Shown one piece after another: positions 1 through 48,141 of a DNA stretch of 48,141 bases. Location of the stretch: positions 1-48,141 of the forward strand of contig VIKI01000018.1 of the NCBI GenBank assembly GCA_008080595.1, in the 5' to 3' direction. The notes beneath the pieces are model-generated. The model was given only the letters and a program-made list of their open reading frames with translations, had not been told where the DNA came from and did not search any database. A program made the translations under genes and the position numbers. Source of the DNA: Comamonadaceae bacterium. Its GTDB lineage: Bacteria; Pseudomonadota; Gammaproteobacteria; Burkholderiales; Burkholderiaceae_C. Positions within the stretch are counted from its first letter, which is position 1; every line of letters starts with the position of its first letter.

Positions 1-175
1 GGGCCAGGAGCGCCGGGCGGTGGGAACAACCCCCAAGGGTGCAGCCGCACGCGGCCACAGCGCAGCTCCAAGCCGCCCTGCCCCCGCTCAACCGGCAGCC
101 CCGGCACCTCTGGCTGCCCCCAAACCAGCCGCCAAAGCCAGCGGCAACAGTGATGGGGATTGGGAGACATTTTAA
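1..175 (+). CDS. C-terminal tail of a methyl-accepting chemotaxis protein (partial, starts before window)
   Basis: Frame starting at base 2 is open to TAA at 173-175 and reads ...RPAPAQPAAPAPLAAPKPAAKASGNSDGDWETF*. An Ala/Pro-rich linker ending in an (N/D)WETF pentapeptide is typical of CheR/CheB-tethering MCP tails. Confidence 0.7.
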   Translation, partial: GQERRAVGTTPKGAAARGHSAAPSRPAPAQPAAPAPLAAPKPAAKASGNSDGDWETF

Positions 176-213
176 ACGCCATCAATACAATTGCTTTTAT
201 GCTTGTTGCATAT

Positions 214-1551
214 TCAAGTGCATTTGATAGACCCGTTTTGCCTGGAAGTCAGCCACACCAGAAGCAACACGGGCACTCCCAGTAAAGCCGTCGCCACAAA
301 AAAATTGGCATATCCAAAGGCATCCACATACCGGCCCGAATAACCCGCCAGAAACTTGGGAAACAACAGCATCATTGAGCTGAACAGCGCGTACTGTGTG
401 GCTGAGTAATTCACATTGGTCAAGCCTGATAAGTAGGCAATAAACGCAGCAGAGGCGATGCCGCTGGACAGGTTGTCCGCCGAGATCACAAAAATCAGGC
501 CATTGAGGTCATGGCCACGTGTGCTTAGGGCGGCAAACAGCAGGTTGCTGGCCGCACTCAGTGCCGCACCCAGCATCAGCACACGCATCACACCCAGACG
601 CATGGACAACACGCCGCCGACAAAGGCCCCCAATAGCGTCATGATGACCCCAAACACCTTGGTGACGGCTGCCACCTCATCCTTGCTGTAGCCCATGTCT
701 ACATAAAACGGGTTAGCCATGATGCCCATCACCACGTCACTGATGCGATAGGTTGCAATCAATGCCAGGATCAGCACGGCTTGCCAGCGGTAGCGTTGCA
801 CAAAGTCGGCAAAGGGCTCAACCAATGCGCCACGCAACCAGTCCCAGGCATTTTTGGCTGGCGGCAGGCTGCGATGCAGGGGTTCGCTGGAGAGCAGCAC
901 CGTCAACACGCCCGGCATCATGCTGGCCGCCATGACCAAATAGGCGAAATGCCATGCGCCATGCTGGTAGCCAGCGGTATCGGCCACTTCGGCCCTGGCG
1001 GCCAGCCACAACACACCGGCTCCGGCCCAGATCATGGCCAGTCGGTAGCCGGTTTGGTACGCTGCGGCCAGCGCGGCCTGGCGATCCATGTCGGCAGACT
1101 CAATGCGAAACGCATCCAGTGCAATGTCTTGCGTGGCCGAGCCAAACGCCACCGCCAGAGCACCCCAAACCACCGGCAGCAGGGCCACTTTGGGATCATT
1201 GAACGACATGGCCACCAAACCGATCATGATGGCGATTTGCGACATCAGCAGCCAACTGCGCCTGCGCCCCATGACGCGGGTCAGTACAGGAATGGGCATG
1301 CGATCCACCAACGGAGCCCAGACCCATTTGAACGCATAGGCCAGCCCGACCCAACTCAGATAACCAATGGTGGTGCGGTCGATGCCCGCTTCGCGCAACC
1401 AGAAACTCAAGGTACCCAGCACCAGCAACAAAGGTAAACCTGCAGAAAAACCGAGCGAGAGCATTCGCAAAGAGGCTGGTTCAAGGTAGACCTTGAAAGC
1501 GGTCAGCCAAGGCCGTGAATCGGGCAAAACAGGTGTCGTTGAAATAGTCAT
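214..1551 (-). CDS. ampG: AmpG-like muropeptide MFS permease
   Basis: 12-TM MFS-like protein with AmpG-type N-terminus (SLGFSAGLPLLLVLGTLSFWLREAGIDRTTIGYLSWVGLAYAFKWVWAPLVDR). Confidence 0.85.
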   Translation of the reverse strand: MTISTTPVLPDSRPWLTAFKVYLEPASLRMLSLGFSAGLPLLLVLGTLSFWLREAGIDRTTIGYLSWVGLAYAFKWVWAPLVDRMPIPVLTRVMGRRRSWLLMSQIAIMIGLVAMSFNDPKVALLPVVWGALAVAFGSATQDIALDAFRIESADMDRQAALAAAYQTGYRLAMIWAGAGVLWLAARAEVADTAGYQHGAWHFAYLVMAASMMPGVLTVLLSSEPLHRSLPPAKNAWDWLRGALVEPFADFVQRYRWQAVLILALIATYRISDVVMGIMANPFYVDMGYSKDEVAAVTKVFGVIMTLLGAFVGGVLSMRLGVMRVLMLGAALSAASNLLFAALSTRGHDLNGLIFVISADNLSSGIASAAFIAYLSGLTNVNYSATQYALFSSMMLLFPKFLAGYSGRYVDAFGYANFFVATALLGVPVLLLVWLTSRQNGSIKCT

Positions 1552-1661
1552 TGAAAGATAATAATCAACTCCCAAGAAGATTTATCGCCATCATTGATTA
1601 AATGAGTTAACCGAATTCGTCAACTTATTCACCAATGCTTGGTTTGATTCGAGCTAATGTT

Positions 1662-1700
1662 GTTACATATCTACCAAATCCGTTACATATCAACTATAGT
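1662..1700 (+). promoter_or_regulatory. Candidate bcs operon control region: direct repeat GTTACATATC(T/A)AC at 1662 and 1682, followed by TATAGT
   Basis: Two identical 10-mers gttacatatc start exactly 20 bp apart in the divergent ampG/bcsD intergenic region; a TATAGT -10-like hexamer lies at 1695-1700. Confidence 0.5.
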
Positions 1701-1762
1701 TTGCTCCTAAATTCCGCTGGAGTATCCACTGGATACCGCCATCTGACTGACCAATCACTGCC

Positions 1763-2236
1763 ATGACCCACAGCACATTCCAAACATATTTTCGTCAACA
1801 TCAGGTTCCACCCCAGTGGCTATCGGTGCTTCGTGCCATGGCTTTGGTGCTTGAGGACTCTCTGGAGCCCGAGGACTTGAAAGGTATTTTTTTCAAAATT
1901 GGAGAGCAAATGGCACAGTCCATTGAAGCCCAATTTGCCGACATCGAAACTCTGGACGACCTTGCCACCCAGATCAATGCCCACTGGGACACCATGCATT
2001 GGGGTTGGGTCTCGCTGCGCGAACTCGATGATGCCATTGGCATTGAGCACCATGCCGCACCACTGGCCGAAGCTTTTGGTGACGCGGCTCTGCCGTGGTC
2101 AGTGGGCTTGCTTGAGGGGTTTTACCAGACAGTTTTTAAAGTGCTGGGTGCCGGTGACTCCATGCGGATTGAAACCGTGCAAGAGCAAGTGTCAGACATG
2201 TTGATCCCTCTGCGCTTTGGTCAACCCCACGCTTGA
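1763..2236 (+). CDS. bcsD: Cellulose synthase subunit D-like protein (BcsD)
   Basis: 157 aa; BcsD-like sequence (FFKIGEQMAQSI...WDTMHWGWVSLRELDDAIGIEHHAAPL); first gene of a bcs-like operon. Confidence 0.8.
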   Translation: MTHSTFQTYFRQHQVPPQWLSVLRAMALVLEDSLEPEDLKGIFFKIGEQMAQSIEAQFADIETLDDLATQINAHWDTMHWGWVSLRELDDAIGIEHHAAPLAEAFGDAALPWSVGLLEGFYQTVFKVLGAGDSMRIETVQEQVSDMLIPLRFGQPHA

Positions 2237-2246
2237 TGCCAAGATC

Positions 2247-3071
2247 ATGATCAAATCCCAAGACAAGTTGGCACCGATTTTCAGATCACTGCATCCCGAC
2301 GAATCCGTGATGACCAAGGCGGTCAGCGCCAGCGCACAAGAAGCTGCCGAGAAATGGCCTTTGTTCAGAGTCTTGGCACCCAGAAAAACCATGAGCACAC
2401 CGGCTTTGTCTGAAGTTGACAAGCAAAACCGGCTGAGCCCCCATTCTGAACGCTTGATGCCCCAGCCATCAACCCTGGCTGTCGTCAGCCTGGGTGAGAA
2501 GCTGGCTGATGGACTGACCAAAATGACTGGTCGCAATAAACCGCTGAACCGCCAGCCCAAACGGGCAGCCCAAGTCGCCGAACAAGCCACCACAGCACAG
2601 GCCAAGCCAAGCGCCAAACCGACCACGCCTGAGCGGCATGCGCAGCAGGTTAGCGAGAAGCTCGCGGCATCATTGTCTGAATTCGCAAATGAACACAAAG
2701 CCCAGCCAGCCCCAGTCACCGAGACACCTGCAGTTTTGGCAGCGGCACATGGCCCTACGGCCAGCGTGACGCCTTCAAGAGCGGTTCTTCCTCCACAAGC
2801 CACCAGAAAATCGCCTGCACCGACCAAAGCCCCCAAAGAAGCTGTCAGTGAACCAGTCCTCCACAAAGCGCCCGTTCAACCAATTGCCGCTGCGCACAAA
2901 ACACCCGAGCCAGCAGCCCCGATCCAACAACCGCAAACGACAGGTTCGATCAAATCCTTGTTCAACAAACTTCAAAATCCGGTCAATGCATCCCCCCTAC
3001 CCGAAGCAGCGACTGAGGCCACAGCCACAGTTAAAGCCCCGGCTTTTTTAAATCGGTTGTTTAAAAAATGA
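2247..3071 (+). CDS. bcsP: Proline/alanine-rich BcsP-like cellulose biosynthesis scaffold protein
   Basis: Low-complexity Pro/Ala/Lys-rich protein with N-terminal EKWPLFRVLAPRK and C-terminal SIKSLFNKL / AFLNRLFKK motifs; lies between bcsD and bcsQ and overlaps bcsQ by ATGA. Confidence 0.65.
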   Translation: MIKSQDKLAPIFRSLHPDESVMTKAVSASAQEAAEKWPLFRVLAPRKTMSTPALSEVDKQNRLSPHSERLMPQPSTLAVVSLGEKLADGLTKMTGRNKPLNRQPKRAAQVAEQATTAQAKPSAKPTTPERHAQQVSEKLAASLSEFANEHKAQPAPVTETPAVLAAAHGPTASVTPSRAVLPPQATRKSPAPTKAPKEAVSEPVLHKAPVQPIAAAHKTPEPAAPIQQPQTTGSIKSLFNKLQNPVNASPLPEAATEATATVKAPAFLNRLFKK

Positions 3072-3832
3072 GTGTCATTGGTGTCGTTTCTATGAAGGGT
3101 GGAGTGGGCAAAACATCCACCACCGCCAACCTTGCCGCCGCCCTGGGTAGCCAGTTGGGTGATGAACGGGTGTACACGGTGGACCTAGACCCGCAAAATG
3201 CGTTGCACTGGCACTTTGGCTTGTTTGATCAAGTTGACTCCGGCGTGTGTGAAATGTCTTTGCAAGGGGACAACTGGCGCCAAGCCATGCTCAAGAGCGA
3301 CTACAACCTGCGCTGCCTGCCTTACGGGAACGTTACGGAATCCAATCGGGAAGCCTTTGAAGACCTGTTAAGCCAATCGAATCACTGGGTGGCCGACCAG
3401 CTCCAGGTCGCCAAACTGACAGGCGACCTGATGGTCGTCATCGATTCACCACCCGGGCCCTCGGTTTACCTGAAACAGGTATGCGAGTGTGCGGATTTGC
3501 TTCTGATTGTGCTGCTGGCAGATGCCGGGTCCTACGCCACCATTCCAGAAATGGAAACATGGCTTGATGAGTACACCACCAAAAGACCCGATTTGAAGGT
3601 GTATTACGTCCTGAATCAGATCGACCGCAGCGAAGCACTCAACCGCGATACCGCCGCTTTTTTGCATCGCCAACTCAAACCACGACTCTGCCCTATTGAC
3701 CTTCATAATGACGAAGCCGTTGCTGAAGCCCTGGCTTTTCAGCAACCCGTTGTCAGCTATGAGCCCAACAGTCAAGCCAGCCATGATTTCGCCCGCTTGG
3801 CCAAGTGGGCCATCAGTACGCTGAACAAATGA
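3068..3832 (+). CDS. bcsQ: BcsQ, ParA/MinD-like ATPase (copy 1)
   Basis: Walker A KGGVGKTS, VDLDPQNALHWHFG, VIDSPPGPSVYL; operon context. Confidence 0.88.
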   Translation: MSVIGVVSMKGGVGKTSTTANLAAALGSQLGDERVYTVDLDPQNALHWHFGLFDQVDSGVCEMSLQGDNWRQAMLKSDYNLRCLPYGNVTESNREAFEDLLSQSNHWVADQLQVAKLTGDLMVVIDSPPGPSVYLKQVCECADLLLIVLLADAGSYATIPEMETWLDEYTTKRPDLKVYYVLNQIDRSEALNRDTAAFLHRQLKPRLCPIDLHNDEAVAEALAFQQPVVSYEPNSQASHDFARLAKWAISTLNK

Positions 3833-5934
3833 CACCGCTGCGGCTACTCTCACTTTGGCGTGAACGCTGGGGCAAGGAACTTCCTGAAAATCGGATGCAC
3901 CCTTATCAAAAGGGCGGTTTCGGCGCTTGGGGAGAGCGCACCAGTGAATCCATTGCAGGCTCCATACCTGTCCTGGGTTTGTTCGCAGTCATGTCGTTTG
4001 CTATTCTGAGCTTGATTTTGCTTGGTGTGACGTTTTCCTTGACCGACCAGTACGTGCTGTCGGCATTTGTATTGATCGCCACCCTTTCGATCAGACGCTA
4101 CCAGGGCATGATCCCTACCCTGGTGTTAATGGGTTTCGCCATTATCACCACCACACGCTACCTTTACTGGCGTTTTGATAGCACCTTGGATCCAGCGTTT
4201 CAACTGGATTTTTTCATTGCTTTATTGGTATGGTTTATCGAACTGTATGGGGTTTGTCTTTTTTCAGTGGTCGTACTCAATGGCCTATGGCCGATCAAGC
4301 AAATAACCAAGTCGCTACCAGAAGATACGGCAACTTGGCCTAAAGTCGCAGTATTTATCTGTGCTGCCGACCATTCTGAAGATGACATCCTGCGCAGTTT
4401 GTCTGCACTGAAGCTCACTGACTGGCCATTGACCAAACTGAGCCTGACCGTGGTGGACAACGAAGAGCGTGTTGGCCTGCTGCACAAGCTGACAGCCATG
4501 AATGTCAGTTATTTGCCACCGCCCATCACTGCTGACGAAAAATTTACCCAGAGGCTAAACCGGGCCATGACCGATGCCGACTCTGAATTGGCCGTTATTT
4601 TGAGCGCAGGCCAAATGCCTGCACCCGATTTTTTAAAAGAAAGCTCGGGATGGTTTGTCGTAGATAGCAGCTTGGGTCTGGTTGCTACTCCAAATCATTT
4701 TTTGCTTCCTGAACCAAATTCTCAATTGCTTGATCGACTTGCGGGACAACCGCATCCTGCAGAAGTCATGATCACTCGTGTTTCCCATTTTTTGAAAGTA
4801 GGTGGTGTTCCGATTGATGCCATGTCGGCTCAAAACCATATTGCCCAAAAACTGCACAATTTTGGATTTGGGCATGCGTATTGGCTTCAAGACGTAGAGA
4901 CGGCTTATCGGATTCACCAACCTCTTGCCAGAAAAGCCTTGGGGCTGAGAATGTGGGTTGCGCGTGCATGCGAAGTTTTGGACTTTTACCAACCCATTTT
5001 GCGGTATACGCTACTCACACTACCATTGCTTTATTTGCTGGCAGATTGGCAACCCATGGATGCCCCCCTTGAGCTGTGGATCGCCTATGCCACCCCCCAT
5101 TTGGTTCAGGCCTATGCATTATTCAGCCGTACCAATTCAGCCTTTCGTTGGCCACTCTGGCTGGAGCTGCGTGAAGGCATATTTGCCACCTACATGCTGA
5201 TTCTGACTTTCTTCACCGCTGTCTGGACTTGGCTTCGCAACCGGAAATCGCCCTATGCCGATACCCTATCATCGAGTGAACTCAAAGAGCTTCGTTTAAG
5301 CCGACTCGATGGCTTGCTGCTCGGGCTTCATGGCATGGCGCTGGCCGAAGGCTTGCTCATGCTGCTGCAAGCCGATCAGGCCCTACTGCCGAGCATCAGC
5401 TTCTACATGGCATGGTCAGGCATTGTGCTGTTGTTGCTGGTTGCCAAATTTGCCGTCTACCAAGAAGCTGCCGAAGTGGCCCGGCAAAAAGCGCGGCTGA
5501 GCGCGATGCCGGGAATGATCCGCTTACCCAACAACCGCACCATGACGTGCCAGACCCAAAACTTTCCACAACTTGAACTGGTGTTAGATTGTTCGACAAC
5601 ACCAAGTGTGAAGAGCGGTCAACGCCTCAAGCTGTCGATTTTTCACGCCCTGGATGAACTTGCCGTGGATGTCACAGTCGTCCTGAGCGCAGCCACTTCC
5701 TTGACGGTCAAGGTAGACCCCGCTTGGCAAGGGCCCTACCGCCGGTTCAGCCAGGCCGTGTTTGCGCGTGGCCCCGATTGGCCAGACTGGTTACCCAACC
5801 AACATGTCGACAAGATCATTCCGCAATGGCTGGTTCTTGTGTGTTCCTGGCCCTTGAACTTAGTGGCCAAATGGTTGCACCGGTTATCCAAAAAACCAAG
5901 CACACAGGCTGTCAGCAGCCCTCCCACGAAATGA
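3829..5934 (+). CDS. BcsA-like membrane protein with degenerate GT2 and PilZ domains (probable pseudo-synthase)
   Basis: BcsA-type N-terminal TM region (TTRYLYWRFDSTL), GWF...TPNHF...P.P landmarks and C-terminal TM + PilZ-like region, but DDG, DxD, TED and QxxRW motifs are absent. ATGA overlaps with both neighbours. Confidence 0.85.
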   Translation: MTPLRLLSLWRERWGKELPENRMHPYQKGGFGAWGERTSESIAGSIPVLGLFAVMSFAILSLILLGVTFSLTDQYVLSAFVLIATLSIRRYQGMIPTLVLMGFAIITTTRYLYWRFDSTLDPAFQLDFFIALLVWFIELYGVCLFSVVVLNGLWPIKQITKSLPEDTATWPKVAVFICAADHSEDDILRSLSALKLTDWPLTKLSLTVVDNEERVGLLHKLTAMNVSYLPPPITADEKFTQRLNRAMTDADSELAVILSAGQMPAPDFLKESSGWFVVDSSLGLVATPNHFLLPEPNSQLLDRLAGQPHPAEVMITRVSHFLKVGGVPIDAMSAQNHIAQKLHNFGFGHAYWLQDVETAYRIHQPLARKALGLRMWVARACEVLDFYQPILRYTLLTLPLLYLLADWQPMDAPLELWIAYATPHLVQAYALFSRTNSAFRWPLWLELREGIFATYMLILTFFTAVWTWLRNRKSPYADTLSSSELKELRLSRLDGLLLGLHGMALAEGLLMLLQADQALLPSISFYMAWSGIVLLLLVAKFAVYQEAAEVARQKARLSAMPGMIRLPNNRTMTCQTQNFPQLELVLDCSTTPSVKSGQRLKLSIFHALDELAVDVTVVLSAATSLTVKVDPAWQGPYRRFSQAVFARGPDWPDWLPNQHVDKIIPQWLVLVCSWPLNLVAKWLHRLSKKPSTQAVSSPPTK

Positions 5935-8246
5935 AAGTACCCAACATGACATCACCATTTGAAATTTCTCCAGTCCGTCAACTCACTCTTGGATTTACCG
6001 CGCTGGCCGTGGCAATTTCGTGCTCACTTTTCAGCTCACCGGTGATGGCCAAGGCCAAAACCAGCAAGTCAAAGGCAGTCATCGAAGAGGTGATTGAGAC
6101 TAGCCCTGCAACCGCACCCAAACAAAGAGTGGTCTCTCTGAGTTTCAAACAACTGGGTGCTTGGTCTGCCGTTAACCTGAAAGGGGCTGACGGATCGAGA
6201 ACGCTGAATTTTTCTGTCAGATCCGATGAAATGGTGGTGGGTGCCAAGCTGAAGTTGCTATACGACTATTCACCCGCATTGATCCCTGAATTGAGCCACT
6301 TAAGAATTCTCCTCAATGAACGTGTAGCTGCGGTAGAAGGCTTGCCCCAAGGCAAAAACCTGGGTAATTCACGTGAGATTGATCTTGATCCCCGGCAAAT
6401 GACCGATGTGAATTTTTTACGTTTTAATCTGATTGGTCATTACACCCGCCAATGCGAGGATCCATTCCATTCGTCGCTATGGCTCACCTTGAGTGACCTG
6501 GGCCGTCTGGAACTGACGCTGGCCCCCAAATCAATGGTCAATGACCTGAAGTTCCTACCTGCCCCATTTTTCGACAAACGTGACGATGCCACGTTGAAAT
6601 TGCCCTTTGTCTTTTCCAACACGCCAACGGCTGGCACCGTCAAGGCGGCAGGTATTGTGGCTTCATGGTTCAGCATTCAAGCCGGCAATCGAGGTGCACA
6701 GTTTCCAGTGTCCCAAAATACCCTGCCTGATGGCAATGCCGTGGTTTTTCTTCAAGGCAGTGAAAAAATCCCTGGTGTTGAAAGCCCAACCGGCCCGACC
6801 CTGAGTATCAGCAACCATCCGACCAACCCGTTGGCCAAGTTGCTGGTGGTCACCGGCAGCAATGACGACGAAATCTTGCGCTCGGCACGTGCCCTTGCCT
6901 TGATCAGCAGCACCCTGGCAGGGCCATCGTTGACCATCACCAAAGAAACTGAAACCACCCCACGCAAGCCCTACGATGCCCCCGCTTGGATACCCTCGGA
7001 TCGTCCGGTGCGTTTTGGTGAAATTGCCCGCCCGGAAGAGCTCCGTGCTCAGGGTTGGTATCCAGAAATTATTCGAGTCAATTACCGCGTGTCGCCCGAC
7101 ATTTTCACGTGGAGAACACCTGGGGTGCCGCTGAACCTGAAATACCGGTATACCCGCCTGCCTGAACACAAGGCATCCAGCCTGAATGTCGGTCTGAACA
7201 ATGACTTTATCCATGCCTTACCGCTGAATTACCCCTACAAAAACCCCGATGAAATCAACCGGCTCAATCTTGCTGGCAGTAACAATGTCTCCAAGCGATC
7301 TGATTTGTTGTTTATTCCACCCTATGCGGTTGGTGGTCGTGACCAATTGCAACTGGGCTACTACTTTGACATTTTGAAACACGGCGAATGTCAAAACATG
7401 CCACCCGAGAATTTGGTGGGAGCGATTGACCCTGAATCCACTCTGGATTTCAGCGCTTTCCCACACTATGTGGCACTGCCCAATCTGGCTTATTTTTCCA
7501 ATATTGGATTTCCCTTCACCCGTTTGGCTGACCTGTCAGAAACTGCAGTGGTTATGCCAGACCGCCCTAACAGCCATGAACTTGGCATGTACCTGACCTT
7601 GATGGGGCGCATGGGCGAAGCCACTGGCTACCCGGTCTTGAACCATGCGCTGACCACCGCTGCGGATATTGAAAAAATGGCGGATCGGGATGTCCTGGTG
7701 ATTGGTTCTGCCAACAGCCAACCGCTCCTGAGCAAATGGGCTGACAAATTGCCAGTGGTGCAAATCAATGGCGAACGACATGTCCGTGAGCCAGAGGTCA
7801 CATGGAAACCCATCTACCGCTGGGAACAACAAGACAATCAATTTACCCCCTTGCCCAAAGGCGATTTGAATTTATCCAACAGTGGTGACCTTACCACCCT
7901 GATGGCCTTTGAGTCCCCCATGAAAGCTCAACGCAGTGTGGTCATGGTTCACTCAGACCGCTCTCCTGATTTGCAAAAAATCACGGATGTACTGACCAAC
8001 ATCGAACGCATCAGCACCATCAAAGGTGATTTGGTGGTATTTAATGAGAAAGACGTCAACCACACCAAAGTCAGTGCGACTTACTATGTGGGGGCTTTGC
8101 CATTCATGAACAAATTGCAATGGCTGTTTGCAGATCATCCTCTCTGGGTGGGGGGGCTCGTCGTGCTCGTTTGCTTGCTATTGGCTGTTTCTGCTTACCG
8201 CCCCTTGCGCAAGTTGCTCAGCCGTCCGGCCAAAGTGAAACTCTAA
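5931..8246 (+). CDS. bcsB: BcsB, cellulose synthase periplasmic subunit
   Basis: Signal sequence, BcsB-like domains (FVFSNTPTAGTVKAAGIVASWFSIQAG...; LPDGNAVVFLQG) and a C-terminal TM anchor (WVGGLVVLVCLLLAVSAYRPLRKLL). Confidence 0.88.
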   Translation: MKVPNMTSPFEISPVRQLTLGFTALAVAISCSLFSSPVMAKAKTSKSKAVIEEVIETSPATAPKQRVVSLSFKQLGAWSAVNLKGADGSRTLNFSVRSDEMVVGAKLKLLYDYSPALIPELSHLRILLNERVAAVEGLPQGKNLGNSREIDLDPRQMTDVNFLRFNLIGHYTRQCEDPFHSSLWLTLSDLGRLELTLAPKSMVNDLKFLPAPFFDKRDDATLKLPFVFSNTPTAGTVKAAGIVASWFSIQAGNRGAQFPVSQNTLPDGNAVVFLQGSEKIPGVESPTGPTLSISNHPTNPLAKLLVVTGSNDDEILRSARALALISSTLAGPSLTITKETETTPRKPYDAPAWIPSDRPVRFGEIARPEELRAQGWYPEIIRVNYRVSPDIFTWRTPGVPLNLKYRYTRLPEHKASSLNVGLNNDFIHALPLNYPYKNPDEINRLNLAGSNNVSKRSDLLFIPPYAVGGRDQLQLGYYFDILKHGECQNMPPENLVGAIDPESTLDFSAFPHYVALPNLAYFSNIGFPFTRLADLSETAVVMPDRPNSHELGMYLTLMGRMGEATGYPVLNHALTTAADIEKMADRDVLVIGSANSQPLLSKWADKLPVVQINGERHVREPEVTWKPIYRWEQQDNQFTPLPKGDLNLSNSGDLTTLMAFESPMKAQRSVVMVHSDRSPDLQKITDVLTNIERISTIKGDLVVFNEKDVNHTKVSATYYVGALPFMNKLQWLFADHPLWVGGLVVLVCLLLAVSAYRPLRKLLSRPAKVKL

Positions 8247-8265
8247 GTTGCGATTGCGATCTACT

Positions 8266-9015
8266 ATGCATGTCATTGCTTTCATTTCCGGCAAGGGTGG
8301 TGTGGGTAAAACCACCATGGCAGCCAACGTGGCGGTGGCGCTGGCCCAACGTCAAAAACGTGTTTTATTGATTGATCTGGATCCGCAAAATGCCCAGCGT
8401 TTTCATTTGGGAATGGATCCAGAGGAAATCGCAGGCTTGGTGCGCGAAGGCATCAAACTCACCTCGATCTTTGAGAGCCCTTTTGGTGTCAGCTTCATCC
8501 CGTTTGGGCGCGTCAGCGAACCTGAGCTGGAAGAGTTCGAGTCACAGCTTAAATTCAATCCGCATTGGCTGGATCAAGGCCTGCGCTCACTCGGCGCGGA
8601 TATTTTTGACTATGTGGTGCTTGACACACCACCGGGGCCGTCGGTTTTTTTGCGCCAAGCACTTGAAGCCGCCAACAAAGCCATGGTGGTGTTGCTGGCG
8701 GATGCCGCATCGTTTGCCACCATTGACAAGATATCCTCACTGGTTGAGCAATACACCGCTGATCGCAGTGACTTTGCTGGCGCGTACCTGTTGATCAATC
8801 AAATGCCGCTCAATGGCAAATTGGGGCATCAAGTCCGAACAGCGTTGTACGCCAACTATGCAGACCATCTGGTGCCCGCCTCGGTTCACCGCGATGCACG
8901 GGTCTCACAGGCACTGGCCTTTGAGCGACCGGTACTCCAGTACGAGCCCGGCTGCAAAGCCAGCCTAGACATCCAATATGTAGCCGAATGGCTACTCAAC
9001 AGCACCGAGACATGA
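8266..9015 (+). CDS. bcsQ: BcsQ, ParA/MinD-like ATPase (copy 2)
   Basis: Walker A GKGGVGKTT, LIDLDPQNAQRFHLGM, VLDTPPGPSVFLRQ; paralogous to 3068-3832. Confidence 0.87.
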   Translation: MHVIAFISGKGGVGKTTMAANVAVALAQRQKRVLLIDLDPQNAQRFHLGMDPEEIAGLVREGIKLTSIFESPFGVSFIPFGRVSEPELEEFESQLKFNPHWLDQGLRSLGADIFDYVVLDTPPGPSVFLRQALEAANKAMVVLLADAASFATIDKISSLVEQYTADRSDFAGAYLLINQMPLNGKLGHQVRTALYANYADHLVPASVHRDARVSQALAFERPVLQYEPGCKASLDIQYVAEWLLNSTET

Positions 9016-10127
9016 TCCCACGCGGGTGGCGGATTTTCCTGGTTTTTTGTCTGATGGCATGGAACCTATCGCCCGCCACCGCCCAACCCCTGAAGGCCAT
9101 GGGCTATCTGGCTTGGTGGATGCCACAGAGTTGGCAAACCCTGCCGCTGCAAGAGATTGATCGGCTCTTTTTCTTTGAACTCAAAGTCGACGCATCAGGT
9201 GCCATTTCAGAGCGCCATGGCTGGCCAGAACAATGGGGTGAACTGCAACAGGCCACCCAAAGGGAAAAAGTTCCCCTGGATTTGACCCTGACGTTGTTCG
9301 ATTCTGAAACCTTCAATCGGCTCTTCTCATCCCCACAAGCCGTCAACAAGCTGCTGACAGACAGCCTTGAATTGGCCGCGCATCCGAATGTGAGCGGCTT
9401 GCATCTGGATTTTGAAATTTATGGCGGCGCATCCAGCAAGGCCATCACCAGCTACAAGGCATTTTTGGCCCAACTCTCACAACAGCTGCGTCGGCTGTCG
9501 CCCTCGCGAAATTTGTCGGTTTTTCTTCCGGTACAAACGGATGATGCACTCTACGATGCACCTAGCCTGGGTTTGATGGATTGGGTGGTCTCGCAAAGTT
9601 ACGACGCGCATTACCGCAGCAGCAAAAATGCGGGGCCTGTGGCACCTTTGGCCGGACAAGACGGGCTCACGTGGGAAAAAGCAATGTCTGATGCGCTGGG
9701 ACTGGGCGTACCCAGGAACCGCCTGATTTTGACTTTCCCCTTGTATGGATACGAATGGATTGTGAAAGACAAGCAAGCCCGCAGCCCGACTCAGCAACCT
9801 GGGCTCACCACCACTTTTTCAGACGTGGACAAAGAATTCTTGCCCGATGTTCAAATCAGCATCACCCAACGGGTTCGGCAATTTGGCGCAACCCATGACC
9901 CCTCCAGCGGATCGTCTTACTATCAATTTCAAAACGAACAAGGCCAACAAGTGCAGGGATGGTTTGAAGACTGGTGGTCTCTGAGCCGAAAAATTGATTT
10001 TGTCAAAGCAGAAAAGCTCGGCGGACTCGCCTTTTTTGTTTTTGGCTATGACAAAGAGCAACTTCTCGGATATTACTTGTATCAAAAGAGACCGAAAAGC
10101 CTGATTGATTTGATCAATCTGCAATAA
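9012..10127 (+). CDS. Secreted GH18-like glycoside hydrolase
   Basis: N-terminal signal peptide then TIM-barrel strands (MGYLAWWMPQSW...), VSGLHLDFEIYG retaining the final D-x-E of DxxDxDxE, QSYDAHY, LTFPLYGYEW; ATGA overlap with bcsQ2. Confidence 0.75.
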   Translation: MIPRGWRIFLVFCLMAWNLSPATAQPLKAMGYLAWWMPQSWQTLPLQEIDRLFFFELKVDASGAISERHGWPEQWGELQQATQREKVPLDLTLTLFDSETFNRLFSSPQAVNKLLTDSLELAAHPNVSGLHLDFEIYGGASSKAITSYKAFLAQLSQQLRRLSPSRNLSVFLPVQTDDALYDAPSLGLMDWVVSQSYDAHYRSSKNAGPVAPLAGQDGLTWEKAMSDALGLGVPRNRLILTFPLYGYEWIVKDKQARSPTQQPGLTTTFSDVDKEFLPDVQISITQRVRQFGATHDPSSGSSYYQFQNEQGQQVQGWFEDWWSLSRKIDFVKAEKLGGLAFFVFGYDKEQLLGYYLYQKRPKSLIDLINLQ

Positions 10128-10232
10128 CCACTGAAACACCCCACCCGACAAAACCCGGCTTCTGTGCAGCAATGCACGCCGGAAGTAAACACATTCAGGC
10201 ATGATAGAGGCCTAGATTTACAAGGAGTGCGG

Positions 10233-12776
10233 GTGTATTCATCTATTTCCTTGCCCCCCTCTGAGGGGCAAACGAACTCTCTGAGCTTGCTGCCCAAAGA
10301 CGCGCAACATCAAAGTCAAGTCAAGAGCTTCAGTTGGCCTGCGCCGCCGTACGCCATTTACACCGCGGCGGAACCTTGGGTTGAGCCACAAATATGTGAA
10401 TTGGAGGGCTTGAATGGGGCCATTCGACGCTGCACCCTGGTGTCCGTCACACCTGCCGAGCAAACCATCCTGATTCAGATTGAACACAGCAAAACGCCGG
10501 TTCCGGTAACTTTTTCGCAGTTCCGCCGTCTGGCGCTGAAAAAACCGATTTATCCACAGGAAATCATCAGCACCGAGCAATTTGCAGACATTTTGGGTTA
10601 CCGCGCCACCGTGCAATACAACCTGGTGCTGGAAAACGGCAACACCGTCACCGGTACGACGGTAGGTTATGTCGAAACCCATTTCGGCTTGTTTTTGTTC
10701 ACCCCACTGGATGACCATGGCTCGGTTGAACGGGTGTTTGTGCCGCGCGAAGCCTTCACCCGCGTCACTCTGGGTGACCACATTGGCCAGATGCTGGTGG
10801 AGCAAAAAGTCGTCACCCCGCAGCAGGTTGAAGATGCCGCCACCGAGCAGAACAGTTTGCGCAAACGCAAGCTAGGCGACTATTTGGTGGACAACGCCGT
10901 GGTGTCACCTGACCAATTGATGCTGGCACTGGATCAGCAATCCAAAATGCCGATGATCCGAGTGGGTGAAGCCTTGACCCGATTGGGCTACATCGACGAT
11001 GACCAACTCGCACAAGCACTAGCCAAACAAAAAACCGAGCGCTCGGTGCCGCTGGGCCAATTGCTGGTGAATATGGGCTTTCTGACCCGTGCTGACCTGA
11101 ACACCGCGCTGGCCCGCAAGATGGGCTACCCCGTAGTGGATGTCACCCAGTTCCCGATTGATGAAGCAGCCTTGAAGAAGGTGTCTGCCAACATGGCGCA
11201 ACGCCTCAATATCATGCCACTGCTGTGGCGCGACAAGTTGCTGGTGATTGCTGCGGTTGACCCGACCCAACGCAAGATGCTCGAAGAGCTTGAGTTCTCA
11301 GTGCAAGGGCGGGTGATCGCCACCCTGGGGGATGAAGTACAAATCACCCAGGCGATCAAAAATGCTTATGAAAAAATGGGGGTACTTGCATGGCCCTCAG
11401 AAGAAGACTTGCTCACCCCTGCCTCTGATGGTCAACACCAGGCCAGTGGCACTCAATTGCTGGAATCGATGCAGCTGCAAGATGTCGGCCTGGAAGAAGA
11501 GCTCGATGATGGCCAGCAAATTGCCCAATCCGACAACACCTTGGTACGCCTGATCAACACCATGATCATTGAGGCCCACGCCCGTGGGGTGTCAGACATT
11601 CATGTCGAGTCCCAACCCAAACGCGCAAAAGTGCGCATCCGTTTTCGCAAAGACGGCCTGCTCTCGCCCTACCTGGAACTGCCTCACACCTACCGCGCCG
11701 CCTTGGTGGCACGCCTGAAAATCATGGCCGATCTGGACATCTCGGAGCGGCGCAAGCCACAAGATGGCAAGATTGATTTCAGCAAGTTTTCCCAACGTCA
11801 CCGGCTGGAGTTGCGCATTGCCACCATCCCCACGGCCAATGGGCTGGAAGACGTGGTGATGCGCCTGCTGGCCTCCAGCAAGCCCATTGCGATAGAAAAG
11901 CTCGGACTCTCGGCAGACAATCTGGAGCAACTGACCCAGTCGGTCAGTCGCCCCTACGGCATGGTGCTGTGTGTGGGCCCCACCGGCTCTGGAAAAACCA
12001 CCACGCTGCACTCGGTGCTGGGTTTTCTGAACACCCCCGAGCGCAAAATCTGGACGGCTGAAGACCCGATTGAAATCACCCAGCCTGATTTGCGCCAGGT
12101 GCAGGTCAACCCCAAAATTGACTGGACTTTTGCCAAAGCGCTGCGCTCATTTTTGCGCGCCGACCCCGACATCATCATGGTCGGTGAAATCCGTGATGCC
12201 GAAACCGCCCAGATCGCCATCGAAGCCTCACTGACCGGGCATCTGGTGCTGTCAACCTTGCACACCAACAGCGCGGCGGAAACCGTCACCCGCCTGGTTG
12301 ACATGGGCATGGATCCGTTCAACTTTGCCGACTCCTTGCTGGCGGTGCTGGCCCAACGTTTGGCGCGGCGCTTTTGCAACGAATGCCGAACCGTGCAGCC
12401 CGCCTCAGAGGAAACCATTGACGAATGGGTCTCCGACTATCTGCACTCTTTTCCTGAGAGTTGGCGGCCTACCCGCGACGATGTGCTGGCGCAATGGATG
12501 GCGCAATACGGCCAAAAAGGCTGGCTCAGCCACCACCAGGCCCCCGGCTGCAGCCAATGCCTGGGCACCGGCATGTCGGGCCGCGTGGGCCTGCATGAGC
12601 TGCTGCGCATCACGCCGGAAATCCGCCGCCTGATCCAAACCGGGGCCCGGTCTGAAGAAATCCAGCATGCCGCTTTTCACACCGGCTTGTTTCGCACCCT
12701 GCGCCAGGACGGCATCACCAAAGTGCTGGCCGGCCTGACCAGCATTGAAGAAATTCGAGCCAACAGCAATGTCTGA
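10233..12776 (+). CDS. GspE/PilB/MshE-family secretion ATPase with several N-terminal MshEN-like motifs
   Basis: Walker A GPTGSGKTT, Asp box/Walker B region FLRADPDIIMVGEIRDAETA, C-terminal CxxC pairs; GTG start after AAGGAG. Confidence 0.88.
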   Translation: MYSSISLPPSEGQTNSLSLLPKDAQHQSQVKSFSWPAPPYAIYTAAEPWVEPQICELEGLNGAIRRCTLVSVTPAEQTILIQIEHSKTPVPVTFSQFRRLALKKPIYPQEIISTEQFADILGYRATVQYNLVLENGNTVTGTTVGYVETHFGLFLFTPLDDHGSVERVFVPREAFTRVTLGDHIGQMLVEQKVVTPQQVEDAATEQNSLRKRKLGDYLVDNAVVSPDQLMLALDQQSKMPMIRVGEALTRLGYIDDDQLAQALAKQKTERSVPLGQLLVNMGFLTRADLNTALARKMGYPVVDVTQFPIDEAALKKVSANMAQRLNIMPLLWRDKLLVIAAVDPTQRKMLEELEFSVQGRVIATLGDEVQITQAIKNAYEKMGVLAWPSEEDLLTPASDGQHQASGTQLLESMQLQDVGLEEELDDGQQIAQSDNTLVRLINTMIIEAHARGVSDIHVESQPKRAKVRIRFRKDGLLSPYLELPHTYRAALVARLKIMADLDISERRKPQDGKIDFSKFSQRHRLELRIATIPTANGLEDVVMRLLASSKPIAIEKLGLSADNLEQLTQSVSRPYGMVLCVGPTGSGKTTTLHSVLGFLNTPERKIWTAEDPIEITQPDLRQVQVNPKIDWTFAKALRSFLRADPDIIMVGEIRDAETAQIAIEASLTGHLVLSTLHTNSAAETVTRLVDMGMDPFNFADSLLAVLAQRLARRFCNECRTVQPASEETIDEWVSDYLHSFPESWRPTRDDVLAQWMAQYGQKGWLSHHQAPGCSQCLGTGMSGRVGLHELLRITPEIRRLIQTGARSEEIQHAAFHTGLFRTLRQDGITKVLAGLTSIEEIRANSNV

Positions 12777-13842
12777 TTCACAGGCCAGTGCCGACCACCC
12801 TTACCAGGCCCTCACCCCTGATGTGGTGATGGATGCCCTGGCCAGCGTCGGCCTGTGGGGTGATGGTCGCCAAATGGCCTTGAGTTCGTATGAAAACCGG
12901 GTTTACCAGGCGCATTTGGAAGACGGATCGGTGGTGGTCACCAAGTTTTACCGCCCCGGGCGATGGACACAAGCGCAAATTCTGGAAGAACACGCCTTCT
13001 CCGCCGAGCTGGTTGCCGCCGAAATTCCGGTGGTGGCCCCACTGTGCTTGCAAGGACAGACGCTACACCACTTTGCCGGGTTTGACTTCAGCGTCAGCCC
13101 CTGGCGTGGTGGCCGTCAACCCGAGCTTGACGACGGCGAAGTGCTGGAATGGATTGGCCGCTTTTTGGCGCGTATTCACAGTGTGGGTGCGGCACGGCCC
13201 TTTGTTCACCGACCTGCGCTGGATCTGGCAAGCTTTGGCATCAGCTCGCGTGAATGGTTACTGGCAAATGATCAAATCCCGCTGGACGTGCAATCGGCAT
13301 GGGAGAAAATTTCACAAAATGCTATTGATTTAATAGCTTCTTGCGCATATTTAACAAGCACTACAGGCCAAAAATACTCAGAAAATGATGGCATCACATG
13401 TGCCAGCGAGCAGCACGCGGCCCACATCCGCCTGCATGGCGACTGCCACCCCGGCAACATTCTGTGGACTCCCCTGGACAGGCCCGCCAGCGATCTGCCC
13501 GGCCCGCATTTTGTCGACATGGACGATGCAAGAAGTGGCCCAGCGGTGCAGGATTTGTGGATGCTGCTCAGTGGTGACCGCACTCAACAAACACGCCAGC
13601 TTGGCGCACTGATGGATGGCTACGAACAGTTCCGCCCATTTGACCGACGTGAGCTGGCTCTGATCGAGCCCCTGCGCACCTTGCGCCTGCTGCACTACAG
13701 TGCCTGGCTGGCTCGCCGTCGGGATGACCCCATCTTTGCCATTAACTTCCCTTGGTTTGGCACCAGTGACTACTGGCAAGGACAAGTGCAAATGCTGGAG
13801 GACCAAATTGAAGCCATGCAGGAAGCACCGCTGGTGGCTTAA
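12769..13842 (+). CDS. srkA: SrkA/YihE-like stress response kinase
   Basis: MALSSYENRVYQ..., IRLHGDCHPGNILW, FVDMDDARSGPAVQDLWMLL motifs typical of YihE/SrkA. Confidence 0.88.
   Translation: MSDSQASADHPYQALTPDVVMDALASVGLWGDGRQMALSSYENRVYQAHLEDGSVVVTKFYRPGRWTQAQILEEHAFSAELVAAEIPVVAPLCLQGQTLHHFAGFDFSVSPWRGGRQPELDDGEVLEWIGRFLARIHSVGAARPFVHRPALDLASFGISSREWLLANDQIPLDVQSAWEKISQNAIDLIASCAYLTSTTGQKYSENDGITCASEQHAAHIRLHGDCHPGNILWTPLDRPASDLPGPHFVDMDDARSGPAVQDLWMLLSGDRTQQTRQLGALMDGYEQFRPFDRRELALIEPLRTLRLLHYSAWLARRRDDPIFAINFPWFGTSDYWQGQVQMLEDQIEAMQEAPLVA
13310..13385 (+). repeat. AT-rich dispersed element (Comamonadaceae-type), in frame inside srkA
   Basis: tgctattgatttaatagcttcttgcgcatatttaacaagcactacaggccaaaaa; related segments at about 17787, 20972, 22563, 27898 and 41240. 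Confidence 0.65.
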
Positions 13843-13937
13843 CGCACTGTGGTTCGGGTTGGGAGCCTATAACGGCAAGGACGCGTCGAATTCAAAGACC
13901 CGAGAGAAACAAGTACGATGTGCCGCCACACACAGGC

Positions 13938-14162
13938 TCAATGCATGGCGCAGCCCCCCGACCCGGTTGCATTTGGACAAGCGCCACATGGGCTCGGTGC
14001 CATCTGAGAAAAATCTGGTGATGATGCCGTGGTGGCAAAAACAGACAGCTTTTTCTCAAGGGTTTTCGAGTGACAACTCGGGCATTCAGGCGTTGTGCTT
14101 GAGCGCACCAAAGCCTCAAACTGGTGTCCACAGTCACTACAGGCATATTCGTAAATGGGCAT
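13938..14162 (-). CDS. FmdB-family zinc ribbon protein
   Basis: MPIYEYACSDCGHQFEALVRSSTTPECPSCHS. Confidence 0.92.
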   Translation of the reverse strand: MPIYEYACSDCGHQFEALVRSSTTPECPSCHSKTLEKKLSVFATTASSPDFSQMAPSPCGACPNATGSGGCAMH

Positions 14163-14186
14163 GACAATTCCTAGAGTGAAAGCAAA

Positions 14187-15440
14187 TTATGGATGGTTCA
14201 CCAACGTGACGCGGGCAAACTTGCGCTTACCCACTTGCAGCACATAGGTGCCTGCACCGAGTTTGAGCCCCTTGTCGCTGACCACGTTGGAGTCAATCCG
14301 CACGCCACCACCGTCAATCAAACGATTGCCCTCACCACTGGAGGCAGCCAAACCAGCCGACTTCAATAGAGCCGCAATACCCACCATGGCCCCGCCTTCA
14401 CCCAACGGCAAAGTCAGCTCGGTGATTTCGTCCGGAATGCCGCCTTTGCTGCGATTGATGAAATCTTGTTCGGCTGCTTCTGCAGCTGCCGCACTGTGGA
14501 AACGTGCCGTGATCTCCTTGGCCAGCGCCACTTTGGCATCCTTGGGGTTGCGCCCAGCGGCCACTTCGGCTTTCAGCGCCGCAATTTGGGCCTCAGACTG
14601 AAAGCTCAGCAAGGTGTACCAGCGCCACATCAGCACATCAGAAATACTCAACACCTTGGCAAACATGGTGTTGGGTTCCTCGGAAATGCCAATGTAGTTG
14701 TTTTTGCTCTTGGACATTTTCTCCACACCATCGAGGCCTTCCAGCAAGGGCATGGTCAAGATGCATTGCGGCTCCTGACCATATTCGGCTTGCAGGGTAC
14801 GGCCCATCAGCAAGTTGAATTTCTGGTCGGTGCCGCCCAACTCCAGGTCGCTTTTCAAGGCCACGCTGTCATAACCTTGCATCAGGGGGTAGAGGAATTC
14901 ATGCACGGCAATCGATGTCCCGGCCTTGAAGCGGTCGTGGAAATCGTTGCGCTCCATCATGCGTGCCACGGTGTAGCGGCTGGCCAGCTGGATCATGCCG
15001 CGCGCACCCAGCGGGTCGCACCATTCACTGTTGTAGCGAATCTCGGTCTTGTCAGGATCTAGCACCAGACTGGCCTGGCGGTAATAGGTTTCGGCGTTGA
15101 TCTTGATCTGCTCGGCGGTCAGTGGCGGGCGCGTGCTGTTGCGACCTGACGGGTCCCCAATCATGCTGGTGAAATCGCCAATCAAGAAAATCACCGTGTG
15201 GCCCAAGTCCTGTAACTGGCGCATTTTGTTCAACACCACGGTATGACCGATGTGAATGTCTGGCGCAGTCGGATCCAGCCCGAGCTTGATGCGTAGCGGT
15301 GTTCCGGTAGCTTCAGAGCGCGCCAGTTTTTTCAGCCAATCTTCTTGAGGAATAAGCTCTTCACAACCGCGCAAAGTCACAGCCAAGGCCTCTTTGGCAC
15401 GGTCCGTTACAGGATAAGAAGACATTTGGGCTTGGGTCAT
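14187..15440 (-). CDS. tyrS: Tyrosine--tRNA ligase
   Basis: [35 protein letters not shown]-terminal S4-like domain. Confidence 0.96.
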
Positions 15441-15496
15441 AGGGTTATCACTGATGCGACCCATGGGGCCGGGTTTATACTCGAAAGCTGATTTTT

Positions 15497-16945
15497 TTGG
15501 GTGATTTTACGTGGGTCATGCCACGCCTTTTATTCACAGCTGTTGCAGCTTTCCAACAAACATTCAATCTGGATTCTGTTTTGATCAACACATTGACAAC
15601 CTGCGGAAATTTCATCGCCAACACTGCCACCCGTTTACTGAACGAACACCCCAAGCGCATCACCGCCTTGGTGGCGGCGCTGTTGCTTGGCGGCGGCGGC
15701 GGCGCATTTGCTGTGGCCAATCTGGCTCCGGACGCATCCGACCTGCCGGTGCACGAGGTGCTTGAAAACATTCAACCCGCCTACACCACCTCTTTGGACA
15801 ACCCGGTGACTGAGGGCTTGACCCTGTACCGCTCAGACCTCAGCCGCAGCAGTGACAGCACCGATACTTTGCTCAAACGTTTGGGCATTGATGATGCTAA
15901 GGCTGCCGCTTTCTTGCGTAGCAACCCTTTGGCACGGCAGGCTTTGCTAGGCCGCGCTGGGCGCAACATCACCGCTGAAGTGCAGCAGGACCAGAGCTTG
16001 CGTATGCTCACCGCCCGCTGGAGCCCGGATGACACGGGCAACTTCCAGCGCTTGGTAGTCAAACGCCAAGGCCCATCGTTCACCGCCAACATCGAAACGG
16101 CGGCGTTGCAAGCCAGCAGCCAATTGGCCAGTGGCACGATTCAAAGCTCGCTTTTTGCGGCCACCGACGAAGCCAAAATCCCCGACAACATTGCCGTACA
16201 GCTGGCCGAAATTTTCGCCACCGAAATCGACTTCCGCCGCTCCTTGCGCAAAGGTGACCGTTTTTCAGTGGTGTATGAAACCTTGTCAGGCGACGGTGAG
16301 CCCCTGCGTACCGGGCGTGTGCTCAGCGCCGAATTTGTCAATGCGGGCAAGGCTTATCAGGCCATGTGGTTCCAGCCCAGTGGGCCGGACGCTCAAGGCA
16401 GCAAAGGCGGTTATTACGCGCTGGACGGCACCAGTCTGCGCCGGGCATTTTTAAGTTCACCGGTCGAGTTTTCACGGGTCAGCAGTGGTTTTGCCATGCG
16501 TTTTCACCCCATTCTGAAACAAACCCGCCCCCATTTAGGTACCGACTTTGCCGCCAGCACCGGCACACCGGCCCGTACCGTGGGTGACGGTGTGGTAAGT
16601 TTTGCCGGGTGGCAAAACGGCTATGGCAACGTGGTTTTCGTCAAGCACCGCAACAACACTGAAACGGTGTACGCTCACCTGAGCAAGATTTTGGTTACCC
16701 GTGGGCAAGGTATCAGCCAGGGCCAGACCATCGGCCTGGTCGGCTCCACCGGTTGGGCCACTGGCCCGCATCTGCACTTTGAGGTGCGCACCAATGGCGT
16801 GCAGCATGACCCAATGAAATTCGCTCAGAAAAGCGAAACCATCCCGGTGCCCGCCGCACTCAAACCCAACTTTGATCGCTTGGCCCAACAAACCAAAATT
16901 GCACTGGGTGCAGCCGCCAGCATCAAGATGTCCAGCGTGCAGTAA
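15497..16945 (+). CDS. M23 family peptidoglycan DD-metallopeptidase
   Basis: [24 protein letters not shown]...[21 protein letters not shown]...[12 protein letters not shown]; start uncertain. Confidence 0.9.
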
Positions 16946-16954
16946 CACTCCCTG

Positions 16955-18079
16955 TTGGCTGCCGTGTCAGAGTTGTACATCGGCCTGATGTCGGGCACCT
17001 CGCTGGATGGGGTGGATGGCGTTCTGGCCGAGTTGGGTGCATCTTCCTGCCGGGTACTGGCCCATGCCAGCAGCCCCTTGCCCGAGCCCCTGCGCGCCGA
17101 GTTATTGGCGCTGAATCAGACGGGGCAGAATGAATTGCATCGGGCCGCGCTGGCCGCCAATGCCTTGATGCAGGTGTATGCCGATGTGGTTCAACAACTC
17201 TTGTCCACCACCAGTACACCGTCCAACCAGGTGATCGCCCTCGGTGCACATGGACAAACTGTGCGCCACCAGCCACAAAGTCACGGCGGCACAGGCTACA
17301 CCCTTCAACTCTGCAACCCTGCATTGCTGGCCGAGCTGACCGGGATCGATGTGGTGGCAGATTTCCGCAGCCGCGATGTGGCAGCCGGCGGCCAGGGCGC
17401 ACCTTTGGTACCGGTCTTTCATCAAGCCGTATTTGGCCGCGTGGGCGAAACCACGGCGGTGCTCAATATCGGCGGCATGGCGAATCTGACCGTGATTGGC
17501 CCCCAATTGGGCCACGATGTGAAGGGGTTTGACTGCGGCCCGGGCAATGTGCTGATGGATGCCTGGTGTCAGCAACATCTCGGCCAGGCTTTTGATGCCA
17601 ATGGCGCATGGGCTGCTGGCGGGAAAGTCCACGCCGAACTGCTGAACACCTTGTTGGCCGAGCCCTACTTTGCCCTGCCCGCCCCCAAAAGTACCGGGCG
17701 CGATTTGTTCAATCCGGATTGGCTTCAGGCCAAGTTGGCCGCGTACCCTGATCTGGCAGCGCAAGACATTCAAGCCACATTGACAGAATTAACCGCTAGC
17801 TCTTGTGCAGACTGCGCAAACAGCTATGCAAAAGATAGCAAATCAGTTTGGGTATGTGGCGGTGGGGCTTTCAACCAGCACCTGATGCAGCGTTTGCAGA
17901 CCTTGCTGCCCCGGTTCACGGTGCAATCCACCACGGTACTTGGGCTCCCCCCCCTTCAAGTGGAAGCCGCCGCCTTTGCCTGGCTGGCACGCAAAACGGT
18001 TTTGCGTGAGCCACTGGCCTTACAAAACATCACGGGGGCTCAAGGCCCCCGGATTGCAGGTGGAATTTTCCCGGCCTGA
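16955..18079 (+). CDS. anmK: Anhydro-N-acetylmuramic acid kinase
   Basis: ELYIGLMSGTSLDGVDGVL...DFRSRDVAAGGQGAPLVPVFH...GFDCGPGNVLMD...PKSTGRDLF. Confidence 0.95.
   Translation: MAAVSELYIGLMSGTSLDGVDGVLAELGASSCRVLAHASSPLPEPLRAELLALNQTGQNELHRAALAANALMQVYADVVQQLLSTTSTPSNQVIALGAHGQTVRHQPQSHGGTGYTLQLCNPALLAELTGIDVVADFRSRDVAAGGQGAPLVPVFHQAVFGRVGETTAVLNIGGMANLTVIGPQLGHDVKGFDCGPGNVLMDAWCQQHLGQAFDANGAWAAGGKVHAELLNTLLAEPYFALPAPKSTGRDLFNPDWLQAKLAAYPDLAAQDIQATLTELTASSCADCANSYAKDSKSVWVCGGGAFNQHLMQRLQTLLPRFTVQSTTVLGLPPLQVEAAAFAWLARKTVLREPLALQNITGAQGPRIAGGIFPA
17787..17855 (-). repeat. AT-rich dispersed element, in frame in anmK
   Basis: Reverse complement: tgatttgctatcttttgcatagctgtttgcgcagtctgcacaagagctagcgg. 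Confidence 0.55.
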
Positions 18080-18080
18080 A

Positions 18081-18446
18081 TCAAGCTGAGAAGCTGGAAC
18101 CACAACCACAGGTGGTGGTGGCATTGGGGTTTTTGATGACAAACTGTGCGCCCTGCAAGTCTTCTTTGTAATCAATTTCAGCACCCACCAGATACTGGTA
18201 GCTCATGGCATCAATCAACAATGACACCCCGTTTTTGGTCATGGTGGTGTCATCCTCATTGGTAATCTCATCAAATGTGAAACCATACTGAAAACCCGAG
18301 CAGCCTCCACCTTGAACGAACACACGCAGTTTCAGATCAGGGTTGCCTTCCTCGGCAATCAGATCCGCCACCTTGGCGGCGGCACTGTCGGTGAACAAAA
18401 TCGGGGCAGGCATTTCGGTTGGAATGGTTTCGGCAACAGCACTCAT
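18081..18446 (-). CDS. erpA: Iron-sulfur cluster insertion protein ErpA
   Basis: A-type carrier with [17 protein letters not shown] and C-terminal CGCGSSF. Confidence 0.95.
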
Positions 18447-18503
18447 CTATCTCTCCAGTAAGTTGAACGGGTAAATACTACAGTAAATTCTTCAGGTATT
18501 GCG

Positions 18504-18917
18504 CTACTGGTTATTTGCCGCTAGTTTGAGTGTGGGTTTTTCTTCGATCAGCAATTCTTTTGGCTCGCCGACAAGGGGGCAAAGTTTGCCACTGACCAGC
18601 GCACCTTGGTGCATTTCCAACAATTTGTAGGTCACGTCCCCGGTGATACGGGCTTTGGGTTGCAGCTCCAGCATCTGGCGCGCATGCACCGGGCCATCTA
18701 CTCGGCCATTGATGATCACATGGTCTGCATGCACTTCACCTACAACCACCGCAGTTTCGGCAATCACCAAAATACTGGGGTGCTCGGCTTGGCCAATCAA
18801 GCTCCCACGAATACTGCCATCCAGTCGCAGCCCATCTGCGAAGATGAAATCACCTTCAATCTTGCAACCCAATGCCACCAGACTTTTGATTGGGGGCTGC
18901 TTTTTTCTGTTAAACAT
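18504..18917 (-). CDS. Bactofilin (polymer-forming cytoskeletal protein)
   Basis: Repeating beta-helix pattern (GDFIFADGLRLDGSIRGSL...VHADHVIINGRVDGPVHARQMLELQPKARITGDVTYKLLEMHQGALVSGKL). Confidence 0.92.
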   Translation of the reverse strand: MFNRKKQPPIKSLVALGCKIEGDFIFADGLRLDGSIRGSLIGQAEHPSILVIAETAVVVGEVHADHVIINGRVDGPVHARQMLELQPKARITGDVTYKLLEMHQGALVSGKLCPLVGEPKELLIEEKPTLKLAANNQ

Positions 18918-18951
18918 GAAACGCTCCTGTCAATATTGAAACCGCAATCAC

Positions 18952-19680
18952 TCAAAGTTTGAGGGTGTGTACAGCCCGCACCGATTGTCCGTCCAGAACT
19001 TTGGCAGTAAGACCAGTCACCGTTACATTTTTCGGCACAGCAAACACCCCTTCCAGTCGCCCGTACTGCGTGATTTGAACCGCTTGCGGACCCGCAGGCA
19101 AGAGACTAGACCACGGCTTTCCGTTTTCTGTGCCCGCAAAACCCAACTCCAAACGCCCTTTGAATTCAGCCGGATTTTTTTCGGGCTGAATGATCAATAC
19201 CTGCCATTTCAACTCACCGGTCTTCAACAGTTCGGCTTGCAAACCACGAATCGTTAACCCGGCCACGCCTGAGGTAGGAATGAGCCGCTCAAAAAACCCC
19301 AGGTCATTTCTGAGCCGTTGATTGTCGGCTTCCAATTTTCGGTTCAATTCCGAGAGTTTTTGTTGAGTCACTTTTTCGGTGGTCAGCAAGGTGTCCGCCG
19401 TATTAACCACCGACTGCGCCCTGTTGTGTTCGTCTTTCAAAACACTCAGCTGCGCCTGCAAGGCTGCGTTTTCTTGCTGCAGGCGCTCCAGCTGCGCCTT
19501 GTTACCTTTGTCCAGACCCGCAATGTCTTTGCCAAACTCAAAGGCCCATAAACCAATCGCGGCACAAAACCCGGCCACGATGGCCAGCATGACCCAGCGC
19601 AGTGGCCACGGCAACGCGCTGTGCACCGCCATGCGTGGCGCACTGACCGTCAAGCGGCGCATCAACAATCGAAGTCGCAT
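18952..19680 (-). CDS. Conserved membrane-anchored coiled-coil protein (function unknown)
   Basis: One N-terminal TM followed by coiled coil (LERLQQENAALQAQLSVLKDEHNRAQ); adjacent to bactofilin. Confidence 0.7.
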   Translation of the reverse strand: MRLRLLMRRLTVSAPRMAVHSALPWPLRWVMLAIVAGFCAAIGLWAFEFGKDIAGLDKGNKAQLERLQQENAALQAQLSVLKDEHNRAQSVVNTADTLLTTEKVTQQKLSELNRKLEADNQRLRNDLGFFERLIPTSGVAGLTIRGLQAELLKTGELKWQVLIIQPEKNPAEFKGRLELGFAGTENGKPWSSLLPAGPQAVQITQYGRLEGVFAVPKNVTVTGLTAKVLDGQSVRAVHTLKL

Positions 19681-19701
19681 TCCATGTTCCTCTGACCCCA
19701 A

Positions 19702-19742
19702 AAACAAACAGCCACCAGAACCTGCATTCGGGTGGCTGTTTG
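19702..19742 (-). terminator. Rho-independent terminator of the rplM-rpsI operon
   Basis: Perfect 11 bp inverted repeat aaacagccacc (19706-19716) / ggtggctgttt (19731-19741); T-rich tail on the - strand (TTTGTTTTT). Confidence 0.85.
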
Positions 19743-19757
19743 TCGGATAAGGCGAAA

Positions 19758-20150
19758 TTAACGCTTGCTGAACTGCTTGCGACGGCGGGCACCGTGCAAA
19801 CCGACCTTCTTACGTTCGACTTCGCGGGCATCGCGGGTCACGAAACCGGCTTTGCTCAACTCGGATTTGAGAGTTGCGTCATAGTCGATCAGGGCACGGG
19901 TGATGCCGTGGCGCACTGCACCAGCTTGACCCGACTCACCGCCGCCAGCCACATTGACCATGATGTCAAAGGTTTCAGCGTGGTTGGTCAGCATCAGGGG
20001 CTGTTTGCAGATCATGATCGAAGTTTCGCGGCCAAAGAACTTTTGAATGTCTTTGCCGTTGACAACGATTTGGCCGGAGCCTTTTTTCAGGAATACACGG
20101 GCAACGCTGGATTTGCGACGACCGGTACCATTGTTCCATTCACCAATCAT
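19758..20150 (-). CDS. rpsI: 30S ribosomal protein S9
   Basis: [36 protein letters not shown]...[18 protein letters not shown]. Confidence 0.97.
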
Positions 20151-20160
20151 TTAAAGCTCC

Positions 20161-20561
20161 TTAAAGAACCAACACTTTGGGTTGCTGGGCAGTGTGCGGG
20201 TGCTCAGCACCACCGTACACCTTGAGCTTCTTGATCATGGCGTAGCCCAGAGGGCCTTTAGGCAGCATGCCCTTGACGGCTTTTTCCAAAGCGCGGCCAG
20301 GGAATTTGGCTTGCATGTCACGGAAGTTGGTGGAACTGATGCCACCGGGAAAACCGGAGTGGCTGTAGTAGATCTTGTCCAGAGACTTGGCACCGGTCAC
20401 GCGCAGTTGAGCTGCGTTGGTGACGATGATGAAGTCGCCGGTATCGACGTGAGGCGTGTGAGAGCAACTTCGCTGGCTACTCGTCCGAGGACCTTGTCGG
20501 TCGCGTCAATCACAAACCACTCGTGCACGACCTCAGCGGGTTTTGCGCTGAAAGTTGACAT
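20161..20561 (-). pseudogene. rplM: 50S ribosomal protein L13, frame broken by an internal deletion (possible assembly error)
   Basis: N-terminus [34 protein letters not shown] and C-terminus [39 protein letters not shown]... are in different frames; about 10 codons missing near 20456-20462. Confidence 0.85.
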
Positions 20562-20761
20562 GAGATTTCTCTTTTAAAAAGGAGGGGTTTGCTGGGCTCT
20601 TTTCTACGGTCGGCGTTCCTCTGATGGGAATCTCTTAGGTAGGGGTTCACTCGGCACACGGCCCGTTGGGTCGATACTGAGACGCTTCGCCGCGGAGCCA
20701 CAAAAGCGCTGCGAAGCCGGGCATTATACAAATTTCCCGGGCAAGCGGGTAACATCGACCC

Positions 20762-21709
20762 ATGTTCAGTTATCGCCACGCCTTTCATGCCGGCAACCAT
20801 GCCGATGTTCTCAAGCACACCGCCTTGATCGCCGTGCTGCGCCACATGACGCAAAAAGACACGGCTTTGAACGTGTTTGACACCCACGCCGGGGCCGGCC
20901 TGTACCGGCTGGACGGCGATTACGCCCAAACCAGTGGTGAAGCAGCAGACGGTTATCTGCGCTTGATTTCCAAGCAAAATGAGGCTCTAGCCCTTGTCAA
21001 ACAAGCGCAAGCAGCTACAAAAAAAATCGAAGCAGCGCCCCTGCCGGCTGCGTTGCAAGACTATCTGGACATCGTGGCCAGCTTCAACAAAGGGGTCAGC
21101 CACACTGTTTATCCCGGATCCCCCTTCATCATTCACAGCCTGCTGCAAGGGCGTGACCGTGACCGCATCAAGCTGTTTGAACTGCACCCCACCGATGCCA
21201 AAACCCTACGGGCCAACATTGCCCAACTGGATGCCGGCCGCCTGATCACAGTGCATCAGGAAGACAGCTTTGAAGCGTTGAAGAAATTCCTGCCTCCGCC
21301 CTCACGCCGTGCGCTGGTGTTGTGTGACCCCAGTTACGAGATGAAAACCGACTACGCCCGTGTGCTGGACATGATGACCGATGCCGTCAAACGTTTTGCC
21401 ACCGGCACTTACATGGTGTGGTATCCGATCATTCCACGGCCTGAAGCGCATGACTTGCCGCGCCGACTCAAAACCCTGGCGGTGCGTGAAGGCCGCCCCT
21501 GGCTGAACGCTTCTCTGACCGTCAAGTCCAGCAAACTCACCACCGACAACGAAGGTGAAGTGGTGCGCCCCGGCCTGCCCGCCAGCGGCGTGTTTGTGAT
21601 CAACCCGCCGCACACCCTGAAGGCCGCGTTGAAAGACGCGCTCGGCGCTGCCGCCAAGTTTCTGGCGCAAGACAAAAACAAGGGGTTTGAGGTGGAGTCG
21701 GGCGGGTAA
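20762..21709 (+). CDS. rlmJ: 23S rRNA (adenine-N6)-methyltransferase RlmJ
   Basis: MFSYRHAFHAGNHADVLKHTALIAVLRHM...NVFDTHAGAGLY...ALVLCDPSYE. Confidence 0.93.
   Translation: MFSYRHAFHAGNHADVLKHTALIAVLRHMTQKDTALNVFDTHAGAGLYRLDGDYAQTSGEAADGYLRLISKQNEALALVKQAQAATKKIEAAPLPAALQDYLDIVASFNKGVSHTVYPGSPFIIHSLLQGRDRDRIKLFELHPTDAKTLRANIAQLDAGRLITVHQEDSFEALKKFLPPPSRRALVLCDPSYEMKTDYARVLDMMTDAVKRFATGTYMVWYPIIPRPEAHDLPRRLKTLAVREGRPWLNASLTVKSSKLTTDNEGEVVRPGLPASGVFVINPPHTLKAALKDALGAAAKFLAQDKNKGFEVESGG
20972..21035 (-). repeat. AT-rich dispersed element, in frame in rlmJ
   Basis: aatgaggctctagcccttgtcaaacaagcgcaagcagctacaaaaaaaatcg (reverse orientation), encoding SKQNEALALVKQAQAATKKIEA. Confidence 0.6.
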
Positions 21710-21717
21710 ATTTTTCC

Positions 21718-22344
21718 CTAGGGCCAGCGTGTGACCTGTTGTGGTGCGTTCCAGGCCTGCTCAAACCACACATCCCCCTCCAGATAGGCTTTGAGCATCG
21801 GCAGCGCGTCAAATCCCCAGAACAGCTTGCCATCGACTTCCAACGTGGGCACACCAAACACACCCTGCGCAATCGCCTGATCGGTATTGGCTTTGAGTTG
21901 CGCCTTCACCGCCTCGCTGCGCGGGTCTTGCTGGGGAGCCAACTGCTCGGTCAGCGCGTGCAGGCGTTGGGCATCGGCAGCATCCGCACCACCTTGCCAG
22001 ACATGACGAAAGATGGTTTCAGCCACATAGCGATTGATCAAGCCATCATGCCCACAAGCCAGCGCCAGCCGCAACAAACCCAGCGGATTAAACGGATGCT
22101 GGGCAGGCATTTGCATGTCCACACCATGACGATATGCCAGCCACAACACCTGCCGGTAAGTCCATTCACGCTTGCCAGGAATTTCGGCTGGCCCGAGCTG
22201 GCCATGGTGCTTGAGCAGACCCGCAAACAGCAGCGGCTTGTAGCTGACGTGAATGTTGTGCCCCATCAGCACCTCAGGCAGTTTTTCAAACGCCAGGTAG
22301 GCGTAGGGCGAAATGAAATCCAGGTAAAAGGTGATGTGTTTCAT
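21718..22344 (-). CDS. 2-hydroxychromene-2-carboxylate isomerase / DsbA-like family
   Basis: MKHITFYLDFISPYAYLAFEKLP...GVFGVPTLEVDGKLFWGFDALPML. Confidence 0.9.
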   Translation of the reverse strand: MKHITFYLDFISPYAYLAFEKLPEVLMGHNIHVSYKPLLFAGLLKHHGQLGPAEIPGKREWTYRQVLWLAYRHGVDMQMPAQHPFNPLGLLRLALACGHDGLINRYVAETIFRHVWQGGADAADAQRLHALTEQLAPQQDPRSEAVKAQLKANTDQAIAQGVFGVPTLEVDGKLFWGFDALPMLKAYLEGDVWFEQAWNAPQQVTRWP

Positions 22345-22351
22345 TGTGCGC

Positions 22352-22633
22352 TCAAGGGGTGGAGTCAAAAAGTTCGTCAGCCGCTTGCAGCCGGGGGGCG
22401 ACTCGCGCCTCAATGGTCGACCAGACCTGCCGCTTGAAGGCTTCGTCCGCTTGGCCCCAGGCGCGAATTTCAGCCAGCGTGCGCAGGCAACCGCAGCACA
22501 AGCCACTGGCCTCGTCCATCCGGCATACCGACATACAGGGCGAGGGCAAACCTTTGGCGTATTTTTGGCCTCCAGTGCTTATTTCACTTGCGGTAGCAGC
22601 TATAAAAAACAGAGCTTTTGAATCAAATGTCAT
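22352..22633 (-). CDS. DUF1289-type small Cys-rich protein
   Basis: SPCMSVCRMDEASGLCCGCLRTLAEIRAW motif; N-terminus contains the AT-rich dispersed element. Confidence 0.75.
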   Translation of the reverse strand: MTFDSKALFFIAATASEISTGGQKYAKGLPSPCMSVCRMDEASGLCCGCLRTLAEIRAWGQADEAFKRQVWSTIEARVAPRLQAADELFDSTP

Positions 22634-23145
22634 ACCGCCCCCTGCTCCACCACATCGACCACCGGCGCACCGGTGAGGTGCTGCAAATCATCCGGGTGCA
22701 GCCGGAACACGCCGTGCGGATGCCCCGCCGCCGCCCAAATCTCTTCAAAGCGCAACAAGTCGCGGTCGATCAGTGTCACCGGCGCACTGACATGCCCCAC
22801 GGGCGACACGCCACCGATCGAAAACCCGGTGCTGGTTTTGACAAAGTCGGCATCGGCACGGCCCAGTTTTTGGCCGTCTACACACACCAGCGCCTGCACC
22901 TTTTTCTCATCCACCCGGCGATCGCCCGAGGTGATCACCAGCACCGCTGCCGCATCGGGCTTGCGCTTGAAGATGATGCTCTTGGCAATCTGCCCCAGCT
23001 GAATGCCCAGCGCATCAGCCGCCTGCTGCGCGGTGCGGGCTGCGTCATCCAGCATCACCGGCGCGTGCGGGTGACCCTTGTCTTGCAGCACCCGGGCGAC
23101 TCGTTGCACCCCATCGGGCAGGGGTTTGAGTTCAGCGGCACACAT
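22630..23145 (-). CDS. YbaK/EbsC-family aminoacyl-tRNA deacylase
   Basis: GIQLGQIAKSIIFKRK...TGFSIGGVSPVGH...IWAAAGHPHGVFRL. Confidence 0.88.
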   Translation of the reverse strand: MCAAELKPLPDGVQRVARVLQDKGHPHAPVMLDDAARTAQQAADALGIQLGQIAKSIIFKRKPDAAAVLVITSGDRRVDEKKVQALVCVDGQKLGRADADFVKTSTGFSIGGVSPVGHVSAPVTLIDRDLLRFEEIWAAAGHPHGVFRLHPDDLQHLTGAPVVDVVEQGAV

Positions 23146-23146
23146 C

Positions 23147-24011
23147 TCAGGAATTCCTTTTGTTGAACAGCGCCTTGCCAGCGCGTGCGTTGGTCGGGCG
23201 GCCCAGAAAGTCGCTGATGAACTGGCCTGCGTCGATCAGCTTGTCCAGGTCAATACCGGTGGCGATGCCCATGCCATGCAGCATGTAGACCACGTCCTCA
23301 GTGGCGACGTTTCCAGTCGCACCCTTGGCATACGGACAGCCGCCCAGGCCCGCCACCGAGGCATCAAACTGCCAGACCCCCATTTGCAAACAGATCAGCG
23401 TGTTGGCCAGCGCCTGACCATAGGTGTCGTGAAAATGCCCCGACACCTCATCGAGGTCAAAGTGTTTGAGTGTGGCCTCCACAGCCCGCTGCACCTTGAG
23501 CGGTGTGCCCACGCCAATGGTGTCGGCCACGCCCACATGCTGCACGCCAATACCTTTCATCAACCCGGCCAGGTAGCCGACACGTTCCGGCGACACCTCA
23601 CCTTCATACGGACAGCCCACGGCGCAGCTCATCGCACCACGCACAAAAATGCCCGCAGCCCGTGCCGCCGCCACCACCGGCGCGAAGCGCTCAATACTCT
23701 CGGCCATGCTGCAATTAATGTTCTTCTGGCTGAAGGCCTCGCTGGCCGCGCCAAACACCACGATCTCATCGGGCTTGGACAGCAGCGCCGCCTCAAAGCC
23801 TTTGAGGTTGGGGGTCCGCGTTGTCGGCCATCTGTGGCACCCATTTGGGCGAGACAAAACTGGTGACCTCGATCTCGGTCAGGCCTGCGGCCTGCAGCCG
23901 GTGCACCAGCTCGATCTTGACCGCCGCCGGCACGGTTTGTTTTTCATTCTGCAAGCCGTCGCGTGGGCCGACTTCGACGAGTTTGACTTTGGAGGGGAGG
24001 TTCATAAACAA
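23147..24011 (-). pseudogene. Hydroxymethylglutaryl-CoA lyase, frame broken by an internal deletion
   Basis: N-terminus [19 protein letters not shown]...[12 protein letters not shown] and remainder [32 protein letters not shown]... lie in different frames, joined near 23816. Confidence 0.85.
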
Positions 24012-24048
24012 GCTCTTAAAAATAGGAAAGAAAGGGGATCAGGCCGCA

Positions 24049-26835
24049 TCAAGTTCGACGCACGTATTCCTCAAATCCCTCAACTGGCAATGGTCGGCTG
24101 AAAAAATACCCCTGATAACTATGACATCCTGAACTCGCAAGAAAATCACGTTGCGCCACCGTTTCAACGCCTTCAGCGATGACACTTAACCCAAAACTCT
24201 GGGCCAATGCAACAACCGTCTTGGCAATGACGGCATCGTTCGGGTCGGTCAGCACATCACACACAAATGAACGGTCGATCTTCAGTTGATCCAGAGGAAG
24301 CCTTTTGAGGTAGGACAGGGAAGAATATCCTGTACCGAAGTCGTCTAAGGAAAATCCAACACCCTTGGCCTTTAGCGCATGCATTTTCTCAATGATGTCT
24401 TGAACGTTATCGACGAGCAGGCTTTCAGTCAGTTCCAATTTAAAACGGTATGGATTGACCCCAGTCTTCTTGAGTACTTTCAATATCCCGTCGACGAAGT
24501 CTGGTTGTCTGAATTGATGGGCACTGACGTTCACAGCAATGGTCAGTTCGGCCATCACGGGGTCGGTTGCCCATTGTGCCAAGCGGACGCATGCGGTTTC
24601 CAGTACCCAATGACCGAGAGCCAGGATCAAACCAGTTTCTTCGGCCAGGGGAATGAACTCAGCTGGCGAGATCATTCCTCGTTGCGGATGCTGCCAACGC
24701 ACTAAAACTTCGGCCCCGGTCACAAGACCATCACCCACCACCTGAGCCTGGTAATAAAGCAGAAACTGCTTTTCATTGATCGCTTGTCGGAGATCATTCT
24801 CCAGAGCCGCACGTTCTTTCACAGTGGACTCCATGTGTGGATCGAAGAAACGATAGGCATTGCGGCCCGCTTCCTTGGCTTTGTACATGGCCAGATCCGC
24901 CTGCTTCATCAGGTCATCAATGGACGTTGATTGCCCCTGAAAAAGGGTAATACCGATACTGGCCGTGTTGTGAAAACCCAAGTGTTTGAGTTGATAGGTT
25001 TCGTCAAGAGTCGAAAGAATTTTGTCTGCAATCGCTTCAATTCCGATTGCCGCTTCACTTTCACTTGCACTCAAGTTGGTCAACATCACCACGAATTCGT
25101 CACCACCCAAGCGCGCCACCGTGTCTCCATCACGCACGCAATCCATCAAACGCTGTGCAGCTTGCTTCAAAAGCAGATCGCCCATGTCATGCCCCAGGGT
25201 GTCGTTCAGCGTCTTGAAATTGTCCAGATCGATGAACATCAGCGCACCATGACATCCGTTACGCGAACTGGCTGTCATGGCCTGCTTCAATCGATCCATA
25301 AGGAGCGTACGGTTGGCCAGGTTCGTCAGCTGGTCAAAGTAGGCCAACTCATTGATTTTCTCTTCTGCTTTCTTGCGCTCTGAAATGTCCAAATGAGTTC
25401 CGATGAGGTGCGTCACAGCACCATCAACGCCCTTCACTGCCGAGATGGTGAGCCATTTGGGGTACTCCTCGCCATTCTTGCGCCGGTCCCAAACTTCACC
25501 CTGCCATCCGCCCGTGCTGTTGATGCTTGCCCACATCGCCCGATAAAAATCGATGTTGTGACGGCCTGATTTGAGCAGCCGGGGGGTCTGACCCACAAGT
25601 TCGTCGACCGCGTATCCCGTGATCTCCGTGAAGGCCCGGTTGACCCGCAAAATGACGGCATTGGCATCGGTCACCATCATGGCTTCTTGGGAATCGAATG
25701 CAGCTGCAGCCAGGCGCAGATCGGTCTCGGCCCGCTTTCTCTCGGTGATGTCAGTGGCAACGCCGCAAACAGCGTAGATTTCACCTGAAGAATTGCGGAT
25801 CGGGATTTTCACCGAGCTGTAGGTGTGAATACAGTCATCCTGCAACGCCAGCTCCTCAACCTCAACGGATTGCCCGGATTGAACGACTCTCTGATCATTT
25901 TTGACAAATGCGTCGGCCAAGTCTGGTGGAAAGATATCGTGATCGGTTTTGCCTTGAATCTCAGAATTGGTCACATGAAACAAGCGCTCGTATTGCCGAT
26001 TAATGTAGAGATATCGCCCTGCCAAATTCTTCAGAAAAAACACCGTGCCAACGTTGTCGACGATGGCACGCAACTTTTCCTCGCTCTGCTGCAGCGCAGA
26101 TTGAGCCTCTTTCTGCTGTGTCACGTCGCTGACGAGAACAAATAATCCCTTCACACCACCCTGCGCAGAAATATCCGGGACATAGTGAACCCATGTATGA
26201 ACCATACTTCCATCCGCTTTGACCAGTGTGCGCTCGAATTGTTGCGCCTGGCCAGCAAGAGCAACTTCGATATAGCGTTTGTTCTGGGCAAAAAGCTGAT
26301 CACCATGGAGATCTCGCATGTTCATCCCGATGATTTCCTCTGGCCGTCGCCCAAAGCATTCGAGATAGGGCTTGTTGGCGAAATGGCAGTTCAAATCGCG
26401 CTGGGTGGCGTTTTGAATCGACTCAGCCATCAATGCCTTTGCAATTTCGGCCTCAGTCAATGCCTTTTCTGCACGCCTATTGGCGCGGCGCATAGCCTCG
26501 GCGACTCCGCAAATCATCAAACAGGTCAAAATAAAAACCGCCATACCGAGCCAGTCAGCGGTATGGTTGATAAATGGTTGGGCGACGAAGATCGGCCAAA
26601 GATAAACGACGGTGAGGCAAGCCAGCAGTGTTGACAAAAATCCGGCAACAAATCCGCAATAAACAGCGACAAACATCACAGCCGGATAAAAAGTGAGCCA
26701 GGTCAAGCTCGATCCCAGTGCTTGTAATGGCCATGCTCTCAATGCGGTCGCCAAACCAACCGCGACAAAAGCAATGGCAACGCTTTGCCACGTATGAAAA
26801 TTCACATTCTGGCGATTGACAAGAGAATCCGGCAT
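24049..26835 (-). CDS. Membrane MASE/DUF4118-like, multi-PAS, GGDEF-EAL c-di-GMP turnover protein
   Basis: N-terminal TMs, PAS domains with PAC-like segments, RLGGDEFVVML, and EVLVRW / DDFGTGYSSLSYLKRLPLDQLKIDRSFV. Confidence 0.93.
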   Translation of the reverse strand: MPDSLVNRQNVNFHTWQSVAIAFVAVGLATALRAWPLQALGSSLTWLTFYPAVMFVAVYCGFVAGFLSTLLACLTVVYLWPIFVAQPFINHTADWLGMAVFILTCLMICGVAEAMRRANRRAEKALTEAEIAKALMAESIQNATQRDLNCHFANKPYLECFGRRPEEIIGMNMRDLHGDQLFAQNKRYIEVALAGQAQQFERTLVKADGSMVHTWVHYVPDISAQGGVKGLFVLVSDVTQQKEAQSALQQSEEKLRAIVDNVGTVFFLKNLAGRYLYINRQYERLFHVTNSEIQGKTDHDIFPPDLADAFVKNDQRVVQSGQSVEVEELALQDDCIHTYSSVKIPIRNSSGEIYAVCGVATDITERKRAETDLRLAAAAFDSQEAMMVTDANAVILRVNRAFTEITGYAVDELVGQTPRLLKSGRHNIDFYRAMWASINSTGGWQGEVWDRRKNGEEYPKWLTISAVKGVDGAVTHLIGTHLDISERKKAEEKINELAYFDQLTNLANRTLLMDRLKQAMTASSRNGCHGALMFIDLDNFKTLNDTLGHDMGDLLLKQAAQRLMDCVRDGDTVARLGGDEFVVMLTNLSASESEAAIGIEAIADKILSTLDETYQLKHLGFHNTASIGITLFQGQSTSIDDLMKQADLAMYKAKEAGRNAYRFFDPHMESTVKERAALENDLRQAINEKQFLLYYQAQVVGDGLVTGAEVLVRWQHPQRGMISPAEFIPLAEETGLILALGHWVLETACVRLAQWATDPVMAELTIAVNVSAHQFRQPDFVDGILKVLKKTGVNPYRFKLELTESLLVDNVQDIIEKMHALKAKGVGFSLDDFGTGYSSLSYLKRLPLDQLKIDRSFVCDVLTDPNDAVIAKTVVALAQSFGLSVIAEGVETVAQRDFLASSGCHSYQGYFFSRPLPVEGFEEYVRRT

Positions 26836-26962
26836 ATCAGCGAGTGAGCTAAGTATTCGTTTTTTCCAACGCAGTGAACTATGGTGATAGAAAAACCACT
26901 TCTCTACAGGCCGCAGTGTAGACCCGTGTCACCTGATCGGCAGGCCTCTGCCAATCGTTTCC

Positions 26963-27904
26963 TCAATACCCCCGTCCCACATCCACCCTTCCCGCCACCG
27001 ACTCCCCGCGCGCCATGGCGGCAATCTTGCCGACGATCTGCGCAATGCTGTCCTCGCGCAGGGTGCGGGCCGAGGTATGCGGGGTCAGCGTGATCCTGGG
27101 CTCGCGCCAGAACGGGTGCTCGGCAGGCAGCGGCTCGGTGCGAAATACGTCCAGCAGCGCACCGACCAACTGGCCGCTGTGAATAAGCGCCAGCAAATCC
27201 TCATCCACCAGATGCGCACCTCGCGCCACGTTGATGACGTAGCCGCCGGGTTGCAAGCGACTCAAAGTGTCGCGATTCAGGATATTGGCGGTCTCGGGCG
27301 TGAGTGGCAGCAGGTTCACCAGTACGCGGCTGCTGGCCAGAAAGTCATGGAACTGCGCCGGGCCGTGAAAGCCGCGCACGCCGTCGAGCTGCTTGGGTGT
27401 TTGGCTCCAGCCCAGCACCGGAAACTCGAAGTGCGCCAAAGCCTGCGCCACCCGCGCGCCCAGCACGCCCAGGCCCATCACCCCCACGGGAAAGTCGCGG
27501 CGCTGGCGCGGCGGGTAATACGTCCAATGCCCAGCGTGCACATCGTCGGCATAGGCGTTGAGGTCACGGAATTGGCGAATCACCGCCTGACACACATATT
27601 CGGCCATCTGCACCGCCATGCCCGCGTCTTCAAGCCGCACCACCACAGCCTGCGGCGGCAAGCGCAGCTTGAGTAACGCATCCACTCCCGCGCCGATATT
27701 AAATATGGCCTTGAGCTGGGGTTGCTCGTCAAAAAACGCCTGTGGCGGCATCCAGACCACGGCCACATCTGCCTGCGCAGCACCTGGCTGCCACACGGCC
27801 ACATCTGCCTGCGGCAAGGCCGTGCGCAGGCCAGCCAGCCAGGGTTCAGGATCAGTGTTGGTGCAGCAGAAGCTGATGCGAAAGGGGGTCATGATTGCTT
27901 TCAA
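26963..27904 (-). CDS. ghrA: Glyoxylate/hydroxypyruvate reductase A-like D-2-hydroxyacid dehydrogenase
   Basis: GVMGLGVLGARVAQALAHF...NLLPLTPETANILNRDTLSRLQPGGYVINVARGAHLVDEDLL...EHPFW..PRITLTPH. Confidence 0.9.
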   Translation of the reverse strand: MKAIMTPFRISFCCTNTDPEPWLAGLRTALPQADVAVWQPGAAQADVAVVWMPPQAFFDEQPQLKAIFNIGAGVDALLKLRLPPQAVVVRLEDAGMAVQMAEYVCQAVIRQFRDLNAYADDVHAGHWTYYPPRQRRDFPVGVMGLGVLGARVAQALAHFEFPVLGWSQTPKQLDGVRGFHGPAQFHDFLASSRVLVNLLPLTPETANILNRDTLSRLQPGGYVINVARGAHLVDEDLLALIHSGQLVGALLDVFRTEPLPAEHPFWREPRITLTPHTSARTLREDSIAQIVGKIAAMARGESVAGRVDVGRGY

Positions 27905-28029
27905 TTAAATAGCTGCTTGCGCAGAAGGTACGGTGGCTAGAGGCCAATTTTGTTCATAAATTTGTATCAATCCCCAGCGTTGACGATGCGGATGGCCCTT
28001 TCACCTTGATCACCCGTAGGTCACACTGC

Positions 28030-28422
28030 TCATTCCGGCTCATGGCAGGCCACACACAGCTTGTTGCCATCCGGGTCACGAAAATAGGCCCCGTAGTAAT
28101 GCGCGTGGTACTCAGGGCGCAACCCCGGCTGGCCTTCAGAAGTGCCGCCGTTTTGCAGGGCCACTTCATACGCTTGCCGAACCATGAGGCGAGTAGCGGC
28201 CATAAACGCCACCATGGTGCCATTGCCCGGCGAGGGGGCCTGCCCGTTGTGAGGATGCGCAATCACAAACAAAGGCCGCGCCACCGGCTGGGATTGCCAG
28301 CCCGCCCAAGGCCGATCGGGCTCACAAAAGCGCTGCTGAATACCCAGCACGCGCATCAGCGGCTCGTAAAACACCAGGGCGCGGTCAAAGTCTGTGATGC
28401 CTACGAATATGTGCGAAAACAT
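28030..28422 (-). CDS. VOC/glyoxalase family protein
   Basis: MFSHIFVGITDFDRALVFYEPLMRVLG...YHAHYYGAYFRDPDGNKLCVACH. Confidence 0.88.
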   Translation of the reverse strand: MFSHIFVGITDFDRALVFYEPLMRVLGIQQRFCEPDRPWAGWQSQPVARPLFVIAHPHNGQAPSPGNGTMVAFMAATRLMVRQAYEVALQNGGTSEGQPGLRPEYHAHYYGAYFRDPDGNKLCVACHEPE

Positions 28423-28822
28423 TGGGTGAGGCTTTCAAAAAATGAGGGTCTGGCAAGCGAAATGCGCAAGCCCGCCAGATGAGGTTAAAGGTAGGCAGAG
28501 GTACAGCCAAAGTTGATGTGAAACGGGATCATCGGCAATTTAAATTGAATCGCTGTTGGTCACGAAGACACGTTGGCTGGAATTCAAATTATCCACAAAC
28601 TCTTATGAATCCCAAGCGACACCCCGGATGACGAAAGAAGGCTACCACTTGGCCGGATTGCGGGCATAAACCGCTTGTCCAATGCAGCCAGGAGTCATGG
28701 ATGCCGGGACATCGTCCGAATCTTTTGAATGGCAAAGTTCGCTCCCGCACACAAAATTCTGACGCTCTCCCACAAACTTCGCTATGACGCACATTGGGCA
28801 AACCAATTGGCATGTTTGATAG

Positions 28823-31084
<2,262 letters not shown>

Positions 31085-31179
31085 GGCGGATGTGATGATG
31101 GCCTTGGCCTGCGGGTCAAGGTCACCTGCATTCGCGTGGAGCCACCGGATCAGTGCCACAGACATCCGTGCAAAGGGGT

Positions 31180-31605
31180 TCACCGTTGAAGACGGCTTGA
31201 GAACTGGCTTTCCGGCGGCGGCGCACTGCGCAAGGTGAGAATCCAGCGGGCGAGCATCAAAGCTTCCTCATCCGAGATGGCGTTCGCGGGCATTACCGCA
31301 GCCCCCCAGGCACCGATGCTGCCGTGTTTGATTTTGCTGGCCAGAAAAAGCTCCGTTGCCGGGTTGTGCTCGTACCGGTTGGCGATGTCGCTGTAGGTGG
31401 GGCCAACACGTTTCACACCCAGGGTATGGCACCCCAAACAGCCTCGATCCACCGCTATTTCTGACCCGCGCACCATGCTGTGGCTGTTGCAAACCTGGAA
31501 TTCATTGCGGGCCAGAGAAGGCAGTGAGATGAGTGCCGAGCCCCAAAAAATCACCCGGCTGATCAAGACCAATGCCAACTTGCCGAAGAGAATAAGTTTC
31601 ATCAT
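31180..31605 (-). CDS. Class I c-type cytochrome, periplasmic
   Basis: Signal-like N-terminus, heme motif RGCLGCHTLGVKRVGPTYSDIA, distal Met segment GAAVMPANAISDEEALMLARWIL. Confidence 0.88.
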   Translation of the reverse strand: MMKLILFGKLALVLISRVIFWGSALISLPSLARNEFQVCNSHSMVRGSEIAVDRGCLGCHTLGVKRVGPTYSDIANRYEHNPATELFLASKIKHGSIGAWGAAVMPANAISDEEALMLARWILTLRSAPPPESQFSSRLQR

Positions 31606-31816
31606 GATGAAGCCCTCGGTTGACAAATATGCAGGCAAGCCGCCATCCTAGCCATTAGAAGCCAAGTTTGACATCCCCCATTTGGGGGATTTGCACATGG
31701 CGATTGGCCTACGGCACCTGCTTCCATCCCTTATAGTTCGCCCCTCCAGGGGCGAGGTCGCTAGACCACCTGCTCTGCCAAAACTAAAGGTGCGTGGCAC
31801 CCATGCCAAGGACACC

Positions 31817-33037
31817 ATGACTGCAACCAAAGAACCCCGCCCGTTGACACGGCTGCAAATTGGCCTGGTGATCTTGGCGCTGGCCTGCGGCGGCTTTGGG
31901 ATCGGCACTGGAGAATTCGCCATCATGGGCCTACTGCCTGATGTGGCACACACCTTTGCGGTGACGACCCCGCAGGCCGGTTATGTCATCAGCGCCTACG
32001 CGCTGGGCGTGGTGGTGGGTGCACCGCTGATCGCCATGGCAGGTGCGACATCCTCGCGCCGCACCCTGCTGCTGATTCTGATGACGGTTTTTGCCATCGG
32101 CAATCTGGCCAGTGCGCTGGCTCCTGATTTTTTGAGCTTCATCGTGTTGCGCTTTCTCACCGGCCTGCCGCATGGGGCCTACTTTGGTGTCTCAGCGCTG
32201 GTTGCGGCCTCTCTGGTGCCGGGGCATATGCGAGCCCGGGCGGTGGGCTATGTGATGCTGGGGCTCACGGTAGCCACGCTGATTGGCACGCCGGTTATGG
32301 CGCTGTTTGGCCAAGCCTTGAGCTGGCGCGTGATGTTTCTGACGGTGGGGCTGATCGGTGTTCTGACCATGACGCTGATCTGGCTCTACCTGCCGCGCGA
32401 CAAGCCCGCCGCAAGTGCCAGCGTGATGCGGGAACTGGTGGCCTTTACCCATCCGCAAGTGCTGCTGACACTCACGCTGGCCGCCACCGGCTTTGGCGGC
32501 ATGTTTTCGGTCTTCTCCTACATCGCCAGCACGGCCACCGAGGTGGCGCACCTGCCTGTGGTCATGATCCCGGTGATCATGGCCCTGTTTGGCATCGGCA
32601 TGAATGTGGGCAATGTGGTGGGCTCCAAATTGGCGGATCGGTCGCTGTTGGGAACCATAGGCGGCATGCTGGTGTTCAACATCGTGGTGATGACGCTGTT
32701 CAGCCTGACCGCGGCCCATCCGCTGATGCTGTACGCCTCGACGTTTTTGATCGGCTGCACCTTTGCCGCAGGTCCGGCCATCCAGACCCGGCTGATGGAC
32801 GTGGCAGCCGACGGTCAGACCTTGGCCGCCGCCTCGATGCACTCGGCCTTCAACGTCGCCAACGCCTTGGGCGCATGGCTAGGCGGGCTGGTGATTGCCT
32901 TGGGTTACGGCTACGCAGCTACCGGTTATGTGGGCGCGGCGCTGTCATTTTTGGGGCTGTTTGTGTTTGCTGCGTCTGTTTTGCTGGAGCGACGCAGTGG
33001 GTGCGCTTGTGGCAATGCTTGTGCGGCGGGGACATGA
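31817..33037 (+). CDS. MFS transporter, AraJ/sugar-efflux type
   Basis: GIGTGEFAIMGLLPDVA...GYVISAYALGVVVGAPLIAM; 12 TM pattern. Confidence 0.9.
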   Translation: MTATKEPRPLTRLQIGLVILALACGGFGIGTGEFAIMGLLPDVAHTFAVTTPQAGYVISAYALGVVVGAPLIAMAGATSSRRTLLLILMTVFAIGNLASALAPDFLSFIVLRFLTGLPHGAYFGVSALVAASLVPGHMRARAVGYVMLGLTVATLIGTPVMALFGQALSWRVMFLTVGLIGVLTMTLIWLYLPRDKPAASASVMRELVAFTHPQVLLTLTLAATGFGGMFSVFSYIASTATEVAHLPVVMIPVIMALFGIGMNVGNVVGSKLADRSLLGTIGGMLVFNIVVMTLFSLTAAHPLMLYASTFLIGCTFAAGPAIQTRLMDVAADGQTLAAASMHSAFNVANALGAWLGGLVIALGYGYAATGYVGAALSFLGLFVFAASVLLERRSGCACGNACAAGT

Positions 33038-33136
33038 GGTGCTGCGGTGCCGAAGAACACCCACGCTGGACTCGTGGCGGGGATGAGTGCGCTGGAGATA
33101 TCCGTAGCAACTGGAGATGTTTCGGTGCATCAAGAT

Positions 33137-33162
33137 GTCGGGTTACGCTACGCTAACCCGAC
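33137..33162. repeat. REP-like inverted repeat
   Basis: gtcgggttacgctacgctaacccgac: 9 bp arms gtcgggtta/taacccgac at the boundary of a duplicated mccA fragment. Confidence 0.7.
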
Positions 33163-33172
33163 CTACGCGACG

Positions 33173-33545
33173 GCCCTCCACCACCTGATCACCCGGCGCG
33201 TAGAGCAGCTCGGTCACCACGCCGTCTTGGGGGGGTGATGGTGTGTTCCAGCTTCATTGCATCCATCACGGCCAGCGCCTGGCCTTTTTTGACGCTGTCA
33301 CCTGCACGGACGGCAAACGACACCAGTTTGCCGGGCACGTGGGCGGTCAGGCAGCCGCCTTCGGCGTGCACTTCACCGGCGTGCGCCAGCAGGTCCACCG
33401 CTATGATTTGTGTAGCTCTTTGCGCAGTGTAGATGTGCGTTACCTCCCCTTTTCGATACACATTCACTAGCGTGCGCTGATCCGCAAAGCGCAGGTCAAT
33501 GCCCTGCGGGGTGGCAGCAAATTCGAGAACGCCTGCTGCAGCGGC
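33173..33545 (-). pseudogene. Degenerate duplicate of the mccA 3' end (biotinyl domain)
   Basis: Near copy of 34393-34760. Encodes LEFAATPQGIDLRFADQRTLVNVYRKGEVTHIYTAQRATQIIAVDLLAHAGEVHAEGG...AVMDAMKLEHTI and then diverges. Confidence 0.85.
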
Positions 33546-33753
33546 CAGCGTCTGAGCAAGTCGCGGGACGCGGTTGCCCGTGTCTCCAACTATGATGGTC
33601 GGCCAGATTCGGGCGAGGTCAAGCAGAGGTAAGTGAGTAAGTATTTTGTTCCCGTCGAAATAGTGGTAAAAAAGCAAGGTGCATGAGCTTTTTTCCCCTG
33701 AGCGTTTCCCAATGAGCACATCGCCCCACCAGATCACAAGAAATGGACATCCC

Positions 33754-34023
33754 ATGACCGCCGCTACCCACTATGAGAATGCCAACTTCTTGCGCGAACT
33801 GGCGGAGAGCCTGCCGCGCATTCGGCCGCAGGGCCACAGCCAGAGCCAGGCCGAGCTACTGCAACGGCTGGCTGACGAGGAATTGGCCCAGGCCCAGCAC
33901 GATGAGTGGATTCGCGACAAGGTTGCTGCAGCACGCGCCGACAACAGGCCCACGGTCTCCACCGACGACGTTCTGGCCCGCCTGGATGCTCGCCACGATA
34001 GGGTGAGCCGTGCATCGCGTTGA
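33754..34023 (+). CDS. ParD-like antitoxin
   Basis: 89 aa, DEWIRDKVAAARADNRPTVSTDDVLARLDARH; overlaps a downstream RelE/ParE-type toxin. Confidence 0.75.
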   Translation: MTAATHYENANFLRELAESLPRIRPQGHSQSQAELLQRLADEELAQAQHDEWIRDKVAAARADNRPTVSTDDVLARLDARHDRVSRASR

Positions 34024-34306
34024 TTGGAGTGCTTCGGCCCTTGAAGACATCGAGGCCCTGTTTGACTACCTGACTGAAAACGCCTCTTTATGGGATGCGG
34101 CGAACCTGTGCAAGAACCTGGTGCGCAGCACAGAGCGCCTGGCCGAGTTCCCGAGACTTTACGAAGCCGCGCCTCAATACGGAGAAGGCGTGCGCCGCAT
34201 CAGCCTGTCCGGCCAGCATGTCCTCTACGAGGTGAATGACCAGGCGCAAGCCGTCACGGTGCTGGCTGTTGTGGGCCAGCGTCAAAACCCACGGCTGGTT
34301 CGATAA
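34010..34306 (+). CDS. RelE/ParE superfamily toxin
   Basis: VDWSASALEDIEALFDYLTEN...LAEFPRLYEAAPQYGEGVRRISLSGQHVLYEV. Confidence 0.85.
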   Translation: MHRVDWSASALEDIEALFDYLTENASLWDAANLCKNLVRSTERLAEFPRLYEAAPQYGEGVRRISLSGQHVLYEVNDQAQAVTVLAVVGQRQNPRLVR

Positions 34307-34356
34307 GAACCCACAAAATTCCCCACCTTGCGGCAAAAACAACGCCACGCATCCCC

Positions 34357-36320
34357 TCACACAGCCGCATCCCCCAACCTCAGCAACTCCGCCCCCTCCA
34401 CCACCTGATCCCCCGGCACGTAGAGCAGCTCGGTCACCACGCCGTCTTGGGGGGCGGCGATGGTGTGTTCCATCTTCATCGCGTCCATCACCGCCAGCGC
34501 CTGGCCTTTTTTGACGCTGTCACCTGCACGGACGGCAAACGACACCAGCTTGCCGGGCATGGGTGCGGTCAGGCGGCCACCTTCGGCGTGGACTTCACCG
34601 GCGTGCGCCAGCAGGTCAATCGCTATGATTTGTGTAGCTCCTTGCGCAGTATGGATGTGGGCTACCTCGCCTTTTCGATACACATTCACCAGCATTCTCT
34701 GGCCCGCAAAGCGCAGGTCGATGCCTTGCGGGGTGGCGGCAAATTCAAGCAGGCCTGCGGCATCGCCGACCTTGAACGACAGTGCGCCGTCGTGCAGGTG
34801 GGTCAGTTGGGCCTGCACATGGTCACCGGCAAATTCAAACTCGAAGCGTCGGCGGCAGCGGCCAACGCCAGGCCGATACGCTCCTGGTGGAACAGCACGG
34901 CGGCTTCGCGAGGGATCAGCGCGGTGTCGAGCTGTGCGTTGGCAAACGAGTCGCTGTGCACCACATGGCGCAAGAACTGCACGTTGGTGGTGAGTCCAAC
35001 GATGTGGGTTTGCGCCAGCGCCGTGTCCAGCCGGGCCAGCGCCTGGGCACGGGTGTCGCCATGCACGATGAGCTTGGCCACCATGGAGTCGTAATAGGGG
35101 CTGATGCTGTCACCCTGGCGCACGCCGTCGTCAAAGCGCACGGGGTGCGCGGGGGGCATGCCCTCACCCCGGCCCTCTCCCAGGGGGCGAGGGGGAAATA
35201 CCGGGGGCAAGAACGACACATGCGCGGGCTTGCGGTACACGTCCAGGGTGCCGGTGGCGGGCAGGAAGTTGTTGTCGGGGTTCTCAGCGCAGATGCGTGC
35301 TTCGATGGCGTGGCCGGTGATGCTGAGCTGTTCTTGTCTGAGCGGCAGCGGCTCGCCACTGGCCACGCGTAATTGCCATTCGACCAAGTCCTGGCCGGTG
35401 ATCGCTTCTGTGACCGGGTGTTCGACTTGCAGGCGGGTGTTCATTTCCATGAAGAAGAAGGTCATGCTGCCGTCTTCGCGCTGCTCCACGATGAATTCCA
35501 CCGTGCCTGCGCCGACGTAGTTCACCGCACGCGCCGCAGCCACGGCAGCGTTGCCCATTTGCTGGCGCAACGCTTGCGTCATACCGGGTGCGGGGGCTTC
35601 TTCCAGCACCTTCTGGTGGCGGCGCTGCACCGAGCAGTCGCGCTCAAACAAGTAGACGTAATTTCCCTGTGTGTCGCCAAACACCTGGATCTCGATGTGG
35701 CGTGGGCGCTGGACGTATTTCTCGATCAGCACCGCGTCACTGCCAAAACTGTTGATGGCTTCGCGTTTGCAGCTGGCCAGCGCGTCCAGAAAATCTTGTG
35801 ACCGCTCCACCGCCCGCATGCCTTTGCCGCCGCCACCGGCGCTGGCTTTGATCAACACCGGGTAGCCGATCTCGTCGGCCTTCAGATGCAGCAGCGCCGG
35901 GTCTTGGTCTGCGCCGTGGTAACCAGGCACCAGGGGCACACCAGCGCGTTCCATCAGTTGTTTGGATTCGGCCTTCAGGCCCATGGCCTGGATGGCGCTG
36001 GCCGGTGGGCCAATGAACACCAGCCCCGCCGCTGCGCAGGCCTTGGCAAAGTCTTCGTTCTCGCTCAAAAAACCATAGCCAGGGTGGATCGCCTGAGCCC
36101 CGGTGGCCTGGGCTGCGGCGATGATTTTTTCCCAGCGCAGGTAGCTGTCTTGGGGCGCACTGCCACCCAGGTAAACCGATTCGTCGCAGGCGGCGACGTG
36201 TTTGGCGTTGGCATCGGCATCGGAATAAACAGCTACCGTTTTAATAGCTAGTCGCGCAGCAGTGGCGGCAACGCGGCAGGCGATCTCCCCGCGGTTGGCG
36301 ATGAGGATTTTGTTAAACAT
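34357..36320 (-). pseudogene. mccA: Methylcrotonyl-CoA carboxylase biotin-containing (alpha) subunit, split by a frame-breaking internal deletion
   Basis: MFNKILIANRGEIACRV..., biotin carboxylase core, then a frame change near 34848-34860 into RRFEFEFAGDHVQAQLTHLHDG...AVMDAMKMEHTIAAPQDG. Confidence 0.88.
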
Positions 36321-37335
36321 GTCTGGTTTCTTTCCTATCAAAATGAATGGAGGTATCCGCTAGGCAAGCCGTTACGGCATGAAAGGCGGGTTTGGCCTGC
36401 CCTTGTGCATCAAACAGCATGGGGCGCTGGGCTTGTCCGTCGGCACGGCGCTGCCCCTGTGACCAACGGTTGAGCCAGCTGTCAGCGTCGGTCACGTTCC
36501 ACATGACGATCATTTCAACGGCGGGATGGCTCAAACAAGCTTGCGTAAAGTCCCGGTAGAGCGCGGCAATGGCGGCATCCCGCGAAGCCACATCACCCTG
36601 CCACTGCGCATCACTGACATCCAGTTCGGTGACTTGAATACTCAACCCCAAGGCACGTAATTCATCAAAAAAGCGCAGCAGTTTGCTCGCTGAAAATTTC
36701 CGTGACACATTCAGGTGGGCCTGCACCCCCATGGTGTCGATGAGGGTTCCGCGTTGCACCCAGCGCTCCAACATTCGCAGCACCGCGCTGCGGCGCTGTT
36801 CGCACCAGGGCTCGTCTTGCTCCATGCCATAGTCGTTGTAGGCCAGTTTGGCGTGCGGGTCTGCGGCGCGGGCCAGTTCAAACAGCGCGGGGTATCGATC
36901 CACGCCCCACAGCCTGGACAAAACCGATTCGCGCATGCCCGTGGGCTGATCTGCGTCGATGACTTCGTTGAGCACATCCCAGGTGTGGATGCGCCCCTGG
37001 TAGCGCGACAAGGCCAGCGTATGCCCACGCAGTTGGGCCTTCAAGCCATCAGCCATTTCGGCCACCCGATCCGCCTGCGTGTAGTCCGGCATGCCAAACA
37101 TGTTTTCGATATGCCGCCACTTCATGGCGTTCTCTGCCGTGATCACCCCCGCATGCTGCTTTAACAGTTCTTTGACCGGTTGCTTGTCGGCATAACCTGG
37201 GCTGACAGCAAACCCAAAGCGCCGCCCCGATGTGCGTGCCAGCGCATCCAGACCGCCAGGGGTTTGGGCCTGTGCCGCCCCATGCCAACCCACGCAGGCC
37301 AGCGCCGCACTGCCGAGCCATTCACGCCGATTCAT
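36313..37335 (-). CDS. GH10 endo-beta-1,4-xylanase-like protein with a likely internal deletion; Tat-like signal
   Basis: MNRREWLGSAALACVGWHGAAQA leader; ENAMKW, IHTWDVLNEV (acid/base E), IQVTELDV (nucleophile E), MWNVTDADSWL. Confidence 0.87.
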   Translation of the reverse strand: MNRREWLGSAALACVGWHGAAQAQTPGGLDALARTSGRRFGFAVSPGYADKQPVKELLKQHAGVITAENAMKWRHIENMFGMPDYTQADRVAEMADGLKAQLRGHTLALSRYQGRIHTWDVLNEVIDADQPTGMRESVLSRLWGVDRYPALFELARAADPHAKLAYNDYGMEQDEPWCEQRRSAVLRMLERWVQRGTLIDTMGVQAHLNVSRKFSASKLLRFFDELRALGLSIQVTELDVSDAQWQGDVASRDAAIAALYRDFTQACLSHPAVEMIVMWNVTDADSWLNRWSQGQRRADGQAQRPMLFDAQGQAKPAFHAVTACLADTSIHFDRKETRHV

Positions 37336-37371
37336 GTGACGGGTGACCAAAAGGGGTTGATGACCATGTCC

Positions 37372-38148
37372 TTAAGCCAGCCAACTCGGCTTGCGTTTTT
37401 GCAGGAAGGATTGCACGCCCTCCTTGCCTTCGCTGCTGGCGCGGATGTTGGCGATGCCCTCCACCGTGCGGGCGATCAGCGCGCTGTCAATCTCTTTGCC
37501 CGCCACGTCGTGCAGCAGGGCTTTGCATTCCGCGACGGCATTCGGGCTGGCATTGACCAGCGCTTGGGTGATCTCGCCAACCTTGTCGTCGAGTTGATCT
37601 GCGCGGGTCACGGCATGCACAAAGCCGATGCGCAAGGCCTCTGCCGCATCAAAGCGCTCAGCCGTTAAAAAGTAGCGATGGGCGGCACGGGCCCCCATGG
37701 CGCGGATCACGTAGGGGCTGATGGTGGCGGGGTACAGACCGAGCTTGACCTCGCTCAGGCAGTAGTTGGCCGTATCCACACTCACCGCCATGTCACACGC
37801 TGCCACCAGGCCCATGCCACCGGCATACACATCGCCCTGGATGCGAGCCACGGTGGGTTTGGGGCAGGTGTAGATCGTGTGCAGCATGCCGGCCAGCTGG
37901 GCTGCATCGGCCAGGTTTTCAGCGTGGCCGTAGTCAGCCATGCGGCGCATCCAGTTCAGGTCAGCGCCAGCACAAAAGGCAGGCCCCTCGGCAGCCAAGA
38001 CGATGGCGCGCACTTGGCTGTCCCGCCCAAGCTGGGTGAAGGCGGCAGTAAGCTCGGCAATCACCTCGTCGTTGAAGGCGTTGCGCACTTCGGGGCGGTT
38101 GAGGGTGACGGTGGCAACCGCACCAGTTTCAATCTTCAGTGTGGCCAT
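37372..38148 (-). CDS. Enoyl-CoA hydratase/isomerase family, probable methylglutaconyl-CoA hydratase
   Basis: TVTLNRPEVRNAFND...AFCAGADLNWMRRM...GDVYAGGMGLVAACDMAV...EVKLGLYPATISPYV; liu context. Confidence 0.9.
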   Translation of the reverse strand: MATLKIETGAVATVTLNRPEVRNAFNDEVIAELTAAFTQLGRDSQVRAIVLAAEGPAFCAGADLNWMRRMADYGHAENLADAAQLAGMLHTIYTCPKPTVARIQGDVYAGGMGLVAACDMAVSVDTANYCLSEVKLGLYPATISPYVIRAMGARAAHRYFLTAERFDAAEALRIGFVHAVTRADQLDDKVGEITQALVNASPNAVAECKALLHDVAGKEIDSALIARTVEGIANIRASSEGKEGVQSFLQKRKPSWLA

Positions 38149-38537
38149 GATTTCAGTCCTCTCAAGGTTTCAATCGCATCAAAATCTGCATCGCGGTGCA
38201 GCAGCATGTGGCCGTGGGTGATGCAGTAGCTGGCCAGCAGCACGTCGATCGGGCTGCGGATGGTGTAGCCCTTGGCACGCAGAGCCCGGTCGTGCTCGGC
38301 GGCTTGCAAGGCGTTGGCTATACCGCCGATTTCGACGATGGGCAAGTCGAGCAAAAAGTCCCGTGCCTGCAGCAGCGCACGGTCTGTCCTGAAGCCCCGA
38401 AGCACCTCAAACACGACCAGGTCTGCGACGGCAACTTCAGCAACCCCATCTTGCAGCAGTTCAACCAATTTCAGATTTGCCGGTGTTTTCTGCTGGTTGA
38501 AAAAATCAATCCAAACGCTGGAATCCACCAAAATCAT
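38136..38537 (-). CDS. vapC: VapC-like PIN domain toxin
   Basis: MILVDSSVWIDFF...DLVVFEVLRGFR...SPIDVLLASYCITHGHMLLHRDADFDAI. Confidence 0.9.
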   Translation of the reverse strand: MILVDSSVWIDFFNQQKTPANLKLVELLQDGVAEVAVADLVVFEVLRGFRTDRALLQARDFLLDLPIVEIGGIANALQAAEHDRALRAKGYTIRSPIDVLLASYCITHGHMLLHRDADFDAIETLRGLKSWPH

Positions 38538-38887
38538 TTGGAGGGTCTCGCTGCGTTGGCATAGCTGGCAATGGGTTCCTGAACCATCGGCGTTGGCATG
38601 GGTTGCACCGATTGCGTCAGAAACACGGGATCAATTTCCCCCTCAAACGGCAAACCCGCAGCCTTGGCCTGTACTTTGGCCAATTGTTCTTCACGGTATT
38701 TGGCCCAGGCCGCTTCATCGTCACCGATCCACTGCAACTTGCCCCGAAGCGCCAACAGTCCGTCATAAACCTTGCGCCGCTTGATGAGTTGCAAGCCCGC
38801 CTCCACCGCCTCGCGTTTGGTTTTGAAATCGCCGGTGGACATGACAAAGTCCATCAACTTGTCGTCAATCTCGATATTGGTTCGCAT
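38534..38887 (-). CDS. vapB: VapB-like antitoxin with extended C-terminus
   Basis: MRTNIEIDDKLMDFVMSTGDFKTKREAVEAGLQLIKRRK; ATGA overlap with vapC. Confidence 0.9.
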   Translation of the reverse strand: MRTNIEIDDKLMDFVMSTGDFKTKREAVEAGLQLIKRRKVYDGLLALRGKLQWIGDDEAAWAKYREEQLAKVQAKAAGLPFEGEIDPVFLTQSVQPMPTPMVQEPIASYANAARPSK

Positions 38888-38930
38888 GCTTAAATCCTTC
38901 GATGTGTATGAATTTCACAAATCATACACA

Positions 38931-40553
38931 TCACATGCGGAAAAGTCCAAACCGGGTGTCTTCCACTGGCGCATTGCGGCTGGCCGACAAGCCCAATGCC
39001 AGCACCCGGCGGGTGTCGGCGGGGTCGATGATGCCATCGTCCCACAGGCGGGCGGTGGCGTAGTAAGGGTGGCCTTGCACTTCGTACTGGTTGCGAATCG
39101 GGGCTTTGAAGGCTTCTTCTTCTGCGGTGCTCCATTCGCCACCTTTGAGTTCAATGCCATCGCGGCGCACCGTGGCCAGCACGCTGGCGGCTTGCTCACC
39201 GCCCATCACCGAGATGCGGGCGTTGGGCCACATCCACAAAAAGCGTGGGCCAAAGGCGCGGCCACACATGCCGTAGTTGCCCGCGCCAAAGCTGCCGCCA
39301 ATGATGATGGTGAATTTGGGCACGGCAGCCGTGGCTACCGCCGTGACCATCTTGGCCCCGTTGCGGGCGATGCCTTCGTTCTCGTATTTGCGCCCGACCA
39401 TGAAGCCAGTGATGTTCTGCAAAAACACCAGGGGAATCTTGCGCTGGCAACACAGCTCGATGAAGTGCGTGCCTTTAAGCGCCGACTCGCTGAACAAAAT
39501 GCCGTTGTTGGCAATGATGCCCACCGCCATGCCCTCAATGCGGGCAAAGCCGCAGACCAGCGTGGCCCCAAAGCGGGCCTTGAATTCGTCAAAGTCAGAA
39601 TCATCGACGATGCGGGCAATGATCTCGCGCACGTCAAAGGGCTTGCGGGTGTCCACCGGGATCACACCATACAACTCACTTGCTGCATATTTAGGAGCTG
39701 CTGGCGCATGATCTACCTGAGCTATAGGCTTATTTTTATACAAATTCTTAACCGCCGTGCGGGCCAGCGCCAGCGCGTGCATGTCGTTTTGCGCCAAGTG
39801 ATCCGCCACACCACTGAGGCGTGTGTGCACATCGCCACCGCCCAGGTCTTCGGCGCTCACCACTTCGCCGGTGGCGGCCTTCACCAGCGGCGGGCCACCG
39901 AGAAAAATCGTGCCCTGGTTTTTGACGATGATGGCCTCGTCGCTCATGGCGGGCACGTAGGCCCCGCCTGCGGTGCAACTGCCCATGACCACGGCAATCT
40001 GCGCTAGCCCCAAGGCACTCATGGTGGCCTGGTTGTAGAAGATGCGGCCAAAGTGCTCGCGATCCGGGAACACCTCGTCCTGATTGGGCAAATTGGCCCC
40101 ACCGGAGTCCACCAGGTAGATGCAGGGCAGGCGGTTTTGCTGGGCAATTTCCTGCGCGCGCAGGTGCTTTTTGACCGTCATCGGGTAATAAGTGCCGCCC
40201 TTCACCGTGGCATCGTTGCAGACGATCATGCAGTCCGCGCCACTGACGCGGCCAATACCGGCCACGATACCTGCGCCGGGAGCACTGTCAGAGCCGTCAC
40301 GATCCGGGTACATGCCCAGTGCCGCCAGGGGCGAGAGTTCCAGAAACGGCGTGCCGGGGTCAAGCAGCATTTGCACCCGCTCCCGTGGCAGTAGCTTGCC
40401 ACGGGCCGTGTGTTTGGCGCGGGCCGCTTCGCCACCACCGAGTTCGACCTGAAGCACTTTGGCATTCAGGTCATCCACCAGGGTGCGCATGGCGGCGGCG
40501 TTGGTTTGAAAATCGGCAGAGCGGGCGTTGAGCTTGGTTTCTAGCGCGGGCAT
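38931..40553 (-). CDS. mccB: Methylcrotonyl-CoA carboxylase carboxyltransferase (beta) subunit
   Basis: [33 protein letters not shown]...[19 protein letters not shown]...[34 protein letters not shown]. Confidence 0.95.
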
Positions 40554-40690
40554 GGCAATCTTTCTTTGTATCTGAGGTGGCAGCCGTTGAACGATGCCCC
40601 ATTGTGATGGGCCTGAGCATAGAAGCACAAGCCAACAAACAGTTGTCACTCAGGTTGCAAATTGCGCCAATTTCACGCAAACTGATGCCC

Positions 40691-41749
40691 ATGACAAGAT
40701 TGCCCAACGCCACCGCTGTAACGCCCATTGCCTTCGTTGTGGCCATCGTTCAAGCCTACAAACAAAGAGGCATTGACCCGTTACCGGCCTTGGCCCAGGC
40801 ACAAATTGCGCCAGAACTTCTGAAGAATGCCGATTCACGCATCAGCGCCGCGCAAATGGAGACCATCTCCGGCCTGGCCATGCAGGAGCTGGACGACGAA
40901 GCCCTGGGCTGGTTCAGCCGCCGTCTGCCCTGGGGCAGCTACGGCATGCTGGCCCGCGCCTCCATCAGCGCCCCCAACCTGGGTGTGGCCATGCAGCGCT
41001 GGTGTCGCCACCACGGGTTGATTGCGGATGACATCACGCTTGCGCTCAGCACCTCGGGCACTGTCGCAAGCTTGACCATCACCGAGCAGCGCGACCTGCA
41101 CACACTGCGCGAGTTTTGCCTGGTCTCGGTGCTGCGCAATTTTCTCGGCCTGGCCTGCTGGCTGGTGGATTCGCGCATTCCCTTGACGGCGGTGCAGTTT
41201 CCGTTTGCTGCACCAGCCCATCGGGCTGCTTATTCAGTGCTTTTTAGGGCTCCAGCCCTTTTTAATCAAGCGCAAGCAGCTATCCAATTTGATGCAAGTT
41301 ATTTGGCCCTGCCGCTGCGCCGCGATGAAGCCGCCTTGCGCCAGATGCTCAAGCGCGCCCTGCCGCTGACCGTGCTGCACTACCGCCGTGACCGCCTGCT
41401 GGTGCAGCGCGTGCGCCAGGCGCTGCTGACCCAACCGCAGGCCACCCACAGCGCCGACGATCTGGCGGCAGTGCTCAACCTGTCAGCCCGCACCCTGCAC
41501 CGCCAGCTCAAGGACGAAGGCGCATCGCTGCAAACCCTGAAAGACGAGGTGCGCCAGCAGCGGGCGCAAGACCTGCTGCTGCGCACCAGCCGCCCGATCA
41601 AACAGGTGGCCGAAGCCGCCGGGTTTCAGAACGAGAAGAGTTTCATGCGGGCCTTCAAGGGCTGGACGGGCCAGTCGCCAGCGGAGTTTCGTCGCGCTGG
41701 CCTGCTCAATGTGTCGCCAGCATCGCTGGCAATTCAGCCATGTGTGTGA
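40691..41749 (+). CDS. AraC-family transcriptional regulator (Arabinose_bd-type N-terminus)
   Basis: C-terminal HTH: LAAVLNLSARTLHRQLKDEGASLQTLKDEVRQQRAQDLLLRTSRPIKQVAEAAGFQNEKSFMRAFKGWTGQSPAEFR. Confidence 0.9.
   Translation: MTRLPNATAVTPIAFVVAIVQAYKQRGIDPLPALAQAQIAPELLKNADSRISAAQMETISGLAMQELDDEALGWFSRRLPWGSYGMLARASISAPNLGVAMQRWCRHHGLIADDITLALSTSGTVASLTITEQRDLHTLREFCLVSVLRNFLGLACWLVDSRIPLTAVQFPFAAPAHRAAYSVLFRAPALFNQAQAAIQFDASYLALPLRRDEAALRQMLKRALPLTVLHYRRDRLLVQRVRQALLTQPQATHSADDLAAVLNLSARTLHRQLKDEGASLQTLKDEVRQQRAQDLLLRTSRPIKQVAEAAGFQNEKSFMRAFKGWTGQSPAEFRRAGLLNVSPASLAIQPCV
41240..41305 (-). repeat. AT-rich dispersed element, in frame in the AraC-family regulator
   Basis: Reverse complement: gcatcaaattggatagctgcttgcgcttgattaaaaagggctggagccctaaaaa. 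Confidence 0.6.
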
Positions 41750-42365
41750 ACAGCCGGCTCGCCCCTACTTGCAGCAAAGCCGCCCCAGCCTCAGGCCTTG
41801 GGCAATAGGCCCAGACGGTCGCCCCAGCAGCCACACCGGCCGTCACCCCCACCGTGGTGTCTTCAATCACCAGGCACTGGTCAGGCGGTGCGTTCAGTGC
41901 TTTGGCTGCCGCCAGGTACACGTCGGGCGCGGGCTTGGAGCGTGGCATTTCATGCCCGCTGAACACCCGGCCCGAGAACAACTCGGCCAACCCCACCTGG
42001 CGCAACTGCATTTCCACCTTGAAGCGGTCTGCCCCGGAGGCGCAAGCAATGCGGCCTTGGGTGTGGGCATGTGCGGCCTGCACCGCCACCAGTGCGCCAG
42101 GGATGATCTCCAGACCCGCCATCAGCGCCTGATTGCGGCGCTGGTAAAAGGCTTGCAGCCAGTCGTCCGAGAAGGGTTTGCCGGTGTGCGCCTCGATCGC
42201 AGCACTTTCCTGGCGCACGGTTTTGCCCACAAAGAAACGCATGCACTCGTCCTGCGACATTGACCAGCCAATTTCTTCCAGCATGTCACGCAGCACGCCA
42301 TTGGTGATGGGCTCGCTGTCCACCAGCACACCGTCACAGTCAAACAGAATTGCTTCAAATTTCAT
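41706..42365 (-). CDS. HAD-superfamily hydrolase (beta-phosphoglucomutase-like)
   Basis: ILFDCDGVLVDSEPITNGVL...ACASGADRFKVEMQLRQVGL...SKPAPDVYLAAAKAL...VIEDTTVGVTAGVAAG. Confidence 0.92.
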   Translation of the reverse strand: MKFEAILFDCDGVLVDSEPITNGVLRDMLEEIGWSMSQDECMRFFVGKTVRQESAAIEAHTGKPFSDDWLQAFYQRRNQALMAGLEIIPGALVAVQAAHAHTQGRIACASGADRFKVEMQLRQVGLAELFSGRVFSGHEMPRSKPAPDVYLAAAKALNAPPDQCLVIEDTTVGVTAGVAAGATVWAYCPRPEAGAALLQVGASRLFTHMAELPAMLATH

Positions 42366-42402
42366 AGCGTATTTCGATTGATGAATAAACGGCGATAAAT
42401 GC

Positions 42403-43851
42403 CTATTTCCCTTCGGCCTCGACCTCAACCACCCGCATCGACTCCAGCAGCGCCTTGAATTCGGGCGACTCCTGCAAGATGTGATGCCCGGCATCGATCA
42501 GCAGGCTGACTTCGACTGGGGCGACCGAGAACGCGGTGGGAATTTGCAGCAGGAAGCTGCGCCCGATCATGTCAGGGGCATCACGCAGGTTGACGTTGAT
42601 GACATGAATTTGCGCATCCGGGGCGAACGGGTCGTCTTGCACATCGGACGCGGTACGCCCCAGCTCGCGCCGCCAGGCTTGCGCGGTGTCTTTGAGCAAG
42701 CCCAGTGTTTCGTGTGTAGCGCGGGCTCCGGCACCAAACAGCAGGGTATCAATGACCTGCCCGGTGCTGGGCACCTGGTCGCTGGCATCGATATGTTGCG
42801 CCGGATCACGCTCGGCATTGACGGCAATGATCACCAGTTTTTTGATCTTGGTGCGCGAGATGTGACGCACGCTGTCCCGAATGCCGCCATCGGCCTGCGC
42901 CCGATCCAGCACGCTGCGCAAGCCCAGGTTATCGGCCAGGCCGCCGTCTACCAGATGGATGTAGGGGCGGGCCGTGGCATCCAGATAAGAGCGCTGGCTT
43001 TCGCGCAGCAAACGCGCCCGGTAGTCGGTGGCGGTCGAGACTTTCAAATCCATCGGCTGCGGGCATTCGCCGTTGAAGTTTTTCAGCGTCAGGGGGCTCA
43101 GCGCAAGCGGCACGGCCGACGAGGCCGCCACCGCGAACGACAGGGGCACGCTGTCCAGATCGGAGCAAATCAGTGAAAACTGCCGCCCGGTGAATTCAAA
43201 GTTCGACCCCAGCGACAAATCGGTGGCCGACACCAGCAGGGCTGGCTGGCCGGGGCGCGACTGGATGTCGGCAAAGGTTTTGCCTTTGAACAGCTCGTCG
43301 AGCCGTCGCTCCAGCAGGTTGGAGCGGCCAAACCAGAGCGATGTCAGGTCATGCAGGTTGGTGGGTTTGAGCGCGTAGCTGATCAGGTTGTCCTGAAAAT
43401 TCTTGCGCAAAAACTGCTCCTCGAATGCCGGAAAAGCCTCTTTGCCAAAGGCCGCAAAGTAGGCCGCCATGATGCTGCCCCCGGAGACACCGCTGATCAC
43501 ATCAATCTCATCAAGCAGGTTGGTGTCTCGCCCCTGCCAATGCACCTGGGTCTGGCGCAAGGCATCCAGCACGCCATAACCAAACGCCGCCGCACGCGCA
43601 CCGCCGCCCGACATGCTGACCAGCATCAGCATCGACGGGTCACCCACCACAGGCGTGTCCTGCGCGGCGGCGGCCCGATCCTGGGACACCCGCATCGGCT
43701 GGTTTTGCCAGGGCCGCACGGTGGAACAAGCCCCCAGCAGCAACACCAGCACCATGGCCACTGCCATGCGGCAGCGGCGGCTCAGCGGTTCAACAGACAA
43801 GCTCACCTCGGGCTGATCACTTGGCGTGGCGACGTGTTTTGTGCTGCTCAT
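42403..43851 (-). CDS. Patatin-like phospholipase, lipoprotein
   Basis: Lipobox LLGAC; MLVSMSGGGARAAAFGYGVLDAL; GVSGGSIMAAYFA; HLVDGGLADNLGLRS. Start could be 43767. Confidence 0.9.
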   Translation of the reverse strand: MSSTKHVATPSDQPEVSLSVEPLSRRCRMAVAMVLVLLLGACSTVRPWQNQPMRVSQDRAAAAQDTPVVGDPSMLMLVSMSGGGARAAAFGYGVLDALRQTQVHWQGRDTNLLDEIDVISGVSGGSIMAAYFAAFGKEAFPAFEEQFLRKNFQDNLISYALKPTNLHDLTSLWFGRSNLLERRLDELFKGKTFADIQSRPGQPALLVSATDLSLGSNFEFTGRQFSLICSDLDSVPLSFAVAASSAVPLALSPLTLKNFNGECPQPMDLKVSTATDYRARLLRESQRSYLDATARPYIHLVDGGLADNLGLRSVLDRAQADGGIRDSVRHISRTKIKKLVIIAVNAERDPAQHIDASDQVPSTGQVIDTLLFGAGARATHETLGLLKDTAQAWRRELGRTASDVQDDPFAPDAQIHVINVNLRDAPDMIGRSFLLQIPTAFSVAPVEVSLLIDAGHHILQESPEFKALLESMRVVEVEAEGK

Positions 43852-44239
43852 AAGTCTCCACCGGCGCACCCTGCTTGGCCCAGGCGGTGAAGCCGCCGTC
43901 GATGTGGGCCACATTGCTCATGCCCATGTCTTGCAGGGCTTTGGCGGCCAGTGCGCTGCGCCAGCCGGCACCACAAAACAGCACAAACTCTTTGCTGTCG
44001 TCGCCAAAAATGGTTTTGAAATACGGTGAGGCCGGGTCAACCCAGAATTCGAGCATGCCGCGCGGGGCGTTGAAGCAGCCCGGCACCGTGCCTTCACGCT
44101 CCAGCTCACGCACGTCGCGAATGTCCACAATCTGCATCTGCGGGTCGGCCAACCGGGCTTGAACGTCTTCAACCGTATACGTTTTCACCTGGGCCATGGC
44201 CTCGGCCACCAGTGTGTTGATTCCTTTGGTAATTGCCAT
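43817..44239 (-). CDS. Rhodanese-like domain protein
   Basis: MQIVDIRDVRELEREGTVPGCFNAPRGMLEFW...EFVLFCGAGWRSALAAKALQDMG. Confidence 0.93.
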   Translation of the reverse strand: MAITKGINTLVAEAMAQVKTYTVEDVQARLADPQMQIVDIRDVRELEREGTVPGCFNAPRGMLEFWVDPASPYFKTIFGDDSKEFVLFCGAGWRSALAAKALQDMGMSNVAHIDGGFTAWAKQGAPVETYEQHKTRRHAK

Positions 44240-44271
44240 TGAGTGTCTCCTTGTAAAAACCTTGTTTGAGA

Positions 44272-45189
44272 TCAGCGCCCGGCACCAATCTCTTGCGTCA
44301 TCTGCGCCAGCCACTGCGCCCAGTAGTCCGTACAGGCGCGGATTTTGGGCAGGCGGTGGCGCTCTTGCAGCATCACCGCATAAACCGGCACACGTGGGCT
44401 AACAAACTGATTTTGCAACAGCGGCACCAGCCGCCCTTCACGCACCAAGGGCAGGGCAAACAAATCGTTGATGCGCGAGATGCCCACACCGTTGAGCACC
44501 AGACTCAGCAGCAAGGCGCTGTTGTCGGTGCGGGTGTGGCCCTTGATGTGCAGCTCTTTCTGCGCTTGGCCCTGCGCCATTGTCCAGTGGTTCAGCGTCG
44601 GGCTGGCGCTGCTGGCAATCAGGCGGTGCTGTTGCAGCTGATCCGGGTGGGTCGGTGTGCCAAACGCAGCCAGATAAGCCGGGGCCGCGTACAAGGTGCG
44701 GCCATGGGTGCCAATCTGGCGGGCCACCAGGGTGTCGCTGCTGATGCGGCCACTGCGAATGGCAATGTCGATGCCGTCACGCGCCATGTCGGCAATGCGG
44801 TCGTCGGCATTGATGTCAATGTGCAACTGCGGGTAGCGCTGGTACAGACCGCACAGGCTGGGGGCCACCACACATTCGGCCAGCACCGGGCTGACGCTGA
44901 TGCGCACCCAGCCGCTGGGCTCGCTGAGCTTGCCAGTCAACTCACCGGCAAGTTCATCCGAGGTGGCCAGCAACTGGCGGCCATAGGTCAGAAAGGTGTC
45001 GCCCTCATCGGTCAGGCTCAGGCCGTGGGTGCTGCGGTGCAGCAGCCGGACCTTGGCCGCAGCCTCCAGTCGGGCCAGGGAACGGGTGACCTGGCTGACC
45101 GGCACATTGCGCTCCCGCGCAGCCGCTGACAAGCTGCCCAGCTCGGCAATGCGGGTAAACAAGGCGATGTCATCTAGGTTGAGCTGCAT
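44272..45189 (-). CDS. LysR-family transcriptional regulator
   Basis: N-terminal HTH DDIALFTRIAELGSLSAAARERNVPVSQVTRSLARLEAAAKVRLLHRSTHGLSLTDEG. Confidence 0.94.
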   Translation of the reverse strand: MQLNLDDIALFTRIAELGSLSAAARERNVPVSQVTRSLARLEAAAKVRLLHRSTHGLSLTDEGDTFLTYGRQLLATSDELAGELTGKLSEPSGWVRISVSPVLAECVVAPSLCGLYQRYPQLHIDINADDRIADMARDGIDIAIRSGRISSDTLVARQIGTHGRTLYAAPAYLAAFGTPTHPDQLQQHRLIASSASPTLNHWTMAQGQAQKELHIKGHTRTDNSALLLSLVLNGVGISRINDLFALPLVREGRLVPLLQNQFVSPRVPVYAVMLQERHRLPKIRACTDYWAQWLAQMTQEIGAGR

Positions 45190-45307
45190 GGCCTGATTTT
45201 GGCTTGGTATTGCAATAAATGCAAAACCAATTTGGGTTTTTAGCGGTTTCCAAGCTTTGGATTAATCAATAAAGTTCAAACCATCGACAACCCACACGGA
45301 GTACACC

Positions 45308-45532
45308 ATGAACAACCCAGCCTTGGATGCTGTCAACCAACACCGCCTGCATGACTTGGCCAAAGCCGAGGCAGAGCGCCTGCGCAACGAGGCGGTGGAT
45401 GATTTCTGGCGCGGAGCCAATGCCCTCTGGCAACGTGGCCAGACCACGGCCCAACGCAGTGCCAGCCGTTTGCAAGCCCGGCTGGCGCGACGGGCACAGC
45501 GGCACATCACCCCATCATCCACCGGAGCATGA
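45308..45532 (+). CDS. Small conserved hypothetical protein
   Basis: 74 aa coding-like ORF next to the tautomerase gene, divergent from the LysR gene. Confidence 0.6.
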   Translation: MNNPALDAVNQHRLHDLAKAEAERLRNEAVDDFWRGANALWQRGQTTAQRSASRLQARLARRAQRHITPSSTGA

Positions 45533-45534
45533 AC

Positions 45535-46008
45535 ATGCCGACACTGCAACTCAAAATTTCTCCCTTGCAAAACCCGTTGCGCTACCCGTCACTGGCCCGC
45601 GCCCTGACCGATCTGACCGCCCAACTGCTGGGCAAGCGCCCGGAAGTCACCGCCGTGATGATTGAAGACTTGCCCGCCGCCCATTGGCATGTGGGCGGGC
45701 GTGAGGTGCAGCGGCCCACCGCCTACCTGGAGATCAGCATCACCCAGGGCACCAACACGGCGCAAGAAAAAGCCGCCTTCATCGCCGCCGCCTTTGCCGA
45801 GCTGCAAACCCAGCTGGGCGCAGGCCAGCCGCTGGAGCCCGCCAGCTACGTGATCGTGCGTGAAGTACCCGCCACCGATTGGGGTTTTGGCGGTCTGACC
45901 CAGGCGGCACGCAAGCTGGCGGGGGCCGAAAGAAATGAAGACGATGTCGGCGCAACAAAGGCCAAGGATGTGGATGAGTGCAATGGCTCGGTGATTCGGG
46001 CCTTGTAG
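45535..46008 (+). CDS. Tautomerase-like protein with a repeat-derived C-terminus
   Basis: MPTLQLKISPLQNPLRYPSLARALTDLTAQLLGKRPEVTAVMIEDLPAAHWHVGG; last ~28 aa encoded by the 106 bp repeat. Confidence 0.8.
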   Translation: MPTLQLKISPLQNPLRYPSLARALTDLTAQLLGKRPEVTAVMIEDLPAAHWHVGGREVQRPTAYLEISITQGTNTAQEKAAFIAAAFAELQTQLGAGQPLEPASYVIVREVPATDWGFGGLTQAARKLAGAERNEDDVGATKAKDVDECNGSVIRAL

Positions 46009-46029
46009 GAGCGTCGGCAGGCGCGAGTT
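45924..46029 (+). repeat. 106 bp hairpin repeat, copy 1
   Basis: ggccgaaagaaatgaagacgatg...cttgtaggagcgtcggcaggcgcgagtt; second copy at 46998-47103 with about 7-8 mismatches. Confidence 0.9.
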
Positions 46030-46262
46030 GCGGTTTTGCGGAAAACCTGTTGACCCATCAACAGCCACAGATCATGCGGATGGATGGCGCGGCGTGCCCC
46101 AGCGAAGTTCACGATTTCGACGAGGCGCTGCTGGTGATCAGCGGGGTGATGAAGCTTGCCAGGCTCAGCGTGGAAGCCGGTGACCTGATCATCGTGACCG
46201 CGGGCCAGGCACACGCCGTGACACCGGGTAGTTACGGCAGCTTGATGATTGTTGATCGGTGA
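46030..46262 (+). pseudogene. Cupin-domain protein, N-terminally truncated or fused to the repeat
   Basis: ENLLTHQQPQIMRMDGAACPSEVHDFDEALLVISGVMKL...AGDLIIVTAGQAHAVTPGSYGSLMIVDR. The open frame extends back to 45978 only through repeat sequence. Confidence 0.65.
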
Positions 46263-46308
46263 TACTCATTGGGTGGTGGTTTACTTACTTTTAACTGGAA
46301 ATACGCTG

Positions 46309-46950
46309 ATGTCGATTGAAACCATTTTGAGCTACACGGCGGTCGCCTGGCTGGCGATAGTCAGCCCCGGCCCGGCCATTCTTCTGGCATTGCGCAATGG
46401 CGCGGCATTTGGCGTGCGTGCCACCCTCTGGTCATCACTGGGCAATATCACAGGGATTTTTGTACTCTCTGCGACAGCCATGCTGGGGCTGGGGGTGCTG
46501 CTGATGTCTTCGGCGCTTTTGTTTGGGGCTGTCAAGCTGCTGGGGGCTCTCTACCTGTTTTATGTCGGTCTGCGCCACCTGCTGGGTCGCAGTTCGGTGG
46601 TCAGCACCCCAGCCGAACTTTCCGCTGACGATACAAGCTCCAGCCCGCGCCGACTGTACCGGGAAGGCTTTCTTCTGGCTGCGACCAACCCCAAACCGAT
46701 TCTGTTCTTCACCGCGCTGTTTCCCCAGTTCGTCAACGCGGCGACACCGCTGCTGCCGCAATTTTTTGTGCTGACCGGCATCTTCATGGCCTTGTCGTTC
46801 ATCACCCTAACGGCTTATGCGCTGCTGGCTGGGCGGGCCAGGTCATTGCTGGTGAAACCGAACTTTGTCAAATGGATCAACCGCATCGTTGGCTCCGTGT
46901 TCATCTCCTTTGGTGCAGCCTTGCTGGCGCTGCGCCGCCCAGCGGCGTAA
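46309..46950 (+). CDS. LysE/RhtB-family amino acid exporter
   Basis: AWLAIVSPGPAILLALRNGAAFGVRATLWSSLGNITG...LLGALYLFYVGLRHL...FLLAATNPKPILFFTALFPQF. Confidence 0.93.
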   Translation: MSIETILSYTAVAWLAIVSPGPAILLALRNGAAFGVRATLWSSLGNITGIFVLSATAMLGLGVLLMSSALLFGAVKLLGALYLFYVGLRHLLGRSSVVSTPAELSADDTSSSPRRLYREGFLLAATNPKPILFFTALFPQFVNAATPLLPQFFVLTGIFMALSFITLTAYALLAGRARSLLVKPNFVKWINRIVGSVFISFGAALLALRRPAA

Positions 46951-46997
46951 ACACATGCCACCACGGCAGAACGGCACATCACTTTGAACGCACCCGA

Positions 46998-47103
46998 GGC
47001 CGAAAGAAATGGAGACGATGCCGACGCAACAAAGGCCAAGGAGGTGGATGGGCGCAATGGCTCGGTGATTCGTGCCTTGTAGGAGCGTCGGCAGGCGCGA
47101 GTT
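46998..47103 (+). repeat. 106 bp hairpin repeat, copy 2
   Basis: Near-identical to 45924-46029; contains the inverted pair tgccgacgc / gcgtcggca. Confidence 0.9.
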
Positions 47104-47579
47104 CAAGAGCAATTTGCTGCCAGCAGCTTGCTCATTCGCGCATTCGCCAGCACCACCCCAGCCCGCTCCACCTGCTGGCGCACTTCCACACCAAAGCCCC
47201 ATTTCTGAAAAAACGGGTCGGCGTTCAGGCTGACATCGGCAAACAAACAGCCTATGCCCCGGGCCGCCGCAGACTGGTGGATCTGCGCCATCAGCGCCCG
47301 ACCCACGCCACGCCCGGCAAAGCTTCCGGCTACAAAGAAATGGTCCACGTAGCCAGAGTCCTGCAGGTCTGCAAAGCCCGCGATGCATCCGTCCACCTCG
47401 GCAATAAAAGGCCGGTTGCCCCGCAGCCGCTCACCCCACTGCGCCGCATCGTACTGGCGCGGCGCCCACACCGCCAACTGCTCGGCGGTGTAGTGGTGGC
47501 GGGCCAAGTCATGTACCGATGAATAGAAAACGGTGCGCAAAACGGGCTCGTCGCCGGGGTGAAAGTTGCGGATAAGCAT
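47103..47579 (-). CDS. GNAT-family N-acetyltransferase
   Basis: MLIRNFHPGDEPVLRTVFYSSVHDLA...VDHFFVAGSFAGRGVGRALMAQIH. Confidence 0.9.
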   Translation of the reverse strand: MLIRNFHPGDEPVLRTVFYSSVHDLARHHYTAEQLAVWAPRQYDAAQWGERLRGNRPFIAEVDGCIAGFADLQDSGYVDHFFVAGSFAGRGVGRALMAQIHQSAAARGIGCLFADVSLNADPFFQKWGFGVEVRQQVERAGVVLANARMSKLLAANCS

Positions 47580-47624
47580 CAGGGATTGTGGATAAAGTCA
47601 AATGTTGCAGGTCAGAGAAGCATC

Positions 47625-47868
47625 CTATTTTGAGTCACCTGCCGCCAACGTGCGTGGATGAGATGCGATGGTGACGCACCATTGGGAGAGCTCACTCAAG
47701 GTTTGAGTGCAGGCTGCTCCAATCTTGTATAGGTTGCGGATGGGCTTGGGCCAACCCGGGGTGGGAGCGTGCAGATAGGCGATGCCATGGGCTGACAAGG
47801 CGGCGCAGAAAGCCGATTTTGAAAAGCCTGTTTTGCGCGACAGTGGCAGGTAGCACTTGGTTTTTGAG
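47625..47868 (-). pseudogene. Remnant of a DUF488-family gene
   Basis: - strand frame reads YLPLSRKTGFSKSAFCAALSAHGIAYLHAPTPGWPKPIRNLYKIGAACTQTLSELSQWC...*, resembling DUF488 core motifs; no intact ORF. Confidence 0.5.
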
Positions 47869-48019
47869 TGGCGCAGTATGGGGTATGCGTGCTTAATTGG
47901 CCTCTCCGAGGGTTGAACGCCAAGCCGAATTTACACGAAAGTGACTGTAGTATCTTCTCCAAGATATTGATATAAAAAGAATTACGGTATAAAACGGCAT
48001 AGTGAACTAATATACCGAA

Positions 48020-48141
48020 ATGCTAGAAATAAGCCCCACCATCGCCCGCCAGTACATTGATGCTGTCGCCACATTTGAGGCCTTGGAAGAGGCTCAGGAG
48101 GAGGCCGCACATGTGCGCGGCGGCATGTACTGGCATGCGGG
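48020..48141 (+). CDS. Partial CDS running off the window end (unknown)
   Basis: ATG at 48020: MLEISPTIARQYIDAVATFEALEEAQEEAAHVRGGMYWHAG..., open to the end. Confidence 0.5.
   Translation, partial: MLEISPTIARQYIDAVATFEALEEAQEEAAHVRGGMYWHA

Follow-up and report, generated by a model that had tools for sequence, protein, structure and literature searches.

The locus described here raises the question of what a set of cellulose-secretion genes may be doing when the cellulose synthase encoded among them has lost its catalytic motifs. It lies within a window of 48,141 nucleotides (the whole stretch of DNA analysed) from a Comamonadaceae genome, referred to below as G000. A preliminary description had recognised seven plus-strand genes with ATGA overlaps and without a canonical BcsA, BcsZ or BcsC, and had proposed either an accessory complex for a canonical BcsA/BcsC encoded elsewhere or a diverged machine that puts the Bcs scaffold to use for a different polymer or function. 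We hypothesize, with a probability of about 0.62, that the Bcs scaffold has been repurposed and works with a PgaC-like GT2 to make another polymer.

Results

Organization of the operon

The seven genes at 1763-10127 (Table 1) are all open reading frames, and their coordinates, the ATGA overlaps at 3068-3071, 3829-3832, 5931-5934 and 9012-9015, and the 10 nt between the bcsD stop and the bcsP ATG (2236/2247) were confirmed; the bcsB/bcsQ2 junction measures 19 nt. Gene families were assigned with Pfam/NCBIfam profiles, a search in which, as proposed, no canonical BcsA, BcsZ or BcsC was detected among the genes of the operon. The solved structures nearest to the GH18 protein are YdhD and chitinases. 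A search for the same gene order in other genomes, suggested in the preliminary description, found it kept in relatives; of the 15 loci checked, 14 also have the ATGA overlap between bcsQ1 and the bcsA-like gene, and consequently the arrangement did not arise by chance. A GspE/PilB-like ATPase gene starts 36 nt after the GH18 stop and occupies the same place in the complete same-genus genome G122, but not at locus L039; it is a lineage-specific neighbor whose membership of the operon is uncertain.

Table 1. Genes of the operon and its flanks, with window positions and the evidence for each assignment
Feature	Position	Strand	Evidence
AmpG-like permease, divergently oriented, at the left edge of the operon	214..1575	-	ORF; divergent from bcsD in G122, L039 and L048 as well
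BcsD (cytoplasmic cellulose scaffold subunit)	1763..2236	+	PF03500 E 6.3e-17, 62.2 bits, cut-off 23
BcsP-like proline-rich scaffold protein, N-terminal EKWPLFRVLAPRK motif	2247..3071	+	Weak NF040718 match, E 0.046; position; homologues in related loci
BcsQ1, MinD/ParA-like ATPase, KGGVGKT intact	3068..3832	+	TIGR03371 225 bits, cut-off 157.85
Pseudo-BcsA, full-length, without TED, FFCG, QxxRW, DxD; PilZ DxSxxG changed to NFP	3829..5934	+	Motif comparison, AF2 model, Foldseek, dN/dS 0.23
BcsB, periplasmic membrane-anchored subunit	5931..8246	+	PF03170 5.7e-212; NF008323 775 bits, cut-off 750
BcsQ2, second MinD/ParA-like ATPase	8266..9015	+	TIGR03371 179.8 bits, cut-off 157.85; ATG at 8266
GH18 glycosidase, xLDFE catalytic Glu retained	9012..10127	+	PF00704 1.3e-25; PDB 3cz8 9.7e-14
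GspE/PilB-like ATPase with MshEN c-di-GMP-binding repeats	10164..12776	+	PF00437 1.2e-120; NF053729 90 bits

The BcsA-like protein

Judging from its sequence, the BcsA-like protein of the window is a cellulose synthase that lacks an active site and is catalytically dead. Its 701-aa reading frame is intact, and yet no glycosyltransferase match was obtained in Pfam, the score against TIGR03030 is 182 bits for a cut-off of 699, the motif positions are occupied by VDNE, LSAGQ and MSAQN, and QxxRW is absent; the prospect that it might prove to be a normal active BcsA was accordingly not borne out. The TED, FFCG and QxxRW motifs are missing in all 17 pseudo-BcsA copies and kept in all 34 canonical BcsAs compared. 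Likewise, in 17/17 copies the D and S of the PilZ motif DxSxxG are replaced by N and P, so that the canonical c-di-GMP-binding motif is not present. An AF2 model combined with Foldseek suggests that the GT fold is retained; with a pTM of 0.51 the placement of the domains is poor and global TM-scores are low (0.27-0.29), and for this reason only Foldseek E-values and domain folds were used.

Origin of the operon and canonical genes elsewhere

In the BcsA tree the pseudo-BcsAs group together as one clade within canonical BcsA (SH-aLRT 100), and their BcsB partners are monophyletic (100/100) in a tree rebuilt without two distant outgroups that gave long branches. The stronger BcsA-profile matches across the order were considered as further pseudo-BcsAs and rejected, as all 29 loci examined have intact motifs. 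The best explanation is that a type I bcs operon underwent a single duplication in Burkholderiales and gave rise to the present operon, the duplicated copy having lost BcsA catalysis, the GH8 BcsZ and the BcsC barrel while keeping BcsD/BcsP, two BcsQ ATPases, BcsB and the dead BcsA.

Searches of G000 (89% complete) and of complete G122 yielded neither a canonical BcsA nor a BcsC, which disfavors the accessory complex initially considered. Canonical BcsA was not found in 12 of the 17 pseudo-BcsA genomes, G122 among them, and the other five carry a canonical operon too. The BcsC barrel (PF05420) is absent in the seven genomes tested, including G000 and G122, and several related operons keep a BcsC N-terminal TPR stub, the TPR proteins encoded after BcsB aligning to BcsC N-termini. 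A GH8 BcsZ, present in canonical sister operons, was not detected in the window operon or in the related pseudo-BcsA loci. The proviso that bcsZ or bcsC might belong to the same transcript outside the window did not materialize, BcsC being absent from the genome and BcsZ having been looked for within the operon. G212 no longer has the canonical bcs operon where it normally lies, with 6 nt left between the flanking genes, and both the GT2 and the pseudo-BcsA operon remain.

A second locus and its linkage to the operon

Contig 140 of G000 encodes BcsE, a TPR outer-membrane protein, an intact PgaC-like GT2, deacetylases and AlgX/AlgF-type acetylation genes, a locus that supports the earlier proposal of a diverged machine serving another polymer. 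The GT2 retains the DDG, DxD, ED and QxxRW motifs (IDDG, MDGD, AEDCD, QRYRW) expected of a processive synthase and is PgaC/IcaA-like (E 2.5e-66), scoring 224.3 bits against TIGR03937, below the equivalog cut-off of 422.3. The TPR protein resembles PgaA weakly (TIGR03939, 3e-5, 22 bits for a cut-off of 366.65, in the TPR part only), and a PDB profile search likewise matched only TPR. BcsE, a known Bcs subunit, was identified by PF10995, and its RxxD I-site (RxGD) is kept in 9/9 aligned BcsEs.

A GT2 with at least 71% identity occurs in 14 of the 17 pseudo-BcsA genomes, compared with 2 of 400 drawn from across the order, one being the window's own genome. BcsE is present in the same 14 genomes, where it is mostly encoded with the GT2, and absent from the same three; in these three MAGs, in which the GT2 was not found, assemblies may be incomplete, and the G209 contig ends beside the deacetylase. 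The co-occurrence of GT2 and pseudo-BcsA is confounded by shared ancestry. As for physical linkage, GT2, deacetylase, BcsD, P, Q1, pseudo-BcsA and B are encoded in one apparent operon in G131/L053, a deacetylase gene lies immediately upstream of bcsD at L047, and GT2 and pseudo-BcsA lie no more than about 20 kb apart on one contig in G201, G203, G213 and G214. In the environmental isolate Noviherbaspirillum galbum 17J57-3 (locus L051), in which no canonical BcsA was found, the GT2 is likewise some 20 kb from the pseudo-BcsA locus. G000 has the two loci on separate contigs, and in G122 they are 63 kb apart. The GT2 module of G204-207, G211 and G460 is accompanied by a canonical bcs operon, and therefore the oldest association of the module is with something other than the dead BcsA.

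Discussion

We hypothesize that the Bcs scaffold operon works with the intact GT2 of the second locus, the dead BcsA serving as a membrane docking platform, and possibly as a channel, that would join BcsB on the outside and BcsP, BcsD and BcsQ on the inside to the GT2. Control by c-di-GMP would be exerted via BcsE, with its conserved RxGD site, instead of the altered PilZ domain, the trimming role of BcsZ would be taken by the GH18 enzyme and that of BcsC by the TPR porin. The product would probably be a GlcNAc-type exopolysaccharide, partly de-N-acetylated and O-acetylated; the physical partnership of GT2 and scaffold, the identity of the polymer and its export route are what we infer. A more specific version, in which the dead BcsA is an obligate non-catalytic subunit of a hetero-complex with the PgaC-like GT2 of another product, perhaps lending its transmembrane channel and the BcsB crown to the GT2 polymer, and in which c-di-GMP sensing has moved from PilZ to BcsE, is put forward tentatively.

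Other readings must be weighed against this partnership. The GT2 module might make its own polymer independently, the pseudo-BcsA complex having an unlinked task as a membrane or cell-pole scaffold or in other export, as the separate loci in G000 and G122 and a distant GT2-porin-deacetylase module without adjoining Bcs genes in G659 would allow; we regard this as unlikely, given that the genes form a single apparent operon in G131, with L047 a probable second case, the repeated retention of both after canonical bcs loss, and the encoding of a Bcs subunit, BcsE, with the GT2 in most genomes. The operon could instead assist a canonical cellulose synthase encoded elsewhere, in a regulatory or structural capacity and through mixed BcsA/pseudo-BcsA complexes, in line with the cellulose-scaffold nature of BcsD, BcsP and BcsQ and with the genomes carrying both operons. 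The many genomes without canonical BcsA, complete G122 included, the failure to find BcsC wherever tested, and G212, which lost the canonical operon cleanly and kept the other, refute it as a general rule and make it very improbable here.

Two further readings concern the dead BcsA itself. It may still catalyse transfer from another sugar nucleotide in a reorganised active site, considering that the first Asp of DDG is invariant in 17/17 copies, that DxD is still present at L041, L042, L051, L052 and L053, and that the modelled GT fold seems to be retained; with the catalytic base (TED) and QxxRW lost from every copy, and DxD from most, the window's included, there is little likelihood of this. 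Alternatively, the operon could be decaying, with the pseudo-BcsA a relic heading for loss, since catalytic motifs are gone and the protein evolves faster than any other large subunit except BcsP (dN/dS 0.23 at dS about 1, compared with 0.05 for BcsB). Nevertheless, this value indicates purifying selection, the frame is full-length and free of internal stops in 17/17 copies, translational coupling is kept, the clade has invariant residues of its own (NFP, WPxWLP, LWRERW), and BcsB and both BcsQ are under strong constraint, making decay extremely unlikely.

Among known systems, the beta-proteobacterial type I and hybrid bcs operons, with the order bcsD-P-Q-A-B-Z-C (Sana et al. 2024, as cited by PMC11470070), form the sister clade in the tree and share BcsD, BcsP, BcsQ, BcsB, gene order and translational coupling with the window system. 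The latter has the BcsB and BcsD of a type I operon but no catalytic BcsA, BcsC barrel or in-operon BcsZ, a second BcsQ and GH18 are added, and the synthase would be supplied by another GT2. Similarity to PNAG (pga) systems extends to the GT2, whose nearest NCBIfam model is PgaC/IcaA, the weakly PgaA-like TPR protein and the deacetylase; however, the GT2 remains under the PgaC cut-off (224 vs 422 bits), no PgaB-type protein was recognised, and a Bcs scaffold and BcsE are present. The stalk clusters of iron-oxidising bacteria (bcsB-xagBCD, Kato 2015, PMC4643136; sfz/sfb cluster, PMC8250860), compared by description only, likewise encode a BcsB-family protein with a non-BcsA, XagB-like GT2, but their gene set differs, and the available portions of these accounts describe no dead BcsA, BcsD, BcsP or BcsQ. 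The BcsA-like Orphan proteins of pseudomonads are also BcsA relatives outside cellulose operons, proposed in the title of PMC10237404 to be active cyclic-glucan synthases, whereas the window protein appears to be a catalytically dead scaffold subunit in a bcs-type operon. As in acetylated cellulose (Wss) and alginate acetylation modules, AlgX, AlgF and MBOAT homologues sit near the pseudo-BcsA operon or the GT2 locus, although no alginate or cellulose synthase is served here; only distant MBOAT homologues occur in the window's genome, and therefore O-acetylation is less complete there than in relatives. No description of the gene set was found in the literature, covered largely without subscription journals.

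If our reading is true, a pseudo-synthase has been kept as a scaffold, for which we found no described case in bacterial exopolysaccharide secretion. The operon would constitute a natural experiment in which the scaffold functions of BcsB, BcsD, BcsP, BcsQ and BcsE are separated from cellulose catalysis, and it offers a way to test whether another polymer can be handled by the Bcs envelope machine. Accordingly, the presence of bcsB, bcsD or bcsQ in Rhodoferax-, Polaromonas- and Noviherbaspirillum-like genomes should not be taken as proof of cellulose production.

Results

Reading frames at all seven coordinates (table) bear out the seven genes and the junctions of the preliminary description, and the view that the BcsA-like protein is not canonical likewise stands, given its lost motifs (TED, FFCG, QxxRW) and a score well below the TIGR03030 (BcsA profile) cut-off. 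By profile search no Pfam glycosyltransferase match was found in this protein, and E. coli BcsA (7lby) is alignable to most of its length (7e-46). When 17 pseudo-BcsAs (the window's protein and 16 relatives) were compared with 34 canonical BcsAs of Burkholderiales, the catalytic motifs were intact in all 34, whereas TED, FFCG and QxxRW were missing in every pseudo-BcsA. In the window's copy LDDG reads VDNE, FDCDH reads LSAGQ and VTEDA reads MSAQN, FFCG is absent and the QxxRW site is deleted; this protein is CATALYTICALLY dead, as judged by its sequence. Among the catalytic motifs, the one residue that never varies in the 17 is the leading Asp of DDG; all 17 have N for D and P for S in the PilZ motif DxSxxG; R110, Y111, W114, R115, E138, P399, P423 and E449 are core residues common to both groups. 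DxD is kept in a few copies (L041 9977-12124, L042 9929-12112, L051 4919-7063, L052 4965-7148, L053 10001-12148), and its retention in five, with TED and QxxRW lost in all, suggests an order of motif loss. In the AF2 model (mean pLDDT 73.8, pTM 0.51) the GT-like and PilZ domains are reasonably confident and the top Foldseek matches are all BcsA (E about 3e-32), but only domain folds are claimed, since global TM-scores are low.

Genes of the window operon and of the second locus (L054, contig 140 of the window's genome)
Gene or product	Location	Strand	Evidence
bcsD	1763-2236	+	Pfam/NCBIfam above cut-off
bcsP	2247-3071	+	weak profile match (E 0.046); homologues at same position in relatives
bcsQ1	3068-3832	+	Pfam/NCBIfam above cut-off
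bcsA-like	3829-5934	+	182 bits TIGR03030 (cut-off 699); alignment to E. coli BcsA
bcsB	5931-8246	+	Pfam/NCBIfam above cut-off
bcsQ2	8266-9015	+	Pfam/NCBIfam above cut-off
GH18	9012-10127	+	Pfam/NCBIfam above cut-off; xLDFE kept
BcsE	L054		PF10995 6.6e-77
TPR outer-membrane-type protein	L054		weakly PgaA-like, 3e-5
GT2	L054		full set of processive motifs; best NCBIfam match PgaC/IcaA (2.5e-66), under the cut-off
Polysaccharide deacetylase	L054		HxxxH and DxE present
Second deacetylase-like protein, AlgF, two AlgX-type proteins	L054		

The canonical sister operon is ordered (D)-P-Q1-BcsA-BcsB-BcsZ(GH8)-BcsC-Q2. As had been proposed for the window, BcsZ was not found in pseudo-BcsA operons, and PF05420, the BcsC barrel profile, was absent from all seven pseudo-BcsA-only genomes searched, including the complete same-genus genome G122. 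BcsC is missing or, at several loci, represented by a TPR stub alignable to its N-terminal residues (in L053, 36% over 257 aa, 5e-40). In Noviherbaspirillum galbum a BcsC-related 899-aa TPR protein without a BCSC_C barrel match follows BcsB (L051 9416-12115), a possible intermediate in BcsC loss. MBOAT and AlgX-like genes lie downstream of the operon in most relatives. In the window, a GspE/PilB-like ATPase that carries MshEN c-di-GMP-binding repeats and a DUF4388-like region is encoded 36 nt past GH18 (10164-12776, +), as in G122, with MBOAT/AlgX instead in L039; an MshEN-synthase link has precedent in the EpsE-N/GT2 fusion that PMC8250860 describes in stalk clusters.

A scan of GTDB species genomes gave 15 pseudo-BcsA loci, one on the G131 contig, which with the window's genome and G122 makes 17 genomes; among the named carriers are MAGs of Rhodoferax, Polaromonas, Hydrogenophaga and Comamonadaceae and a single isolate, N. 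galbum. Pseudo-BcsAs form one clade (SH-aLRT 100) nested within canonical BcsA; the BcsAs of G204-207 and G211 are its sister group, followed by that of G460. The BcsBs of the pseudo-BcsA operons also form one clade (100/100). In the window-G122 comparison (65% identity) dN/dS is 0.23 for pseudo-BcsA, at dS about 1, and 0.05 for BcsB, 0.07 and 0.035 for the two BcsQs and 0.044 for GT2; pseudo-BcsA is under relaxed selection but remains constrained. No internal stops were found in any copy of the 17 genomes, and the bcsQ1/pseudo-bcsA ATGA overlap is preserved in 14 of 15 loci: the gene is conserved, not decaying.

Discussion

By the defining features tested, the window operon does not qualify as a cellulose operon, though it derives from one. 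The preliminary description had offered either an accessory complex for a canonical BcsA/BcsC encoded elsewhere or a diverged machine with another polymer or function. Canonical BcsA occurs in only 5 of the 17 genomes, GT2 orthologues (at least 71% identity) in 14, and in just two of 400 genomes drawn order-wide, the window's own and G460; BcsE is found in these 14 genomes and in G460, and the three MAGs without GT2 lack BcsE too. In G201, G203, G213 and G214 GT2 lies on the pseudo-BcsA contig, within a distance of about 20 kb, and in G122 an L054-type locus lies 63 kb from the scaffold operon. In G131 the genes for a TPR protein, GT2, deacetylase, BcsD, BcsP, BcsQ1, pseudo-BcsA, BcsB, TPR, BcsQ2, MBOAT and AlgX run in the same direction and apparently form one operon. 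In G212 the canonical-operon flanks (1135-aa, 367-aa and 212-aa proteins) adjoin the deacetylase across a 6-nt gap; the bcs operon was lost from this site, and the adjacent GT2 module and, elsewhere, the pseudo-BcsA operon remain. Because of this co-occurrence, linkage and bcs loss, GT2 is preferred over canonical BcsA as partner, but shared ancestry accounts for some of the association, since the module also accompanies canonical bcs in six genomes, and in G659 a distant GT2 module stands without Bcs genes next to it.

In one MAG (L140 4332-6320, G201 contig 262) a stop breaks BcsE into two reading frames, which is either real or an assembly error. The G659 module is a gammaproteobacterial operon (L163/L164, G659:C1:214000-248000) encoding a 1136-aa TPR protein with a weak PgaA barrel match, a GT2 (45-48% identical), a deacetylase and, upstream at the BcsE position, a 490-aa protein not assigned to a family; no Bcs genes were recognised beside it.

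The pairing of BcsB with a non-BcsA GT2 has a precedent in the stalk clusters of iron oxidisers (PMC4643136, PMC8250860); the literature searches turned up no dead BcsA combined with a complete BcsD/P/Q scaffold, which would be the new aspect. We hypothesize that GT2 would polymerise and extrude the chain, with the dead BcsA anchoring BcsB outside and BcsP/D/Q inside, BcsE providing c-di-GMP control, deacetylases and AlgX/AlgF modifying the polymer, GH18 trimming it and the TPR protein serving export. The retained parts fit PMC11470070, because BcsP N-termini model there as BcsR-like plugs on BcsA and BcsE binds c-di-GMP via RxxD. The structures nearest to the window GH18 are YdhD and chitinases, and the combination of GH18, a PgaC-like GT2 and deacetylases points to a putative GlcNAc-type polymer.
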